DNA from: Clostridia bacterium
GTDB lineage: Bacteria; Bacillota; Clostridia; Christensenellales; CAG-1252
Assembly (NCBI GenBank): GCA_017444385.1
Contig: JAFSWQ010000014.1
Span: 62,001-126,000, forward strand
Direction of reading: 5' to 3'
Length of the DNA stretch: 64,000 bases
Under the pieces are notes generated by a model. The model saw only the letters and a list, made by a program, of their open reading frames with translations. It did not search any database and had not been told where the DNA came from. Numbering within the stretch: position 1 is the stretch's first letter; the number at the start of each line of letters is the position of its first letter. The translations under genes and the position numbers were made by a program. Positions 1 to 64,000 of the stretch are shown here, one piece after another.

Positions 1-224
1 TAAAGCTCATAAATCAAAAAGACGCGCCCGTGGTATATTTACTTTGGGGCGCTAACGCAAGAAGCAAAGCGAAACTTATAACCAATCCCAAGCACCTCGT
101 GCTACAATCGCCTCACCCAAGCCCGCTATCCGCTTTCAACGGTTTTTTCGGTAACGGTCATTTCAAAAAGGCGAACGATTTTCTAAACAAATACGGCTTA
201 AACGTTGATTGGACAATAAACTAA
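1..224 (+). CDS. ung: Uracil-DNA glycosylase, C-terminal part (gene starts before the window)
   Basis: This enzyme removes uracil from DNA to start base-excision repair. The open frame (codons in phase with base 3) runs in from the window edge without a stop, so only about the last 73 residues are seen. They carry the family-1 signature: the VYLLWGANA strand, then HLVLQSPHPSPLSA, whose HPSPLS loop holds the catalytic histidine and contacts the DNA, then GFFGNGHF and a final DW. Nothing looks damaged. The stop codon overlaps the start of the downstream glycosylase gene (TAATG), so the two repair genes are probably cotranscribed. The fragment could hardly be another family; only the N-terminal half is unseen. 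Confidence 0.93.
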   Translation, partial: KLINQKDAPVVYLLWGANARSKAKLITNPKHLVLQSPHPSPLSAFNGFFGNGHFKKANDFLNKYGLNVDWTIN

Positions 225-1042
225 TGATAAAGAAAGAAAAAGACAGAATACTAATACAAGATGAATATTTCGATATTCGCTCTACCCTCTATTGCGGGCA
301 GGTTTTTCGTTTCAAAGAGGATAACGGAATTTTCAAAGTATATTCAAAAGATAAATGCGCTACGATTACAGAAGGGGTCAATACCGAGATAATAGGCGAC
401 GTCGACTACTTTTACGATTATTTCGATTTATCCACCGACTATAAAACGCAAGCGGAAAGCATTATCGACAAACCTTTAATTAGGCAAGGTTTAGTAAAAG
501 GTAAAGGCATTCATATTCTCAAACAAGATCCATACGAAACCCTGATATCCTTTATCATAAGCGCAAATAACCATATCCCTCGTATTAAGGGCATAATTGA
601 GCGACTTTGTACTGCGCTCGGCGAAAATAAAGGGGATTATTATGCGTTTCCTACGCCAGAAGCGATGGCAAGTCAAAGCGTTGAGTTTTATAAGAATTTA
701 GGCGCAGGATATCGCGACGTATACCTACTCGACGCCGCTACGAAAGTAGCGAATAAAGAGTTCGACGTCTATTCCCCCTACTCGTTAGATACTCCTTCGG
801 CGGCAAAAGAACTAATGAAAATAAAAGGCGTAGGGCCAAAAGTTGCCGACTGTATTTTGCTTTTTGCTTACGGGAAGCAAGACGTTTTCCCGGTCGATAC
901 CTGGATAAAGAAGGTATATAAAGAGCTTACCGGGAAAGAAGACGATCAAAAGACGATACGCAACTATTTGCTCTCGGTTTACGGCGATCTATCGGGTATC
1001 GCGCAGCAATATTTATTCTACGGCGTGAGAAATAAAGACTAA
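224..1042 (+). CDS. ogg: 8-oxoguanine DNA glycosylase/AP lyase (Ogg1-type)
   Basis: A bifunctional glycosylase that excises oxidised guanine from DNA and nicks the abasic site. The N-terminal part (about residues 1-100) matches the Ogg N-terminal domain, including CGQVFRF near residue 24. The helix-hairpin-helix-GPD domain follows, with GVGPKVADC (Lys206) and FPVDTW (Asp225). The 19-residue gap between these equals that between the catalytic Lys and Asp of human OGG1. I start at the ATG at 224, which overlaps the ung stop, rather than at a TTG 15 bases upstream; this gives 272 aa. No clear SD lies ahead of it, so translation is probably coupled to ung. The substrate is inferred from family membership. 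Confidence 0.93.
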   Translation: MIKKEKDRILIQDEYFDIRSTLYCGQVFRFKEDNGIFKVYSKDKCATITEGVNTEIIGDVDYFYDYFDLSTDYKTQAESIIDKPLIRQGLVKGKGIHILKQDPYETLISFIISANNHIPRIKGIIERLCTALGENKGDYYAFPTPEAMASQSVEFYKNLGAGYRDVYLLDAATKVANKEFDVYSPYSLDTPSAAKELMKIKGVGPKVADCILLFAYGKQDVFPVDTWIKKVYKELTGKEDDQKTIRNYLLSVYGDLSGIAQQYLFYGVRNKD

Positions 1043-1154
1043 ACGAAAATAATTTACTATTCATATAGATTTACATATTATACAACAATTTTAAGTTCAA
1101 TTCGAACGAATTGCGTCCTTATTATATTTAACAATAGTGTCAAAATGGCAAGAA

Positions 1155-1184
1155 AAAAGGGTCGTCGAAACCGACGACCCTTTT
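1155..1184 (-). terminator. Rho-independent terminator after secF
   Basis: A perfect GC-rich stem (AAGGGTCGTCG paired with CGACGACCCTT) around a 4-base loop is followed on the minus strand by a T tract. It lies just past the secF stop. The plus strand also ends in TTTT, so it may act in both directions. Confidence 0.9.
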
Positions 1185-1197
1185 ATTATAGAAAGAA

Positions 1198-2322
1198 TTA
1201 TTTCTTAACTCTCTTATACTTTTTGCTGACGTTTGCTTTAACGTTACGTTTCTTTCTTTCCGCTCTCGGAGTTTCGGTATCGTATTCGTTTTCAAGTTTA
1301 TAAGCGTTCTTCTTCTCGATATAAGCGAAGCGAGCTTTACGCATAGTAACGTAAAGGCTGGGCGCGATAAACAAGGAAGTAAACACACCCGAAATCAAAC
1401 CGAACATAACGGGAAGAGTGAATTGTCTAATGCTGTCAACGCCGATGATAGTCAACAACAAGACGGTGATCATAGTCGTGATCGTGGTCGCGATAGATCT
1501 GTTCAAAGAATCTTGAACCGCAATATCGACTTCGCTTGCAACGTTATCCTTATTCAAACTCTCGCCGCGTAATTTCATACGCTCTCTTACTCTATCGAAT
1601 ACGACTATCGTGTTATTGATAGAGTACGCGACTATCGTAATGAGGGCTGCGATGAAAACGGTGTTAACTTGAATGTGGAATATGATCGTGCAGCATACCA
1701 TCGTCAATACGTCGAAGATCAAACCGACGACTGCGGCGATACCCGACCAAATCTCGAATCTTATCATTACGTAAACGAGAATGACAGCCCAAGTGATCAA
1801 TACCGCGATGATGGCTTCTTTGGCAAGCTTCTTTGCCGCGGACGCGCTTATGGATTGAATACTGATATTATCTTCAGCGGTGATGCTGATAGACGAGAAT
1901 TCGGCGACGATGCCGTTGCTTATCTCTTGGTTAACGGTCTTGATATCCGAATTGCCGTTTTGGTACTTAACGTAGATAGCGGTATCAACGCCCGAACCGG
2001 TACGTTGAGGTTCGCTTACGTCATAGCTTTCGCCGTGTTCGCCCGCTACGTCTTGGATTACTTTAACGATTCGCGTACCGTAATCTTTAAATTGTTCTTC
2101 GGTGAGATCGTTATTGAAACTGACGGTTACCGAGCTACCGCCGGTAAAGTCGAGACCGAGGTTGACGCCCTTAGAAAAATCCTTGTTCACAGCTGCGAAA
2201 ATGGAGAACATTATTATAGTAACGAGAACCATGATCGCGGGAACGAGCATCCACACCTTAGTTTTATTTGCTACGTACAATTTACCGCTTAAAGCGTCGA
2301 GTTTATCATTGATCTTATTCAT
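1198..2322 (-). CDS. secF: Protein translocase subunit SecF
   Basis: An inner-membrane partner of SecD that uses the ion gradient to help late steps of Sec-dependent protein export. At 374 aa it has one N-terminal membrane helix, a periplasmic-type domain with the GLDFTGG motif near residue 57, and a five-helix RND-type core ending in a basic tail rich in Lys and Arg. The SINNTIVVFDRVRE segment is the family hallmark. Its ATG overlaps the 3' end of secD by 8 bases, so translation is likely coupled. Some bacteria fuse secD and secF; here they stay separate. Confidence 0.97.
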   Translation of the reverse strand: MNKINDKLDALSGKLYVANKTKVWMLVPAIMVLVTIIMFSIFAAVNKDFSKGVNLGLDFTGGSSVTVSFNNDLTEEQFKDYGTRIVKVIQDVAGEHGESYDVSEPQRTGSGVDTAIYVKYQNGNSDIKTVNQEISNGIVAEFSSISITAEDNISIQSISASAAKKLAKEAIIAVLITWAVILVYVMIRFEIWSGIAAVVGLIFDVLTMVCCTIIFHIQVNTVFIAALITIVAYSINNTIVVFDRVRERMKLRGESLNKDNVASEVDIAVQDSLNRSIATTITTMITVLLLTIIGVDSIRQFTLPVMFGLISGVFTSLFIAPSLYVTMRKARFAYIEKKNAYKLENEYDTETPRAERKKRNVKANVSKKYKRVKK

Positions 2323-3667
2323 GGTCCGCTCCTTCTGCTACGTAAGCATTAGATAAATTGAATAATCCCGCAGCATTCTTTTTGTTTTGGCACAAGCAGT
2401 ACATACTGTAAACGAGTACGCGAGTTACGAACATTGCGGTGATGATGGAGATAATAACACCGATCATCAAAGTTATCGCGAAACTCTTTATAGACGAACC
2501 GCCGACGAAAAGCATTATGATACAACCTAACAAGGTAGTAATGTTACCGTCCAAAATAGCGGGGGTTGCTTTTTTGAAACCTTGCTTGATAGCCGAGTGA
2601 ACGCTAAGCCTTTGCGCGTTTGCGTCACCGCCGATATCGACCAAGCGGGTTGTATTCTTATATTCGTCTCTTATACGCGAGAATACGACTATGTTCGCGT
2701 CGACCGCCATACCTATCGAAAGGATGATACCGGCGATACCGGACAAAGTCAATTGTACCCAAGGGAATATCGCAAGGAAGAAGATATAGAAAGTCGTGTA
2801 AATCAAGAGAGCCAAACTTGCGCTGACGCCGAGCATCTTATAGAACACTATCATAAAGACGATAACGAGAGCGAGACCGACGAGACCTGCGATAATAGAA
2901 GTTTTCAAAGAGTTAGCGCCCAAGCTCGCGGTGATGGTGTTGCTCTCGACGAGGGTAAGTTCAACGTCGAACGCGCCCGCTTGAATTTGGGTAGCGAGTT
3001 TATAAGCGTCTTCATAGGAATAGTTACCGGTGATTATGGCTTGTCCGTTGGAGATTACCGAGTTAACGGTAGGTCCTAAGTACCATTCGCCGTTTATCCA
3101 TATATTCAAAGCCTTATTGAGTCTTTCCGAGGTAGCATTGGCAAACTTGGTCGTACCTTCGTCGTTAAATCTCAAAGCGACTACGAATTGGTTGTCGTTG
3201 TCGCGAGAAACGTAAGCGCTTTCCAAGTCTTTACCGGTTACGTAAGCGGCGGTGGTGATCTTCTCGTCTTTGCCTTCCGCTCTGAACTCAATAGACGCGG
3301 GACGACCGATAAGGTTGAATATTTCTTCGGGATCGTCCACGTCGGGGACTTCTACTCTTATACGAGTACCATTGTCTTCCAATTCTACGATTGCTTCGGT
3401 GTAGCCTTTATCGAAGAGTAATCTCTCCAACGCGTCGGCTGTTCCTTCCATTCTGTTAGCCAAATCTTCGGTATCCGCTGCTTTGGGCTCGAAAACAGCA
3501 TAAACGCCTCCTACGAGGTCGAGCCCCAAGGAGATGTTCTTAGGATACGCAACGTAGTCGTAAACGCCAAGTTCGCCTTTGTCCAAAGACACGAAAGCGA
3601 AGACGACGCCTAAAACTATCAAAGCGGAAAAAATGGCTAAAACCACGATTGCCGTTGATTTTTTCAC
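2315..3667 (-). CDS. secD: Protein translocase subunit SecD
   Basis: Works with SecF in the membrane to drive protein export. The 450 aa protein has one N-terminal helix, the GLDLVGGVYAVF motif, a periplasmic P1-type domain, and a C-terminal five-helix bundle with GMAVDANIVVFSRIRDEY, which carries the family's conserved Asp. The start is GTG, supported by an AGGAGG ribosome binding site 8 bases upstream. A strong promoter lies just ahead. The distance to yajC is only about 2.5 kb, with the SCIFF genes between, which is a common Clostridia arrangement. Confidence 0.97.
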   Translation of the reverse strand: MKKSTAIVVLAIFSALIVLGVVFAFVSLDKGELGVYDYVAYPKNISLGLDLVGGVYAVFEPKAADTEDLANRMEGTADALERLLFDKGYTEAIVELEDNGTRIRVEVPDVDDPEEIFNLIGRPASIEFRAEGKDEKITTAAYVTGKDLESAYVSRDNDNQFVVALRFNDEGTTKFANATSERLNKALNIWINGEWYLGPTVNSVISNGQAIITGNYSYEDAYKLATQIQAGAFDVELTLVESNTITASLGANSLKTSIIAGLVGLALVIVFMIVFYKMLGVSASLALLIYTTFYIFFLAIFPWVQLTLSGIAGIILSIGMAVDANIVVFSRIRDEYKNTTRLVDIGGDANAQRLSVHSAIKQGFKKATPAILDGNITTLLGCIIMLFVGGSSIKSFAITLMIGVIISIITAMFVTRVLVYSMYCLCQNKKNAAGLFNLSNAYVAEGADHE

Positions 3668-3712
3668 AACATAGCCTCCTAAAACATACTGTATTATTAT
3701 AATACTTATAAT

Positions 3713-3741
3713 ATTATATATTTATCTTACGATATAGTCAA
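3713..3741 (-). promoter_or_regulatory. Sigma-A-type promoter for secD-secF
   Basis: TTGACT and TATAAT separated by exactly 17 bases on the minus strand, about 45 bases upstream of the secD start. Confidence 0.8.
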
Positions 3742-3835
3742 TAAAAAACACTCACTTTTTCGCGTGACAAACGCAAAAAAATCATATTTTTTCAGTTACT
3801 TCCGTCTTACGAGCGGGAAATAGCAGACCTTTACG

Positions 3836-3866
3836 AAAAACGGAACGCAAAACAAAGCGCTCCGTC
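3836..3866 (-). terminator. Terminator after the SCIFF maturase gene
   Basis: The stem ACGGAGCGC / GCGTTCCGT (one mismatch) is followed by TTTTT on the minus strand, about 35 bases past the maturase stop. Confidence 0.7.
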
Positions 3867-3899
3867 ATTTTTACAAGTTGAAAGCCGATCAAGAGACGC

Positions 3900-5252
3900 T
3901 CAAATGCCTTTTTCCTTGCAAATGGAATGTATCGCAAGCGACACTTCAAGGCGTTTTCTCATCATATCGCAAGCCGCTTGATAGGGTTTGCGGATATCGC
4001 CTTCGAAGTTAATAGCGGAAGCGGTGCAACCCCCCGAACAATAATACTTGGCGAAACAATTCTCGCAACCTTCTTTACTGTAAACCGTATTGTCACGGAA
4101 GTATTCCTGCACTTCGGGTACGAAAGTCTTTTCTAAAACGTTCCCCATAAAGTACTTCTTGTCGCCGCCTACGAATTGATGACACGGATAGATATCGCCG
4201 ACGGGGCTTATCGCAAGATACTCGCAACCTACGCCGCATCCCGACAAACGCTTACTCAAACAAGGAGTGGAATCGAGGTCTATCATAAAATGGAAGAAAT
4301 TGAAAGGCTTGCCCTCTTCTCTCTTCTTTATGAACGCGCGCGAAAGCTTCTCGTATTCCTCAAGAATAGCGGGCAACTGGTCTTTACGAATCGCCAAGGG
4401 ATGACCTTCGGGTAATACGACGGGCTCGACGGATATTTGATCGAAATCTTCGGCAAGCGTCAATACGTCCTCGCAAAAGTCGATATTTTTAGAGGTAAAC
4501 GTACCTCTGACGTAGTATCTCTTGTCCTCTCTTACCGCGCGGAACTTCTTTGCGTTATTCATAATAACGTCGTAACACTCTTTACCGTTACGCGATTTTC
4601 TCACCGCGTTGTGTACGTCTTTACGGCCGTCTATACTCAAAACGACGTTATCCATTTCTCTATTAAGGAAATCTATCGCGTCGTCCGAGAGTAAGAGACA
4701 GTTGGTCGTCATAGTGAAGCTGAACTCTTTGCCGGTTTCCTTTTCCCGCCCTCTCGCGTAGGCGACTATATCCTTTACCACGTCGAAGTTGAGTAAAGGC
4801 TCACCGCCGAAAAAGTCGATTTCGAGCGAATGACGATTACCCGATTTTTCTATAAGAAAATCCACCGCCGCTTTACCTACGTCCAAAGTCATATAGTCGC
4901 GAGCGGTATTATAAGTACCTTCTTTTGCAAAACAATACTCGCAACGCAAATTACAATCGTGGCAAATATGCAAGCAAAGCGCCTTTACTATACTCGACTT
5001 TCTGAACGGCGACTTAACGTCGGTTTTCAAAAGGTTTTCCTTTTCGAGTTCTTCTACCTCTTCAAGCACGGACGCAATATCTTCTTTCGACAAAAGCTCG
5101 TACTCTTTCTTTTCCTCTTCGGTAAGAGTTTCGTATCTGTTTTTGATAACAAGAAAAGCAGCATTATCTACCGAATAGAGACTGCTGCTAAAAGGATGGA
5201 AGACATAATAATAGGTTTTGCCTTCGTAATCGTATTTGAATGAATGCGTCAA
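3900..5252 (-). CDS. scfB: SCIFF peptide maturase, radical SAM/SPASM enzyme
   Basis: A radical S-adenosylmethionine enzyme that installs a thioether crosslink in the SCIFF peptide encoded just upstream. At 450 aa it has an N-terminal peptide-recognition region (residues 1-85). The CX3CX2C cluster is Cys100, Cys104 and Cys107, and DFFGGEPLL is the SAM-binding GGE-type motif. The Cys-rich C-terminal SPASM region includes CGVGCEYL, YPCHQF and CENCFAKYYCSGGC. The best start is a TTG two bases after the SCIFF stop, with an AAGGA-like site inside the SCIFF end, so translation is probably coupled to the peptide gene. The crosslinking role comes from characterised homologues (CteB type). The biological purpose of SCIFF is still unknown. 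Confidence 0.95.
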   Translation of the reverse strand: MTHSFKYDYEGKTYYYVFHPFSSSLYSVDNAAFLVIKNRYETLTEEEKKEYELLSKEDIASVLEEVEELEKENLLKTDVKSPFRKSSIVKALCLHICHDCNLRCEYCFAKEGTYNTARDYMTLDVGKAAVDFLIEKSGNRHSLEIDFFGGEPLLNFDVVKDIVAYARGREKETGKEFSFTMTTNCLLLSDDAIDFLNREMDNVVLSIDGRKDVHNAVRKSRNGKECYDVIMNNAKKFRAVREDKRYYVRGTFTSKNIDFCEDVLTLAEDFDQISVEPVVLPEGHPLAIRKDQLPAILEEYEKLSRAFIKKREEGKPFNFFHFMIDLDSTPCLSKRLSGCGVGCEYLAISPVGDIYPCHQFVGGDKKYFMGNVLEKTFVPEVQEYFRDNTVYSKEGCENCFAKYYCSGGCTASAINFEGDIRKPYQAACDMMRKRLEVSLAIHSICKEKGI

Positions 5253-5254
5253 AA

Positions 5255-5422
5255 TTATTTGTCCTTGTTTTCTTTACGATTGATACGTTCTTCTTGTTTG
5301 CAAGTTTGATTGCCTACGGTGCAACTGGTCTTGCAAGCGGATTGGCAACTGGATTGGCATTCGCCGCAACCAACTACGGAACTTTTTCTTTCGGGTCTTG
5401 AAACGGTGGTGATGTGCTTCAT
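5255..5422 (-). CDS. scfA: SCIFF ribosomally made peptide precursor (six cysteines in forty-five)
   Basis: A 55-residue precursor read by translating the minus strand. It starts MKHITTVSRPERKSS and then has six cysteines at residues 19, 22, 26, 30, 34 and 41, ending in a charged, Lys-rich tail. This is the near-invariant SCIFF pattern of Clostridia. The adjacent radical SAM enzyme is known in this family to make a Cys-to-Thr type thioether bond. The start is supported by GGAGG spaced 7 bases from the ATG and by its own promoter at 5452-5480. Its stop lies 2 bases before the maturase start. Identity is certain; function in the cell is not known. Confidence 0.95.
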   Translation of the reverse strand: MKHITTVSRPERKSSVVGCGECQSSCQSACKTSCTVGNQTCKQEERINRKENKDK

Positions 5423-5451
5423 AAATAGCCTCCATTTGTTTTGATAACTAT

Positions 5452-5480
5452 ATTATATATGTAAGCGAAGAAAATTTCAA
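5452..5480 (-). promoter_or_regulatory. Promoter for the SCIFF operon
   Basis: TTGAAA and TATAAT with a 17-base spacer on the minus strand, about 30 bases upstream of the SCIFF start. The peptide and maturase can therefore be transcribed separately from the membrane protein and yajC upstream. Confidence 0.75.
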
Positions 5481-5564
5481 GCGTTTTTACAAAAATTATA
5501 CTTATAAGCGTCTAACTTTATATTAACTTCGCCGAGGAAATAAGAAGCCGCGCCGTAAATTCGT

Positions 5565-5963
5565 TCAAGCTGTTTTTCTCTTTAAGCCTTTTAGGTTTAC
5601 CGCAAGTATTCCCGAAGCGGCGCCTGCGCCGAGACCGATGAGAAAATCGAATACGCTCAACTCTTTGAAATCGAGTTCGCCCGAAACGAGTGAGAATATC
5701 GCAAAAGATAAAAGGGTATAGCACAATCCTACGATAAGCCCTGCGACTACTCCGAGTTTTTGGCGTTTGAATCCTATCAATATGCCGAAGAATAAAGCGA
5801 CTACTTTTATTACTTGATTTATCGCGGTCACTACTCCGTCGCTCATCGGCGCATATTTAGCGATAATAGCGAGTATCAATACCGCAACTACCGAAAAAAC
5901 CAAACTGAACAAAAGCCCTTTTAATATATTCAACACGCTCGTTTTTATATTCGATCTATCCAT
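5565..5963 (-). CDS. TIGR04086 family membrane protein (function unknown)
   Basis: A 132 aa protein with about four membrane helices: roughly residues 15-36, 50-64, 70-92 and 103-125, the last two Gly-rich. Its length, helix pattern and position between yajC and the SCIFF genes fit the TIGR04086/DUF3792 family of Clostridia and Bacilli, whose members often sit beside yajC. No catalytic residues are evident. The GGAGG site 6 bases ahead of the ATG supports the start. Closeness to YajC and SecDF hints at a link to export, but this is inference from position only. Confidence 0.75.
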   Translation of the reverse strand: MDRSNIKTSVLNILKGLLFSLVFSVVAVLILAIIAKYAPMSDGVVTAINQVIKVVALFFGILIGFKRQKLGVVAGLIVGLCYTLLSFAIFSLVSGELDFKELSVFDFLIGLGAGAASGILAVNLKGLKRKTA

Positions 5964-6025
5964 AATTACCTCCTTAACGCCTTATAATCTATGCGGACAA
6001 GAGGTTGATTATGCCTTTTTATACG

Positions 6026-6163
6026 AAAAAAGGATCGCTAAATACTTTCGTTTTACCCGAAAGATAAACTCAACTCGTTACGCTCGCTCGATAGTTTATT
6101 TCGACGTAAGCGAAATTACGAATTCGATTTTCGGTACGAAGATTTAACGATCCCTTTTCAAAA
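6026..6163. repeat. Nested inverted repeat between yajC and the TIGR04086 gene
   Basis: Outer arms AAAAAAGGATCGCTAAAT (6026-6043) and ATTTAACGATCCCTTTT (6142-6158) pair with few mismatches. Smaller inverted repeats lie inside, for example around CTTTCG/CGAAAG at 6046-6062. On the minus strand the outer stem ends in a T tract, so it could be a large yajC terminator, a folded RNA or a small palindromic repeat. Confidence 0.5.
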
Positions 6164-6171
6164 CTCGGCGA

Positions 6172-6627
6172 TTAGATCGCGTCGTCTTGGTCTTTCTTTA
6201 CTTCCTTGACTTCTTCGGTCGCGGCTTCGGAAGTTTCTTCGCCTTCTTTAGCTTCAACGACTTCTTCGGCCTTAGCTTCCGCTTTGGGTTGGTTAGCGGC
6301 GGCTGCCTTTTGGGCGGCGGCTTGCGCTTGGGCGGTCAAGTTAACTGCGATCGCTTCGCGGTTGATGGTGATAACTACGGGTGCGCCGGGGGTGCCAACG
6401 TCAAGCTCGATGGTACCGTCGCTGTAAACCTTGGTGATAACGCCGATCAAACGACCGATGGTCATAACCTTGGTGCCTACGCGAAGGTTATCTTGCATTT
6501 GTTGATATTCTTTTTGTCTCTTTTTGTTGGGGAGAACGGTGAGCAAAATCATACCGACGATCATAACGCCGAAGATGACCCAAACTACCCAGTTGCCCAT
6601 TGTGGTTTCGCTTATCAAATTAAACAT
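6172..6627 (-). CDS. yajC: Sec accessory protein YajC
   Basis: A small membrane protein associated with SecDF in protein export. It has 151 aa with one N-terminal helix (about residues 12-30) followed by the PNKKRQKEYQQMQ stretch and the compact YajC domain containing LRVGTKVMTIGRLIGVI. Residues 103-151 form an Ala/Glu/Lys-rich acidic tail longer than in typical ~100 aa family members; it looks unstructured. The gene has its own promoter and a GGAG-type binding site, and lies downstream of tgt as in many bacteria. Confidence 0.93.
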   Translation of the reverse strand: MFNLISETTMGNWVVWVIFGVMIVGMILLTVLPNKKRQKEYQQMQDNLRVGTKVMTIGRLIGVITKVYSDGTIELDVGTPGAPVVITINREAIAVNLTAQAQAAAQKAAAANQPKAEAKAEEVVEAKEGEETSEAATEEVKEVKKDQDDAI

Positions 6628-6656
6628 AAATCAGTCTCCTAATATTTATTATAATT

Positions 6657-6685
6657 ATTGTACCATGTTTGCGCTTATTTAGCAA
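6657..6685 (-). promoter_or_regulatory. Promoter for yajC
   Basis: TTGCTA and TACAAT with a 17-base spacer on the minus strand, 30 bases before the yajC start and 39 bases past the tgt stop. Confidence 0.65.
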
Positions 6686-6723
6686 GCGTTATTCTATATT
6701 TCAGTAAAAGCCGTGAAAAATCG

Positions 6724-8877
<2,154 letters not shown>

Positions 8878-8888
<11 letters not shown>

Positions 8889-9885
8889 CTTGAGGCCTCA
8901 ACCATTCCTTATCGGCGGGAATGGGTTTTGATAAATGTTTATACGCGGCGGCGAGAGCCACTCTACCTCTTGCGGTACGGGCGATAAAGCCAATTTGCAA
9001 TAAATAAGGCTCGTAGACGTCCTCGATAGTGGAAGTGTCTTCACCAGTCGAAGCAGCGAGAGTATCTAATCCCACGGGACCGCCGTTGTATTTATCTATG
9101 ATATTTTCGAGTATTCTTCTATCTAAATAGTCGAGCCCCATACCGTCAACGTCCAAAGCGGTCAACGCTTTTTTCGCGTGGTCTAAAGTGATTAGCGACG
9201 AATTCTCAAAGTCGGAAAAATCTCTGACTCTCTTCAAAAACCTATTCGCTATTCTCGGCGTACCGCGGCTTCTCATCGCTATCTCGACGGCAGCCGAATC
9301 CATTATCTCTTTTCCAAGCACTTTCGCGGAACGAGTGACTATCCTCGTCAATTCTTCTTCATTATAGAGTTCGAGCCTCTCAACGATGCCGAATCTATCT
9401 CTTAAAGGCGAAGTTAGCATACCCGCTTTAGTAGTCGCGCCTATGAGCGTGAATTTATTTATGGTCATTCTCACGCTTTGCGCGGAGGGTCCTTGACCGA
9501 AAACCACGTCTATCGCATAGTCTTCCATTGCGGGATATAGCATTTCTTCAACCGCGGGATTAAGCCTGTGTATCTCGTCGATAAAAAGAACGTCGCCTTC
9601 TTCGAGATTGCTCAATATGGAAGCAAGATCGACCGCTTTTAATATCGCGGGACCCGAGGTGACCTTGATATTCGCACGCATTTCGTTTGCGACAATGTTC
9701 GCCAAAGTGGTCTTACCTAATCCGGGGGGACCGTACAAAAGGATATGATCCAAACAATCCCCGCGCTTTTTAGCGGCGTGGATATAGACCTTGAGATTAT
9801 TCTTGATCTTCTCTTGACCTACGTAGCTGTCGAATGATTGCGGCCTTAATACGAGGTCTTCGGAATCTTGGAATATATCGCTCAT
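8878..9885 (-). CDS. ruvB: Holliday junction branch migration helicase RuvB
   Basis: The hexameric AAA+ motor that drives branch migration with RuvA during recombination and fork rescue. At 335 aa it carries Walker A (GPPGLGKTT, about residue 50), Walker B (LFIDEIHR), the GATTKAGML sensor region and the C-terminal winged-helix with [10 protein letters not shown]. It overlaps ruvA by 4 bases (ATGA-type coupling) and queA by 11 bases. The RuvC partner is not in this part of the operon. Confidence 0.98.
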
Positions 9886-10466
9886 TTTTTCAATCCTTTA
9901 AGAACGGTTCTTATAATTTCCGCAAGATTATCGGTTTCCGCCCTTGCTTTCAGGACGGCTTCATATGCTTGCGAGCGAGGAAGTCCCATATTTTCAAGAG
10001 CTACGAGCGCGTTATTAACTACCGCGTCAACGGTGGAATTAACGGGCGTACCGACCGATAATAGTTCGTCGTCAACGTTTTCTTTAAGTTCGAGTACTAT
10101 TCTTTCGGCGGTCTTTTTGCCTATGCCTTTTATCTTTGCGAGAGTTTTAACGTCCCCGCAAACGATAGCGTTCGTCAAACTCGAAACGTTTATACCGGAC
10201 AATACCGCAAGGGCGAGTTTAGGCCCCACGCCCGAAACCGACGTGAGTTTCAAAAACATACTCTTCTCGGCGGCTGTCGCAAAGCCGTAAAGGGATATAT
10301 CGTCCTCTCTAACGAGTTGATATAAAAACAATTTAGTTTCCGCGCCGAGTCTAAGGTATGACAAAGTAGTGGTCGAGACCGATATCTCGTAACCGAGACC
10401 GGCGCATTCCACCACTACCAAGCCTTCGCTTATATCTTCGACGGTACCCTTGATATAAGAATACAT
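9882..10466 (-). CDS. ruvA: Holliday junction recognition protein RuvA
   Basis: Binds the four-way junction and loads RuvB. The 194 aa protein has an N-terminal OB-fold ([12 protein letters not shown]...), two helix-hairpin-helix segments ([13 protein letters not shown] and [15 protein letters not shown]), and a C-terminal domain that contacts RuvB. It starts 5 bases after the yebC stop and overlaps ruvB by 4 bases. Confidence 0.97.
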
Positions 10467-10471
10467 CTAAA

Positions 10472-11212
10472 TTACTCTTCTTCCTCTTCTTCGGGAAGAT
10501 TAGCGTTGTGATAAACGTTTTGAACGTCGTCGTTATCCTCTAACATATCGATAAGCCTTATGACTTTCTTCGCCGTTTCATCATCGGGCGTAACGGTGTT
10601 TTGAGGAATGAGTTCTACGCCGCTCGAAATGATATTTAGACCGGCGTTTTCGAGCGCCTCTCTCGTTTGGGAATATCCCGCGGGAGTAGTGATAACTTCG
10701 TAAACGCCTTCTTCGGTGATAACGTCGTCCGCGCCTGCTTCCAAAGCCATCATCATAAGGTCGTCCTCTTCCAAGCCTTGCGAATCTATAACGATAACGC
10801 CTTGTTTATTGAACATAAAGGATACGCAACCGTTGTTGCCGAGTTGTCCGCCGCACTTATCGAAATAGTGACGAACGTCGCCTACGGTACGGGTCTTATT
10901 GTCGGTAAGACATTCGACGATAACGGCTACGCCACCGGCGCCGTATCCTTCGTAAGTAACTTCTTCGTAATTGACGTTTCCGAGTTCGCCCGAAGCCTTT
11001 TGGATGCTTCTCTTGATATTGTCGTTAGGCATATTCGCGGCTTTTGCTTTCGCGATAACGTCTCTTAATCTCGAGTTAGAGTCGGGATTCGATCCGCCTT
11101 GCTTAACGGCGATAGCGATCTCTCTACCGATTTTAGTAAAGGTATTGCTGCGTTGGGCGTCGCCCTTCGCTTTCTTATTCTTAATATTAGCCCATTTGCT
11201 ATGACCGGACAT
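10472..11212 (-). CDS. yebC: YebC/PmpR family protein (regulator or translation factor)
   Basis: A 246 aa member of a nearly universal family. The start MSGHSKWANIKNKKAKGDAQRS is diagnostic. Family members have been reported as transcriptional regulators and, more recently, as factors that relieve ribosome stalling at prolines; sequence alone does not say which applies. The C-terminal end is very acidic (EEEEEE). A strong AGGAGG site precedes the ATG. It sits directly upstream of ruvA, a widespread arrangement. Confidence 0.94.
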   Translation of the reverse strand: MSGHSKWANIKNKKAKGDAQRSNTFTKIGREIAIAVKQGGSNPDSNSRLRDVIAKAKAANMPNDNIKRSIQKASGELGNVNYEEVTYEGYGAGGVAVIVECLTDNKTRTVGDVRHYFDKCGGQLGNNGCVSFMFNKQGVIVIDSQGLEEDDLMMMALEAGADDVITEEGVYEVITTPAGYSQTREALENAGLNIISSGVELIPQNTVTPDDETAKKVIRLIDMLEDNDDVQNVYHNANLPEEEEEE

Positions 11213-11214
11213 AA

Positions 11215-11949
11215 CTACCTCCTATATTGAAAAAGATACATTGCAAGCGAAGCGCTGACTGCCGCGTTCAAAGACTCTACGCCGTTAGTCATCGGAATAC
11301 TGACGATTTTATTCGCTCTTTCTTTGAAAAATGCCGAAGCGCCTTTCGCTTCCGAGCCTACGATTACCGCATAAGGCGCACGCGGCGCGATAGAGAAAAT
11401 ATCCTCGCCGTGCATATCCAATAAGTAAACGTCACCCGTAAAGGAAAACTCTTCGTAACTCAACTCGAAACAGGGTATTCTGAACAAGCCGCTCATAGTG
11501 GAACGAACGCATTTCGGCGAATAAAGGTCTACCGAATCGAACGCGAAAACCGCGTCGAAGCCGCAAGCCGCAGCCGTGCGAATTATAGTCCCCGCGTTAC
11601 CCGCGTCCGAGATTCCGTCCATAATAAGCACTTTGGAAAAGTCCTTAATCGAGTATTCGGGGTACTCTACGACCGCGATAAGTCCCGACGGAGTTACCGT
11701 ATCGCCCACTCTTGCGAAGAGTTCGTCTTTCAAAACCACGACTTCGGCGGAAAACCTTTCGGCTATCGACAAAGCTTTACCTTCATTGTCGGGATTTGCG
11801 AAGATATACTCTACCTTGACGTTATCGGGTATATCCTTGACGCTGTTAACGCCTTCCACGATAAAACGCTTTGCTTCCCTGCGACCTTTTTTAGAGTACA
11901 AAGATCGCAAGTATTTTACTTTTGGATTGGCGTTACTTTCTATGATCAT
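11215..11949 (-). CDS. TrmH/SpoU family RNA 2'-O-methyltransferase
   Basis: A SAM-dependent methyltransferase for ribose 2'-OH groups of rRNA or tRNA. At 244 aa it has an N-terminal substrate-binding domain (KVKYLRSLYSKKGRR...FIVEG) and a C-terminal trefoil-knot domain. The knot motifs are DAGNAGTIIRTAAACG, VIVGSEAKG and PMTNGVESLNAAVSASL. The target base is unknown; the gene's place after rplT resembles the rlmB-like ysgA of Bacilli. Its ATG lies only about 12 bases past the rplT terminator and has just a weak GCGAAG-like site, so its expression may depend on read-through. Confidence 0.93.
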   Translation of the reverse strand: MIIESNANPKVKYLRSLYSKKGRREAKRFIVEGVNSVKDIPDNVKVEYIFANPDNEGKALSIAERFSAEVVVLKDELFARVGDTVTPSGLIAVVEYPEYSIKDFSKVLIMDGISDAGNAGTIIRTAAACGFDAVFAFDSVDLYSPKCVRSTMSGLFRIPCFELSYEEFSFTGDVYLLDMHGEDIFSIAPRAPYAVIVGSEAKGASAFFKERANKIVSIPMTNGVESLNAAVSASLAMYLFQYRR

Positions 11950-11960
11950 ACTTCGCTTAT

Positions 11961-11991
11961 AAAAATCGCCGACAAGTAAACACTTGCCGGC
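11961..11991 (-). terminator. Terminator between rplT and the trmH-family gene
   Basis: The stem GCCGGCAAG / CTTGTCGGC (one wobble) with a 6-base loop is followed by GATTTTTAT on the minus strand. It lies 12 bases past the rplT stop and 12 bases ahead of the next ATG. Confidence 0.8.
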
Positions 11992-12002
11992 AACGTTGAT
12001 TA

Positions 12003-12365
12003 TTACTTGTTAGCCGCGATAGCGTCTTTGGCTTTGCCTGCCAAAACTGCGAACGCTTCTTGATCGTTGACGGCGATATCGGCGAGGACCTTACGATTGA
12101 GGTCGATACCGGCAAGTTTCAAACCGTACATCATTTGGCTGTAAGAAATACCGCTTACGCGGGCTTGAGCGTTGATACGCGCGATCCAAAGGCGACGGAA
12201 ATCTCTCTTCTTCGCCTTTCTGCCGACGTATGCGTAGCTCATGGATTTCATGACGGCTTCACGAGAAACTCTGTATAAGTTCTTCTTGGAACCCCAGTAA
12301 CCCTTTGCAAGCTTAAATATTTTTCTGCGTTTTTTAACTGCGTTGACCGCTCTCTTAACTCTCAT
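12003..12365 (-). CDS. rplT: 50S ribosomal protein L20
   Basis: An early-assembly 23S rRNA-binding protein and, in many Firmicutes, the repressor of its own infC-rpmI-rplT operon. It has 120 aa, a very basic N-terminal extension ([20 protein letters not shown]) and a globular C-terminal domain ([17 protein letters not shown]). The order infC-rpmI-rplT is the standard one, and the leader upstream of infC has the structures expected for L20 feedback. Confidence 0.98.
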
Positions 12366-12376
12366 ATTCTACCTCC

Positions 12377-12574
12377 TTATTGCTTGGGCAACATATTTCC
12401 GAGAGTCTTCTCGAAAGATTTGTCCACGTAACCGCCTGCTCTCAAGCCGCGTTTTCTCTTAGTTTCTTTCTTGGTTAGAATATGGTTTTTACCCATCTTT
12501 GCTCTTTTGATTTTCCCGTTTTTAGTAACGCGAAAACGTTTGCCTGCACCGGAGTGCGATTTCATTTTTGGCAT
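12377..12574 (-). CDS. rpmI: 50S ribosomal protein L35
   Basis: A small basic ribosomal protein of 65 aa, starting [14 protein letters not shown] and containing the conserved KNHILTKK segment. It lies 15 bases after infC and 11 bases before rplT, each with an AGGAGGT-like site, so the three genes form one operon. Confidence 0.97.
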
Positions 12575-12589
12575 AATATTACCTCCGAA

Positions 12590-13108
12590 TTATTTTTTAT
12601 TTTGCGGAGCAAGAGTCATTCTGATATTGTTGCCCTCTACTACGGGCGCTTGCTCCATCACCGCGTTCTCCATCAATGCGAAGAACTCGTTCATGATCTT
12701 GATACCGTTTTCGGGACGTTTATTTTGTCTTCCGTGCATACGGATAACAACCTTCACTTTGTCCCCGTCGGCAAGAAATTCGTTAGCCTTTTTGGCTTTT
12801 ACTTTCAAATCCCCAACGTCGATGGAAATGGAAAGTTGAACTTCTTTGATTTTTATAATGACTTGATTCTTACGGCTTTGCTTCTCTTTCTTCTCCGCGT
12901 CGTAACGGAACTTGGGATAATCGAGAATTTTGCAAAGCGCTTTACGATCGTCTTTGGCGGGTTGGAGTAATACGAGATCCAAACCCATATCGTCGGCTAT
13001 CCGTAACGCTTCTTGTATAGGCAATACGCCGAAGTTGTTGCCGGTCGCGCCGTCGATCACCATAACTTCCTTTTCACGAATTTGATCGTTAATGATAAAG
13101 TCTTTTAT
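12590..13108 (-). CDS. infC: Translation initiation factor IF-3 with a probable ATA start codon
   Basis: IF-3 binds the 30S subunit, checks the start codon and initiator tRNA, and prevents subunit joining. The N-domain begins IINDQIREKEVMVID and the C-domain holds the VIIRMHGRQ-type segment. There is no ATG, GTG or TTG where the family starts. A perfect GGAGG at 13117-13121 sits 8 bases ahead of an in-frame ATA at 13106-13108, giving 172 aa, which is the normal length. Longer in-frame readings run back through the SD and the leader hairpin. Non-standard starts (AUU, AUA, AUC) are a known feature of infC and allow IF-3 to limit its own synthesis. Confidence 0.93.
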   Translation of the reverse strand: MKDFIINDQIREKEVMVIDGATGNNFGVLPIQEALRIADDMGLDLVLLQPAKDDRKALCKILDYPKFRYDAEKKEKQSRKNQVIIKIKEVQLSISIDVGDLKVKAKKANEFLADGDKVKVVIRMHGRQNKRPENGIKIMNEFFALMENAVMEQAPVVEGNNIRMTLAPQNKK

Positions 13109-13250
13109 AAGTCTATCCTCCAAAATAAAATATCGAGTGGCAGAAGCCTCTCGATACAAGAATAACAAACGCAGACTAACGTCGGCGCGGATATTGTTTG
13201 TAAGAACGCGGGAGTAACGGAATACTCGAGGTGAGAAACTTCTACTTCGT
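13109..13250 (-). promoter_or_regulatory. Probable L20-type autoregulatory leader of infC-rpmI-rplT
   Basis: The leader of about 140 bases starts with an inverted repeat (AGTAACG at its 5' end, CGTTACT about 40 bases on). It ends with a terminator-like hairpin, TATCGAG / CTCGATA followed by TTTTATTTT, at about 13127-13158, immediately before the infC SD. In Bacilli, L20 binds such a leader and causes termination. I infer the class from position and these stems, not from a covariance match. Confidence 0.55.
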
Positions 13251-13254
13251 TACT

Positions 13255-13283
13255 ATATTACCATTACTTACCGCGTTTGTCAA
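13255..13283 (-). promoter_or_regulatory. Promoter for infC-rpmI-rplT
   Basis: TTGACA and TAATAT with a 17-base spacer on the minus strand, between the thrS stop and the infC leader. Confidence 0.75.
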
Positions 13284-13302
13284 ACGTTTTTTAAAATAAT
13301 TT

Positions 13303-15234
13303 TTACTTCTTCTCGTCGAATTTTTTACGGATAAGCGCGATGAAGTCGTCGGCGGTCATTTCGGTCACGCTGTTTTCCGCTCTTCCGTCTCTTACGGATA
13401 CCACGCCTTTTTCGATATCTCTATCGCCCAATACGAGCATATAAGGTATCTTTTCCACTTGTGCGTCGCGGACTTTGCGTTGCACTTTCTCGTTACGGAT
13501 ATCCATTTCCGCTCTTACACCCGCTCTTTGCAATTTTTCGGTGAGTTCTTTAACGGCGTCCACGTTTCTTTCTGTCAAAGAGATGACTTTCGCTTGAACG
13601 GGGCTGAGCCATACGGGCATCGCGCCGGCATACTTTTCGATAAGCATAGCGAGCGTTCTCTCGTAGCAACCGATAGAGCTGCGGTGAATGATATAAGGAG
13701 TAGCTTTTTGACCGTTTTCGTCGATATAGGTCATACCGAATCTCGCGGCGGATGCAAAGTCGATCTGTATGGTTATAATGGTATCTTCTTTACCGTGAAC
13801 GTTTTTCGCCTGAACGTCGAGTTTAGGTCCGTAGAACGCCGCTTCGTCGTCCGCTTCGACGTACTTCAAACCGAGATTATCGAGAATGTTTCTCATCATA
13901 TTTTGAGTGGCTTCCCACGCTTCGGGATCGTTGATATACTTCTCGGTGTTATTGGGGTCCCACTTGCTGAATCTAAACGTAACGTCCTCTCTCAAACCTA
14001 CGCAGTCGAGGAAGTAATAGCTCATCTCTAACGCTCTCTTGAATTCGCTGTCTATTTGATCGGCGGTACAAATGGTATGTCCGTCCGCCAACGTGAATTG
14101 ACGTACTCTTATCAAACCGTGCATTTCGCCGCTCGCTTCTTTACGGAACAAGGTCGCGGTTTCGGCAAAACGTACGGGAAGATCTCTGTAACTCTTCAAA
14201 CCGTTGTTATAGATTTGATATTGGAAAGGACAGGTCATAGGACGTAAAGCCATAGCCTCTTGCTCGTCGTCGGGATCGCCCAAAATGAACATTTTATCCC
14301 TATAATGGTCCCAGTGTCCGCTTATTTTATAGAGGTCGCTCTTCGCCATATAAGGCGTTTTGGTGAGCATATAGCCGCGTCTTTCCTCTTCGTCCTCTAC
14401 GAAACGTTGAAGGATTTGAACAATCTTCGCGCCCTTAGGCATAAGAAGGGGCAAACCTTGACCGATTATATCGCTCGTCATAAAGTAGCCGAGTTCTCTA
14501 CCGAGTTTATTATGGTCGCGTTTTTTGGCTTCTTCGAGTTTGGTAAGATAGGCTTCGAGGTCGGCTTTCTTGTCGAATGCGATGCCGTAAATACGAGTAA
14601 GCATCTTATTTTTCTCGTTTCCGCGCCAATAAGCGCCCGTGATGCTAATCAATTTAAACGCCTTTATTATGCCCGTGCTTTTAAGGTGAGGGCCGGCGCA
14701 AAGGTCAACGAAGTCGCCTTGACGATATAGAGAGATAGCCTCGCCTTCGGGAATATCCGAAATGAGTTCGACTTTGTAGGTCTCGTCAAAACCGCCCATT
14801 AATTTAAGGGCTTCTTCGCGAGAAACTTCTTCGCGCTTCATAGGAAGATTTGCTTTGATTATCTTCTTCATTTCCGCTTCTATCTTGTCGAGATCGTCGG
14901 CAGTGGGCGCGGTCTTAAAATCAAAATCGTAATAGAACCCGTTTTCAATAGCGGGGCCAATCGCCAATTTTGCGGTGGGGAATATTGCTTTTACCGCTTG
15001 CGCAAGTACGTGCGCGCAAGTGTGGTTGTAAACTCTCTTCGCCTCTTCGTCGTGCATAGTGATTATTCTGACGTCGGCGTCATGGTCTACGACGTAACTC
15101 AAATCTACGAGCTTACCGTCGACCATACCGCATATAGCGGCTCTACCCAAACCTTCGCTTATGCCCTTCGCGATATCTTCGATACTGACGGGCGCGTCGA
15201 ATTCTTTCTTCTCGTCTCTCAAAGTTAAAATCAT
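13303..15234 (-). CDS. thrS: Threonine-tRNA ligase
   Basis: Charges tRNA-Thr. The 643 aa protein has the full bacterial domain set: an N-terminal TGS domain (residues 1-60), an editing domain with the HTCAHVLAQA zinc-like motif, a class II catalytic core (MTCPFQYQIY, LPVRFAETATLFRKEASG, VRQFTLADGHTIC) and a C-terminal anticodon-binding domain. A T-box leader and a consensus promoter lie upstream, so expression should rise when tRNA-Thr is uncharged. Confidence 0.98.
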   Translation of the reverse strand: MILTLRDEKKEFDAPVSIEDIAKGISEGLGRAAICGMVDGKLVDLSYVVDHDADVRIITMHDEEAKRVYNHTCAHVLAQAVKAIFPTAKLAIGPAIENGFYYDFDFKTAPTADDLDKIEAEMKKIIKANLPMKREEVSREEALKLMGGFDETYKVELISDIPEGEAISLYRQGDFVDLCAGPHLKSTGIIKAFKLISITGAYWRGNEKNKMLTRIYGIAFDKKADLEAYLTKLEEAKKRDHNKLGRELGYFMTSDIIGQGLPLLMPKGAKIVQILQRFVEDEEERRGYMLTKTPYMAKSDLYKISGHWDHYRDKMFILGDPDDEQEAMALRPMTCPFQYQIYNNGLKSYRDLPVRFAETATLFRKEASGEMHGLIRVRQFTLADGHTICTADQIDSEFKRALEMSYYFLDCVGLREDVTFRFSKWDPNNTEKYINDPEAWEATQNMMRNILDNLGLKYVEADDEAAFYGPKLDVQAKNVHGKEDTIITIQIDFASAARFGMTYIDENGQKATPYIIHRSSIGCYERTLAMLIEKYAGAMPVWLSPVQAKVISLTERNVDAVKELTEKLQRAGVRAEMDIRNEKVQRKVRDAQVEKIPYMLVLGDRDIEKGVVSVRDGRAENSVTEMTADDFIALIRKKFDEKK

Positions 15235-15283
15235 TTTATACTCCTTTACGGTCGAACCGTATCTAAATATTTCTCATATAAAC

Positions 15284-15475
15284 AAAAAAGCGCTCGTGCG
15301 GGAACGGATATTATCCGCGGTTCCATCCCGCTTGCTTGCGCCTCTTCATTAGTCTTAACGCGACGAACGTCCGCGTTTATCGGGTGGTACCTATCGGACG
15401 CTTACTGCGCGATCCCAGCCACTGCGCTCTCTCTAAGCAGCCTTTCCAACGGCGTGTCCCGTAACGGATATTCGA
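15284..15475 (-). promoter_or_regulatory. T-box riboswitch of thrS
   Basis: The minus strand carries the T-box core CGGGATGGAACCGCGG (15315-15330), whose TGGAACC matches the invariant UGGNACC bulge that pairs with the tRNA acceptor end. A competing terminator stem (GCGGGA with TCCCGC) runs into TTTTTT at 15284-15289. Upstream lies a long structured Stem I region rich in AGAGAG and GCGC pairs. Two overlapping ACC (Thr) triplets at 15382-15391 are candidate specifier codons. Placement before thrS makes threonine the expected ligand. Confidence 0.88.
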
Positions 15476-15483
15476 TTTTCTTC

Positions 15484-15512
15484 ATTATAATCCTTATCGC
15501 CTTCGATGTCAA
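15484..15512 (-). promoter_or_regulatory. Promoter for the thrS T-box transcript
   Basis: A perfect TTGACA and a perfect TATAAT with a 17-base spacer on the minus strand, ending just before the T-box region. Confidence 0.9.
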
Positions 15513-15763
15513 GGATTTTTTAGGCTTTCATAATTACTATTGCAAACGTTATCCTGCAACAAACCAACTTCTGTCTTTGCTTTTTTCTTCTCAAATCAAA
15601 ACAGCGATCAATTTTGAACCCCCGTTGCTCTGTGTTTTATATATAAAAAATAGATATAGTAAATAATATCAATAAATATAACACTCTTTACGCTTACTCG
15701 TCGCAATACTCATCTTATAGGTTTAGATAGTTGAATAATACTTTTCTATGAATTTTTATATAT
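15513..15763. other. Intergenic stretch without a recognised gene
   Basis: AT-rich sequence between the thrS promoter and the ppdK terminator. I see no ribosome binding site leading into a credible reading frame, no tRNA and no strong stem. Confidence 0.6.
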
Positions 15764-15798
15764 AAAAAAGGCTGTTCGGAAAGATTATCCAAACAGCC
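15764..15798 (-). terminator. Terminator after ppdK
   Basis: An 11-bp stem (GGCTGTTTGGA / TCCGAACAGCC on the minus strand, one wobble) is followed by TTTTTTATATA. It lies about 80 bases past the ppdK stop. Confidence 0.88.
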
Positions 15799-15878
15799 CG
15801 TTTTGGCGTTTACCCGTTTTCAAAGAAAGAATTCTCTCTTTAATTGGCGGGTAAAAGATAAATTCAGGTTAGCCTCGA

Positions 15879-18524
15879 TTATTTACGAGGATTCTTGATA
15901 TTCGCTTGAGCGGCGGCAAGACGCGCGATAGGCACTCTGAAAGGCGAACAAGAAACGTAATCCAAACCGATGTCGTGGCAGAATTCGATAGAAGTGGGTT
16001 CGCCACCGTGTTCACCGCAAATACCGCAGTGCAAGTTAGGACGAACTTCTCTACCCAAAGTAACCGCCATCTTCATAAGTTTACCAACGCCGATGGTGTC
16101 GAGTCTTACGAAAGGATCGGATTCGTAGATCTTCTTCTTGTAGTAATCGGCGAGGAACTTAGCGGCGTCGTCACGGCTGAAACCGAAGGTCATTTGAGTA
16201 AGGTCGTTGGTACCGAAGCAGAAGAATTGAGCTTCTTTCGCGATATCGTCGGCGGTCAATGCGGCGCGAGGTATCTCGATCATAGTACCTACGGTGTACT
16301 TCAAATTGCTGTTCGCTTCTTTGATGAGAGCGTCGGCGGTCTCAACAACGGTCTTCTTGCAATATTTCAACTCGTTGATATCGCCTACCAAGGGGATCAT
16401 TATCTCGGGAACTACGTTCCAGTCGGCGTGACGCGCTTGAACTGCGATAGCGGCCTTGATAACGGCTTTGGTTTGCATAACCGCGATCTCGGGATAGGTA
16501 ACCGCCAAACGGCAGCCACGGTGACCCATCATGGGGTTGAACTCGTGCAAAGACGCGCAAACTTGCTTGATATAAGCGACGGTCTTGTCTTGAGATTGAG
16601 CGAGGATTTCCATATCGATCTCGTTATTGGGAACGAACTCGTGAAGAGGCGGATCCAAGAAACGAATGGTGACGGGTTGTCCTTCCAATGCTTCCATAAG
16701 ACCTTCGAAGTCGGCTTGTTGCATAGGCTCGATCTTATCGAGGGCTTTCTTTCTCTCTTCTACGGATTCGGAGCAGATCATCTCGCGGAAAGGCTCGATT
16801 CTGCCGGGTCCGAAGAACATATGCTCGGTACGGCAAAGACCGATACCTTGAGCGCCGAGTTCGGCGGCTTTCTTAGCGTCCTTAACGGTGTCGGCATTGG
16901 TTCTGACTTCCAACGCTCTGTACTTATCCGCCAACTTCATAATTCTGCCGAAGTAACCGCTGTTGGGATCGGCGGGAACGGTCTTGATTATACGGTTGTA
17001 GATCTTACCGGTGGAGCCGTCCAAAGAAATTTCGTCGCCTTCGTGGAAAGTTTGACCTTTAAGGGTAAATTCTTTAGCTTCTTCGTTCATCTTGATAGCT
17101 TCGCAACCGGAAACGCAGCAAGTACCCATACCGCGAGCAACGACTGCAGCGTGAGAAGTTTGTCCGCCGCGAACGGTGAGGATGCCTTGAGCGAACTTCA
17201 TACCTTCGATATCTTCGGGGGAAGTCTCAAGTCTTACCAAGATAACTTTCTTCTTTTCTTTGCCGAGTCTTACGGCTTCTTCTGCGGTGAATACGATCTT
17301 ACCTGCGGCGGCTCCGGGAGAGGCGGCGATACCTTCGCCGATAACGTTCTTCGCGTTCGCGGCTTTGAGGTCGTCAACGTCGAATTGAGGGTGCAAGAGC
17401 ATATCGAGGGATTGAGCGTCGATTTGCATCAAAGCTTCTTGCTCGGTGATCATGCCTTCGTCGATAAGGTCGCAAGCGATCTTGATAGCGGCGGCGGCGG
17501 TACGTTTGCCGTTACGGGTTTGCAACATATAGAGTTTCTTTCTTTCGATGGTGAATTCCATATCTTGCATATCGCGATAGTGGTCTTCCAAAATCTTGCA
17601 AACGTTGAGGAATTGATCGTAGACTTCGGGAAGAACTTCCTTCATTTGAGAAATGGGCATAGGAGTACGAACGCCCGCAACGACGTCTTCGCCTTGCGCG
17701 TTCATAAGGAATTCGCCCATCAAACCCTTAACGCCGGTAGAGGGGTTACGAGTGAACGCGACGCCGGTGCCGCAATCATCGCCCATGTTACCGAAAGCCA
17801 TCATTTGTACGTTGACCGCAGTACCCCAGCTGTAAGGGATATTGTGATCCATACGATAGATGTTTGCACGGGGGTTGTCCCAGCTTCTGAAAACGGCTTT
17901 GATAGCCTCGAAGAGTTGAACCTTGGGATCGTCGGGGAAATCCGCGCCGAGTTGTTTCTTATATTCGGCTTTGAATTGGTTAGCCAAAGCTTTGAGGTCG
18001 TCTGCGGAAAGATCTACGTCGAACTTAACGCCCTTCGCTTCTTTCATCTTGTCGATGAGAGCCTCGAAATACTTTTTACCGACTTCCATAACGACGTCGG
18101 AGAACATTTGGATAAATCTTCTGTAGCAGTCCCACGCCCATCTCGGATTATTGGATTTTTTAGCCATAACGTTGACTACGTCTTCGTTGAGACCGAGATT
18201 GAGAATGGTGTCCATCATACCGGGCATAGACGCTCTTGCGCCCGAACGAACGGAAACCAAAAGAGGATTTTCTTTATCGCCGAACTTCTTGCCGGTGATC
18301 TGCTCCATCTTGGCGACGTACTCCATGATTTCGGCTTGAATATCGTCGTTGATCTTTCTGCCGTCTTCATAGTATTGAGTACACGCTTCGGTGCTGATAG
18401 TGAAACCTTGAGGTACGGGCAAGCCGAGGTTGGTCATTTCAGCCAAGTTAGCGCCCTTACCGCCGAGTAATTCACGCATTTTCGCATTGCCTTCAGTAAA
18501 AAGGTATACGTATTTCTTCTTCAT
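15879..18524 (-). CDS. ppdK: Pyruvate, phosphate dikinase
   Basis: Interconverts pyruvate, ATP and phosphate with PEP, AMP and pyrophosphate at the pyruvate/PEP node. The 881 aa length is typical. Domains in order: an ATP-grasp nucleotide-binding domain (ELLGGKGANLAEM near the start), the swivelling phosphohistidine domain with GGQTSHAAVVARGMG, and a C-terminal PEP/pyruvate TIM barrel ending with the catalytic Cys motif HCGICGEHGG. It has its own promoter and terminator, so it is a single-gene unit. The strongly biased codon use, which leaves an 854-codon antisense frame open, suggests high expression. Confidence 0.98.
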   Translation of the reverse strand: MKKKYVYLFTEGNAKMRELLGGKGANLAEMTNLGLPVPQGFTISTEACTQYYEDGRKINDDIQAEIMEYVAKMEQITGKKFGDKENPLLVSVRSGARASMPGMMDTILNLGLNEDVVNVMAKKSNNPRWAWDCYRRFIQMFSDVVMEVGKKYFEALIDKMKEAKGVKFDVDLSADDLKALANQFKAEYKKQLGADFPDDPKVQLFEAIKAVFRSWDNPRANIYRMDHNIPYSWGTAVNVQMMAFGNMGDDCGTGVAFTRNPSTGVKGLMGEFLMNAQGEDVVAGVRTPMPISQMKEVLPEVYDQFLNVCKILEDHYRDMQDMEFTIERKKLYMLQTRNGKRTAAAAIKIACDLIDEGMITEQEALMQIDAQSLDMLLHPQFDVDDLKAANAKNVIGEGIAASPGAAAGKIVFTAEEAVRLGKEKKKVILVRLETSPEDIEGMKFAQGILTVRGGQTSHAAVVARGMGTCCVSGCEAIKMNEEAKEFTLKGQTFHEGDEISLDGSTGKIYNRIIKTVPADPNSGYFGRIMKLADKYRALEVRTNADTVKDAKKAAELGAQGIGLCRTEHMFFGPGRIEPFREMICSESVEERKKALDKIEPMQQADFEGLMEALEGQPVTIRFLDPPLHEFVPNNEIDMEILAQSQDKTVAYIKQVCASLHEFNPMMGHRGCRLAVTYPEIAVMQTKAVIKAAIAVQARHADWNVVPEIMIPLVGDINELKYCKKTVVETADALIKEANSNLKYTVGTMIEIPRAALTADDIAKEAQFFCFGTNDLTQMTFGFSRDDAAKFLADYYKKKIYESDPFVRLDTIGVGKLMKMAVTLGREVRPNLHCGICGEHGGEPTSIEFCHDIGLDYVSCSPFRVPIARLAAAQANIKNPRK

Positions 18525-18577
18525 ACAGTTCCTCCTGTGAAATAATTTTCGGATTTGATATCCTTTACAATATTGTT

Positions 18578-18606
18578 ATTATATAACAAAAGATAAATTT
18601 TGTAAA
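18578..18606 (-). promoter_or_regulatory. Promoter for ppdK
   Basis: TTTACA and TATAAT with a 17-base spacer on the minus strand. A CAGGAGGA ribosome binding site follows just before the ATG. Confidence 0.82.
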
Positions 18607-18761
18607 TATTTATATCAACAAAAATTAAAACATTTTTTCTTTTCTAACGAATCAAAGCGTAAAACGCGGGCAAAATCCTCTTCTATCATTGAAACGCGTC
18701 GAGAAAACGGCGATATATCTTTTTTTATCGAAGAGTAAACCCTATTTTTCTAAAACGAGTA

Positions 18762-18790
18762 TTGACAAGGAGCTAATAGTAATATATAAT
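18762..18790 (+). promoter_or_regulatory. Promoter for the SGNH-hydrolase lipoprotein
   Basis: A perfect TTGACA and a perfect TATAAT with a 17-base spacer on the plus strand, 39 bases before the ATG. The rest of the 18525-18829 gap holds only this promoter, the divergent ppdK promoter and unremarkable sequence. Confidence 0.9.
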
Positions 18791-18829
18791 TTTTATAAAT
18801 AATTCCCTTAAAATATAAAGGAGATAGAT

Positions 18830-20941
18830 ATGAAAAGGCTGTTTTTGATATTATCCATAGCAACTTTGGTTTTATGCCTTACCCTTTGCGCAGCCTGCGC
18901 GCAAATCCCGTCGAACGACAAATCCGGCGAGGATCAAACGATAGACTATTCCAATAAAAAGATCGTGTTTTTGGGCGACTCAATCGCGGAGGGTATCATC
19001 GGCGTAAGCCCCGAAGAAGAAAGAGTCAATAACGCGTACTACGGTATTCTCGGGCAAATCAACGGCTTCGAATACGAGAATCGCGCGATATCCGGCCAGC
19101 AATCCGGTGAAATGCTGCAATTCATTTCCACCGAAGAGAGCGACGCGAATATGCCTATCTCTCATATCAAAACCGCCGATATCATTTGCATATCCATAAC
19201 GGGCAACGACTTATTATGGCACAACTTCCCCTGTATGCTCTACGAGATAGTCGCGAAAGAATTATTGGGCGAAAACTTCGTTAACGACGAAAGAGTAAAA
19301 TCCTGCTATCTTTACAACAAGTATTCGACGATAGACGATATAAACGGCGAGCTTTATACTCTTAAACCCGGCGACGGATTGAAAACTTTTGAAATGGTCA
19401 AAACGAGAGCAAAAAGAAATATTACCGCCATATTAGCTAAACTTCGCGAGTACAATCCCAACGCTAAAATATTCTTGCAAAACACCTACGATCCGGTTGA
19501 CGACGAGAGCGAGATAATAGCGGTAGATCTCGTAGAAGCGCTTACCGCTCTCGACGATAGCTACAACTTCCAAACCGAAGAAAGCGTCGCGATATACCGC
19601 GCTCTCGGCTACGACATATTGGGAAGTATGTCCACGATTTTGAGCAGTTTTGCTTCCGACGAAAAGAATATCTACTTCGTTGACGTCGCAAAGCGTTTTG
19701 ACGAAGTTTACAAAGCGGATCAAGAAAAAGGCAAAGCTCTTATCTTCGTCGACGGTGTTCACCCCTCGAATCAAGGCCACGCGATGATAGCGAGGATTTA
19801 TCAAGAAAGATTTATCGAGATGGGGCTTGCGGAAGGCGTTAAGTCGCTTGAAAAGTACAAAAATATCCGTATAAGTCAATTCGAGAGAATGTATAAAGAC
19901 GAGTACGTTCAAAAAGGCGGATCGGCGGAAAAGTTCATTAGCGGAGTAAAATCTGCGACGAGTATGGAAAAAGTGGACGATTTCTATTTCAAAGAAATAG
20001 AAAACCTTACCGCAAAAACCCATTCGAGCCCCATTGAAAACATGGTTACGAACGGCGTACGCGTTAAAGAAACCGAAACCTATCTTCTCTACGACGTAGA
20101 ACTTTCCAAAGCCGGCGCGGAAATACAGGAAGCCATAAGCGGAATGTTACCCACCATTGCCGAAAAGTATATGCCCGAAAAATCCTTGACTCTCAACACG
20201 GACGGCACGATGGAAATACGCTTAAGTATCGATCTTACGTCCCCGCTCATCAGTTCCCTTATCAATTCCGTTTTGGGCTCGATAGACGGCTCGGTCGTCG
20301 GCGCGATCGAAGATCAGGTCTACAAAGATGAAAACGGCAATATTACCGGACTCAAACTCGCAGGTGCGCAGGACGCCTATCAAGCGTTGAAGGCGTACGC
20401 GGAAGAACTATTCCCCGGGGTTGGGTTCGGCGAAGGCACTTTCGGTCAAAACTTCTCTATGCTTTACAATTCTTTGGGAATCAATATCGAGGGATTAGAG
20501 AGCTTCACTTCCGAGAAATACGTCGATAACGTAGGCTTGTTCTTGGATATGGGCGAAAACGGCGAAATAGATCAAACCACGATAGGCAAAGAATACGCTT
20601 CCTACGTCGATTATCTCTTGGCTTATCTCTCGCGTTATACGTTGGTCGTAGACGATGACGGAAGACAATTACACGTCAACAAACTGCCCGATAACCTTTC
20701 CGAGAAAATAAGCGGATTGACGAAATTGACGATAGTTATTTTAGCGCCCTATTCGCTCGTTACTCTGAAATCCACCGACAACGTCACTTACGACGCGGTA
20801 TATACGGGACGCTATTACGAAAAGACCTCACCTTTCCTCATTTTAACGAGAGACCTTGACGAAGACGGTTTAGGCACGATATCCTTTGCTAATCAAATGA
20901 TAGGCTTAAAAGTCACTTTCGACAATTATTCGGTAGAGTAA
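18830..20941 (+). CDS. Lipoprotein with SGNH/GDSL hydrolase domain and long C-terminal region of unknown function
   Basis: A predicted surface lipoprotein of 703 aa. The signal peptide (residues 1-22) ends in the lipobox CAAC with Cys23 as the lipid-bearing residue. An SGNH hydrolase domain follows: GDSIAEG (Ser51), ITGND (Asn126) and DGVHPSNQGH (Asp308, His311), the usual Ser-Asn-Asp/His set. This predicts an esterase or acetyl-hydrolase acting on carbohydrate or lipid outside the cell. Residues about 350-703 match nothing I recognise; the last part (SLTLNTDGTMEIRLS...) looks beta-rich. The GGAG site is 6 bases ahead of the ATG. Substrate unknown. Confidence 0.85.
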   Translation: MKRLFLILSIATLVLCLTLCAACAQIPSNDKSGEDQTIDYSNKKIVFLGDSIAEGIIGVSPEEERVNNAYYGILGQINGFEYENRAISGQQSGEMLQFISTEESDANMPISHIKTADIICISITGNDLLWHNFPCMLYEIVAKELLGENFVNDERVKSCYLYNKYSTIDDINGELYTLKPGDGLKTFEMVKTRAKRNITAILAKLREYNPNAKIFLQNTYDPVDDESEIIAVDLVEALTALDDSYNFQTEESVAIYRALGYDILGSMSTILSSFASDEKNIYFVDVAKRFDEVYKADQEKGKALIFVDGVHPSNQGHAMIARIYQERFIEMGLAEGVKSLEKYKNIRISQFERMYKDEYVQKGGSAEKFISGVKSATSMEKVDDFYFKEIENLTAKTHSSPIENMVTNGVRVKETETYLLYDVELSKAGAEIQEAISGMLPTIAEKYMPEKSLTLNTDGTMEIRLSIDLTSPLISSLINSVLGSIDGSVVGAIEDQVYKDENGNITGLKLAGAQDAYQALKAYAEELFPGVGFGEGTFGQNFSMLYNSLGINIEGLESFTSEKYVDNVGLFLDMGENGEIDQTTIGKEYASYVDYLLAYLSRYTLVVDDDGRQLHVNKLPDNLSEKISGLTKLTIVILAPYSLVTLKSTDNVTYDAVYTGRYYEKTSPFLILTRDLDEDGLGTISFANQMIGLKVTFDNYSVE

Positions 20942-20998
20942 AAGATAGTTTTGAGCATTTAATAATCACTAAAAACACTTTCGCATTATAGAAGCACG

Positions 20999-21037
20999 AA
21001 AAACGCGTCGCCCTTTCGGACGACGCGAATTTTGTTA
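20999..21037. terminator. Bidirectional terminator between the SGNH lipoprotein gene and eno
   Basis: The stem CGCGTCG / CGACGCG has a 10-base loop, with TTTTTCG on the minus side and GAATTTTG on the plus side. It serves two convergent genes. Confidence 0.85.
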
Positions 21038-21060
21038 TCAAAACTATTTTAACGTTCTAA

Positions 21061-22460
<1,400 letters not shown>

Positions 22461-22638
22461 TCACTTATTAAAAATCTATAAAATATTGTGAAGCAAAACT
22501 TGTCGTAGAAGAATAGCGTCGTAAAAGGTTTCCCACCCAAACGTAGAGTCGACTAAAAAGGCGAGCAATTCTCACATTATAGAAAGCACCTGACTTTTAT
22601 CAACTTTTCGGGAAAGATAGGGCTTTTTATTATTTCTA

Positions 22639-22667
22639 TTGACAAAATCCCCCTTTTGTGCGATACT
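22639..22667 (+). promoter_or_regulatory. Promoter for L-serine dehydratase
   Basis: A perfect TTGACA and GATACT (4 of 6) with a 17-base spacer on the plus strand, 28 bases before the chosen ATG. Confidence 0.7.
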
Positions 22668-22694
22668 TTCTTTGACAAATCAAAGGAGCCTTTT

Positions 22695-23879
22695 ATGGAA
22701 AGCATACAAGAATTATTCAAAATCGGCAACGGTCCTTCTTCTTCCCACACTATCGGACCAAAGAAAGCGGTGGAATACTTTCTGAATAACGGCAAAAACT
22801 ACGATTTTATTAGAGTCACTCTTTACGGCTCGCTCGCGTTGACGGGCAAAGGTCACCTTACCGACCATATAATACACGAGGTATTAGACTCTTATCGCCA
22901 CGAGGTAGTCTTTGACAAGCACACGGCGACCGAACACCCCAACACTCTTATATGCGAAGGATTCAAAAATAACGCCCTAATACAGCGGACTATGTTTATC
23001 TCAATTGGCGGCGGTAGCATAAGAGTTCAAGGCGAAGCGCCTGTCGTACCGCAAACCGTCTATCCGCACAACACCTTTGGCGAGATCAAAGATTATTGCC
23101 TATCTAACGACATAAGTTTAAGCGAATACGTTTTTAGGTTCGAAGGCGAAAAGATACGGATATATTTGAAAAAAGTCTACGAAACTATGATGGCGGCGAT
23201 AAATCGCGGATTAAACGCCGAGGGCGTACTTCCCGGCGTTTTGAAGATAGAGCGAAAAGCGAAAAGAATGTACAACGCGAGTAAGACAATACAAAACAGA
23301 ATGTGTTCTTACGCATACGCCGTTTCCGAAGAAAACGCTTGCGGCGGCGTTATAGTCACCGCGCCTACTTGCGGGGCGTCGGGCGTTCTACCCGCCGTAA
23401 TAAAGTACACTATAGAAAAGCTCGATCCGCCCGTCGATAAGATAATCGAAGGTCTTGCGGTAGCGGGGATAATCGGCAACGTCGTTAAAACCAACGCGTC
23501 AATCTCGGGCGCGGAAGCGGGTTGTCAAGCCGAGGTGGGCACCGCTTGCGCTATGGCGGCGGCATTCTACACCTACGTAAACGATTTCAGTATCCCTCAT
23601 ATCGAACAAGCGACCGAAGTCGCGCTTGAACACCACTTGGGAATGACCTGCGATCCTATAATGGGTTACATTCAAATACCTTGCATTGAGCGCAACGCGG
23701 TAGCGGCGATGAGAGCGGTAGACGCTTTTATTTTGGCTACTCTATTAGACCCCAAAGACCAAAAGATAACTTTGGATATGATTTGCGCGACCATGCTCGA
23801 AACAGGTAAAGACCTAACGAGCGTATATCGCGAGACCTCTCAAGGCGGTTTGGCGAAGTATTACAAAGTGGAAGAATAG
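22695..23879 (+). CDS. sdaA: L-serine dehydratase, iron-sulfur type
   Basis: Deaminates L-serine to pyruvate using an oxygen-labile 4Fe-4S cluster. I start at 22695 because AAAGGAG lies 7 bases upstream and the N-terminus MESIQELFKIGNGPSSSHTIGP is the family's usual one; this gives 394 aa. Beta domain first, then the catalytic alpha domain with cysteines in APTCGASG, SGAEAGCQAEVG, MTCDP and IPCIERN. It is one chain rather than the two-subunit form of many Clostridia. With serC-serA at 60.7 kb, the window encodes both serine supply and serine breakdown. Confidence 0.95.
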   Translation: MESIQELFKIGNGPSSSHTIGPKKAVEYFLNNGKNYDFIRVTLYGSLALTGKGHLTDHIIHEVLDSYRHEVVFDKHTATEHPNTLICEGFKNNALIQRTMFISIGGGSIRVQGEAPVVPQTVYPHNTFGEIKDYCLSNDISLSEYVFRFEGEKIRIYLKKVYETMMAAINRGLNAEGVLPGVLKIERKAKRMYNASKTIQNRMCSYAYAVSEENACGGVIVTAPTCGASGVLPAVIKYTIEKLDPPVDKIIEGLAVAGIIGNVVKTNASISGAEAGCQAEVGTACAMAAAFYTYVNDFSIPHIEQATEVALEHHLGMTCDPIMGYIQIPCIERNAVAAMRAVDAFILATLLDPKDQKITLDMICATMLETGKDLTSVYRETSQGGLAKYYKVEE

Positions 23880-24008
23880 CGACCTCTCCGCAATTTAACA
23901 AAGAGGATATATTTAGCGGCGAGGCAATTCAAAGCGGCGCATTGACGGCGAATTAAGGCAAAAACGCCAAAAATATCTAAACTTTTTGAAAAAAGTGATG
24001 AAAAACTC

Positions 24009-24037
24009 TTGCCAAGCCGCATAAAATATGATATATT
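24009..24037 (+). promoter_or_regulatory. Promoter for the tRNA array
   Basis: TTGCCA and TATATT with a 17-base spacer, ending 15 bases before the first tRNA. Confidence 0.75.
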
Positions 24038-24052
24038 AATACAGTCAATCAC

Positions 24053-24127
24053 GCGGGAGTGGCTCAGTGGTAGAGCGCTGCCTTGCCAAGGCAGATATCG
24101 CGGGTCCGAATCCCGTCTCCCGCTCCA
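24053..24127 (+). tRNA. tRNA-Gly (GCC)
   Basis: A full cloverleaf. Acceptor GCGGGAG pairs with CTCCCGC, the anticodon arm CTGCCTT-GCC-AAGGCAG is perfect, and the T arm reads CGGGTCCGAATCCCG. CCA is encoded. The anticodon is at 24085-24087. Confidence 0.97.
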
Positions 24128-24140
24128 ATTTTTTATATAC

Positions 24141-24215
24141 GGCACCATGGCCAAGTGGTAAGGCGTGGGTCTGCAAAACCCTTATTCCTCAGTTCAAATC
24201 TGAGTGGTGCCTCCA
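24141..24215 (+). tRNA. tRNA-Cys (GCA)
   Basis: Acceptor GGCACCA pairs with TGGTGCC. The anticodon loop is TCTGCAAAA with GCA at 24173-24175, flanked by GGG/CCC. The T loop TTCAAAT is present and CCA is encoded. Confidence 0.96.
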
Positions 24216-24243
24216 AAAAGAGTCGCAAAAGCGGCTCTTTATA
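24216..24243 (+). terminator. Weak hairpin between tRNA-Cys and tRNA-Leu
   Basis: AGAGTCGC-AAAA-GCGGCTCT (one wobble) followed by TTATATT. It may act as a weak terminator or as a processing signal. Confidence 0.4.
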
Positions 24244-24246
24244 TTA

Positions 24247-24332
24247 GCCGAAGTGGCGGAATGGCAGACGCAAGGGATTTAAAATCCCTCGTAGGCAACT
24301 ATGTGCGGGTTCGAGTCCCGCCTTCGGCACCA
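24247..24332 (+). tRNA. tRNA-Leu (UAA)
   Basis: A class II tRNA with a long variable arm. Acceptor GCCGAAG pairs with CTTCGGC, the anticodon stem GGGAT/ATCCC encloses TAA at 24280-24282, and the T arm is GCGGGTTCGAGTCCCGC. CCA is encoded. Confidence 0.97.
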
Positions 24333-24341
24333 TTACAAAAT

Positions 24342-24374
24342 AAGACGAACTTATAAAAAGAGTTCGTCTTTTTT
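24342..24374 (+). terminator. Terminator of the tRNA array
   Basis: A perfect 10-bp stem (AAGACGAACT / AGTTCGTCTT) is followed by a run of T. Confidence 0.92.
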
Positions 24375-24606
24375 TATTTCTTAAAATATTTGGTGATGTT
24401 CAATAAAAATCCCTTATAGTGATCTTATTGCTCATTAACGATTTCATAGTAATTCGACACAATGAAATTGGAACAATTATATAAATTTTATTTAATTTTA
24501 TTTGGTTATTTATCCTGTGACATTTAATTCAACAAGTTTAGTTTATCAACCAAATATTATTAGGCGGCTAACACAATGTATCAAATCTAAAAAATCAAAA
24601 TGTTTA

Positions 24607-24635
24607 TTGACATTTATATTTCACAAATTTATAAT
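24607..24635 (+). promoter_or_regulatory. Promoter for the InlB-repeat lipoprotein
   Basis: A perfect TTGACA and a perfect TATAAT with a 17-base spacer. The preceding AT-rich stretch (24375-24606) holds no gene or stem that I can support. Confidence 0.87.
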
Positions 24636-24712
24636 ATTGTAGACTGGTTTTTGTTTTATTTAAAGATTAACCAATTAATTAAATATTTTTTATAAAAAGG
24701 AGATAGCAAATC

Positions 24713-26752
24713 ATGAACAAGTTTTATATGTTGATAATAGCGACACTAATCGTTTTCTTATTGACAATTTGTGCTACTGCTTGTGGTGCTGGCGATACTG
24801 TCGAAGATTCTATTTCGTCGACTTGCATAATCACTTTTTATTCAAACGGCGGCACGGGAGCAATGGAACCAGAAAAGGTAGTGAAAGGAGGCACTTTTGT
24901 TCTTCTTGCAAATGAATTCAATGCGCCGACAGGACAGATGTTTAAATGTTGGTTGGTAGGCACGGAGGAAAAATTGCCTGGACAAAAAGTAACCATTGAA
25001 AGTGATACTATAATCGGAGCAATATGGCAACCAATAAGTACGCAAGGAGAGACAAACAAAAACGATTATGGATTCTCATATACAATAAGTTATGATGCAA
25101 ATGGAGGCAGCGGCACCATTGACCCGACAATAGTTGAGTATGGAGCAACTTATGCCCTTCCTGAGTGCACATTTTTAGCGCCTGAGGAGAAAATTTTTAA
25201 AACGTGGGAGATTGATGGCGAAGAAAAAAGTGTTGGCTATTCATTTGTAGTTTCAGGAGATGTAAGCATTAAAGCACTTTGGAAAGATATTGATACTGCA
25301 CCTATTATTCTAGTTAACGACTATTCTAAAGGCGTAAGCTTGAGTAGCAACTCTTATGATATAGAAACGCCTGATTCGGAAAACTTAAAAATGGATTCAA
25401 CGAGCTCAACTCATAAATTTAAAATTGCAAGTATATCCGGAGTTGAATTATATCGATTATATGTATTTCATAAAAGTTCCGTAGACGTTAATGTCGAAGT
25501 GACTTATTCGTATTCAAACTCATCAATTAGAACTGTGCAAGATGCTCAAACAAAACTTATCAATGCCGTGTCTTCATACGGAAAAAGCAGTACATCAAGC
25601 GATACCATAAACACTTCTATCAGTATTATGCAGGGAACAGGCGAAAAAAGTAAATGGCAACAGCAGTATTCTGGTACAATAGGATATAGTATAACAAATG
25701 GTTGTACATATAACAATGCCCAGGAACTAACACGTCAATCAACTGGGTATATTAGTCAGTCTGAAGAAGAAATCACCAATAAATCCCTTATTATTACTGC
25801 AGATTATAACAACTGCGCTCTAGGGTATTATCGAGTATCGATTAAAGGCGATGCGACGATATACGAGATAGTGGAAATTGATTATTTAAGCAAGCAAATC
25901 AGTAGTAGTTATTATATTGATTATGATTATTCCAGCCTTTATCTTGATTTGGACAAAAGCGATACAAATAACTTCGATGTCGGAAATATAATCAAAGATA
26001 CATGTGATTTATCAAAAGACGATATCAAAATGCTTTATGAGAACGTTATGACGAGAAAAGCAGATTTTCTCTCATCACGTCTTATGAAATCGGTTTCGTT
26101 TAATCTAAATGACGATATAGGTTCTAAAGCAAGTTGTTCGTCAACAGGGAAAGAGGTGATGTGTAATGATAAATATGGAGAACTTCCGACGCCGTATAGA
26201 AACGGACATAAGTTTACAGGGTGGATTGATTCTAACGGACAATCAATAAATGCACAGTCTACTGTAACTAAAGAGACTGATCATTCTCTATTTGCCACAT
26301 GGCAAGCCAATTTGTCGCAAACGTATACAATAGATGAAGTAACATTACATGGGTGGGCAAATGATCATACATTAGCTGGCTACTCCGCTACTTTCACACA
26401 ATTAGATTTGGAATATATTAAAGCAAACAATATGACTGCAACTATCAGTTTTTCATTTCATATAACTGAAAAAATCGATTGTTATCAAGTATTTGCTATT
26501 GCCAGTGATGCATTCTATCAAACAGCTTCTGGAAAACTTATAGGCCAAGCCACTTTTGAGGATTGTTTTTACTTAGATCAAAAAATCGAGACGAATAATA
26601 CCAAGCCAAGAGAAAGGGATTATTCAGGAAGTGTTAATATCGCGGCTAGCAGGTTTAAGAATAACAAATTTTATTTTTACCTTGGGGAACAAGGGGCTTT
26701 AGAAAACGAATGGATAGCAAATAATGTTACTATTACTGTGACATTTTCGTAA
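24713..26752 (+). CDS. Surface lipoprotein with InlB B-repeats
   Basis: A 679 aa predicted lipoprotein. The signal peptide ends in ATAC with Cys24 as the likely lipid-bearing residue. Two Listeria-Bacteroides (InlB B) repeats lie at about residues 38-106 (FYSNGGTGAME...GAIWQ) and 122-191 (YDANGGSGTID...KALWK). A third, degenerate one at about 460-535 ends TGWID...FATWQ. Between them is a Ser/Thr/Tyr-rich region of about 260 residues, and a last domain of about 140 residues follows; neither is recognised. Such proteins usually bind surfaces or partners. Base and codon use are clearly more AT-rich than in neighbouring genes, which suggests later acquisition. AGGAG lies 8 bases before the ATG. 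Confidence 0.85.
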   Translation: MNKFYMLIIATLIVFLLTICATACGAGDTVEDSISSTCIITFYSNGGTGAMEPEKVVKGGTFVLLANEFNAPTGQMFKCWLVGTEEKLPGQKVTIESDTIIGAIWQPISTQGETNKNDYGFSYTISYDANGGSGTIDPTIVEYGATYALPECTFLAPEEKIFKTWEIDGEEKSVGYSFVVSGDVSIKALWKDIDTAPIILVNDYSKGVSLSSNSYDIETPDSENLKMDSTSSTHKFKIASISGVELYRLYVFHKSSVDVNVEVTYSYSNSSIRTVQDAQTKLINAVSSYGKSSTSSDTINTSISIMQGTGEKSKWQQQYSGTIGYSITNGCTYNNAQELTRQSTGYISQSEEEITNKSLIITADYNNCALGYYRVSIKGDATIYEIVEIDYLSKQISSSYYIDYDYSSLYLDLDKSDTNNFDVGNIIKDTCDLSKDDIKMLYENVMTRKADFLSSRLMKSVSFNLNDDIGSKASCSSTGKEVMCNDKYGELPTPYRNGHKFTGWIDSNGQSINAQSTVTKETDHSLFATWQANLSQTYTIDEVTLHGWANDHTLAGYSATFTQLDLEYIKANNMTATISFSFHITEKIDCYQVFAIASDAFYQTASGKLIGQATFEDCFYLDQKIETNNTKPRERDYSGSVNIAASRFKNNKFYFYLGEQGALENEWIANNVTITVTFS

Positions 26753-26842
26753 ACCTCAATAACATAATAAAGGCTTATAATAAATAATCAGTAAAATCTT
26801 TCTAATCAAGATTTAATAACATTCTAGACATATAATATAAAG

Positions 26843-26881
26843 AAAAAGGGAACTTTTTTCTCTAAAAAGGTTCCTTTTTTA
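26843..26881 (+). terminator. Terminator after the InlB-repeat lipoprotein gene
   Basis: AAAAAGGGAACTTTTT pairs with AAAAAGGTTCCTTTTT, ending in a T tract. The arms closely resemble those of the hairpin at 48023-48057. Confidence 0.82.
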
Positions 26882-26935
26882 CTATAATATGGTATTATGC
26901 TATTAGTATAAATTAAGCATATAGGAGCGGGTTAT

Positions 26936-27307
26936 ATGAAAATCGAATTCGACGTGTTTTTAACTCATATACGATTGTACGTCAACGATGAACTTATCGA
27001 GGATCTTAGGATTGACGACGATGACGTTTCATCCAATTTAAGACCGAGCAATTTACCCGAAGCACGGCTACACGGTTACAGCAAAGCCGATATAGTTGAA
27101 AACGTTGTTGAAAACTGTTTGGCTTGCTACGAAGAAGATTTGGCTTACGACACAAACGGGAAAATGGTTTGCGTTTACGGCGAAGATTTCCCCGAAGGCG
27201 GCAAGGAAGTCGACGTATCCATCTTTTATCAACCATTAAAACAAGCGATTCTGGAATTTGTAGAGTTACCTGAAAAAGAGATGGAAAAGAAGGAACAACG
27301 CGGCTAA
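26936..27307 (+). CDS. Hypothetical acidic protein
   Basis: 123 aa, not recognised. It has no signal peptide or membrane helix, so is probably cytoplasmic. The sequence is acidic, with IDDDD near residue 26 and two cysteines at about 58 and 61 (CLACYEED), and ends in a short charged helix (ELPEKEMEKKEQ). ATAGGAGCG lies 6 bases before the ATG, which supports a real gene. It stands between two other accessory genes; no role can be read from context. Confidence 0.65.
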   Translation: MKIEFDVFLTHIRLYVNDELIEDLRIDDDDVSSNLRPSNLPEARLHGYSKADIVENVVENCLACYEEDLAYDTNGKMVCVYGEDFPEGGKEVDVSIFYQPLKQAILEFVELPEKEMEKKEQRG

Positions 27308-27491
27308 AATCTTCATTATAAAGAAACGAATAATACGCTTTTTGACCCAAACGAAAAGCATTTTTCGACGCGTCAATCCAACCCCGAAAGAGAGGCTTGA
27401 ATATTCAAGTCGGCAAACGATATGAATCGTAGTTCATACTTTGATAAGTAGTGTTACGATATTTAAAAAAATATAGTTTTAGGTGGATAAT

Positions 27492-28052
27492 ATGCTTAAT
27501 TTTCTTTTAGACCAAGAATTACCCGAACAAATAAGTAATACTTTTATTTGGTTTATAAACCAAGGCAGCAAATTGTGGCGGGATTATTTCAACGAGCTTT
27601 ACGTATTGTCCGACGAAGAAGGTCAACTTTTAACCGACCAATTACCCGAAAAAAGGAAGGCTCTTATCGAGGAGGGAATAAAATCCTTTCCCAATAAAGA
27701 ATACGTTAAACTTGTTGAAACGCTACTTACTACGTTAGACAAAGACTTGGAAAAAGCAAACTTTTTTTCTCTTTATCCCGATTACCATTTAGATTCGATA
27801 AACGCGTCCCTTGATTGTTACAGCACGGTAGGCGCTCACTCGTATATAGATACTCTTATTTTCGACGCGATAGAAGATATCAATAGAGACGTGATATTGG
27901 ATAAATACAAGCCCTTTTTAGATAAACAGGCGAACGCTCTACTTGAATATGAGGACGAGGTTGAAATGCTATGGGATAACGTTTATTATTTCGTTATAGG
28001 TGACGAGCCGCGCTTGTATTATTTCAGCGATTTGATCGAACGCAAAAGATAA
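27492..28052 (+). CDS. Hypothetical protein, mostly helical
   Basis: 186 aa, not recognised. I start at the ATG at 27492, preceded by AGGTGG at a 5-base distance, instead of the in-frame GTG at 27483, which lies inside that site. The protein is acidic, rich in Leu, Asp, Glu and Tyr, with no signal peptide or transmembrane segment and no Cys cluster. It reads as a helical cytoplasmic protein. It faces the feo locus convergently and shares a terminator hairpin with it. Confidence 0.65.
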   Translation: MLNFLLDQELPEQISNTFIWFINQGSKLWRDYFNELYVLSDEEGQLLTDQLPEKRKALIEEGIKSFPNKEYVKLVETLLTTLDKDLEKANFFSLYPDYHLDSINASLDCYSTVGAHSYIDTLIFDAIEDINRDVILDKYKPFLDKQANALLEYEDEVEMLWDNVYYFVIGDEPRLYYFSDLIERKR

Positions 28053-28092
28053 TTTTGACTATTTCGAATAAAATAATATAAAACCGTTAGAG

Positions 28093-28121
28093 AGAGGAAG
28101 AAGGCTACTTCTTCTCTTTTT
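28093..28121 (+). terminator. Hairpin at the convergent gene ends
   Basis: GAGAGGAAGAAG-GCTA-CTTCTTCTC followed by TTTTTCTTC on the plus strand. It overlaps the last codons of the minus-strand gene. Confidence 0.6.
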
Positions 28122-28290
28122 CTTCTTTGCGATAAGGGCATTTTGCGCTGCAAGAGGAACAACCTGAGCAAGACTTACCCTTACGGCGGGAAATGATCAT
28201 AAAAACTATCGCGGTAAGAACGCATACCGTAACCGCGACTATAACGAGAATAGTCGGAATATTGAGAGTTGAAAGAATTAGGTTTGTCAT
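28105..28290 (-). CDS. FeoB-associated Cys-rich membrane protein
   Basis: A 61 aa protein with one N-terminal membrane helix (about residues 11-33), a basic RRKGK turn and then the Cys motif CSGCSSCSAKC (Cys41, 44, 47, 51). It ends in a Lys/Glu tail. This matches the FeoB-associated Cys-rich family found next to feoB in Clostridia and other anaerobes. It may help handle Fe(II) or bind metal at the membrane; that role is inferred from context. It lies 531 bases downstream of feoAB, beyond a repeat-filled spacer, so cotranscription is uncertain. Confidence 0.85.
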   Translation of the reverse strand: MTNLILSTLNIPTILVIVAVTVCVLTAIVFMIISRRKGKSCSGCSSCSAKCPYRKEEKEKK

Positions 28291-28300
28291 AGTTTTTTAT

Positions 28301-28760
28301 TGCTTCGCGTTATGGGTCGCTTTTTAATCACTATTACTGCTTCGCGTTAGGGAATATTTTTCTTTTTATTCACTACTACTGCTTCGCGTTAGGGGATATT
28401 TCGACACGCGACAAGTCGCGGCTCAATATGACGTACTTGTACCCAAACGCGAACGCAGTGATCCTTCGAGAAAACCATAAAGGTTTTCGAGAAAGAGGAA
28501 CGACCGAGCATAAGTGAAGTTGACAATGCTTTGTCAACGAATAAAAGCGAAAGTCGTGACGAGCCCTCGTAGTCGAAACATCTCTTCCGCATTTCTACGT
28601 CTTTCTACTGCTTCGCGTTAGGGGATCCCTCGACGTTACTCGGGATGACGTACTTTTACTTTTTAATAGGTGATCCTTCGGATCGTAACAGGCTTCGCTC
28701 GGATTGTTTTTTCGTCATGTTGAGCGCAGTCGAAACATCTCTTCCGATTTTGGGTTTAAT
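28301..28760. repeat. Cluster of short intergenic repeat modules, left of feoAB
   Basis: The core TGCTTCGCGTTAGGG, or close variants, occurs at about 28301, 28338, 28380 and 28609. A module with GGATCCCTCGACG and CGGGATGACGTAC spans 28620-28653. A second module with CGTCATGTTGAGC and GTCGAAACATCTC spans 28712-28748, with a degenerate minus-strand copy near 28395-28440 and a partial one near 28570-28590. The same modules recur at 31353-31605. No gene is seen in 28291-28821. Confidence 0.8.
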
Positions 28761-28821
28761 CACTCACCGTTGGCGAATAAATACTTTTTAGTCGTTTATG
28801 CACTTGTTTAAATAACTTCTC

Positions 28822-31170
28822 TCACCAAACGCCGAAGATAAGACCGATAAGGCTGACAATTCCTGCGAATATCCAAGCGATAACGCATTGGAAAACTATG
28901 CAGAAAATAGACCACTTAAAGCCGAGTTCGCGGCGAATAGATGTTATAGCCGCCACACAAGGTGTATATAACGTACAGAAAACCAAGAGCGAAAACGCGG
29001 CGCAAGGGGATATAAGCCCCAATAATACGTCTACTCCGCCCAAGACTTCCAACGTAGATACGACGCTTTCCTTCGCCATAAATCCCGTTATAAGCGCGGT
29101 TACTATTTGCCACTTGCCAAAGCCCAACGGATAGAAAACGGGCGCGATAAATCCCGCTATTTTCGCGAGAATACTATCCGCGGAATCTTCCGCCATTTGG
29201 AAACCGAAGTCCAAAGTATTAAGAAGCCATATAACTATCGAGGCGATTAATATCACCGTAAACGCCCTCTTCAAAAAGTCTTTCGTCTTATCCCAAAGAA
29301 GAAGAAAAACGTTTTTAGGCGACGGCAAACGATAGTTAGGCAATTCCATAACGAAGGGAACTGCTTCGCCTTTGAATACGGTCACTTTAGATATCAAAGC
29401 GACCAATACCCCGACGAACATTCCTATAAAATACATTCCTATCATAACTAACCAAGCGAGTTTCCCGAAAAACGCGCTCGACAAAAACGCGTAGATAGGC
29501 AATTTCGCCGAACAACTCATAAAAGGCGTCAAAAGAATGGTCATTTTTCTATCCCTTTCGGAAGAAAGCGTCCTCGTTGACATTACGCCGGGGACGGTAC
29601 AACCGAAGCCTATAAGCATAGGGACTATACTCTTACCCGACAAACCTAACTTACGCAAGAGTTTGTCCATAACGAAAGCCACTCTCGCCATATAACCGCT
29701 GTCTTCGAGCAAAGATAAAAAGAAAAACAGCACCACGACTATAGGTATGAACGAAAGCACCGTTCCCACGCCTTGGAATATGCCTTTCAATACGAGCGAC
29801 TGAACGATAGGATGAACGTTCCCTCTCGCGAATGCCGCCGCAACGAGATTAGAGAGCGCGTCTATACCCAATTCAAGCCCCATTTGCATATAGTAGCCGA
29901 TTACCCTGAAAGTAAGGAAGAACACGGCTGCCATTATCAAAACGAACGCGGGGATAGCGGTATATTTGCCCGTCAATATCCTATCTATCTTTTGAGAACG
30001 CACGCGCTCTTTACTTTCGTGAGGTTTTTTAACGCAGCCCGAACACAGTTTGGAGATGAAAGAATAACGCATATCCGCCATAGCCGCCGCTCTATCCAAA
30101 CCGCGTTCCTTTTCAAGCTGAAGGATGACGTGCTCAACCATTTCCAACTCGTTTTCGTCTAAATTGAGTTTTTCGCGGACGAGATGGTCGCCTTCAACGA
30201 GTTTTGAAGCCGCAAAACGCACGGGCAACCCCGCCGCTTTGGCATGGTCTTCGATTAGGTGCATAATACCGTGTAAACAGCGGTGAACCGCGCCCCCGTT
30301 GTCGTTTTTGTCGCAAAAGTCGGTACGCCCCGGGCGTTCCTGATACTGTGCTACGTGTAAAGCGTGACTTATCAATTCGTCTACGCCCTCGTTCTTTGCG
30401 GCGGAAATGGGAATAACGGGAATTCCCAAAAGGCTTTCCATCGCGTTTACGTCTATAAAACCGCCGTTACCTCTCACTTCGTCCATCATATTGAGCGCCA
30501 AAACCATTGGCACTTCCAGTTCCATCAACTGCATGGTAAGATAGAGATTGCGCTCTATGTTGTTGGCGTCCACAATATCTATTATACAAGTGGGTTTACT
30601 GTCTAAAATGAATTTACGGGAAACGATTTCCTCTTCCGAATACGGTGATAACGAATATATGCCGGGAAGATCTGTTATAAGCGCGTCGGTCTTCCCTTTT
30701 ATTTTTCCGCTCTTTTGGTCGACGGTAACGCCGGGGAAATTTCCGACGTGTTGATTTGCGCCAGTCAAACAGTTGAACAACGTGGTCTTACCGCAATTTT
30801 GATTGCCCGCCAAAGCAAAAGTTAGCGGCGTACCATCGGGAAGTGGATCTTCGTCGGCTTTCGAGTGATACTTACCGCCTTCGCCGAGACCGGGGTGTTC
30901 AACCTCGGAAACGCTTTCTTCGGTAGGTGTTACGACGCTCTTTTCGTGGGGCGCGGAAACCTCTATCTTTTCGGCGTCGGCGACTCTCAAAGTAAGTTGA
31001 TAACCGTGAATGGAAAACTCTATGGGATCCCCAAGCGGCGCGAATTTTTCCAAAACTATTTCCGCCGTAGGGATTAGCCCCATATCCAAAAAATGCTGTC
31101 TTATTGCGCCTTCCCCGCCTACCGAAGTGATAGTGGCGGCGCTACCTATCGCCAATTCGCTTAATTTCAT
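28822..31170 (-). CDS. feoB: Ferrous iron transporter, FeoA-FeoB fusion
   Basis: Takes up Fe(II) across the membrane. Of 782 residues, 1-75 form a FeoA (SH3-like) domain and about 76-115 a linker. The G domain follows, with G1 GNQNCGKTT at 122-130, the Fe-specific switch HVGNFPGVTV, and G3 DLPGIYSL. From about residue 400 the membrane channel begins, with the Gate motifs including MLIGFGCTVPG and MTILLTPFMSCSAKLP. FeoA is usually a separate small protein; fusion is known in some Clostridia and Bacteroidetes. A promoter lies at 31194-31222. No Fur box can be firmly named. Confidence 0.96.
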   Translation of the reverse strand: MKLSELAIGSAATITSVGGEGAIRQHFLDMGLIPTAEIVLEKFAPLGDPIEFSIHGYQLTLRVADAEKIEVSAPHEKSVVTPTEESVSEVEHPGLGEGGKYHSKADEDPLPDGTPLTFALAGNQNCGKTTLFNCLTGANQHVGNFPGVTVDQKSGKIKGKTDALITDLPGIYSLSPYSEEEIVSRKFILDSKPTCIIDIVDANNIERNLYLTMQLMELEVPMVLALNMMDEVRGNGGFIDVNAMESLLGIPVIPISAAKNEGVDELISHALHVAQYQERPGRTDFCDKNDNGGAVHRCLHGIMHLIEDHAKAAGLPVRFAASKLVEGDHLVREKLNLDENELEMVEHVILQLEKERGLDRAAAMADMRYSFISKLCSGCVKKPHESKERVRSQKIDRILTGKYTAIPAFVLIMAAVFFLTFRVIGYYMQMGLELGIDALSNLVAAAFARGNVHPIVQSLVLKGIFQGVGTVLSFIPIVVVLFFFLSLLEDSGYMARVAFVMDKLLRKLGLSGKSIVPMLIGFGCTVPGVMSTRTLSSERDRKMTILLTPFMSCSAKLPIYAFLSSAFFGKLAWLVMIGMYFIGMFVGVLVALISKVTVFKGEAVPFVMELPNYRLPSPKNVFLLLWDKTKDFLKRAFTVILIASIVIWLLNTLDFGFQMAEDSADSILAKIAGFIAPVFYPLGFGKWQIVTALITGFMAKESVVSTLEVLGGVDVLLGLISPCAAFSLLVFCTLYTPCVAAITSIRRELGFKWSIFCIVFQCVIAWIFAGIVSLIGLIFGVW

Positions 31171-31193
31171 AATCCGTCCTTAAATATAACGAT

Positions 31194-31222
31194 ATTATAT
31201 ACTTTATAACCCCAAAAAGCAA
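31194..31222 (-). promoter_or_regulatory. Promoter for feoAB
   Basis: TTGCTT and TATAAT with a 17-base spacer on the minus strand, 23 bases from the feoAB start. Confidence 0.7.
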
Positions 31223-31352
31223 GTATAAGGTAAAAGATAATGGATTATTGATTATAGGAATTATTTATCATGTAAAGAGTAAGTTGCTTATACCATATTT
31301 TTATTTGCTTTTCTACGCATTGAATAAATGATATCGTCTTTTTAATACTTAT

Positions 31353-31605
31353 TCGTCATGTTGAGCTTGTCGAAACATCTCATCCGATTTACGTTTAACT
31401 GTTTACCTCTGCTTCGCTTTAGGGGATCCCTCGACGTTGCTCGGGATGACGTACCATTTTTACTCGTCATGTTGAGCGAAGTCGAAATATCTCATCCGAT
31501 TTACGTTTAACTGTTTACCTCTGCTTCGCGTTAGAGGATCCCTCGACGTTGCTCGGGATGACGTACCATTTTTACTCGTCACGTTGAGCTTGTCGAAACG
31601 TCCTT
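31353..31605. repeat. Tandem array of the same repeat modules, right of feoAB
   Basis: Two full units and the start of a third, with periods of 111 and 112 bases (starts at about 31353, 31464 and 31576). Each unit has the CGTCATGTTGAGC...GTCGAAACATCTC module, an ATCCGATTTACG link and the CTGCTTCGC...CTCGGGATGACGTACC module. Units differ at a few bases. The 31171-31732 gap otherwise holds the feoAB promoter, a 20-bp palindrome and the permease promoter. Confidence 0.85.
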
Positions 31606-31662
31606 CTTTTTCTATATAATTAATATAAGCAAACTACTCTTCTAATCGCTCAATCGTATTTT

Positions 31663-31682
31663 ATAAAACGATATCGTTTTAT
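31663..31682. promoter_or_regulatory. Perfect 20-bp palindrome abutting the permease -35 box
   Basis: ATAAAACGATATCGTTTTAT is a perfect inverted repeat that ends at the base before the -35 hexamer at 31683. Its position suits an operator for an activator or repressor; the regulator is unknown. Confidence 0.55.
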
Positions 31683-31711
31683 TTGCTTTTAGTCTTACGC
31701 GGTGATATAAT
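31683..31711 (+). promoter_or_regulatory. Promoter for the SLC13/ArsB-like permease
   Basis: TTGCTT and TATAAT with a 17-base spacer, 21 bases before the ATG. Confidence 0.72.
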
Positions 31712-31732
31712 GTTTTCCGCCGGTACAAGAAA

Positions 31733-33031
31733 ATGATTGCAACTTCGATAATCGCTGGCGTCACGTTTTTATTATTGACGCTATCCGTCGTATTCGTCCC
31801 GACGGTAAGAATCAAAAATATAAAAATAGGTCCGTACTGGATCGTCGCGCTACTCGGCGCGATAGTTTTGTTAGTTACGCGCCTTGCACCCATAGAAGCG
31901 GTAGGAAAATCCTTTATCAGCGATTCGGCGGTAAACCCTCTTAAAATCCTCGTTTTGTTCTTCTCGATGACATTCCTTTCGGTATATCTCGACGAGGTGG
32001 GGCTCTTTAAGTATCTCGCAAAGAAAGCGGTCGACGTAGCGGGTAACAGTCAATACTCGCTATTCGCGATATTTTATTTTTTGACTGCTTTGCTTACGAT
32101 TTTTACAAGCAACGACGTTGTGGTTTTAACGCTTACCCCTTTTATTTGCTTCTTTTGCAAAAACACGAAAATCAATCCTATCCCGTTTTTGGTCGGCGAA
32201 TTTGCCGCGGCAAACACCTATTCGATGGCGTTGATAATAGGCAATCCTACGAATATCTTTTTGGCGACTTCGGCAAATATCGGCTTCGTCGATTATTTCA
32301 AAGTTATGGCTCTGCCGACTCTTGCGGCGGGAATCGTTGAATTCGCCGTCATATCTCTGATATTTCATAAAAGTTTACGCTCCGCGCCCGAGAAACAACC
32401 GGTTTCCTGCGAGATTGAAAGCAAAATTGACCTCGTTTTCGGCGGTGGCATCTTGGGGATATGTTTGATATTCTTGGTAATATCGGGTTATATAAACGTT
32501 CAAATGTGGTTGGTTTCCGCGATATGCGCGGCTGTTTTGTTAGTATTTGCAATAATCAGACGCCTTTCTAAAAGCAAAGACAAGCGACTAGAGCGCTCGC
32601 TCGTTCGCCTTCCCTGGCAACTTATCCCCTTTGTGCTTTCAATGTTCGTTATAGTCGTCGCTCTTCAAGAACAAGGGGTAACCGATAAGATTTGCGCGTT
32701 GCTCGGCGATAAATACGTGGTATTCGCTTACGGCTCGGCTTCATTCCTATCCGCAAACGTGATAAACAATATCCCTATGAGTATGCTATTCTCCGCCCTA
32801 CCCGTATCTCTCGCTCGCGCAGACTATTTACGGGCAATATACGCAAGTATAGTCGGCAGCAATTTAGGCGCGTTTTTAACGCCGTTAGGCGCGTTAGCGG
32901 GTATAATGTTCACCGAACTTACGTCAAGATACGAGGTCAAATACGGGTTTAAGGAATTCGTCCGCTACGGAATTATTACTTCGATACCCACTCTCGCCGC
33001 CGCTTTGATCGTGCTGTTTTTCTTGGTTTAA
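31733..33031 (+). CDS. SLC13/ArsB-superfamily permease
   Basis: A 432 aa integral membrane protein with about 10-12 helices and the ion-transporter superfamily layout. It contains FTSNDVVVLTLTPF and GNPTNIFLATSAN, the helix-breaking Asn/Pro loops typical of ArsB, NhaD and CitM-type carriers, and a second-half counterpart SANVINNIPMSM. It could move arsenite, a dicarboxylate/citrate or Na+/H+; sequence does not decide. No arsR or arsC lies nearby, which argues against an arsenic operon. The ribosome binding site is weak. It is divergent from feoAB across the repeat array. Confidence 0.85.
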   Translation: MIATSIIAGVTFLLLTLSVVFVPTVRIKNIKIGPYWIVALLGAIVLLVTRLAPIEAVGKSFISDSAVNPLKILVLFFSMTFLSVYLDEVGLFKYLAKKAVDVAGNSQYSLFAIFYFLTALLTIFTSNDVVVLTLTPFICFFCKNTKINPIPFLVGEFAAANTYSMALIIGNPTNIFLATSANIGFVDYFKVMALPTLAAGIVEFAVISLIFHKSLRSAPEKQPVSCEIESKIDLVFGGGILGICLIFLVISGYINVQMWLVSAICAAVLLVFAIIRRLSKSKDKRLERSLVRLPWQLIPFVLSMFVIVVALQEQGVTDKICALLGDKYVVFAYGSASFLSANVINNIPMSMLFSALPVSLARADYLRAIYASIVGSNLGAFLTPLGALAGIMFTELTSRYEVKYGFKEFVRYGIITSIPTLAAALIVLFFLV

Positions 33032-33085
33032 AAATAAGCATAGAGTTAATGCTAATCTATTTAATCCTTAGTCGGCTTATTATAA

Positions 33086-33119
33086 CGAAAACGGGCGCTA
33101 ATGCGTCCGTTTTCGCGTT
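33086..33119. terminator. Bidirectional terminator between the permease and a small membrane protein gene
   Basis: CGAAAACGG pairs with CCGTTTTCG around a 12-base GC-rich loop. T-rich sequence follows on both strands. Confidence 0.65.
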
Positions 33120-33200
33120 TGATTTTACTTTAAGATAGCGTTTCCCGTCAAGCGTTAAGAAGATAAGCATACCCTATCCTACCAACGCCCACGACCGATA

Positions 33201-33440
33201 TTACATCAAGAATTGCTTATCGTTCAGCAAAATACAAATGACGTCGATCCAGTTCAAAATCCATGCCCAACCGACAAAGAGATAAACGAGGAAAACGATG
33301 ATATTGAGGGCGGTAGCCTTTTTCAAAACAACAGCCAAACGAAGGATAACTTCAAAGAGCCAACCAACGAAGGGGATTATCAAAAGGATACAGCGAACAA
33401 TTTTGCTCAAACCGTTAAACCATTTAACAAAGCCGTCCAT
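33201..33440 (-). CDS. Small membrane protein of unknown function
   Basis: 79 aa with two hydrophobic helices (about residues 13-38 and 44-70) separated by a short basic loop (LKKATA). It is not assigned to a family. AAGGAGT lies 7 bases before the ATG, and a promoter with a 17-base spacer is upstream, so it looks like a genuine single-gene unit. Confidence 0.72.
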   Translation of the reverse strand: MDGFVKWFNGLSKIVRCILLIIPFVGWLFEVILRLAVVLKKATALNIIVFLVYLFVGWAWILNWIDVICILLNDKQFLM

Positions 33441-33476
33441 ATTCTACACTCCTTATAAAGATTTTTGGATATTATT

Positions 33477-33505
33477 ATTTTACTATCATAATATGATTTT
33501 TGCAA
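33477..33505 (-). promoter_or_regulatory. Promoter for the small membrane protein gene
   Basis: TTGCAA and TAAAAT with a 17-base spacer on the minus strand. Confidence 0.65.
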
Positions 33506-33579
33506 CTATTTTAAGCCATTCTTTTGCAAAATTCGACTACCGTTATTCGTAAAAATAATTCGAAAACAAGCCTTTTAGT

Positions 33580-33608
33580 TTGATTAGACGCTCCCTTTAT
33601 GTTACAAT
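33580..33608 (+). promoter_or_regulatory. Promoter for the EFR1 gene
   Basis: TTGATT and TACAAT with a 17-base spacer, 15 bases before the ATG. Confidence 0.68.
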
Positions 33609-33623
33609 AAGACGAGGTGCATT

Positions 33624-34364
33624 ATGATAATCTATTTCAGCGGTACGGGTAACAGTAAACATATTGCTAAACTTTTAGCGAATTCTTTGAACGACGAGAT
33701 CGTTGATATCTCGACCTTTACGAGAAAAGGCGAGGTCGCGACCTTCGTTTCGGCAACCCCCTACGTCTTGGTCGTACCCGCATACGCGTCTTATATTCCG
33801 CTCTTCGTTGAAAAATTCATTATCGATAGCACGTTTACGGGAAACGAGAATTTCTACGTCGTTATGACCTGCGGTTCTGTGATATCGTCGGGCGGCGTTT
33901 CGATGAAAATCAAACCCGTTTTGCAGGATAAAGGTCTTGTTTACAAGGGCATAAAGCAAATAAGAATGCCTGAAAACTTTATTACGATGTTCGCTGCGCC
34001 GAGCAAAGAAACGGCTGAAAAGATAGTAGCGAAAGCGGAAAGCAAATTGCCCGCAGTAATCGAAATAATCAGTAGTGGCAAAAACTTTTCGAGAGCCTCT
34101 TTCCCTTCCTTCTTTACCTTTATCGAAAACCCTATATTTTATAAGTACTTCGTTAACGACGTTTCCTATTACGTCACCGACGAATGTATTTCTTGCGGAA
34201 AATGCGAGAAAGTTTGTCCGTTAAGCAACGTTCAAATGATCGACGGTAAACCCGTTTGGAAAGGCAACTGCACCCAATGTATGGCGTGTATCTCGTCTTG
34301 TCCCAAAAACGCAATCGAATACGGCAACAAGACTAAAAAGAAAAGAAGGTACCGTTTAGATTAA
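33624..34364 (+). CDS. EFR1-family flavodoxin-ferredoxin protein
   Basis: A 246 aa electron carrier. The N-terminal half is a flavodoxin-like fold that binds FMN through IIYFSGTGNSKHIA (residues 1-14), with a YASYIP loop. The C-terminal part is a two-cluster ferredoxin: CISCGKCEKVCP and CTQCMACISSCP. The protein ends in a basic tail. EFR1 proteins are common in gut Clostridia; their partner is unknown. A role in moving low-potential electrons, perhaps linked to the ferredoxin pool used by Rnf, is inference. The 34365-34524 gap after it holds no clear feature. Confidence 0.88.
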   Translation: MIIYFSGTGNSKHIAKLLANSLNDEIVDISTFTRKGEVATFVSATPYVLVVPAYASYIPLFVEKFIIDSTFTGNENFYVVMTCGSVISSGGVSMKIKPVLQDKGLVYKGIKQIRMPENFITMFAAPSKETAEKIVAKAESKLPAVIEIISSGKNFSRASFPSFFTFIENPIFYKYFVNDVSYYVTDECISCGKCEKVCPLSNVQMIDGKPVWKGNCTQCMACISSCPKNAIEYGNKTKKKRRYRLD

Positions 34365-34524
34365 CGCCTTCTCTTCTACCATTTCTATTTTTATTCCGCT
34401 TTAATAGTTTTACTCGAAAACCTTTCGTTCGCTTTTAAAAGAAACGATCACTTCGGCTTAAAAAGTATTCCAGTTTTAGAGTTCTTCGACTCTATTCTAC
34501 GCAACGAAAAACCGTCAAGAGAGT

Positions 34525-35182
34525 TCAGTCGTTCTTCATAAGTTCGACGTTGTATTTTCTTATCATTTCGTTAGCCCGTTTATTGAAGTCGCCGTAATTA
34601 GAGGTGACGAAATCCACTTGAAATACGGGGGCTGCCCGCAGGTTGCGATAGAAGTTTTCGCTATCAAGAAGTTCAAGATTGTGTTTAGAAGCGATTTTCA
34701 AAAGCGAAGTACCGCCTACGTCCGCGAAAAAGTCTTTAGCCGACTTGAACGACAGCGCGGCTTGCGTTTGGTTTACGCTTAATTTATCTTTATTTGCCCC
34801 GCTCGACAAAATACTCTCGCAATTATCGTCGATGCACTTCGTCAAGGTCTTAACGTTCGAGCGGTCGTGCCATTCGTTCAACGCCACGCTGTCCATATCG
34901 TAAAAATAGGGTTTTTCGTTTATTAAGTCCCCTTCGGGGGGGGGAAGAATCATCCATTTTATTATTCCTGTCGATAGAGGCGGAAAAAGCGTCGTGCGAA
35001 CCCAAAAATGCCAAATCTATAAAGCGAGGGTTGACCGTAGTAACGTTTTCGATATCCGCGATGGTAACGAGAGTCAAATTATCGCCGTCGGGATTCGTAA
35101 CGCTTAACGAACGCGGCGCGAATAGTACGGTCGCAAATACACTAGCGGCGACCACCAAAACCGCGATAACTATTACAAACAC
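34525..35182 (-). pseudogene. Broken phospholipase C-like gene, interrupted at a nine-base G/C tract
   Basis: Two minus-strand frames together resemble a PLC-like phosphodiesterase. Fragment 1 (35182 down to 34850) has a signal or membrane helix and IDLAFLGSHDAFS, like the first catalytic His region. Fragment 2 (about 34950 down to 34525) ends VFQVDFVTSNYGDF, like the family C-terminus. They meet at nine consecutive C on the coding strand (34936-34944); a tract of eight would join them in one 218 aa frame. That is still much shorter than a normal PI-PLC, so an internal part seems lost. The 5' end also looks disturbed: an A7 tract near 35200 puts a stop ahead of KKFLKVFVIV. Decay, phase variation and sequencing error are all possible. 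Confidence 0.6.
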
Positions 35183-35261
35183 TTTTAGAAACTTTTTTTA
35201 TACTTCTTCCCCTTTTGTGCGACGAAATCGTCGGCTTCTAGACTAACGCGATAAACTACTC

Positions 35262-36698
35262 TTAGCCCTCATCGGCGGGCTCTATAGGTTTCTTGACAAA
35301 CCACTTACGAGGAATGGCAAATCCCGCGTCAACGGGCAAATTGACCTCGCAAGAGAATACGATGATTATCATCATAATAAAGAACGTAGGCGCAAAAAAC
35401 GCTACGTCGACAAGCCCATACCCCTCGAACAATAGCATTGACGCCGCCAAATAAACGACTCGCTTATCGGCTCTCAATAGATAAAACGCGCGATATCTTT
35501 GGAACGTCCATAAAGCGTAAATGATAAACCCGAAAACGCCCATCATCGCGGCGACCTGCAAGGGACTGCAATGGAACCACAAAGGCGTGTAACCGTCGTT
35601 TATTTTAGTACCCATCATATAGTCCCAACCGCAACCGAAAATAGGATGCGACTTAAACGCCGCCCAACCTGCGGGGTATTCGAATTCCAACCTGCCATTG
35701 GAAGAAAGCCCCATCGCGAATCTATCGCCTAAGGCTTTGAATATCTTGTCAGACTGCCATAAAGCGACCGCAAGACCTATGAAGATCACTACGCAAATCG
35801 TTATCCCGAACGCTTTTTTGTTTGGGGTGACCGCCATAGTATAAAGTAATATCGCGGGTAAAGCTAAAAGAACGACGAATATCGAGCCTCGCGAGCCTGT
35901 CGAAAGTAATATCGCGAATTCAGCCATTGAAAGAATTGCAAACAACGGCGTCCATCTACCCTTCTTCACGCAATAATAAAACGCGGCGGGTATCGTGAAA
36001 GTGTACATCGCGCCCACGTTGTTGGGGCCGCCCCAGCCGAGTTCGTGTGTTTTAAGCCTAATAGCCTCGATAATTGCGTCCATAGATCCACAAGACGCGT
36101 AGAAAAACAGCATTTGCGCGCTTATCAATACGCCGACGGCTATGAGGTTTTTCAAAACGTAAGTAGGTAGTTCCTTTTTATCTTCCCGACCGTAGTTGCT
36201 CGCCATAAAGAAGGAATATACCGCGCCTATCAAAAGGATTATCGCAAAGGCTAATATCACTACCACGGGTTTTTCATGTTGCCTTGTTATACCGCCGATA
36301 GCGAAAGGAACGGAAAACAGCAACAGGAAAAAGTTTTGACCTTTGATATTTTTGAGCGACAAAATCTTCCAAGCCATCTTTTTACGATAACGGATCGTTT
36401 GGAATACAACGCCGACGAGCAAGGGCAAAAGCAAAAACAAAAGCCACCAATAGTCGTTCAACGCGTGTCTACCGCTTGAAATAATAAAGGTAAATTGAAA
36501 GAAAAAAGTCAAAAGCGTTTTATTCGAATCGCCGAAATACAAAGGTAGAGCGCAAAGTAACGCAAGCACGCAAAGCATTGCCGCCCAAGCCTTAGTCGCC
36601 CAACCGACAAAAACGATCAAAGTAGCAAGCCAAATAAAATTTTCGCTTACCGAAAAGTCGTATATTTTTTTCAAAATCTTTCCTGCTTTTTCTTTCAT
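35262..36698 (-). CDS. O-antigen ligase/polymerase-family membrane protein
   Basis: 478 aa with about 12 membrane helices. The Wzy_C-type signature is clear: LSTGSRGSI, then a large loop with GRLEFEYPAGWAAFKSHPIFGCGWDY, the His/Pro motif typical of O-antigen ligases and polymerases. It probably joins or extends a cell-surface polysaccharide at the outer face of the membrane. No glycosyltransferases lie next to it, so its polymer is unknown. Its promoter has a perfect inverted repeat in the spacer. Confidence 0.82.
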   Translation of the reverse strand: MKEKAGKILKKIYDFSVSENFIWLATLIVFVGWATKAWAAMLCVLALLCALPLYFGDSNKTLLTFFFQFTFIISSGRHALNDYWWLLFLLLPLLVGVVFQTIRYRKKMAWKILSLKNIKGQNFFLLLFSVPFAIGGITRQHEKPVVVILAFAIILLIGAVYSFFMASNYGREDKKELPTYVLKNLIAVGVLISAQMLFFYASCGSMDAIIEAIRLKTHELGWGGPNNVGAMYTFTIPAAFYYCVKKGRWTPLFAILSMAEFAILLSTGSRGSIFVVLLALPAILLYTMAVTPNKKAFGITICVVIFIGLAVALWQSDKIFKALGDRFAMGLSSNGRLEFEYPAGWAAFKSHPIFGCGWDYMMGTKINDGYTPLWFHCSPLQVAAMMGVFGFIIYALWTFQRYRAFYLLRADKRVVYLAASMLLFEGYGLVDVAFFAPTFFIMMIIIVFSCEVNLPVDAGFAIPRKWFVKKPIEPADEG

Positions 36699-36720
36699 AT
36701 CTCACCTGATTGTATAAAAT

Positions 36721-36750
36721 AGTATATCATTACGCGCGTCGTAATGTCAA
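36721..36750 (-). promoter_or_regulatory. Promoter with an embedded operator-like palindrome, O-antigen ligase-family gene
   Basis: TTGACA and TATACT with an 18-base spacer on the minus strand. CATTACG and CGTAATG (36728-36734 and 36740-36746) form a perfect 7-bp inverted repeat within the spacer and -35 box, where a repressor would block polymerase. Confidence 0.68.
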
Positions 36751-36764
36751 TACGGGGCGGAAAA

Positions 36765-37466
36765 TTAAAGCTCATTTAGCAAAAAATCGAAAACTTGTTT
36801 TATACTTGTAAAGACGTTTTGGGTATAATCTCGCGCCTTATCAATTGCGTCGTCTTCGGGGGATAGATCGGAATATACGTAAACGCATTTGAGCCCCGCT
36901 CTTACCGACGGGATTATATCCGATCGTATATCGTTTCCCGTATATACTGCGTTTGTTTTATCGATACCGAACCTCTCTAAAGAGCGTTCGAAAAACTCGG
37001 GGCGGGGCTTACAATATCCGACTTCGGACGAGAGCGATATGCCGTCGAAAAAATCAAATATACCTAACAATCGCATTTCTTTGTAGGTGAAACAGGTTTG
37101 AGCGTTGGATATTAAATAGACGCGAGCGCCTTTTGCTTTTAAGGCGGTCAACCCCGCGGAAACACCTTCATATAACGAGAGAAACAAGCGGCTTTTCTCG
37201 CGGAAAAAGTCGCAAAACGATGTAAGGGTCTCATCGTCTAAATCTCGGTAAGGCGTGAAACACTCTTTGAAAACCCGTCTAACGTCAACGTCTCGGTCGC
37301 CTTCCGTCAAAGCTTTACATTTTTTAAGATAGACTTTCCAAAAATCAAACTTTCTTCCCGCCAAGCGTTCCGCCTCTTTCGATATAAGCCTTCTGAATCT
37401 CTTATCGTTTTCGTCGGTATGGATATCGACGAGAGTGCCGTATAAATCGAATACAAAATCTTTCAT
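36765..37466 (-). CDS. HAD-family hydrolase (phosphatase-like)
   Basis: 233 aa, soluble. The HAD motifs are present: motif I DLYGTLVD near residue 7 (nucleophile Asp), motif II LISNAQT, a Lys in CKPRPEFF (motif III), and motif IV with YTGNDIRSDI. The cap domain of about 70 residues between motifs I and II fits HAD subfamily IA. It likely hydrolyses a small phosphorylated metabolite; the substrate cannot be told. Its ATG lies 28 bases beyond the fakA terminator and has only a weak ribosome binding site. Confidence 0.85.
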   Translation of the reverse strand: MKDFVFDLYGTLVDIHTDENDKRFRRLISKEAERLAGRKFDFWKVYLKKCKALTEGDRDVDVRRVFKECFTPYRDLDDETLTSFCDFFREKSRLFLSLYEGVSAGLTALKAKGARVYLISNAQTCFTYKEMRLLGIFDFFDGISLSSEVGYCKPRPEFFERSLERFGIDKTNAVYTGNDIRSDIIPSVRAGLKCVYVYSDLSPEDDAIDKARDYTQNVFTSIKQVFDFLLNEL

Positions 37467-37493
37467 TATTAGTATTTTCTTTCGTTCGTTTAT

Positions 37494-37533
37494 AAAAATT
37501 ACGTGAGAATTTACGATATGTATATTCTCACGT
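37494..37533 (-). terminator. Terminator after fakA
   Basis: A perfect 10-bp stem (ACGTGAGAAT / ATTCTCACGT) is followed by AATTTTTATAA on the minus strand, 31 bases past the fakA stop. Confidence 0.82.
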
Positions 37534-37563
37534 TTAACAAAGGTTGATTAAGTAATCAAGGAA

Positions 37564-39180
37564 TCATTCTAAAACAAGGTCGTAATAGTAATTGGCTTGT
37601 CCGCCGAAATAAGTCATTACGTCGAGATCGGGGAACGCGTCTTCCAATCTTTCTTTTACCGCTTCGAGTTCGCCTTCGTCCACGTCCTTACCGTAGTACA
37701 ACGACAATACGTCCATATCGTCCCCGCCGAGTTTACCGACGAGATCGACTAACACGTTAGCTATATCGTCGCCTTTGACGAGTATCTTTTTATCGGATAA
37801 ACCTATAAAATTGCCTTCCTTTACTCTAATACCGTCGATAGAAGCGTTCCTCACGGCGCGAGTCAAAGTCCCGCAAACGATATTATTAAGTACTGCGGAC
37901 ATATTCTTAACGTTATCTTCCGCGCTCAACGTGGTATCGAATTCGGTTATCGCGTTCAAACCGCTCTGAACGTTTACGGTAGGCATAACGAAGCAAGGCT
38001 TTTCAACAAGTTCGGTCGCTTGGTTCGCCGCTAACGTAATATTCTTATTGTTGGGGAATATTATGACGTTATCCGCGTTTATACGCTTTATCGAATTTAT
38101 AAAGTCTTCAACGCTCGGATTCATACTTTGACCGCCCTCGACGATAAAGTCCGCGCCTAAGCCGGAATACAAACGCTTATAACCGTCGCCCGAACATACC
38201 GCGATGATACCCAAAGGCTTTCTTTCTCTCGCTCTCTTTGCGAGAAGCTCGCGGTTTTGAATTAGCATATTCTCGATTTTCACTTTATCCAGTTCGCCCA
38301 ATTCGACGGCATATTGCAAAGCTTTGCCGGGGGTGTTGGTATGTACGTGAACTTTTACGAGAGAAAGGTCGCCGATGCAGATAAGGCTATCGCCCAGTTT
38401 GGACAATTTATTTTTAAGTTTTTCAATGTCCGCGACGGTGGTTTGCGGATAAAGATTGGTTATGAAAAACTCGGTGCAATAGGCAAACTTTATTTCGGTA
38501 AGATCGTCGTCGTCAAGATCGGCTTCCTCTTCTTTTACCTCGACCGCCACTTCTTCGATAGGCTCGTTTTTAAGAACTTTCAACCAGCCTTTCAAAACGC
38601 ACATCAAGCCGTAACCACCCGCGTCAACTACGCCCGCCTTTTTGAGAACGGGGAGCATTTCGGGTGTGCGGGACAAGATATTTTCGCCAACCGAGATTAT
38701 CTTTTCCATAAACGACTCGAAAGTGTCTCCGCGTGAACAGCAGGAAGGCGCTTCTTCGGCGATAACTCTTATAACCGTTAAGATAGTACCCTCTTTTGGC
38801 GTATTGACCGCGCCGTATGCGACTTTCGCGCCTTTCTTAAACGCAGCCACGAAATCTTTGGGGACGAGAATATCCTTTTCGGAAAGAGCCGAGCAAAAGC
38901 CCGATAGTATTTGACTTAAAATAACGCCGCTGTTACCGCGCGCCCCCGTCAAAGACGCGGTCGCAATAGTCTTCGCGATCTCTCTTATATCGTCGGTATC
39001 GCCCAAAGCGACCAAGGCTTTTACGGCGGTACGGATCGTCATACTCATATTCGTGCCGGTATCTCCGTCGGGAACGGGAAAAACGTTTAAGGAGTCTACC
39101 GTCGCTCTGTTCGCTTCGAGGTTCTTGCAACCGCCGACGAACAAGTTTATTAAAATTTTACCATCTATACTTTTATACAT
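37564..39180 (-). CDS. fakA: Fatty acid kinase catalytic subunit FakA (DAK2 domain, YloV-type)
   Basis: Phosphorylates fatty acids held by a FakB/DegV partner so they can enter phospholipids. At 538 aa it has an N-terminal DAK2 ATP-binding domain with VFPVPDGDTGTNMSMT near residue 33 (metal-binding Asp cluster) and LTGARGNSGVI. A middle domain holds YCTEFFI, and the C-terminal DegV-like/EDD domain contains IFPNNKNI and YYGKDV. It follows the Asp23-family gene by 9 bases, matching the rpmB-yloU-yloV neighbourhood of B. subtilis. A DegV/FakB protein is encoded at 63.1 kb. Confidence 0.95.
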   Translation of the reverse strand: MYKSIDGKILINLFVGGCKNLEANRATVDSLNVFPVPDGDTGTNMSMTIRTAVKALVALGDTDDIREIAKTIATASLTGARGNSGVILSQILSGFCSALSEKDILVPKDFVAAFKKGAKVAYGAVNTPKEGTILTVIRVIAEEAPSCCSRGDTFESFMEKIISVGENILSRTPEMLPVLKKAGVVDAGGYGLMCVLKGWLKVLKNEPIEEVAVEVKEEEADLDDDDLTEIKFAYCTEFFITNLYPQTTVADIEKLKNKLSKLGDSLICIGDLSLVKVHVHTNTPGKALQYAVELGELDKVKIENMLIQNRELLAKRARERKPLGIIAVCSGDGYKRLYSGLGADFIVEGGQSMNPSVEDFINSIKRINADNVIIFPNNKNITLAANQATELVEKPCFVMPTVNVQSGLNAITEFDTTLSAEDNVKNMSAVLNNIVCGTLTRAVRNASIDGIRVKEGNFIGLSDKKILVKGDDIANVLVDLVGKLGGDDMDVLSLYYGKDVDEGELEAVKERLEDAFPDLDVMTYFGGQANYYYDLVLE

Positions 39181-39189
39181 AATGATTAT

Positions 39190-39540
39190 CTATACTCTCA
39201 CGCCCAATACGTTTACGTTGACGGCGTTCACGACCATACCCGTAAACTCTTCCACCGAATACTTGACGGCGGAACGCAGGGATTCGCTGACCGCTTCTAC
39301 GTTGACGCCCTCTTTGAACAAAACGTAAAGGTCAATATATATGTTATGGTCTATGCAAGTAACCTTAACGCCTTTGGTATTCTTATCCGAACGGAAAAGT
39401 TGCGCCAAAGCGTCGGTGACTCTTCTCGAAACCAAATCCACCACGCCGTAGCACTCCGAAGCGATTCTATTGGCGACTACGACCACCGCTTCGTCCGAAA
39501 CAGTGATCTTGCCGAATTTATTACTCGTCTTAACTGCCAT
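39190..39540 (-). CDS. Asp23/Gls24-family protein (YloU type)
   Basis: A 116 aa Asp23/DUF322 protein: FGKITVSDEAVVVVANRIASECYGVVDLV at the start, and a central IDLYVLFKEGVNVE strand. Family members associate with the membrane or envelope stress response; this version lacks an N-terminal membrane anchor. It is cotranscribed with fakA. Confidence 0.92.
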   Translation of the reverse strand: MAVKTSNKFGKITVSDEAVVVVANRIASECYGVVDLVSRRVTDALAQLFRSDKNTKGVKVTCIDHNIYIDLYVLFKEGVNVEAVSESLRSAVKYSVEEFTGMVVNAVNVNVLGVRV

Positions 39541-39587
39541 AACCCAATTCTATTAGTTCTATAACTTCTTTATTTACATATTAAAGC

Positions 39588-39604
39588 AAATGCGTTTCGC
39601 ATTT
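39588..39604 (-). promoter_or_regulatory. Hairpin at the 5' end of the Asp23-fakA transcript
   Basis: AAATGCG-TTT-CGCATTT is a perfect 7-bp stem with a 3-base loop. It sits within a few bases of the transcription start predicted from the promoter at 39615-39643, where it could protect the mRNA end. Confidence 0.5.
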
Positions 39605-39614
39605 ACCCTATAAT

Positions 39615-39643
39615 AATATACTATATTCCAATTAATTTTGCAA
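39615..39643 (-). promoter_or_regulatory. Promoter for the Asp23-family gene and fakA
   Basis: TTGCAA and TATATT with a 17-base spacer on the minus strand. Confidence 0.68.
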
Positions 39644-39724
39644 GGTTTTTAATCACCTGAAACGAAAAGAAGTTAAAAAATTTGATTTTCCTTGTAAAAA
39701 AATAAAAAAGTTGATTATTTTTTC

Positions 39725-39753
39725 TTGCCTAATTTGTTTTTCCGTGTTAAAAT
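39725..39753 (+). promoter_or_regulatory. Promoter for rpmB
   Basis: TTGCCT and TAAAAT with a 17-base spacer, 32 bases before the rpmB start. Confidence 0.68.
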
Positions 39754-39785
39754 ATCAAAGTTATCAAATCATCGGAGGTGTTATT

Positions 39786-39992
39786 ATGTCAAGAGTATGC
39801 AGCGTTTGCGGAAAGGGCAAAATGAGTGGCAATTTAGTCAGTCACAGTAACCGCAAGACTCCTCACCTTTGGTCCGCTAACGTCCAAAAGGTCAAAGTAG
39901 TCAGCGAGAACGGAACCGTTTCCTCGAAGTACGTTTGTTCCAGATGTCTTCGTAGCGGTAAAGTTGCGAGAGCGACCAAGTATTCCGATTAA
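39786..39992 (+). CDS. rpmB: 50S ribosomal protein L28
   Basis: A 68 aa ribosomal protein with two CXXC pairs (CSVC near residue 5, CSRC near 52), so this is the zinc-binding form. GGAGG lies 7 bases before the ATG at 39786, which rules out the longer frame from 39711. It is divergent from the Asp23-fakA pair, as in other Firmicutes. Confidence 0.97.
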   Translation: MSRVCSVCGKGKMSGNLVSHSNRKTPHLWSANVQKVKVVSENGTVSSKYVCSRCLRSGKVARATKYSD

Positions 39993-40019
39993 TCATTATT
40001 ATTGCTTTTAACCAGTTGG

Positions 40020-40043
40020 GGCAAGCGAAAGTTTGCCTTTTTT
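40020..40043 (+). terminator. Terminator after rpmB
   Basis: GGCAAGC-GAAA-GTTTGCC (one mismatch) followed by TTTTTT. Confidence 0.82.
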
Positions 40044-40070
40044 GGTATTTATAAATATTTCGCTTTCCGC

Positions 40071-40099
40071 TTGTAATCAACGGTTTTTTATTGTATAAT
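40071..40099 (+). promoter_or_regulatory. Promoter for the alpha/beta hydrolase gene
   Basis: TTGTAA and TATAAT with a 17-base spacer, 28 bases before the ATG. Confidence 0.75.
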
Positions 40100-40127
40100 A
40101 GAGTCATCAATCAAAGGAAACGGTAAG

Positions 40128-41030
40128 ATGAGACATTTCTCCATTAACAGTTTCGACGGTACTCCCATTTTCGTTAGAGTATGGGACGACGTCTTAGAAC
40201 CTAAAGGCGTTGTGCAGATAGCCCACGGTATGTGCGAACATAGCGGTCGTTACGACGAGTTCGCCTCTTTTTTGGAGAAAAACGGCTATATCGTCTTCGC
40301 CGACGATCATCGTTGTTACGGGCAAACCGAGAATATCGACGATATCGGCTATCATCAAGGCGAGATTTTCGAGGACACTCTTTCCGATCTTATTTTCTTA
40401 AACAAGCGTTTTCAACAGGAATACTCTTTACCCGTCGTTTTGTTCGGTCACAGCTACGGCAGTTTTCTTTCGCAAGCCTTTTTAGAGAGAGGGTGCAAAG
40501 TCAACGGCGTGATATTGGCGGGTACCGCTTATATGGGTAAAGCGCTTCCCTTTTTAGGCTACGTTTTCGCTTCCCTACTTCCCAAAAAATTGAAGCCGGC
40601 GTTCATATTGAAAATGAGCGACCTTCTCTTCGACGGCGCGTATAAACCCGAAAGAGGGCCTTCCCTTTGGACGAGTTCGGACGCGGAAAAGAGAAAAGCC
40701 TATCTTGCGGATCCGATGTGCAATATACCGCCGAGCGTAAATTTTTATTATAATATGATGAAGGGGCTTTTGAGCGTAGCAAAAAAAAGCAACCTCGAAA
40801 AGATAGACGCCGACACACCCGTAGCCATTTTCTCAGGGCGCGCCGACCCCATCGGCGGGGCTAAATCTTCAAAAGCAAAGTCCCTCTATAATCTTCTTCG
40901 AGATAGAGGGGTAAAGAAAGTTCGCCTCTTTATCTACGAAAACGCCCGTCACGAATTGGTCAACGAAAAACAGCGCGATACGTATATGCGGCATATGCTG
41001 TCTTTCATAGACTATTGTTTCGATTCGTAA
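40128..41030 (+). CDS. Alpha/beta hydrolase, monoacylglycerol-lipase type
   Basis: A 300 aa cytoplasmic hydrolase. It has the oxyanion-hole HGMCEHSGRY motif near residue 34, the nucleophile elbow GHSYGS with Ser at about 108, an acid in SGRADPIGG near 240, and the catalytic His in NARHELVNE near 272. This layout (serine aminopeptidase S33/Hydrolase_4) fits monoacylglycerol lipase or lysophospholipase; the substrate is inferred. AAAGGAAACG supports the start. Confidence 0.9.
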   Translation: MRHFSINSFDGTPIFVRVWDDVLEPKGVVQIAHGMCEHSGRYDEFASFLEKNGYIVFADDHRCYGQTENIDDIGYHQGEIFEDTLSDLIFLNKRFQQEYSLPVVLFGHSYGSFLSQAFLERGCKVNGVILAGTAYMGKALPFLGYVFASLLPKKLKPAFILKMSDLLFDGAYKPERGPSLWTSSDAEKRKAYLADPMCNIPPSVNFYYNMMKGLLSVAKKSNLEKIDADTPVAIFSGRADPIGGAKSSKAKSLYNLLRDRGVKKVRLFIYENARHELVNEKQRDTYMRHMLSFIDYCFDS

Positions 41031-41066
41031 TTATTTCGGTCGCATAAGATCGTTTTGAACACTTCT

Positions 41067-41095
41067 AACGTTACGCCTTTTCGTAACGTTTTTTT
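41067..41095 (+). terminator. Strong terminator directly upstream of glmS
   Basis: A perfect 9-bp stem (AACGTTACG / CGTAACGTT) with a 6-base loop is followed by a T7 tract. It ends 24 bases before the glmS ATG. Confidence 0.88.
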
Positions 41096-41119
41096 ATTTC
41101 CGCTCATAAACTCTCGTAT

Positions 41120-42850
41120 ATGTGCGGAATTGTCGGATTTGCTAAAAAGGATTGCGTAAAAGAAATATACAACGGACTCAAACGTCTCGAATATCGCGGC
41201 TACGACTCGGTAGGCGTCGCTTATTTCAACGGCGAATTGAAGACGATAAAGAAGAAAGGTAGAATCGAAAACCTACCTCTACCCGAAGTATGCGACTTCG
41301 GCATAGGTCACACTCGCTGGGCGACGCACGGAGAGCCGTCCGACGTGAACGCCCACCCTCACACGTCTATGCACTTCGCCCTCGTCCATAACGGAATAGT
41401 GGAAAACTATTCGGAAATAAAGAAGTTTCTCATAAACGAGGGGTTTGACTTTTCGTCGACCACCGATACCGAGGTGATAGTCAAATATATGGAATACCTC
41501 TATAAAGGGGACGTTTTAGAATGTTTCAAGGGGCTTTCCGCGTTGAAAGGCAGTTACGCTTTGGCGGTTTTGAATTCGGACTACCCCGACAGAATATTTC
41601 TTGCGAAAAAAGAAAATCCTTTGATAATAGGCAAGTGCGAGGGTTATTATTGTTTCGCGTCCGACTCTCCCGCCATAATCGAATATACCGATAAAATATA
41701 TAAAATGAAAGACGGCGAGGTCGCGGTCGTAAAAAACGACGAAGTGGAACTCTATCAAGACGGGAAACGCAAAAAGATAACGTTCACGAAGACCAAACTG
41801 CAAGTTTCGCAAATAGACGTAGGCGGATACTCGTCCTATATGCAAAAGGAAATAGCCGAAGAGCCTTTGGCAATAAAAGCGACCGTCGAAAAACTATACG
41901 CGAAAGGTTTGAGTAAAGAGAGTTTATCCGCCATCAAATCGTCGAACTCGGTCGATCTCGTCGGGTGCGGATCGGCTTATAACGCCTGTCTTTACGCAAA
42001 ATACTTACTCGAAGAAAAGGTCGGATTTTCGGTTTGCTGCGAAACGTCGGGCGAATACCGTTACAAAAAGAAAGCGCCCGCGTCCCTCGTTATAGCGGTA
42101 ACGCAAAGCGGAGAAACTTCGGATACGATTGGCGCGGTAAAAAGAGCGAAAGAAAAAGGCAGTTACGTTATAGCCGTTACCAACGTACCCGACTCGGACG
42201 TAACTCAACACGCGGACGACTCTTTGATTACCTCGGCGGGCGCGGAAATCGCGGTCGCGGCAACGAAAAGCTACGCGACTCAACTCGTCGCCTTACGTTA
42301 TCTCGCGGAAGAAATCGCGAGGGCGCACGGGAAAAAATTGCCGGCAATGAACGCGCGTAAACTCTATCTATCGGCGAAAACGCTCGTCGACAATTACGCC
42401 GAGGTGGAAAAATACGCGCAATACGATTACGGAAACCTCTTTTTTATCGGCCGCTCGGTCGACTATTCATCCGCATTAGAGGGCGCGTTAAAAGCAAAAG
42501 AGATAGCGTACGTTCCCTCGGACGCCTGCCCAGCCGCAGAGATAAAGCACGGGCCTTTGGCGATAGTGGACGAAAACACGCTCGTTGTCTGCATATCTAC
42601 TGTAAAGAGGCTTTCTCAAAAATGTCGTAACGCAATAAGCGAAGTACAGACGCGAGGGGCGAAGGTTTTAGTTATATCCCCTTACGATCTATCTACGGAC
42701 GAAAGGATATATCTTGATGGAATAAGCGAGGATTTATACCCTATATTATCCGCGATACCTCTTCAACAACTCGCGCTCGCGCTTACGTTAAAAAAAGGAC
42801 TTGACCCCGACAAACCCCGCCACCTTGCGAAATCGGTAACGGTCGAATAG
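41120..42850 (+). CDS. glmS: Glutamine-fructose-6-phosphate aminotransferase (isomerizing)
   Basis: Makes glucosamine-6-phosphate, the first step toward peptidoglycan amino sugars. Of 576 aa, the N-terminal glutaminase domain starts MCGIVGFAKK, with Cys2 as the nucleophile after Met removal; this fixes the start. Two SIS sugar-isomerase domains follow (CGSAYNACLYA, TQSGETSDTIGAV, GRSVDYSSALEGALKAKEIAY). It ends with the usual KSVTVE. No SD is visible before the ATG and a strong terminator sits 24 bases upstream. No glmS ribozyme fits in the 89-base gap. Confidence 0.97.
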   Translation: MCGIVGFAKKDCVKEIYNGLKRLEYRGYDSVGVAYFNGELKTIKKKGRIENLPLPEVCDFGIGHTRWATHGEPSDVNAHPHTSMHFALVHNGIVENYSEIKKFLINEGFDFSSTTDTEVIVKYMEYLYKGDVLECFKGLSALKGSYALAVLNSDYPDRIFLAKKENPLIIGKCEGYYCFASDSPAIIEYTDKIYKMKDGEVAVVKNDEVELYQDGKRKKITFTKTKLQVSQIDVGGYSSYMQKEIAEEPLAIKATVEKLYAKGLSKESLSAIKSSNSVDLVGCGSAYNACLYAKYLLEEKVGFSVCCETSGEYRYKKKAPASLVIAVTQSGETSDTIGAVKRAKEKGSYVIAVTNVPDSDVTQHADDSLITSAGAEIAVAATKSYATQLVALRYLAEEIARAHGKKLPAMNARKLYLSAKTLVDNYAEVEKYAQYDYGNLFFIGRSVDYSSALEGALKAKEIAYVPSDACPAAEIKHGPLAIVDENTLVVCISTVKRLSQKCRNAISEVQTRGAKVLVISPYDLSTDERIYLDGISEDLYPILSAIPLQQLALALTLKKGLDPDKPRHLAKSVTVE

Positions 42851-42870
42851 AGTCAAATCCCAAGCGATTC

Positions 42871-44214
42871 TTATTTATTAAACAGAGTTTTATATCGCTC
42901 TACAAATCTTTTTACTTTGGTTTTACTTGGTAAAAGAGTAAAACGCGAGGACAAGTATTCTTCGGCCTTTTTATAGTCGACGGGGGTTTTCACCTCGCAT
43001 TCCACTTCATAGTCCACGTAATCGAGATAGACGTTTTTATCCCATTCGTATTTCAGCCCGTCAACGACTATGCACGAACGGAACGTGACGAGTTGACCGA
43101 CGTATTTCAAGGAATGTTTGAGATCTGCCCCGGTCAGTTTTTTAAGTTCGTCTTCGGTTATACCGTCTACGACGTAACGGCGGAATTCATCCTCGTCTAT
43201 GGCTTTGTTAAGTTCTATTCTTCCTTTTCCGTCCTCTCGGTTTACTTTATACGTAAATTCGTAAGCGCCGTTCTTCTCTCTTATTCTTCCGCCCGTCGTG
43301 AGATCGTCGGTCAAAAAATAATAATTGGTTTGAACGTTCTTTTCGGCATTTTCGGTAGCGGAAGAGTAGGTGTCTTCGCTCACTAAATACTTCAATTCCC
43401 ATTCCCAAGCGTTTTCTTCGACGGCTTTTAAATAACGTTTAGCGGATAATACCACTCGCTCGTCGGGAAAATCAAGCAGTTTCTCGGCTATCTCGAATTT
43501 TGAATAGTCTTTGTTATTGATAAACGCGTTAAGGCAATTAGCGATAAACCTCGCGGGGCGCAAATAGTTGCGGCCTAAAATATCGACGTACTTTTCCATC
43601 GCCTTTTTACCCTTTACGCAGTCGTAAAAGAACTCTTCGTCCACGACGGGGGACGAGCGTTCGGTCGTGTTTTTAGGACACGCCTTTTGGCATTCGTTAC
43701 AACCTAAAACCTTATTGCCGAGAAGTTTAGCGAGTTTTTCGTTCTCTATATATATTCTATCCTGTAATTCGCGAATACAAATATCGCGATTAAAGCCTTT
43801 ATCCGTCAAAGCGTGAGTCGGGCACGCTTTTATACACTCTCTGCAATCGCCACAACTATCGCTCGAGTAATGCGTATTATCGGGAAGGCTTACGCCGTTT
43901 ACTTTTATTATTTCGACGGTGAAAAAACTGCCGTATTTTTCGTGCAAACAAATGGTGTGTTTACCTCTTATACAGCCGTCCGCTTCGAGAATATCTTTAT
44001 AGGGAAGAGTAGGCTCTTCGATATCGTAATCTTTCAAAGCCTCTTTCAACGCCCATTTTCTCTTTCTCACCCTTTGATAGGCGGGATAGTAAGAGTCGAT
44101 AAAAAGCGTTGAGTCCACGGGCGGCGAATAGGTTTCGTATAAAACGAGATAAACGTCGCCCTTTATCGAGACCACGTCCGCGCCGTATTCATTCGCCAAA
44201 GATATGATATCCAT
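42871..44214 (-). CDS. QueG-like double-cluster ferredoxin protein fused to a CYTH domain
   Basis: A 447 aa two-part protein. Residues 1-265 resemble epoxyqueuosine reductase (QueG): a shortened N-terminal domain with KYGSFFTVEI, eight cysteines for two 4Fe-4S clusters (121, 124, 127, 131, 146, 172, 175, 179; CGDCRECIKACP and CNECQKACP), and a HEAT-like helical piece at 218-265. Residues 270-445 are a CYTH (triphosphate tunnel) domain: the EWELK signature at 271-275 is ExExK, followed by QTNYYFLTDDL, RIREKNGAYEFTYKV and a late YVDYEVECEV strand. QueG acts on tRNA; CYTH domains bind or cleave triphosphates. The fusion is not one I know. The gene ends the nth-obg-yhbY operon. Confidence 0.8.
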   Translation of the reverse strand: MDIISLANEYGADVVSIKGDVYLVLYETYSPPVDSTLFIDSYYPAYQRVRKRKWALKEALKDYDIEEPTLPYKDILEADGCIRGKHTICLHEKYGSFFTVEIIKVNGVSLPDNTHYSSDSCGDCRECIKACPTHALTDKGFNRDICIRELQDRIYIENEKLAKLLGNKVLGCNECQKACPKNTTERSSPVVDEEFFYDCVKGKKAMEKYVDILGRNYLRPARFIANCLNAFINNKDYSKFEIAEKLLDFPDERVVLSAKRYLKAVEENAWEWELKYLVSEDTYSSATENAEKNVQTNYYFLTDDLTTGGRIREKNGAYEFTYKVNREDGKGRIELNKAIDEDEFRRYVVDGITEDELKKLTGADLKHSLKYVGQLVTFRSCIVVDGLKYEWDKNVYLDYVDYEVECEVKTPVDYKKAEEYLSSRFTLLPSKTKVKRFVERYKTLFNK

Positions 44215-44225
44215 ACTAAATCAAA

Positions 44226-44519
44226 CTATTGAAGCAAATGCTTAACGCCCTCTTTGGAACTCTTGCGATAGATTATAATCTTACTGCCTATCGCGTGTAC
44301 GGGATCGGCGTCCAAAGCGTGGCACAAAGCGTCGATAACCTCTTTCGCGGTGTATTCGCAATTCTTTTGAACGCCAATTTTAAGCAATTCGTGGTCTTCG
44401 AGCATTTCGTCGACTTGCGCCAAAAAGGCTTCGGTAACTCCGTTTTTACCGAGATAAATAGTCGTGTTTACGTTGGTCGCTATTGAATTCAAAATACTTC
44501 TTTCTTTACTCGTTATCAT
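44226..44519 (-). CDS. yhbY: YhbY family RNA-binding protein (CRM domain)
   Basis: A 97 aa CRM-domain protein that associates with pre-50S ribosomal particles in other bacteria. It shows the typical IYLGKNGVTEAFLAQVDEML and a basic GSKIIIYRKS end; the GxxG-type loop reads GKNG. It lies 10 bases after obg and 11 bases before the QueG-CYTH gene. Confidence 0.93.
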   Translation of the reverse strand: MITSKERSILNSIATNVNTTIYLGKNGVTEAFLAQVDEMLEDHELLKIGVQKNCEYTAKEVIDALCHALDADPVHAIGSKIIIYRKSSKEGVKHLLQ

Positions 44520-44529
44520 AATTCACCTC

Positions 44530-45786
44530 TTAATCGACGAATACGAATTCTATGTCCGCGATATGAATGACGTCGCCGTCCTTCGCGCCTTGAGATCTTA
44601 ATTCGTCGAAAATACCTCTATCTTTAAGTTTGCGTTGGAAATAGCGGAAGGATTCGGGGTCGGATAGCACTACGTTTCTGACGAGCATATCAACGAAACC
44701 GCCCACTACCTCGAAATTGCCGTCCGAATAGCGAATAATCTCGTAAGAATCGTCGTCGTGATCGTCGTACTCGTAGAAATCTTCCACTATCTTGGTTTTG
44801 GGTTCTATCTTTACCACCGTCTCGGCGGTAACTTTCAATAATTTATCGAGATTTTTATGCGTTACCGCGCAAACGTCTATAACGGGTTTACCTATCGCCT
44901 TTTCAAATTTTTCCACCGCGCCTTCTTCGGCAAGGTCGGTCTTATTAGCGACCACTATTTCCTCTAATAAAGATAAATCTTCACTATAAGAAATAAGCTC
45001 TTTGCGTATCGTGAGATAATCCTCGACGGGATCCCTGCCTTCGTGTCCCGAAACGTCCACGACGTGTATGAGCATTCTCACTCTTTCGATATGTCGTAAG
45101 AAATCGTGCCCGAGCCCCACGCCTTCCGACGCGCCTTCGATAAGTCCGGGGATATCCGCTATAACGTAATTGTTATCGTAAAATTTTACCACGCCGAGAT
45201 TGGGGTTAATCGTAGTAAAATGATAATTTGCAATTTTGGGTTTTGCTTCGGTCATTACCGAAAGCAAGGTGGATTTACCGACGTTGGGGAACCCTATCAA
45301 ACCTATATCCGCTATCGTCTTCAATTCGAGTATAACTCTATGCTCGACGGTCTTTACGCCGTTTTGAGCGAACGAAGGCGATCTTCTCGTAGGGGTAGCG
45401 AAACAAGCGTTTCCTTTGCCGCCTCTACCGCCTTTTAGAACGACTTTACTCTCGCCGTCCACGCACATATCGGCAAGAACCCCGCCCGTTTCTTCGTCGC
45501 GAATTATCGTGCCTACGGGTACTTTTATAATCGTCGGCGCGCCCGATTTACCGGTTTGGTTGCTTTGCCCGCCGTTCTCGCCGTTTTCCGCTCTGAAATG
45601 GACTTTGAATTTAAAATCGTAGAGCGTGGTCATAGAAGCGTCGGCAAGAAAAACTATGTCGCCGCCGTTACCGCCGTTACCGCCGTCGGGACCGCCCGTT
45701 AAAACGTATTTTTCTCTATGAAAGCCGACTTTGCCGTTACCGCCGTTGCCCGCTTTAATATATATCTTCGCTACGTCTAAAAACAT
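44530..45786 (-). CDS. obgE: GTPase Obg/CgtA
   Basis: A GTPase for late 50S assembly, with stress and (in spore formers) sporulation links. At 418 aa it has an N-terminal Gly-rich Obg fold (GGPDGGNGGNGGD), a G domain (GFPNVGKSTLL, DIPGLIEGAS, ANKTDL), and a C-terminal OCT domain with a long acidic linker (EYDDHDDDSYE). A GGAGAG site precedes the ATG, 2 bases after the nth stop. Confidence 0.97.
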   Translation of the reverse strand: MFLDVAKIYIKAGNGGNGKVGFHREKYVLTGGPDGGNGGNGGDIVFLADASMTTLYDFKFKVHFRAENGENGGQSNQTGKSGAPTIIKVPVGTIIRDEETGGVLADMCVDGESKVVLKGGRGGKGNACFATPTRRSPSFAQNGVKTVEHRVILELKTIADIGLIGFPNVGKSTLLSVMTEAKPKIANYHFTTINPNLGVVKFYDNNYVIADIPGLIEGASEGVGLGHDFLRHIERVRMLIHVVDVSGHEGRDPVEDYLTIRKELISYSEDLSLLEEIVVANKTDLAEEGAVEKFEKAIGKPVIDVCAVTHKNLDKLLKVTAETVVKIEPKTKIVEDFYEYDDHDDDSYEIIRYSDGNFEVVGGFVDMLVRNVVLSDPESFRYFQRKLKDRGIFDELRSQGAKDGDVIHIADIEFVFVD

Positions 45787-45788
45787 AA

Positions 45789-46436
45789 TTACTCTCCTTT
45801 ATTATCCGCGTAAAACTTGCAATAACCTTTTACGCTACATTCTTCGCATTTGGGGTTTCGCGCCGAACAAACGTATCTTCCCAAAAATATAAGCCTGTGA
45901 TGGGTACGCGACCATTCGCCGTAAGGAATTACCTCGGTCAATCGTTTCTCGGTTTCCTCGGGCGTCTTCGTATCCACTAAGCCAAGTCTATTCGATACTC
46001 GAAAAACGTGCGTATCTACCGCGATGGCTTGTCCGCCGAACGCTTCCGCGTAAACCACGTTTGCGGTCTTTCTACCTACGCCGGCGAGTTTTTCCAAAGT
46101 ATCTCGATCTTTAGGGACTTCCCCGCCGTAAAGGTCTACTATTTGACGGGAACAGTTTATTATCGACTTCGCCTTGTTGTTGTAAAACCCGCAACTTCTT
46201 ATATAAGGAATGATATCCTCTTCGCTCTTTTTAGCCATCTCTTCGGCTGTCGGGCAGTATTCGAAGAGGGCGGGCGTAACGGCATTGACGCGTTTATCCG
46301 TACATTGAGCGCTCAAAATAACGGCTATCAATAGTTGATAGGGCGTTTTGAAATCGAGTTCGCAATGAGCGCTCGGAAATGTCGCGTCCAAAGTCGACAG
46401 CAAACCGTTTATCTTTTCGAGGTCGTAATTTTCCAT
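45789..46436 (-). CDS. nth: Endonuclease III
   Basis: A base-excision repair glycosylase/AP lyase for oxidised pyrimidines. The 215 aa protein has HhH motif LAGVGRKTANVV with the catalytic Lys123, Asp141 in VDTHVFRV (18 residues on, as in E. coli Nth), and the 4Fe-4S loop CSARNPKCEECSVKGYC. A -10 box ends 9 bases before the ATG and no SD is visible, so the mRNA may be leaderless. It heads the nth-obg-yhbY-QueG/CYTH operon. Confidence 0.96.
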   Translation of the reverse strand: MENYDLEKINGLLSTLDATFPSAHCELDFKTPYQLLIAVILSAQCTDKRVNAVTPALFEYCPTAEEMAKKSEEDIIPYIRSCGFYNNKAKSIINCSRQIVDLYGGEVPKDRDTLEKLAGVGRKTANVVYAEAFGGQAIAVDTHVFRVSNRLGLVDTKTPEETEKRLTEVIPYGEWSRTHHRLIFLGRYVCSARNPKCEECSVKGYCKFYADNKGE

Positions 46437-46445
46437 CTTATTTGG

Positions 46446-46474
46446 ATTATAGCATATCCTCGACGTTTTGTCAT
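46446..46474 (-). promoter_or_regulatory. Promoter for the nth-obg operon, almost touching the start codon
   Basis: ATGACA and a perfect TATAAT with a 17-base spacer on the minus strand. Only 9 bases separate the -10 box from the nth ATG. Confidence 0.72.
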
Positions 46475-46492
46475 TTTATTTTTACGAATACG

Positions 46493-47605
46493 CTAATTTT
46501 CGAGTTCATTAAGCGTGTTAAGCGTGTATTTGACCTCTTTTAAGGTATTCCCGTAGCCGAAACTCACCCTGACGAGCCCGGTTGAAAGCGTCCCGAGATG
46601 ACGATGAATAAGGGGCGCGCAATGCAATCCGCCTCTGACCGCCACGCCGTATTCGTTCAAATGGTCGGCTATTCTCTCGGAATCAAATCCTTCCTTTATG
46701 AAGGAAACTATCCCCGCCGCGTTTGAAGAGGAATATATCCTTAATCCGTCTATACTTCTCAACCCGTCGATCAGTGACGCGGTGAGCCGCAAGTTGTTCT
46801 CGGCTATTTCTTCAAGCCTTTCGTCAGTCCAATCCACCGCCGCTTTCAACGCCGCTATACCCGCTACGTTTTGCGTACCCGCTTCCAAGCCCTCGGGATA
46901 ATCTTCGGGTTGAACTATCTCTACGCTCAAGCTACCCGTACCGCCGTAAAGAATAGGGGATATTTTCAAACCCCGCCTAAACAACAAACAGCCTATTCCC
47001 TGTACGCCGTAAAGCCCTTTGTGCCCGGCGAGCGCGAGAAGATCTACGTTAGAATGGTTCATATTTATCCTACCGTGCCCCGCCTCTTGCGCTCCGTCCA
47101 AAAGAGTAATTATTCCTTTTTCGGTGGCGTAAGCGAAAATACGCTCATACTCGCTTTTCTCACCCGTTACGTTGGATCGAGCGTTCAAAGCTATCATATA
47201 GGTATCCGACCTAATATAAGGCTTTATTCTTTCCAAAGTCACCCGCCCTTCCCTATCGGGCGTAACGTAACTAACTTCCACTCCCCGTTCTTTCAACGCC
47301 GAAAGCGGTCTTAAAACCGAATTATGCTCGGTTGCAGTCGTTAAGATATGACCTCTCAACTTTATGCCTAATAGGGCGAGATTTAAGGCTTCCGTACAGT
47401 TTTTAGTGAATATGCACTCACCTTTTTCGTTACCGAAAAATCTGTTTATCCTCTCTCTCGCCTTATAAACGATAAGTCCCGCTCTTACGCTTTCCGAATG
47501 ACCGCCTCGCCCCGCGTTACTCTTGCGGGAACATTCCTTGACGTAAGCGTTCATCACTTCGTACGGCATATATCGCGAGGTCGCAGCGTTATCAAAATAT
47601 ATCAT
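46493..47605 (-). CDS. Cysteine desulfurase, class V aminotransferase family
   Basis: A PLP enzyme that takes sulfur (or selenium) from cysteine. I use the ATG at 47605 (MIYFDNAATS..., with AGAAG 8 bases upstream) over the one at 47623, giving 370 aa. The PLP Lys lies in ALAGHKGLYGVQG and the reactive Cys in RGGLHCAPLIH. This short-type enzyme is not part of an isc or suf cluster here. It is divergent from a DUF3343 gene, a pairing that suggests a dedicated sulfur or selenium delivery route. Confidence 0.92.
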   Translation of the reverse strand: MIYFDNAATSRYMPYEVMNAYVKECSRKSNAGRGGHSESVRAGLIVYKARERINRFFGNEKGECIFTKNCTEALNLALLGIKLRGHILTTATEHNSVLRPLSALKERGVEVSYVTPDREGRVTLERIKPYIRSDTYMIALNARSNVTGEKSEYERIFAYATEKGIITLLDGAQEAGHGRINMNHSNVDLLALAGHKGLYGVQGIGCLLFRRGLKISPILYGGTGSLSVEIVQPEDYPEGLEAGTQNVAGIAALKAAVDWTDERLEEIAENNLRLTASLIDGLRSIDGLRIYSSSNAAGIVSFIKEGFDSERIADHLNEYGVAVRGGLHCAPLIHRHLGTLSTGLVRVSFGYGNTLKEVKYTLNTLNELEN

Positions 47606-47708
47606 TTTCAAACTTCTCAACATATACTACAGTATATTGAGAAAAAACCGTTACGGGTGCGCGTATCGAGAGTTTTGCCCACCCGAAGTAACGAAAAAGA
47701 GGTACACG

Positions 47709-47954
47709 ATGAATTATTTATTGATAGTTTTTTCTTCGCGTAGGGACGCTACGGCGTTTTACGAAGCGCTACAAACTGCGGGCTATAATGCGTTTATCAT
47801 TAACACCCCGAGAGCCTTACAGTTGAGTTGCGGTATTTCCGTCAAAACGTCCACCGACGCGTTACCCGCGATAAGACGACTCTTATCGTGCGGCAATTAC
47901 GATTCTTTCGTCGGCGTATATTATTATACGTTCGGTAGATATAGCAAAATGTAA
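47709..47954 (+). CDS. DUF3343 protein, putative Se/S carrier
   Basis: 81 aa: MNYLLIVFSSRRDATAFYEAL at the start and a single conserved Cys in the LQLSCGISVK segment, the residue expected to carry persulfide or perselenide in this family. The chosen ATG has an AAGAGGT site 5 bases upstream; an upstream extension to 47637 has none. It is divergent from a cysteine desulfurase 103 bases away, its likely sulfur donor. The carrier role is the family's proposed one, not proven here. Confidence 0.82.
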   Translation: MNYLLIVFSSRRDATAFYEALQTAGYNAFIINTPRALQLSCGISVKTSTDALPAIRRLLSCGNYDSFVGVYYYTFGRYSKM

Positions 47955-48022
47955 AAACAAAACGAAGTACGGGTTGTTTTTCTTTATATTATAACGTTAT
48001 ACCCGTAAACTTTTTTAAAAAA

Positions 48023-48057
48023 GAGGGAACTTTTGACTTTCGTTAAAGGTTCCCTTT
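48023..48057. terminator. Terminator between convergent DUF3343 and era genes
   Basis: AGGGAACTTTT pairs with AAAGGTTCCCT; an inner TGAC/GTTA stem and a TTTC loop complete it. The arm sequences are nearly those of the hairpin at 26843-26881. Confidence 0.7.
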
Positions 48058-48103
48058 CATTATCAATTAAAATGCGATATTTATAAAATCGTCGAAGATA
48101 AAC

Positions 48104-49003
48104 TCACGCGTCCTTTTTGTCGTAGCCGAGAAGATTCAAAACGTTCACGTTTTCTTTCCAATCGGGTTTGACCTTTACCCATAATTTAAGATATACCTGA
48201 CCGTCGATAAGTTTTTCTATTTCCAATCTTGCGGCGGTAGCCAAACGTTTCAAAGTCTCGCCGCCCTTACCTATTATTATGGCTTTGTGGTTTTCCCTAT
48301 CCGTGACGATATCCGCAGCGATGGATGTTACGCCGTTATCCTGTACTTCGTATTTCACGACGTCTACGCCTATTCCGTGCGGTATTTCCTGTTGCAAGAA
48401 CTTCAAGGCTTTCTCTCTTATTATTTCAGCGACCATAAACCTCAAAGGCTTATCGGTGTACATATCTTCGGGATATAAGGGCTCCCCCTCGGGCATTACC
48501 GAAAGCAATATGGGTAGCAATGGCTCTAAATTATCCTTCTTTTCCGCGCTCGTAGGTACGACCTCGATATCCGCAATGGGATTAAGCGACGCCAAGTTAC
48601 TCACGAACACCTCGTGGTCGGCTACGTCCATTTTATTGAGAACGACCACAAGTTTTTTACATTGTTTTTTATAGGACTCGATATTTAAAAAGTCCTCTTT
48701 ACTTATCTTTTTTTGACCGTCTATGACGTACATAATTGCTTCCACGTTTTTGGAAGCGTTGTCGACCGCTTTGGACATATAAAGCGAAAGAGCGTCTTTT
48801 TGGCGGTTTATGCCGGGGGTGTCCAAGAATATAAGTTGATAGCCTTCGCCGTTAAGTTCGCCGTTGACGATCCCGGTGATCTTGTTTCTCGTGGTTTGCG
48901 GCCGCCAAGATACTATACTGACCTTCTCGCCGACAAGAGCGTTTATAAGGGTGGACTTACCCGCGTTTGGCTTTCCTAATATCGCGACGAATCCTACTTT
49001 CAT
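48104..49003 (-). CDS. era: GTPase Era
   Basis: A GTPase for 16S rRNA maturation and 30S assembly. At 299 aa it has G1 GKPNAGKSTLINALVG, the switch PQTTRNKITGI, G3 DTPGI, G4 NKMD, and a C-terminal KH domain with IIGKGGETLKRLATAARLEIEKL. It overlaps ybeY by 4 bases, its usual neighbour, and ends the operon. Confidence 0.98.
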   Translation of the reverse strand: MKVGFVAILGKPNAGKSTLINALVGEKVSIVSWRPQTTRNKITGIVNGELNGEGYQLIFLDTPGINRQKDALSLYMSKAVDNASKNVEAIMYVIDGQKKISKEDFLNIESYKKQCKKLVVVLNKMDVADHEVFVSNLASLNPIADIEVVPTSAEKKDNLEPLLPILLSVMPEGEPLYPEDMYTDKPLRFMVAEIIREKALKFLQQEIPHGIGVDVVKYEVQDNGVTSIAADIVTDRENHKAIIIGKGGETLKRLATAARLEIEKLIDGQVYLKLWVKVKPDWKENVNVLNLLGYDKKDA

Positions 49004-49467
49004 CTTTCTATCCCCAATTTAGTCATTATCGCGTTTTGGTGCGCGAGCATATCTTCTTCGTCCTCTTTTTCAATATGATCGAACCCGAACAAATGAAGCA
49101 TTCCGTGAACGCAGAGGTAAACGAATTCCCTTTCCTCGCTATGCCCGTACTCTTTGGCTTGTTCTTTTATCTTACTGCGACAAACCAATATATCGCCTAT
49201 AAACAAGCGCCCCGTTTCGGGATCGAGATCGGCTCTGTAATCGCATTGATATATGGGCCACTTGAATTCGACGTTGGGAAAACTCAAAACGTCGGTCACT
49301 TTGTCTACGTTTCTGTGTTCGAGGTTGTACGAACGGATTACGTCCCTGCCTACCGCGGTAACGTCTACGTCGAACCAGTCGTCGAGTCCTAAGTCGTCTA
49401 TAACTGCGTCGTACGCCTTAAAAAGCAACTCCTTTTCTTTTGCCGATAATCTTAAAGTGTTTATCAT
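49000..49467 (-). CDS. ybeY: Endoribonuclease YbeY
   Basis: A zinc-dependent RNase for 16S rRNA 3'-end maturation and ribosome quality control. The 155 aa protein carries the zinc motif HGMLHLFGFDH (H-x3-H-x5-H) at about residue 120 and the VTDVLSFPN segment. It lies 6 bases after the HD-domain gene and overlaps era. Confidence 0.97.
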   Translation of the reverse strand: MINTLRLSAKEKELLFKAYDAVIDDLGLDDWFDVDVTAVGRDVIRSYNLEHRNVDKVTDVLSFPNVEFKWPIYQCDYRADLDPETGRLFIGDILVCRSKIKEQAKEYGHSEEREFVYLCVHGMLHLFGFDHIEKEDEEDMLAHQNAIMTKLGIER

Positions 49468-49473
49468 AATAGT

Positions 49474-50940
49474 TTACCTTTTGATTTTTTTGTTGGGATA
49501 TTTGATACGGCTGTGAGAATCGCCTACCAAACTTTCAACTAACGTTTCTTTAATAATTGACAACTGTTTCATCGTAATATTACAGTTATCGAATTGTCCG
49601 TCCTCTCTCTTATCTTTAATTATGCTGTCGACGAGTTTATTGAGTTCTTCTCTGCCCATCGTTTGCTTGGATCTAAACGCCGCTTCGGTCGAGTCCGCTA
49701 TCATAACTATCGCGCTGATACGACTGCTGGGTTTGGGGCCCGCATATCTGAAATCGTCGGGGTTTACGTCGCCCTCCGTGATGTTGCTCGCTTTATAATA
49801 GAAGTAGTTCAGTGGGGAAGTGCCGTGGTGTTCAAGCGCGACGTCGCAAATGATCTTAGGGAATTTCTTTTCAGTCAATATCTTATAACCCAAAGCGGTA
49901 TGACGGGTAAGAATCTTTACGCTGGTCTCGAAAATAAGATCGTCGTGAGGGTTGGGACCTCCGTTTTGGTTTTCGGTAAAATACTCGGGGCTTTCGATCT
50001 TGCCTATATCGTGATAGTAAGCCGCCGCTTTCGCCAAATTGACGTTTTCACCTATCGCAAACGCGCAACGCTCGGAAAGATTACCGACTTTCAAGCAGTG
50101 GTTATAAGTACCGGGTGCTTTCGCGTTCAACTCTTTAAGAAGAGGTTGATCGAAACTAATATATTCGAGGAGTTGCATATTCGTATCCAAGCGGAATGCC
50201 CATTCGATGATTGGGGTGGAAACCAAAGCCACTATATTGGAAATAAGCACTGCCAAGCCCAACCACAACGAATCGGTGAGCGCGGCGACCGCGTCTTTGC
50301 CGTTGAAGTGGAATAATAATTCAAGAACGAAGTTGGCAAGGAAGGACAAAACGCCCGCGCCGAGACCTATCGCAACGAACTTTACTCTGTTGAAATTCAC
50401 CTTGTAAACGTAGATGATAAGCAAAGACACTACCGACTTCATGACGAGTTGAACGAAGGTCATATAGTCTACGCTGATAAGAACGTATTCGTTGTAGACG
50501 ACGAGTAGTATCAAGGTGATAAAGAAATTCGCGATAGTCAAGCTATACGCTTCCTTTTTACCCATAAGAAGCACTGCTATCATAGCGGTAAGGGTAAAAG
50601 GCACGAATTTGAAGGATAAGTTACGCAAAACGACGATAGAAATGACGAAAGTTATCATTATCGTCATCATCATAACGAGAATTATCTTGGGATCTAACTC
50701 GCTGTAAGTCTTAATATGGAAATACACGCCGACAAAGACGAGGAAGAGCGACAAACCGATGGCGCACCCCGCGGAGCCGCCTATCAAGAATTTACCGTTA
50801 TAGGTCAAAGCGACCATAGCCACCGTCAATACGGTTGACAAAATAACGCCCGCAAGGATAACGGTCACGCAATAAAGGAATTTCTTTCTCTTCGCGCTAA
50901 GATCTTTTTTATTCTTCTTTTTGTAAGTATCGTTATTCAT
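49474..50940 (-). CDS. PgpH/YqfF-type membrane HD-domain protein lacking the large extracellular sensor
   Basis: 488 aa, probably a cyclic-di-AMP phosphodiesterase. About seven or eight membrane helices occupy residues 20-260. A cytoplasmic HD domain follows, with HCLKVGNLSERCA, YYHDIGKIESPEYF (catalytic His-Asp), HHGTSPLNYFYY, and IMIADSTEAA. Normal PgpH proteins have about 700 aa because a large extracellular 7TMR-HDED domain follows the first helix; here helix 1 runs almost directly into the membrane core. The phoH-pgpH-ybeY-era order supports orthology. Confidence 0.87.
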   Translation of the reverse strand: MNNDTYKKKNKKDLSAKRKKFLYCVTVILAGVILSTVLTVAMVALTYNGKFLIGGSAGCAIGLSLFLVFVGVYFHIKTYSELDPKIILVMMMTIMITFVISIVVLRNLSFKFVPFTLTAMIAVLLMGKKEAYSLTIANFFITLILLVVYNEYVLISVDYMTFVQLVMKSVVSLLIIYVYKVNFNRVKFVAIGLGAGVLSFLANFVLELLFHFNGKDAVAALTDSLWLGLAVLISNIVALVSTPIIEWAFRLDTNMQLLEYISFDQPLLKELNAKAPGTYNHCLKVGNLSERCAFAIGENVNLAKAAAYYHDIGKIESPEYFTENQNGGPNPHDDLIFETSVKILTRHTALGYKILTEKKFPKIICDVALEHHGTSPLNYFYYKASNITEGDVNPDDFRYAGPKPSSRISAIVMIADSTEAAFRSKQTMGREELNKLVDSIIKDKREDGQFDNCNITMKQLSIIKETLVESLVGDSHSRIKYPNKKIKR

Positions 50941-50944
50941 CGTT

Positions 50945-51901
50945 TCATTTGTTTTGTTTCTTCGAGAAACTTTCGTAAGCGTTGACTATTTTTTGCACGA
51001 GGCTGTTTCTTACCACGTCTTTCGCGGAGAGTTTACAAACCGCCACGCCGTCCACTCCGTTTAATATCGTCACCGCTTGCAGTAGCCCCGAATTTACGCC
51101 TTTCGGCAGGTCTATTTGAGTGGTATCGCCTGTCACCACCATTTTGCTTCCGTCGCCCATACGCGTTAGAAACATTTTCATTTGTTCGCCGGTCGTATTC
51201 TGCGCTTCGTCGAGTATTATAAAGGCGTTAGACAACGTTCTACCTCTCATATAAGCCAAAGGCGCGACCTCTATAACCCCACGCTCTATCATTTTGGAAT
51301 AGGCGTCGAAACCGAACATTTCCTGTAAAGCGTCGTATAACGGTCTCAAATAAGGATCGACTTTTTGTTGCAGATCGCCCGGTAAAAAGCCCAAACGTTC
51401 CCCCGCTTCCACTGCGGGACGCGTTAGAATGATCTTTTCGACTTCCTTGTTTCTATAAGCCGTAACCGCCTTTGCGACCGCGAGATAGGTCTTTCCCGTA
51501 CCGGCGGGACCTATGCAAAACGTGAGCCCGTTGTTCGCTATCGCTTTAACGTATTTCCGCTGCCCTACCGTACGACACTTGATAGGCTTTCCGCTATCTG
51601 TAACGGCGACAGAGTCGGATAACTCGCTAACGTCCACTTTCCCGTCGTAGAGCATGTCCAAAAGCATTTTTACGTGATAAGGTCTTAGAGTACCTTCGCG
51701 CTTGATAAGAGAAAATGCGCCGTCGATGACCTTCATGCAGCCGTCCACCGCTTCGTCCTCACCGCTCACTATCAACTCCGAGCCTAAAGCGTTAATGGTG
51801 ACTCCGAGTTCTTTGCCAAGCAGAGCGACGTTTTCGTCCATATTGCCGAAAAGCGCGGATATCAAGCCGACGTCTTCGACCGACGTATTTTCAATTCTCA
51901 T
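50945..51901 (-). CDS. PhoH-family ATPase (PhoH-like/YbeZ)
   Basis: 318 aa. It has an N-terminal KH-like region (residues 1-80), then a P-loop: Walker A GPAGTGKTYLAV, Walker B FIILDEAQN, and VVTGDTTQIDLPKG. It is linked to RNA metabolism together with YbeY. It begins 1 base after the yqfD stop. Confidence 0.95.
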   Translation of the reverse strand: MRIENTSVEDVGLISALFGNMDENVALLGKELGVTINALGSELIVSGEDEAVDGCMKVIDGAFSLIKREGTLRPYHVKMLLDMLYDGKVDVSELSDSVAVTDSGKPIKCRTVGQRKYVKAIANNGLTFCIGPAGTGKTYLAVAKAVTAYRNKEVEKIILTRPAVEAGERLGFLPGDLQQKVDPYLRPLYDALQEMFGFDAYSKMIERGVIEVAPLAYMRGRTLSNAFIILDEAQNTTGEQMKMFLTRMGDGSKMVVTGDTTQIDLPKGVNSGLLQAVTILNGVDGVAVCKLSAKDVVRNSLVQKIVNAYESFSKKQNK

Positions 51902-51902
51902 T

Positions 51903-53009
51903 CTAACCGCCTTTTATAGACACCATTTCAATGGTCTCTACGAAACATTTTACAGAATACGTTCCCGCATTCTCTTCTATTATACACCATTTGTCCACGA
52001 TTTGCATATTATTTTTTATATCTATATATATTTTAGCGTATAATTCTTGTTCTAAACCCTCTTTTACCTCGTCAAAAGGTCGAAATATTTCTTTTACGGT
52101 GAGTTTTTTGACAGTTTTTTCTTTGATAGTCAAAAATCCGCACCGAACGTCCCTCGTTTCCGTAAGGTAAAGACCGTCTGCGCTTTCTTCTATTTTCTTA
52201 CCAAGAGGTATGTCACCGAGGTAAATATCCCGCGTGATCTCCGTACTTTCTACCTCGGTTTCCAACCGCCTTTCCGTAAAAAGCGTGGATGTTTCCCTGA
52301 AAACGCGTCCTTCTACCCAGCCCAATGCCTGACATGGCAAACGCGTCTCTTCGTTCAAAACGTAATACGGCGCGATAAGGACTTCGCCTTTTTTGACCGA
52401 ACGACCTACCTCGACGAGAGCCGTACCTCTCTCTACGACGATGGAAGTAATTATCGAGTCGTATGCGGCGACGATGGGGGCGAATTCTTCCACGTCGGGT
52501 ATTTCCGCTTCAAGTTCTTCGTCTATCTTTATTTCCAGCACGCAACCCTTAATCTTTACCGAGCATAACGCTACGCCGTCCATTTCGGTTATAGCGTTTT
52601 TTATCTTTTTTAAGTCGAGGGTCTTTTTATATGATGGTATAGTCGCGCACGTAAAGAGCCTTTCTTTAATCGACGCCTCGTCTAAATTTGCGTTCCCCTC
52701 AATTTTGACAAAAATAACAAAATTAAAAAAGACAGCGAACGCCGCAACAACCAAAAATGCGGATATCAAAAGAGGAAGTTTGATCAAGAGTTTCCTCGCT
52801 CTTCTATCCGCGCCCAACGCGTATTTCTCTACCGCTATGCCGAATTTAGCGAAGTATTCTTCCACTACGGGCAACTGTTTTTTAGTTACGGTAAAAGACA
52901 AAGACCTACCTTCTTTAACCATACCGCCCATATCGACGCCCTCTTTCAAAAGCGCGGATATATGTTTCCCTTGATTAAGGCAACAAACCTTGACTCTGTA
53001 ATTATTCAC
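51903..53009 (-). CDS. yqfD: Sporulation protein YqfD
   Basis: A 368 aa membrane-anchored sporulation protein. The N-terminal part (YRVKVCCLNQGKHISALLKEG) is cytoplasmic, one helix follows at about residues 90-112 (LPLLISAFLVVAAFAVFFNFVIF), and the large C-terminal domain is outside. It overlaps yqfC by 8 bases. Its presence is good evidence that the organism comes from a spore-forming lineage. Confidence 0.92.
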   Translation of the reverse strand: MNNYRVKVCCLNQGKHISALLKEGVDMGGMVKEGRSLSFTVTKKQLPVVEEYFAKFGIAVEKYALGADRRARKLLIKLPLLISAFLVVAAFAVFFNFVIFVKIEGNANLDEASIKERLFTCATIPSYKKTLDLKKIKNAITEMDGVALCSVKIKGCVLEIKIDEELEAEIPDVEEFAPIVAAYDSIITSIVVERGTALVEVGRSVKKGEVLIAPYYVLNEETRLPCQALGWVEGRVFRETSTLFTERRLETEVESTEITRDIYLGDIPLGKKIEESADGLYLTETRDVRCGFLTIKEKTVKKLTVKEIFRPFDEVKEGLEQELYAKIYIDIKNNMQIVDKWCIIEENAGTYSVKCFVETIEMVSIKGG

Positions 53010-53244
53010 AAAACTCTACGCCTCTAACTTTCCCCGCGACGTATATTTCGTAAGGCGTCGCATAAACCACTTTCAAATTCGAACCGCATATCGCCATAGC
53101 TTTTTTGCCGAGGCATACGACTATTCGCTCTTCCGAAAGGGTTTTTAATCCACCATGACAGTTTATAACCACGCCTTCTTCGCCTACGAACTGAACCGGT
53201 AGGTCTTTCGAAAAAATTTTGCCCACGTCTTCTAAAAATGCCAT
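53002..53244 (-). CDS. yqfC: Sporulation protein YqfC (YabP/YqfC family)
   Basis: 80 aa, a compact beta-rich YabP/YqfC domain with the CHGGLKTLSEERIVV and GSNLKVVYATPYEIYVAGKV segments. The ATG is preceded by TATAAT only 6 bases away and by no clear SD; upstream in-frame extension finds no start codon. In B. subtilis yqfC and yqfD are under sigma-E, but I cannot name a sigma-E promoter here with confidence. Confidence 0.87.
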   Translation of the reverse strand: MAFLEDVGKIFSKDLPVQFVGEEGVVINCHGGLKTLSEERIVVCLGKKAMAICGSNLKVVYATPYEIYVAGKVRGVEFCE

Positions 53245-53342
53245 AGTAAAATTATATTCTTCGATGTATAAAAAAGAACAAAAGACGACTTATAAATAGC
53301 CGTCTTGATTCGGATAAATACATATTCGGGTTTTATATCGAT

Positions 53343-53368
53343 AAAAAATCCCTCTAAATAGAAGGATA
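53343..53368 (-). terminator. Terminator after the 112 aa membrane protein gene
   Basis: ATCCTTCT-ATTT-AGAGGGAT (one wobble) followed by TTTTTT on the minus strand. Confidence 0.72.
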
Positions 53369-53381
53369 AGATTAATCGTCG

Positions 53382-53720
53382 TTATTCGGTATCTGTAAAC
53401 GAATTATCTTGAGACTTCTTCGCTTTCTTCTCTTTATCCATATAAGCGCGCAAAGCTTCTTCGTCTATATCCGCGTCATCTTCTTCTTTCTCGTCGATAT
53501 ACTGCTTTTTATAGTTCTTCAGAATAATGGCGATTATGAATATCAGGGCGAGCAAAAATACGCCCGTAGCAACGATGAACAGGACGAGTTTATTCATATC
53601 GGATTCGGTACGCATTCCGCTTTTCGACGTCGTAAAGATATTGACGATAACGAAAAGCATCGCCACTAAATACAATACCGATAATACTATACTTACGATC
53701 GTCTTCTTTTTCACCATCAA
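53382..53720 (-). CDS. Small membrane protein with acidic-basic tail
   Basis: 112 aa, family not recognised. Two membrane helices (about residues 9-29 and 45-67) enclose a short loop, and a cytoplasmic tail follows, first strongly acidic (DEKEEDDADIDEEAL) then basic (KEKKAKKSQ). It overlaps the 3' end of the ppx gene by 4 bases, so it is translated with it. Confidence 0.75.
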   Translation of the reverse strand: MMVKKKTIVSIVLSVLYLVAMLFVIVNIFTTSKSGMRTESDMNKLVLFIVATGVFLLALIFIIAIILKNYKKQYIDEKEEDDADIDEEALRAYMDKEKKAKKSQDNSFTDTE

Positions 53721-55237
53721 AGAATCTCCAAGTTTTTACCGTAAGCCGCTTTAAATTGATTACGGCATTCCAAAGCGTCTTGAATTTCCAAAGAGCAATC
53801 GCCCTCGGATTCGGTTTGCATTATAACGCTGTCGCCCAAAACGTCGCAATTTATGCCCGTTATAAGGCTACACATACTACGGTCGAAACTCTCCGCTATT
53901 TTCAAAAGCACGCCGAGTTTATAAACCGCGCCTATATCTTCCTCGCTGAGCATAGGCATATATCTCTTGAAATCCTCGCTGGGATCGCCTTTCTTATGAG
54001 CGGAAGCCACAAACGCCGCCATAACGATATCCTTTTGTGAAATACCGTAAATGCTGCTGTTAAGGATTATGTACGCGGAATGTTGAGGGTGATCGTAATA
54101 CTTGATAGTAGTACCCGCGTCGTGTAAAATCGCGGCGACTCTCAACACTTTGAAGTAACTGCGGGGCAGTTTATGTAAAACCTTTAATTGCTTAAATAGT
54201 TGCATACTGAGATCCGCCACGTGCTTCGCGTGAGTTTCATTGCTATTAAAATAGCTTATCAAAGTCTGTAAACTATATCCCAAAACGTCGGTGATGGGTT
54301 TTTCGTTCACGCTTGGGACGGCGTATTTGAACATAGCGCCCTCTCTCAATCCGCAACCCGAGATAACTATCTTTTGGAATTTAGCGGTATCCATAACCGC
54401 CTTTATCGCCGACAATGCGGAAGGCAATATATCCGCTCTACCGCTCGAAAGACCTTTTATCTTCATAGTCCTATCGATAGGCAAGACTTTGATCATATTG
54501 TATATCGAATCGAATTCCTTTGCGGGAATGGGATAGTTGTGCGCTTTTTCAAGGGGGTAACGCTTCATTCTACGGCTAATTTTGCCGAGATTTCTGAAAC
54601 TGCCGCCGACGCCTATGAATTGTATTTCGGGATCTACGTTATTGAGCCATTCTATCTCTTCGAGGGACTCTTTAACGAATTCTTCTATCTTTTCGGCTTT
54701 TTCTTCGGGCTTAAGACCGCTTCCCTTGTAAAAATCGGTCAAGGTGACCGAACCGAAAGGCAAAGTCGCCTGAGCCAAAATTGTCTTACGATTATATTGA
54801 ACGAATTGAGTGCTGCCGCCGCCCATATCCATAATGATACCTTTGGGGATATCCATCGAATTGATAACGCCGGTATAGGTGAATTGACCTTCTTCTTCTT
54901 CGGACAAAACTCTCAACTTTATGCCGCAAGTGACGGCGACTTCGTCGAGAAAACTCTTCTTGTTTTTAGCGCATCTGACGGCGGACGTCGCGTAAGCGAG
55001 TATCTTTTCAACGCCGTTACTGTCGCAGAAACGCCTGAACATAGAAAGCGTCTTTTTGGTTTGCTCAATTCTCGAGGGGCGAAGAAATCCGTCGAGTTCC
55101 ATATCCTGACCAAGACGAACGTTTTCCTTTAATTCGTCGAATACTACGAAGTACCCGCCGTCGTAAATGTTAACGAGCACCAACCTCGCGGTATTCGATC
55201 CTAAATCGATTATCGCAATTTTTTCAAAGTTAGCCAT
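53717..55237 (-). CDS. ppx: Ppx/GppA phosphatase-family protein with C-terminal HD domain
   Basis: An exopolyphosphatase/guanosine pentaphosphatase family member of 506 aa. An N-terminal ASKHA fold has IIDLGSNTARLVLV at residue 9 and IMDMGGGSTQF, the phosphate-binding loops. A C-terminal HD-like domain has AAILHDAGTTIKYYDHPQHSAYI and ASAHKKGDPS. It may cleave polyphosphate or (p)ppGpp precursors; which one is not decidable here. A perfect palindrome lies next to its ribosome binding site. Confidence 0.92.
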   Translation of the reverse strand: MANFEKIAIIDLGSNTARLVLVNIYDGGYFVVFDELKENVRLGQDMELDGFLRPSRIEQTKKTLSMFRRFCDSNGVEKILAYATSAVRCAKNKKSFLDEVAVTCGIKLRVLSEEEEGQFTYTGVINSMDIPKGIIMDMGGGSTQFVQYNRKTILAQATLPFGSVTLTDFYKGSGLKPEEKAEKIEEFVKESLEEIEWLNNVDPEIQFIGVGGSFRNLGKISRRMKRYPLEKAHNYPIPAKEFDSIYNMIKVLPIDRTMKIKGLSSGRADILPSALSAIKAVMDTAKFQKIVISGCGLREGAMFKYAVPSVNEKPITDVLGYSLQTLISYFNSNETHAKHVADLSMQLFKQLKVLHKLPRSYFKVLRVAAILHDAGTTIKYYDHPQHSAYIILNSSIYGISQKDIVMAAFVASAHKKGDPSEDFKRYMPMLSEEDIGAVYKLGVLLKIAESFDRSMCSLITGINCDVLGDSVIMQTESEGDCSLEIQDALECRNQFKAAYGKNLEIL

Positions 55238-55247
55238 AAAAATCTCC

Positions 55248-55261
55248 TGTAGTTAACTACA
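55248..55261. promoter_or_regulatory. Perfect 14-bp palindrome upstream of ppx
   Basis: TGTAGTTAACTACA lies between a TATAAT box (about 55286-55291, no clear -35) and the AGGAG site of ppx. It could be an operator or a small mRNA hairpin. Confidence 0.45.
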
Positions 55262-55306
55262 ATTCTCGAAATTTTACTTTGGGATATTATAACAAGTATT
55301 TATATA

Positions 55307-55350
55307 ATAAAAATGAAGTTAATGATATTTTAGTCATATCTTAACTTCAT
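55307..55350 (-). terminator. Terminator after rnfB
   Basis: Long arms ATGAAGTTAA / TTAACTTCAT, extended by ATATGA/TATCAT with a bulge, are followed by TTTTTATT on the minus strand. Confidence 0.8.
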
Positions 55351-55384
55351 CTTAATAATACTGCGTTATATAACTACCGATTTA

Positions 55385-56221
55385 TCAGTCGAACACCTTC
55401 TTGATACATTTGCTCGGGCACTTCTCCGCGCATTTCCCGCAACCTATGCACTTGGTATAATCTATTACCGCGAGGTTATCTACGACGGTGATTGCGCCTT
55501 CACTACAATTACGGGCGCACATGCCGCAACCTATACAACCCGCTTTACAATAACTTCTCACGTCCTTGCCTTTTTCATGGTTGGAACAAGCGACGTAATA
55601 CTTCGCGCTCTTGGGTACGGGCTGAATGAGTTTCTTCGGGCAGTGGGACGCGCAAACGCCGCAATTCACGCACTTATCGAGATTGATATTCGAGTAACCT
55701 TTGTTGTTGTCTATCTCAGCCGCGTTGTGGTGGCAAACGTTGGTACAAGTTCCCGCCGCCATACAGCCTACGGGACAAGCCTTTCGACCGCCCGCGAGAA
55801 GCTGCATACTTTGACAATCGCCGTAACCTTGATAGTCGTATTTTTCCTTACATTGAGTACCGCCGTTACACTTTACCACGTAAACGGTCTCTTCACCCGC
55901 GTCGCCCGAGCCTAACAAAGCGGCTATATACGCCTTGTTCTCTTTCGAGGTGGCGTTACACGAAGAAACGCTCGCCTCGCCTTTTACGAGGGCTTCCGCG
56001 AAAGCGTCGCACCCGGCGAAACCGCAACCGCCGCAATTAGCGCCCGACAAATGAGCGCGCACGTCGGTAACTCTTTCGTCGACGGATACCTTGAATTTGT
56101 TGGACAAAAACGCGAGCAATACCGCGAACACCGCGCCAAGCACGAAAAGTATGCCTGCGGGTATAAGTATTTGCGCGTAAACGGGAAGATCCGTGAAAAC
56201 TATTGCGTTCAATAAGTTCAT
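55385..56221 (-). CDS. rnfB: Rnf complex subunit RnfB
   Basis: The iron-sulfur entry subunit that accepts electrons from reduced ferredoxin. At 278 aa it has one N-terminal helix (residues 12-35), then the CGGCGFAGCDAF cluster motif, the CPVGCMAAGTC region, and ferredoxin domains with CVNCGVCASHCP, CIGCGMCARNC and CIGCGKCAEKCP. It is the last gene of rnfCDGEAB. Confidence 0.97.
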   Translation of the reverse strand: MNLLNAIVFTDLPVYAQILIPAGILFVLGAVFAVLLAFLSNKFKVSVDERVTDVRAHLSGANCGGCGFAGCDAFAEALVKGEASVSSCNATSKENKAYIAALLGSGDAGEETVYVVKCNGGTQCKEKYDYQGYGDCQSMQLLAGGRKACPVGCMAAGTCTNVCHHNAAEIDNNKGYSNINLDKCVNCGVCASHCPKKLIQPVPKSAKYYVACSNHEKGKDVRSYCKAGCIGCGMCARNCSEGAITVVDNLAVIDYTKCIGCGKCAEKCPSKCIKKVFD

Positions 56222-56233
56222 AATTCCCTCCTC

Positions 56234-56815
56234 TTAAATACCGAACATACCGCTGAACGCGCCGAAAGCCATACTCATTATACTTGCGGCGATGAGCGTT
56301 ATAGGGAACCCTTGGAAATGTTCGGGGATATCGCTGTCTCTCAAACGTTCTCTTATACCGGCAAGAAGCAGTATCGCGAGGGTAAAGCCAACGCCCGAGA
56401 AGACACCGTTCAAGAAGCTTTGCAAAAGGTTATAGGATTTGGTTATATTGAGTAACGCGACGCCCAAAACAGCGCAGTTGGTGGTTATCAAAGGAAGATA
56501 AACGCCGAGAGCCGAATAGAGAGCGGGGGAAACCTTCTTTATGACGATCTCTACCGATTGAACGAGACCGGCTATAATCAATATAAACGCGATGGTCTGC
56601 AAGAACGCGTCGAGCCCCAAAGGGACGAGAACGTATTTGTTGATCATATAAGTAAACACCGAAGCAAGCCCCATAACGAAGGTGACCGCGAGACCCATAC
56701 CCAAAGCGGTGTCGGTTTTTTTACTCACGCCTATAAAGGGACAAATACCCAAGAATTGACTTAATACGAAGTTGTTGACAAATATTGCGCCTATTATCAA
56801 AAACAAGTACGACAT
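56234..56815 (-). CDS. rnfA: Rnf complex subunit RnfA
   Basis: 193 aa with six membrane helices, the NqrE/RnfA fold. It contains FVNNFVLSQFLGICPFIGVSK and the inverted-half partner LITTNCAVLGVALL; each half supplies the cysteines for an intramembrane iron-sulfur cluster in the known structures. It overlaps rnfE by one base (TAATG). Confidence 0.97.
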   Translation of the reverse strand: MSYLFLIIGAIFVNNFVLSQFLGICPFIGVSKKTDTALGMGLAVTFVMGLASVFTYMINKYVLVPLGLDAFLQTIAFILIIAGLVQSVEIVIKKVSPALYSALGVYLPLITTNCAVLGVALLNITKSYNLLQSFLNGVFSGVGFTLAILLLAGIRERLRDSDIPEHFQGFPITLIAASIMSMAFGAFSGMFGI

Positions 56816-57471
56816 TATTCATTCACCTCCGCGATCTCGATTTCTTTTTCCTCGCTCGACTTGGAATTCTTTTTATCCTTTCTTCCCACGAGATAGTTGA
56901 TAAGAGCCATCATAAATCCGTAGACGAGGAAGCCGCCTGCGGGAAGAATGAATATAGTCATCGTGATACCCGAGTTGACGAGAGGGGTTATTTCCATACC
57001 GAAGAAGGAACCCGATCCGAAGAATTCTCTTATGATACCTATCGTGGTTATGGAAAGAGTGAAGCCCAAACCCATCGAAACGCCGTCTATCGCGCTATCG
57101 AATATCTTATTCACCGAAGCGAACGCGTCGGCGCGAGCCAAAATGATACAGTTGACGACAATCAAAGGCAGGAACAAACCTAACGATTGATACAAGGAAT
57201 ACATATATTTGCGCATTACCATTTCCACGACGGTAACGAAGGTCGCGATAATTAAAACGTACGCGGGGATACGCACTTTGTCGGGAATGACGTTTCTCAA
57301 CAACGAAACCATCATATTCGAACAAAGCAAAACGAATATGACCGCGCCGCCCATCGCAATACCGTTCATCGCGGTAGTAGTTATCGCGAGAGTGGGACAG
57401 GTGCCTAAAACCAATCTGAACGTAGGATTTTGAGTCAATACGCCGTTTTTTACTATTTCGAGTTTTTTCAT
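56815..57471 (-). CDS. rnfE: Rnf complex subunit RnfE
   Basis: 218 aa with six membrane helices, pairing with RnfA. I start at 57471, where ATG overlaps the rnfG stop and GGAGG lies inside the rnfG end; a longer frame from 57507 would begin within rnfG. Key stretches are VLGTCPTLAITTTAMNG and LIVVNCIILARADAFAS. The tail is acidic. Confidence 0.96.
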   Translation of the reverse strand: MKKLEIVKNGVLTQNPTFRLVLGTCPTLAITTTAMNGIAMGGAVIFVLLCSNMMVSLLRNVIPDKVRIPAYVLIIATFVTVVEMVMRKYMYSLYQSLGLFLPLIVVNCIILARADAFASVNKIFDSAIDGVSMGLGFTLSITTIGIIREFFGSGSFFGMEITPLVNSGITMTIFILPAGGFLVYGFMMALINYLVGRKDKKNSKSSEEKEIEIAEVNE

Positions 57472-58064
57472 TATTGCTCTCCTCCTTTCGCGTTGTTCAA
57501 ATACCAACCTACGGCGACGTTTACCGCGTTAATCAATGCGGTGGAACTTTTACTTGCGCCCGTGACCATAGCCACTTGATCGTCCTCTTTCGCCGAGCCT
57601 TTAACGCCCGTTATTTTATCCATCGCGTTCAAATCCTTTTGATAGAATTGAGAAAGCATATCTTCCTTAAAAGCGCGGGTGCCTACGCCCGGCGTCTCGC
57701 CGTGAGTGTACGCGGCAATTTTAACGATTTTATAATCGGTTATATTAACGAGTATTTCAAAGCCGCTCGAATAACCGCCGTCACCCGTACAGTGAATGAC
57801 ATAGGCGTCCCCTGCCTTGAAAACGTTAATTATCGAGCCGTTTTCGAAGCCTTGATCGAAGCCCGTCAAGTCCACTTTTTGAAGCGCCTCTTCGCCTTCG
57901 TAGACCTTGGTTTGCTTGATCTTATCGGTAAGCCTCGCCATTTCTTCTTCGGCGGATATTTTGGTAAACGAATTAACGAGTCCCAATAATCCTCCCGCCG
58001 CGAGAGCGATTATACCCAAGACGAGAATAGCGATTAAAATATCTTTTACGAGAGTTTTATTCAT
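57471..58064 (-). CDS. rnfG: Rnf complex subunit RnfG (FMN-binding)
   Basis: 197 aa with one N-terminal helix and an extracytoplasmic FMN_bind domain. FMN is normally bound covalently through Thr in an S/T-G-A-T motif; here the motif at 168-171 reads TGAS, with Ser171 in the attachment position. GETPGVGTRA matches the second conserved block. It lies 1 base after rnfD. The ApbE flavin transferase that would act on it is not in this window. Confidence 0.95.
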   Translation of the reverse strand: MNKTLVKDILIAILVLGIIALAAGGLLGLVNSFTKISAEEEMARLTDKIKQTKVYEGEEALQKVDLTGFDQGFENGSIINVFKAGDAYVIHCTGDGGYSSGFEILVNITDYKIVKIAAYTHGETPGVGTRAFKEDMLSQFYQKDLNAMDKITGVKGSAKEDDQVAMVTGASKSSTALINAVNVAVGWYLNNAKGGEQ

Positions 58065-58065
58065 A

Positions 58066-59070
58066 CTATTTCGCCTCCTTTACCTTTTCTTTCTTTTGTT
58101 TGCCGAAAGGCTTGGGCAATATGAATTTATCAAGCAAAGGCGTCAATATGTTCATAAGGACTATAGCGAAGGAAACTCCCTCTGGATAGCCGCCGAAACT
58201 CCTTATCAACGCGGTAAGGAAGCCGCAACCGAAAGCGTATATCATTACGCCCCAGAAAGTATTGGGCGAAGTGCTGTAATCGGTAGCCATAAAGATGGAA
58301 CCTAACATAAGACCGCCGCTGAACAGCAATAGCGGCAACTCCGCTCCGTTTTGGAATTTACCAAACACCAACGTAAAGAAAGCGGTAGTGGCGATAAATA
58401 CGACGGGTATCTTCCAATCGATTATCTTTCTTATAGCGAGGAATATACCGCCGATCAACAATGCCAACGCGCTCGTTTCGCCTAAACTTCCGCCCGTTCG
58501 CCCTAAAAACGCGTCGAGTACGGGTACGATGACTGAATCGTCCGAAAGCCGGGTTGCCGAGGTGACGACCGCAACGCCGTCCGCGCCTTTCAAAGCGCAC
58601 TCGAAGTACTTGAACGCCTCGCCGTTCGCCCAATTTATGGGGCTGACGAACGAAGTCATAAAGCCCGCCCAAGCGAGCAACAGGAATATTCTCGCGGTGA
58701 GCGCGGGATTTGCAAAATTACGACCGATACCGCCGAAAAGCATTTTTACGACCATCGTGGCGAAGAAACCGCCTATTATGGGGACGTAAAAAGGAACTGT
58801 AACGGGAAGGTTGAGTCCAAGCAAAACGCCTGTGACCACCGCCGAAAAGTCGCCGATAGTCTGCTTGCGTTTGCGCATCATATTATAGAGCGCTTCCCCG
58901 AATACCGCGGCGCCCACGCTCAAAAGAGTGATGAACAACGCGTAAAAACCGTAAAACACGACGGACGCGATTACAGCGGGCAATAAAGCGATAACGACTT
59001 CGATCATTATGCTTCTCGTCGTAGGTCTAGCGGTTATATGAGGGGATACCGACATTTGAAGATTTTTCAT
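58066..59070 (-). CDS. rnfD: Rnf complex subunit RnfD
   Basis: 334 aa with about ten membrane helices (NqrB/RnfD family). It holds the covalent-FMN site VVTSAT with Thr173, and the conserved GGIGRNFANPALTAR loop near residue 115. It overlaps rnfC by 4 bases. It passes electrons across the membrane domain with RnfG. Confidence 0.96.
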   Translation of the reverse strand: MKNLQMSVSPHITARPTTRSIMIEVVIALLPAVIASVVFYGFYALFITLLSVGAAVFGEALYNMMRKRKQTIGDFSAVVTGVLLGLNLPVTVPFYVPIIGGFFATMVVKMLFGGIGRNFANPALTARIFLLLAWAGFMTSFVSPINWANGEAFKYFECALKGADGVAVVTSATRLSDDSVIVPVLDAFLGRTGGSLGETSALALLIGGIFLAIRKIIDWKIPVVFIATTAFFTLVFGKFQNGAELPLLLFSGGLMLGSIFMATDYSTSPNTFWGVMIYAFGCGFLTALIRSFGGYPEGVSFAIVLMNILTPLLDKFILPKPFGKQKKEKVKEAK

Positions 59071-60377
59071 TTATTACCTCCTTTCGCCGCTTTCTTCGCC
59101 GCTTCCGCCTTAAACATTATCTTCGCTTTCTTAATGCTCGCGACCAAAGGTCTCTTCGCGGGGCAGGAATACGAACAACAACCGCATTCTATGCAGTTCA
59201 TAACGTTGAGCTTTTCAAGTTCGTCCGCCGCTTCTCTGTTTACCACCCTCTCTATCATCATAGGCATAAGATGCATAGGGCAGGCTTTTGCGCAGCGGGA
59301 ACAGTTGATACATTGGCTGATTTCGCTTTCGTTGAGTTCCTCTTCTTTTAAGAACAACAACGAGGACGTACCTTTACAAACTGAGGGCAAAAGGTTCGCT
59401 TGAGAAAATCCCATCATAGGACCTCCGCTTATGACTTTTCTTATCTCTTCGCCCACGTCCGAATAATCGAAGATATCCTGATATCTTACGCCCGTTTTAA
59501 CGAGGTAGTTGCCGCCTGCGGCTCCACGCCCCGAAACGGTCATAACCCTTTCGTAAAGAGGCTTATTCAGCGCGACAGCCTCATATATGGAATACGCCGT
59601 ATGTAAGTTATCTACGATAACGCCGACAGCCGAAGGCAAAGCGCCCATAGGTACGGTACGACGAAGGATCGCGTAGATCAATTGTTTCTCTGCGCCCTGC
59701 GGATACTTGGCTTTCAAAGGAACCACTTTTATCTTATCGGTTTCCATATTCGCCATTATTTCAAGCGCGCGAGGCTTGTTGTCTTCTATACCGATATACG
59801 CCTCTTCCACGCCTAAAGCGGTCATCATATACTCGACGCCCTTGAATATCTCGGCGGGTTTTTCGAGCATAAGACGATAGTCGCAGGTGATATAAGGCTC
59901 GCACTCGGCAGCGTTAATGAGCAATACGTCGATTTTCTCTTTTGGTGCAAACTTCACGTGAGTTGGAAAAGTCGCGCCGCCCATACCTACGATACCTGCT
60001 TCGAAAATACGCTTCTTTATCGCTTCCTTATCGTTGACGTCGATAGGCTCGAGGGTGACCTCTTCGTATTTACGATCGTTTTCCACTACTACGTGTACGG
60101 CGGAGCCGCCTATCGCGGTGGGATTGTTGACGATAGCTTTAACGGTACCGCTAACCGACGAAAAGACGTTGGCGGATACGAAACCCGAAGCCTCGCCTAT
60201 GAGTTGCCCCCTAAGCACTCTGTCCCCGACGTTTACAGCGGGTTTCGCAGGTGCGCCGATATGTTGCGACATAGAAAAGTACAACGTGTCGGGGCAAGGA
60301 AACTCCTTAATCGGGAAATCCTGAGATAACGATTTATTGGCGTTTGGATGAACGCCGCGTTTGAATGTGATACGCAC
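59067..60377 (-). CDS. rnfC: Rnf complex subunit RnfC
   Basis: The NADH-side subunit, 436 aa. It has an N-terminal barrel-sandwich region (IGAPAKPAVNVGDRVLRGQLIG), an NADH/FMN Rossmann-like part with GIVGMGGATFPTHVK, a SLBB-like stretch (VSGRGAAGGNYLVKTG), and two 4Fe-4S motifs, CINCSRCAKACP and CIECGCCSYSCP. The start codon is GTG, placed 5 bases from a GGAGG site. It opens the rnfCDGEAB operon, a ferredoxin:NAD+ oxidoreductase that pumps Na+ or H+. Confidence 0.97.
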   Translation of the reverse strand: MRITFKRGVHPNANKSLSQDFPIKEFPCPDTLYFSMSQHIGAPAKPAVNVGDRVLRGQLIGEASGFVSANVFSSVSGTVKAIVNNPTAIGGSAVHVVVENDRKYEEVTLEPIDVNDKEAIKKRIFEAGIVGMGGATFPTHVKFAPKEKIDVLLINAAECEPYITCDYRLMLEKPAEIFKGVEYMMTALGVEEAYIGIEDNKPRALEIMANMETDKIKVVPLKAKYPQGAEKQLIYAILRRTVPMGALPSAVGVIVDNLHTAYSIYEAVALNKPLYERVMTVSGRGAAGGNYLVKTGVRYQDIFDYSDVGEEIRKVISGGPMMGFSQANLLPSVCKGTSSLLFLKEEELNESEISQCINCSRCAKACPMHLMPMMIERVVNREAADELEKLNVMNCIECGCCSYSCPAKRPLVASIKKAKIMFKAEAAKKAAKGGNK

Positions 60378-60420
60378 GATGACCTCCGAATATGATTTTG
60401 GATATAATTATCAATATATT

Positions 60421-60449
60421 ATTTTAACACTTTTCTCTATATAAGTAAA
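60421..60449 (-). promoter_or_regulatory. Promoter for the rnf operon
   Basis: TTTACT and TAAAAT with a 17-base spacer on the minus strand, 44 bases before the rnfC GTG. Confidence 0.6.
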
Positions 60450-60497
60450 TAGAAAAAATTTCATTTTTTACGTTTTTCGCGTTTTTAAGCGTAAGCC

Positions 60498-60530
60498 GTC
60501 GTTTTTTCAAGCGATATTATTAAAAACGAC
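60498..60530. other. Hairpin in the rnfC-serC divergent gap
   Basis: A perfect 9-bp inverted repeat (GTCGTTTTT / AAAAACGAC) with a 15-base loop. It has no following T tract, so is not an ordinary terminator. The rest of 60378-60740 shows only the two divergent promoters in AT-rich sequence. Confidence 0.4.
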
Positions 60531-60676
60531 AAATTGTTTTTTTAAGAAAAGCCCTGATTCTTCAAAAACTTTTGCATATTTAATCAAAAAAATCGACTAT
60601 TATGCATATTATCCGAGCGTTTTCCGTTCTTTCGAAAAATATTTGAAATATTTTCGCTTTTTACCCTCTTTTCGCT

Positions 60677-60705
60677 TTGAACTATTCGGCGAAGTGGTTT
60701 ATAAT
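60677..60705 (+). promoter_or_regulatory. Promoter for serC-serA
   Basis: TTGAAC and a perfect TATAAT with a 17-base spacer, 35 bases before the serC ATG. Confidence 0.78.
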
Positions 60706-60740
60706 AATTAGGATATGAAAATCATAAAAGGAGAACTATA

Positions 60741-61814
60741 ATGACGGTTTACAATTTTGCGGCGGGTCCTTCCCAAATGTTCAAAGAAGTTTTAGAGCAA
60801 GCCGCAAACGAAATGCTCGATTACAACGGTACGGGTATGGGCGTTGTGGAAATGAGCCACAGAAGCAAACCCTTCCAAGCTATACAAGACGAGGCGGAAG
60901 CCTTATTCAGAGAATTATTGAATATTCCCGAAAATTATTCGGTTTTGTTTATGACGGGCGGCGGTTCAACTCAATTCGACGCCGTACCTTTGAACTTATT
61001 AGTCAAGGGTAAAGCCGACTATCTCGACACGGGCAATTTTGCTAATAAAGCGATGAAAGCGGCTATGAGATACGGCGATATAAGATGCGTTGCTTCTTCA
61101 AAAGCCGACGTTTATACCTATATTCCCAAGGTCACGAGAGCCGACTTCGATCCGGATGCAGACTACGTTCATATCACGTCCAACAACACGATCTTCGGCA
61201 CGAGGTTCAAGGAATTCCCCGATACCCCCACCCCATTGGTTTGCGATATGAGTTCGGAAATATTGTCGAGAAGAATCGACGTTTCCAAATTCGGCGTTAT
61301 ATACGCGGGCGCTCAAAAGAACATCTCGGGCGCGGGCGTTACCGTCGTTATCATAAGAAACGACCTTATCGGCAACGCTAAGCCCATTTGCCCTATTATG
61401 CTCAACTACAAGACCTATGCGGATAACGGCAGTATGTACAATACTCCCCCCTGCTATTCCATCTATTTGGCTATGCTCACTTTACGCCATCTTAAAAAGT
61501 TGGGCGGCGTGGACGCTATCAACGTTATAAACGAGCGCAAAGCGAAGAAACTATACGACTTTATCGACAACACGAATTTCTATACCAACAAAGTCAACAA
61601 GGAAGATCGCTCGATAATGAACGTTCCTTTCGTTTGCGCTACGCCTGAATTGGACGCTAAATTCGTCAAAGAAGCGGGTGAAAACGGTCTCGTATCCATC
61701 AAAGGGCACCGTCTCGTAGGCGGTATGAGAGCAAGCATCTACAACGCTATGCCCGAAGAAGGAGTGGACGCGTTGATAGATTTTATGAAGAAATTCGAAT
61801 TACAAAATTCTTAA
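60741..61814 (+). CDS. serC: Phosphoserine aminotransferase
   Basis: A PLP enzyme that converts 3-phosphohydroxypyruvate to phosphoserine. The 357 aa protein starts VYNFAAGPSQM, has the phosphate-contact segment EMSHRSK and the PLP Lys in YAGAQKNISGAG, and ends with HRLVGGMRASIYNAM. AAAGGAG lies 8 bases before the ATG. It runs directly into serA. Confidence 0.97.
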   Translation: MTVYNFAAGPSQMFKEVLEQAANEMLDYNGTGMGVVEMSHRSKPFQAIQDEAEALFRELLNIPENYSVLFMTGGGSTQFDAVPLNLLVKGKADYLDTGNFANKAMKAAMRYGDIRCVASSKADVYTYIPKVTRADFDPDADYVHITSNNTIFGTRFKEFPDTPTPLVCDMSSEILSRRIDVSKFGVIYAGAQKNISGAGVTVVIIRNDLIGNAKPICPIMLNYKTYADNGSMYNTPPCYSIYLAMLTLRHLKKLGGVDAINVINERKAKKLYDFIDNTNFYTNKVNKEDRSIMNVPFVCATPELDAKFVKEAGENGLVSIKGHRLVGGMRASIYNAMPEEGVDALIDFMKKFELQNS

Positions 61815-61824
61815 CGAGGCGATT

Positions 61825-62955
61825 ATGTTTAACGTAAAACTTTTGAATTCCATAAGCAACAGCGTTTACGACGTTTTGGGTTCCTCTTACACGTTAGGGG
61901 AATTCGAGAATCCCGACGCTATTTTGGTTAGAAGCGCGAATATGCACGATTACGCTATCCCCGAATCCCTTCTTGCGGTGGCGAGAGCGGGCGCAGGCGT
62001 AAATAACATTCCTTTGGAACAAATGGCGGAAAAGGGCGTGGTCGTATTCAATACGCCGGGCGCAAACGCAAACGCCGTTAAAGAGTTGGTCGTATGCGCT
62101 CTTCTTCTCTCCTGCCGTAAAGTTTACGAAGGTATCAAATGGGCGGAAGGCTTAAAAGGCGCGGACGACGCCGCTAAACAAGTGGAAAGTGGCAAAAAGG
62201 CGTTCGTAGGTCCAGAAATATTCAACAAAACGTTGGGTATCATAGGCGCCGGCGCTATCGGCGGATTGGTCGCAAACGCGGCTATCGCTTTGGGAATGAA
62301 AGCGGTCATCTACGATCCCTTCCTTTCGGATAGAATTAAGGCGCATATCGACCAAAAAGCGTTCTATGCGGACAGCAAAGAAGCGGTGTTCGAAGTATCC
62401 GATTTCATCACGTTGCACCTTCCCTTAAACGACGCTACGAGAGATACGATAAATGCGGAAGCGATTTCAATAATGAAAGACGGCGTAAGAATAATCAACT
62501 GCGCGAGAGGTGAACTCGTCAACAACGACGCGTTAAAGGCGGCGTTAAAGTCGGGTAAAGTGGCTAAATACGTCACCGACTTCCCCAACGGCGAAATAAT
62601 AGGCGAAGAAAACGTCATCGCTATCCCTCACTTGGGCGCGTCTACCCCCGAGTCCGAGGACAACTGCGCGGTGATGGCTTGCGAGGAATTGAAAGAGTAT
62701 CTCGAAAACGGCAATATAATCAACAGCGTAAATATGCCGAGCTTGAATAAACAAGACAAAGGCAAATACAGACTTACCGTTATCGCGAAAGAGGACGAAC
62801 AAGAAGCGGTCGAAACGAAGGCTGTAAAACTCAAATCAACGGGTTCCGCGAAGGCGGTCAAAAAGGGCTACGCGTATTATATATTCGATATGGACGAATA
62901 TCCCGACACCGAGATTGTCAACGCTATCCCCGCGGTTAGAAAGAGGTTGCTCTAA
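61825..62955 (+). CDS. serA: D-3-phosphoglycerate dehydrogenase
   Basis: First step of serine synthesis. The 376 aa protein has a substrate-binding domain (ILVRSANMHD), the NAD-binding GIIGAGAIGGLVANAA motif, catalytic Arg in INCARGELVN and His in AIPHLGAST. The last 70 residues are a short ACT-like region that reads as variant or reduced, so allosteric control by serine is uncertain. It lies 10 bases after serC; no serB is in the window. Confidence 0.95.
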   Translation: MFNVKLLNSISNSVYDVLGSSYTLGEFENPDAILVRSANMHDYAIPESLLAVARAGAGVNNIPLEQMAEKGVVVFNTPGANANAVKELVVCALLLSCRKVYEGIKWAEGLKGADDAAKQVESGKKAFVGPEIFNKTLGIIGAGAIGGLVANAAIALGMKAVIYDPFLSDRIKAHIDQKAFYADSKEAVFEVSDFITLHLPLNDATRDTINAEAISIMKDGVRIINCARGELVNNDALKAALKSGKVAKYVTDFPNGEIIGEENVIAIPHLGASTPESEDNCAVMACEELKEYLENGNIINSVNMPSLNKQDKGKYRLTVIAKEDEQEAVETKAVKLKSTGSAKAVKKGYAYYIFDMDEYPDTEIVNAIPAVRKRLL

Positions 62956-62972
62956 AATCTTTATTGCACGAT

Positions 62973-62999
62973 AAAAGGACTGCTCGCGCAGTCCTTTTT
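62973..62999 (+). terminator. Terminator after serA
   Basis: AAAAGGACTGC-TCGC-GCAGTCC followed by TTTTT; the stem is perfect. Confidence 0.93.
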
Positions 63000-63108
63000 G
63001 TTTTTGTTAATAATCGCAATCAACAATGATAGCTCATTATTCAAAGGCGTTTAAGCATAATAATTATAAAAATCATTACGCTTCCTTTTTTACGACTTAA
63101 AAAAGTTC

Positions 63109-63972
63109 TTATCTCGTTTTAGAGTGGAATATTACGCCAACCGTACCGGGGCCGCAGTGAGTGCCGATAACGGGGCCGACGGGATAGTTCCAAATCTCGG
63201 TATTGGGATAAACCTCTTTGATTTTTGCAAGAATCTTATCTTTGAATTCCTTATTGTCGGCGTCCAAAACAACGATAGGATACTTATCGAGTTCGCTACC
63301 CTTCTCTTCCAACATACTCATAAAATAGTTGAGAGCCTTTTTCTCGCCTTTGACTTTCTCCGCGATGGTAAGTTTACCGATATCGTCGACGGTCAAAATT
63401 GGTTTAATATTTAGGATAGAACCCGCAATCGCGGAAGTCTTGCTTAAACGGCCGCCGCGATGCAAGTGCATAAGATCGTCCACCATAAAGTAGATGGCAA
63501 CGTGATTAGTGAAGTCTTCCAAAAACGCGATCACTTCGTCGAGAGTCTTGCCCGTTTGGTAGTACTTAACGGCGAAATACACCTGATAACCCGAACCGAA
63601 GCAAATGTTTTTAGTATCGAATCTGCGGAAAGAAACGCCGGGGTACTTTTCGTTAAGTTGTTTCAAGGCGGTTTCCAAGTGACCGAAAGTTCCGCTCATT
63701 TGACTTGAAAAAGATATATACAAGATATCTTCGCCCTTCTCAAACCAAGGCTCGAATATCTCAACGTATTGAGTGGGGTTCAACGCGGCGGTGCTTGTTT
63801 GAGATCCGTTCCTCATTCTCTTGAAGAAACTCTCGAAGTCGGTGTTACGACCAAGGTCGTAGAAGAACTCCTCGCCGTCTATCGTATAAGGCATTTTTAT
63901 AACTTGGCAGCCCAATTCGTCCGCTTGGGTGTACCATAATTCACAGTCTGTATCAAAGAAAATAACGCTCAT
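63109..63972 (-). CDS. DegV-family fatty-acid-binding protein (FakB type)
   Basis: 287 aa EDD-fold protein that holds a fatty acid for phosphorylation by FakA. The N-terminal VIFFDTDCELWY loop, the SQTSTAALNPTQY lid segment, YISFSSQMSGTF, and the C-terminal GPVIGTHCGPGTVGVIF, which carries the conserved His that helps bind the carboxylate, are all present. The FakA partner is encoded at 37.6-39.2 kb. The ATG is preceded by AAGGAGAG. Confidence 0.92.
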   Translation of the reverse strand: MSVIFFDTDCELWYTQADELGCQVIKMPYTIDGEEFFYDLGRNTDFESFFKRMRNGSQTSTAALNPTQYVEIFEPWFEKGEDILYISFSSQMSGTFGHLETALKQLNEKYPGVSFRRFDTKNICFGSGYQVYFAVKYYQTGKTLDEVIAFLEDFTNHVAIYFMVDDLMHLHRGGRLSKTSAIAGSILNIKPILTVDDIGKLTIAEKVKGEKKALNYFMSMLEEKGSELDKYPIVVLDADNKEFKDKILAKIKEVYPNTEIWNYPVGPVIGTHCGPGTVGVIFHSKTR

Positions 63973-64000
63973 ATTTCTCTCCTTGAATTTTAGTGTTATA

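Follow-up and report, generated by a model that had tools for sequence, protein, structure and literature searches.

The fusion gene and its two domains

The window analyzed here, a stretch of 64,000 nucleotides, derives from a 54% complete assembly of 0.92 Mb. On its minus strand lie nth (45789..46436, TIGR01083), obg (44530..45786, NF008955 and TIGR02729), yhbY (44226..44519, TIGR00253 at 67.8 bits, below the cut-off of 78.5) and, 11 bp beyond yhbY, a gene encoding a shortened QueG-like protein fused to a CYTH domain (42871..44214). These genes form a head-to-tail row with gaps of 2 to 11 bp, consistent with one operon and with the cotranscription proposed in an earlier note made from the sequence of the window. 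Ahead of nth, the first gene of this apparent operon, is a promoter-like site (46474-46446, minus strand) from a consensus scan only, which returned 7 such sites against 5.5 expected. The queuosine pathway genes that had been reported from the same window, tgt (6724..7881, TIGR00430, 508.8 bits) and queA (7866..8888, TIGR00113, 443.7 bits), overlap one another at 6724-8888, also on the minus strand.

Beside the fusion, glmS and a gene for an alpha/beta hydrolase are found both in the window and in G001, a genome of the same genus, and nothing redox- or tRNA-specific was seen in these two neighborhoods. Neither a preQ1 nor a cobalamin riboswitch was matched at Rfam gathering scores in the window or in the surroundings of the fusions. 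A Gut-1 RNA (RF01706) was detected at 1392-1463 of L021, some 5 kb away from the G003 fusion gene, with a score just above threshold (52.1 bits). Upstream of the fusion, four genomes (L004 2-1027, with equivalents in L002, L003, and L005) share two genes, one for the tail of an M29-type metallopeptidase and one for a small protein in which a hydrophobic W-HP-T/G-W repeat occurs twice and which matched nothing in Pfam or NCBIfam.

The coordinates given in the earlier note, 42871-44214, were confirmed, but it is the minus strand that forms a single open frame of 447 residues; the plus strand is interrupted by stops. Residues 1-110 (43885..44214) correspond to the compact nitroreductase-like, cobalamin-binding-type region of QueG. 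The eight Cys of two [4Fe-4S] clusters (121, 124, 127, 131, 146, 172, 175, and 179; 43678..43854) follow in the order and spacing of QueG, as judged by the Fer4_16 match (121-182, E 2e-12) and residue alignment to 5d08 and 5d6s. A HEAT-like helical tail with a G-x-N-Y-x-R-P motif at 214-220 occupies residues 194-269 (43408..43635). Residues 270-442 (42889..43407) make up the CYTH, or triphosphate-tunnel, domain (PF01928 at 271-437, E 1e-17, 64.8 bits against a cut-off of 23.2), which opens with the ExExK signature EWELK at 271-275 (43390..43404). Both the cysteines and this signature had been read correctly before. The match of the NCBIfam QueG model TIGR00276 was limited to residues 83-187 (E 4e-19) and scored 68.7 bits where the cut-off is 200, and the QueH domain PF02677 was not among the Pfam matches. 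When searched with phmmer against solved structures, residues 83-183 matched epoxyqueuosine reductases and residues 271-440 matched two CYTH proteins.

An AlphaFold2 model of the fusion was built from a 30-row alignment (mean pLDDT 92, pTM 0.78) and compared with known structures using VIA-align. Residues 1-272 aligned with Bacillus subtilis QueG from the first residue (Z 20.6, rmsd 3.2, 266 aligned), the helices of the tail included, and the next family was RdhA (Z 10.8). Residues 235-442 aligned with BH2851 (2gfg, Z 19.4) and with 3sy3 (Z 16.0), placing the eight-stranded tunnel, with its ExExK and ExE residues, after residue 270, where the earlier note had expected it. The call of a QueG-like module followed by a CYTH domain was thus upheld by both Pfam matches and predicted folds. 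Almost no linker separates the two in the model, in which a helix (252-269) is followed directly by a strand (272-278). A stand-alone relative, L033 (285 residues, pLDDT 95), was predicted to have the same B12-type domain, two-cluster ferredoxin, and helical repeats as the window protein; 278 of its 285 residues aligned with QueG (Z 22.5), followed by RdhA (Z 10.9) and, weakly, B12 proteins of the CblC/CblD type (Z about 8 for CblC).

The N-terminal shortening that had been pointed out leaves the stretch ahead of the first Cys approximately 60-70 residues shorter than its QueG equivalent, and binding of a corrinoid by this region is for that reason not assured. Since the window model and L033 align to QueG throughout, the shortened N-terminus is nonetheless predicted to form a QueG-like domain. 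Crystallographic and docking work on Streptococcus thermophilus QueG assigned proton donation to Tyr-101 and Asp-130 and stacking to Trp-288, and crystal and mutant work implicated the catalytic Asp (D130 in S. thermophilus, D134 in B. subtilis) (PMC4646009). Canonical QueG proteins carry D-Y-H and V-D-T-G motifs. The catalytic Asp column was occupied by Asp in 12 of 13 canonical proteins, in none of the six proteins comprising the fusions and the split relative, and in 6 of 30 proteins of the short clade, where its scattered occurrence is likely due to chance in a variable loop. The tryptophan of the W-R-G motif is replaced by Tyr in the fusions (N-Y-x-R-P). Tyr43 (44086..44088) is invariant in the short and divergent clade and is likely the counterpart of Tyr-101, an equivalence assigned by hand, the automatic alignment setting it two residues off; Lys73 is nearly invariant in the clade, with Arg in a few members. 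The suspicion of an altered cobalamin and active-site region was therefore borne out in that the canonical Asp is not conserved, but the segment retains the QueG fold overall and along its full length. Because the curated TIGR00276 score and the catalytic Asp were both lacking, we treat the protein as a variant working like QueG and not as a certified member of the family.

All 21 tunnel and core residues examined in the CYTH half were identical in the five fusions and in the separate CYTH protein of a sister genus, including E271, E273, and K275 of the signature as well as R310, R312, K323, R379, E403, and E405. Glutamates among the conserved CYTH residues hold metals in AtTTM3 and YgiF (PMC4641920). 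Class IV adenylyl cyclases (CyaB) are marked by HFxxxxExExK and thiamine triphosphatases by WxRxR (PMC8233210). The former is absent here, residues 265-266 being V-E, and so is the latter, with Gly at position 308 before R310-I-R312, and we rejected both assignments. With the tunnel residues kept and these signatures missing, the CYTH half is probably, by default, a tripolyphosphatase-type TTM or a general triphosphatase.

Origin of the fusion

The fused frame was found in five of the six genomes of the genus, namely the window genome, G001, G002, G003, and G005, and the other fused proteins are 34-38% identical to that of the window. An alignment-based scan of genome contigs recovered three fusion-bearing GenBank MAGs, which proved to be the same contigs as those of G002, G003, and G005; a scan for close relatives with the window protein as single query gave no match. 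In G019, of the sister genus, the QueG-like and CYTH parts are encoded by two genes, the CYTH gene coming second after a gap of 14 bp. The recurrence of the fused frame in four other MAGs of the genus, together with the split neighbors in G019, rules out a frameshift, an assembly artefact, or chance, the frameshift having been raised in the earlier note as a possible undoing of its proposal. The two-domain gene, a shortened QueG joined to CYTH, is a real fusion.

The five fused proteins formed one group (SH-aLRT 91, moderate) in a tree built from 62 QueG-like proteins; the split G019 protein was the sister of this group (support 83, moderate), and the whole was nested among short stand-alone QueG-like proteins. 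With the halves adjoining one another in G019, this topology indicates that a single fusion of two adjacent genes probably took place, in which the stop between the neighbors would have been lost and the CYTH domain joined to QueG. The short proteins, together with full-length divergent ones from other Clostridia families, lay on the side of the tree sister to canonical QueG. Neither the fusion, which the earlier note had presented as unfamiliar, nor the short clade was found described in the literature searched, the original QueH discovery report lying outside that search.

QueG forms of about 260 residues were also noted in L091, L094, and about 25 genomes of the class. They score below the NCBI cut-off and have no counterpart to the initial ~80 positions of the QueG model, and those inspected have the canonical Asp. 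N-terminal shortening of QueG seems to have happened more than once.

Exchange of the short QueG clade with QueH

QueG works with a corrinoid, and the usual alternative to it is QueH, an unrelated enzyme. We examined 297 genomes of the order for either enzyme, using the label sQueG for the shortened clade, which falls below the NCBI QueG cut-off. Canonical QueG above the TIGR00276 cut-off was found in none of the 297, with E. coli and B. subtilis as positive controls; no separate full-length queG, which the earlier note had proposed to look for, was detected. The sQueG family profile gave matches all over the order and counted 71 genomes at E 1e-8, a threshold chosen after the scores were seen; QueH was present in 217 genomes and queA in 284.

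The two families were distributed in a nearly exclusive manner: 69 genomes had sQueG only, 215 QueH only, 2 both, and 11 neither (Fisher p 5e-53, not corrected for relatedness). Restricting the comparison to queA-bearing genomes left the picture unchanged (66, 208, 2, and 8, respectively). Both states occurred within 13 families, in which a single genome held both genes, and even within the genus of the window, where QueH is present and the fusion absent in G004, and the reverse is true of the other five. The source genome being 54% complete, its lack of QueH rests on its four fusion-bearing relatives, at 91-100% completeness, in which a search for a separate QueH likewise found none. A comparison across the class, covering 243 genomes, set all QueG-like proteins against QueH and gave 94 with the former only, 136 with QueH only, 4 with both, and 9 with neither. 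The short clade obeys the general rule of QueG/QueH exchange.

At the thresholds used, sQueG and QueH occurred together in no genomes of the order but G255 (L035) and G177, and G039, counted as having neither, has a QueG-like match by the other profile. In G088, G193, and G235 (91-96% complete), and in the less complete G093 and G205, queA is present but the searches turned up no QueH and no QueG-like protein; such genomes may possess a further epoxyqueuosine reductase or make epoxyqueuosine (oQ) as their end product. Directly upstream of the split pair of G019 (L010 89-820) is a gene whose product resembles flavin reductases and has a rubredoxin-like CxxC pair at its C-terminus, possibly the electron donor for the reductase.

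Proposed function and comparison with known systems

Since sQueG replaces QueH genome by genome, we consider it likely that the QueG half is the oQ reductase of this genus, a shortened and diverged QueG joined to a CYTH domain, and the queuosine link that had been offered as a possibility is now much stronger. Against this reading stand the score far below the QueG cut-off, the missing Asp, and the genomes with both genes (2) or neither (11). Tgt and QueA would make oQ-tRNA. Electrons travelling through both [4Fe-4S] clusters would reach a base-off corrinoid seated in the compact N-terminal domain, the short clade probably still being corrinoid-dependent. Co(I) would then attack the epoxide of oQ, with a proton coming from the invariant Tyr43 and another group replacing the missing Asp, and Q-tRNA would be released. 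The CYTH half would bind Mg or Mn and a triphosphate, and most likely hydrolyze inorganic tripolyphosphate or a nucleoside triphosphate.

It is rather improbable, in our estimate, that the substrate of the QueG half, as a corrinoid/iron-sulfur reductase, is something other than oQ, with the QueH swap arising indirectly through lifestyle or vitamin B12 supply. In favor of this view, the canonical catalytic Asp and the W-R-G motif are lost, and other QueG-like paralogues co-occur with QueH (G407, G436, and G495, for example), so that being QueG-like does not by itself make a protein an oQ reductase. If the short clade acted elsewhere, however, the queA genomes without QueH would lack any known enzyme for completing queuosine, and the exclusion is seen inside 13 families and inside one genus. 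The new RNA- or triphosphate-linked redox enzyme to which the earlier note had given equal weight is not favored for the QueG half.

For the CYTH half, there is a substantial chance, a little short of even, that it has no functional tie to queuosine and that a cotranscribed gene pair simply merged into a bifunctional product. The other sQueG genes fetched had no CYTH gene within about 1.5 kb, the QueG-CYTH pairing is confined to one family, and CYTH domains are known with many unrelated partners, including HD, exopolyphosphatase, kinase, and CHAD (PMC8233210). Yet all tunnel residues examined have been retained across five diverged species, and the domains are joined in the model with almost no linker. 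This rigid join would also suit an accessory tRNA- or nucleotide-binding module that positions the substrate or couples the reductase to ATP, for instance by keeping the corrinoid reduced; RNA triphosphatases are among the tunnel-fold relatives (PMC4641920), but stand-alone sQueG proteins do without a CYTH domain, and we regard such a role as unlikely. Far more remote is the removal by the CYTH half of tripolyphosphate formed in the queuosine pathway itself, at the QueD step. QueD releases tripolyphosphate, the type of substrate used by CYTH proteins. YgiF, for example, hydrolyzes it (PMC3440374). However, QueD (PF01242) was not found in any fusion-bearing genome, its sole match in the family being in G004, which has no fusion, and the proposal is largely refuted. 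The absence of QueD suggests that the fusion-bearing species import preQ1 or preQ0 and carry out just the final part of queuosine synthesis.

A wider and still speculative proposal, to which we give a low probability, joins both halves: a second widespread QueG clade of short and divergent Clostridia proteins would reduce oQ without the Asp, and in one genus the reaction would be coupled to or gated by triphosphate through the rigidly attached CYTH domain, which would make the fusion the first reductase in tRNA modification to carry its own triphosphate sensor or hydrolase.

Queuosine is a nutrient salvaged by hosts. If the preferred assignment of the short clade as oQ reductase is correct, most queA genomes of this large gut order that seemed to be without the last queuosine enzyme have one, below annotation cut-offs. 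Predictions of which organisms make queuosine would change, as would those of vitamin B12 need, because QueG uses a corrinoid and usually swaps with QueH. The loss of the canonical Asp would provide natural variants for testing the QueG mechanism. The physiological role of CYTH proteins is poorly known, and the fusion would offer a handle on it.

The fusion resembles QueG (5d08, 5t8y, 5d6s; TIGR00276) in its fold, eight-Cys two-cluster core, helical tail, G-x-N motif, and tgt/queA context, and differs from it in the shorter N-terminus, the unconserved catalytic Asp, the change of W-R-G to N-Y-x-R-P, the score of 68.7 bits against 200, and the additional CYTH domain. With QueH (PF02677) it would share the last-step queuosine role and the same genomic slot, but the families are unrelated and QueH is absent wherever the fusion is found. 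Reductive dehalogenases (RdhA; 4uqu, 4ras) have a similar corrinoid-binding and two-cluster core fold, but align with the fusion and the stand-alone sQueG at a Z of only 10-11, against 20-22 for QueG. The second half shares the tunnel fold, ExExK, RxR, and ExE with the CYTH/TTM proteins, BH2851 (2gfg) and GBAA_1210 (3sy3) being the closest solved, and stands here behind a QueG module, whereas the partners named for CYTH domains are HD hydrolase, exopolyphosphatase, nucleotidyl kinase, and CHAD (PMC8233210).
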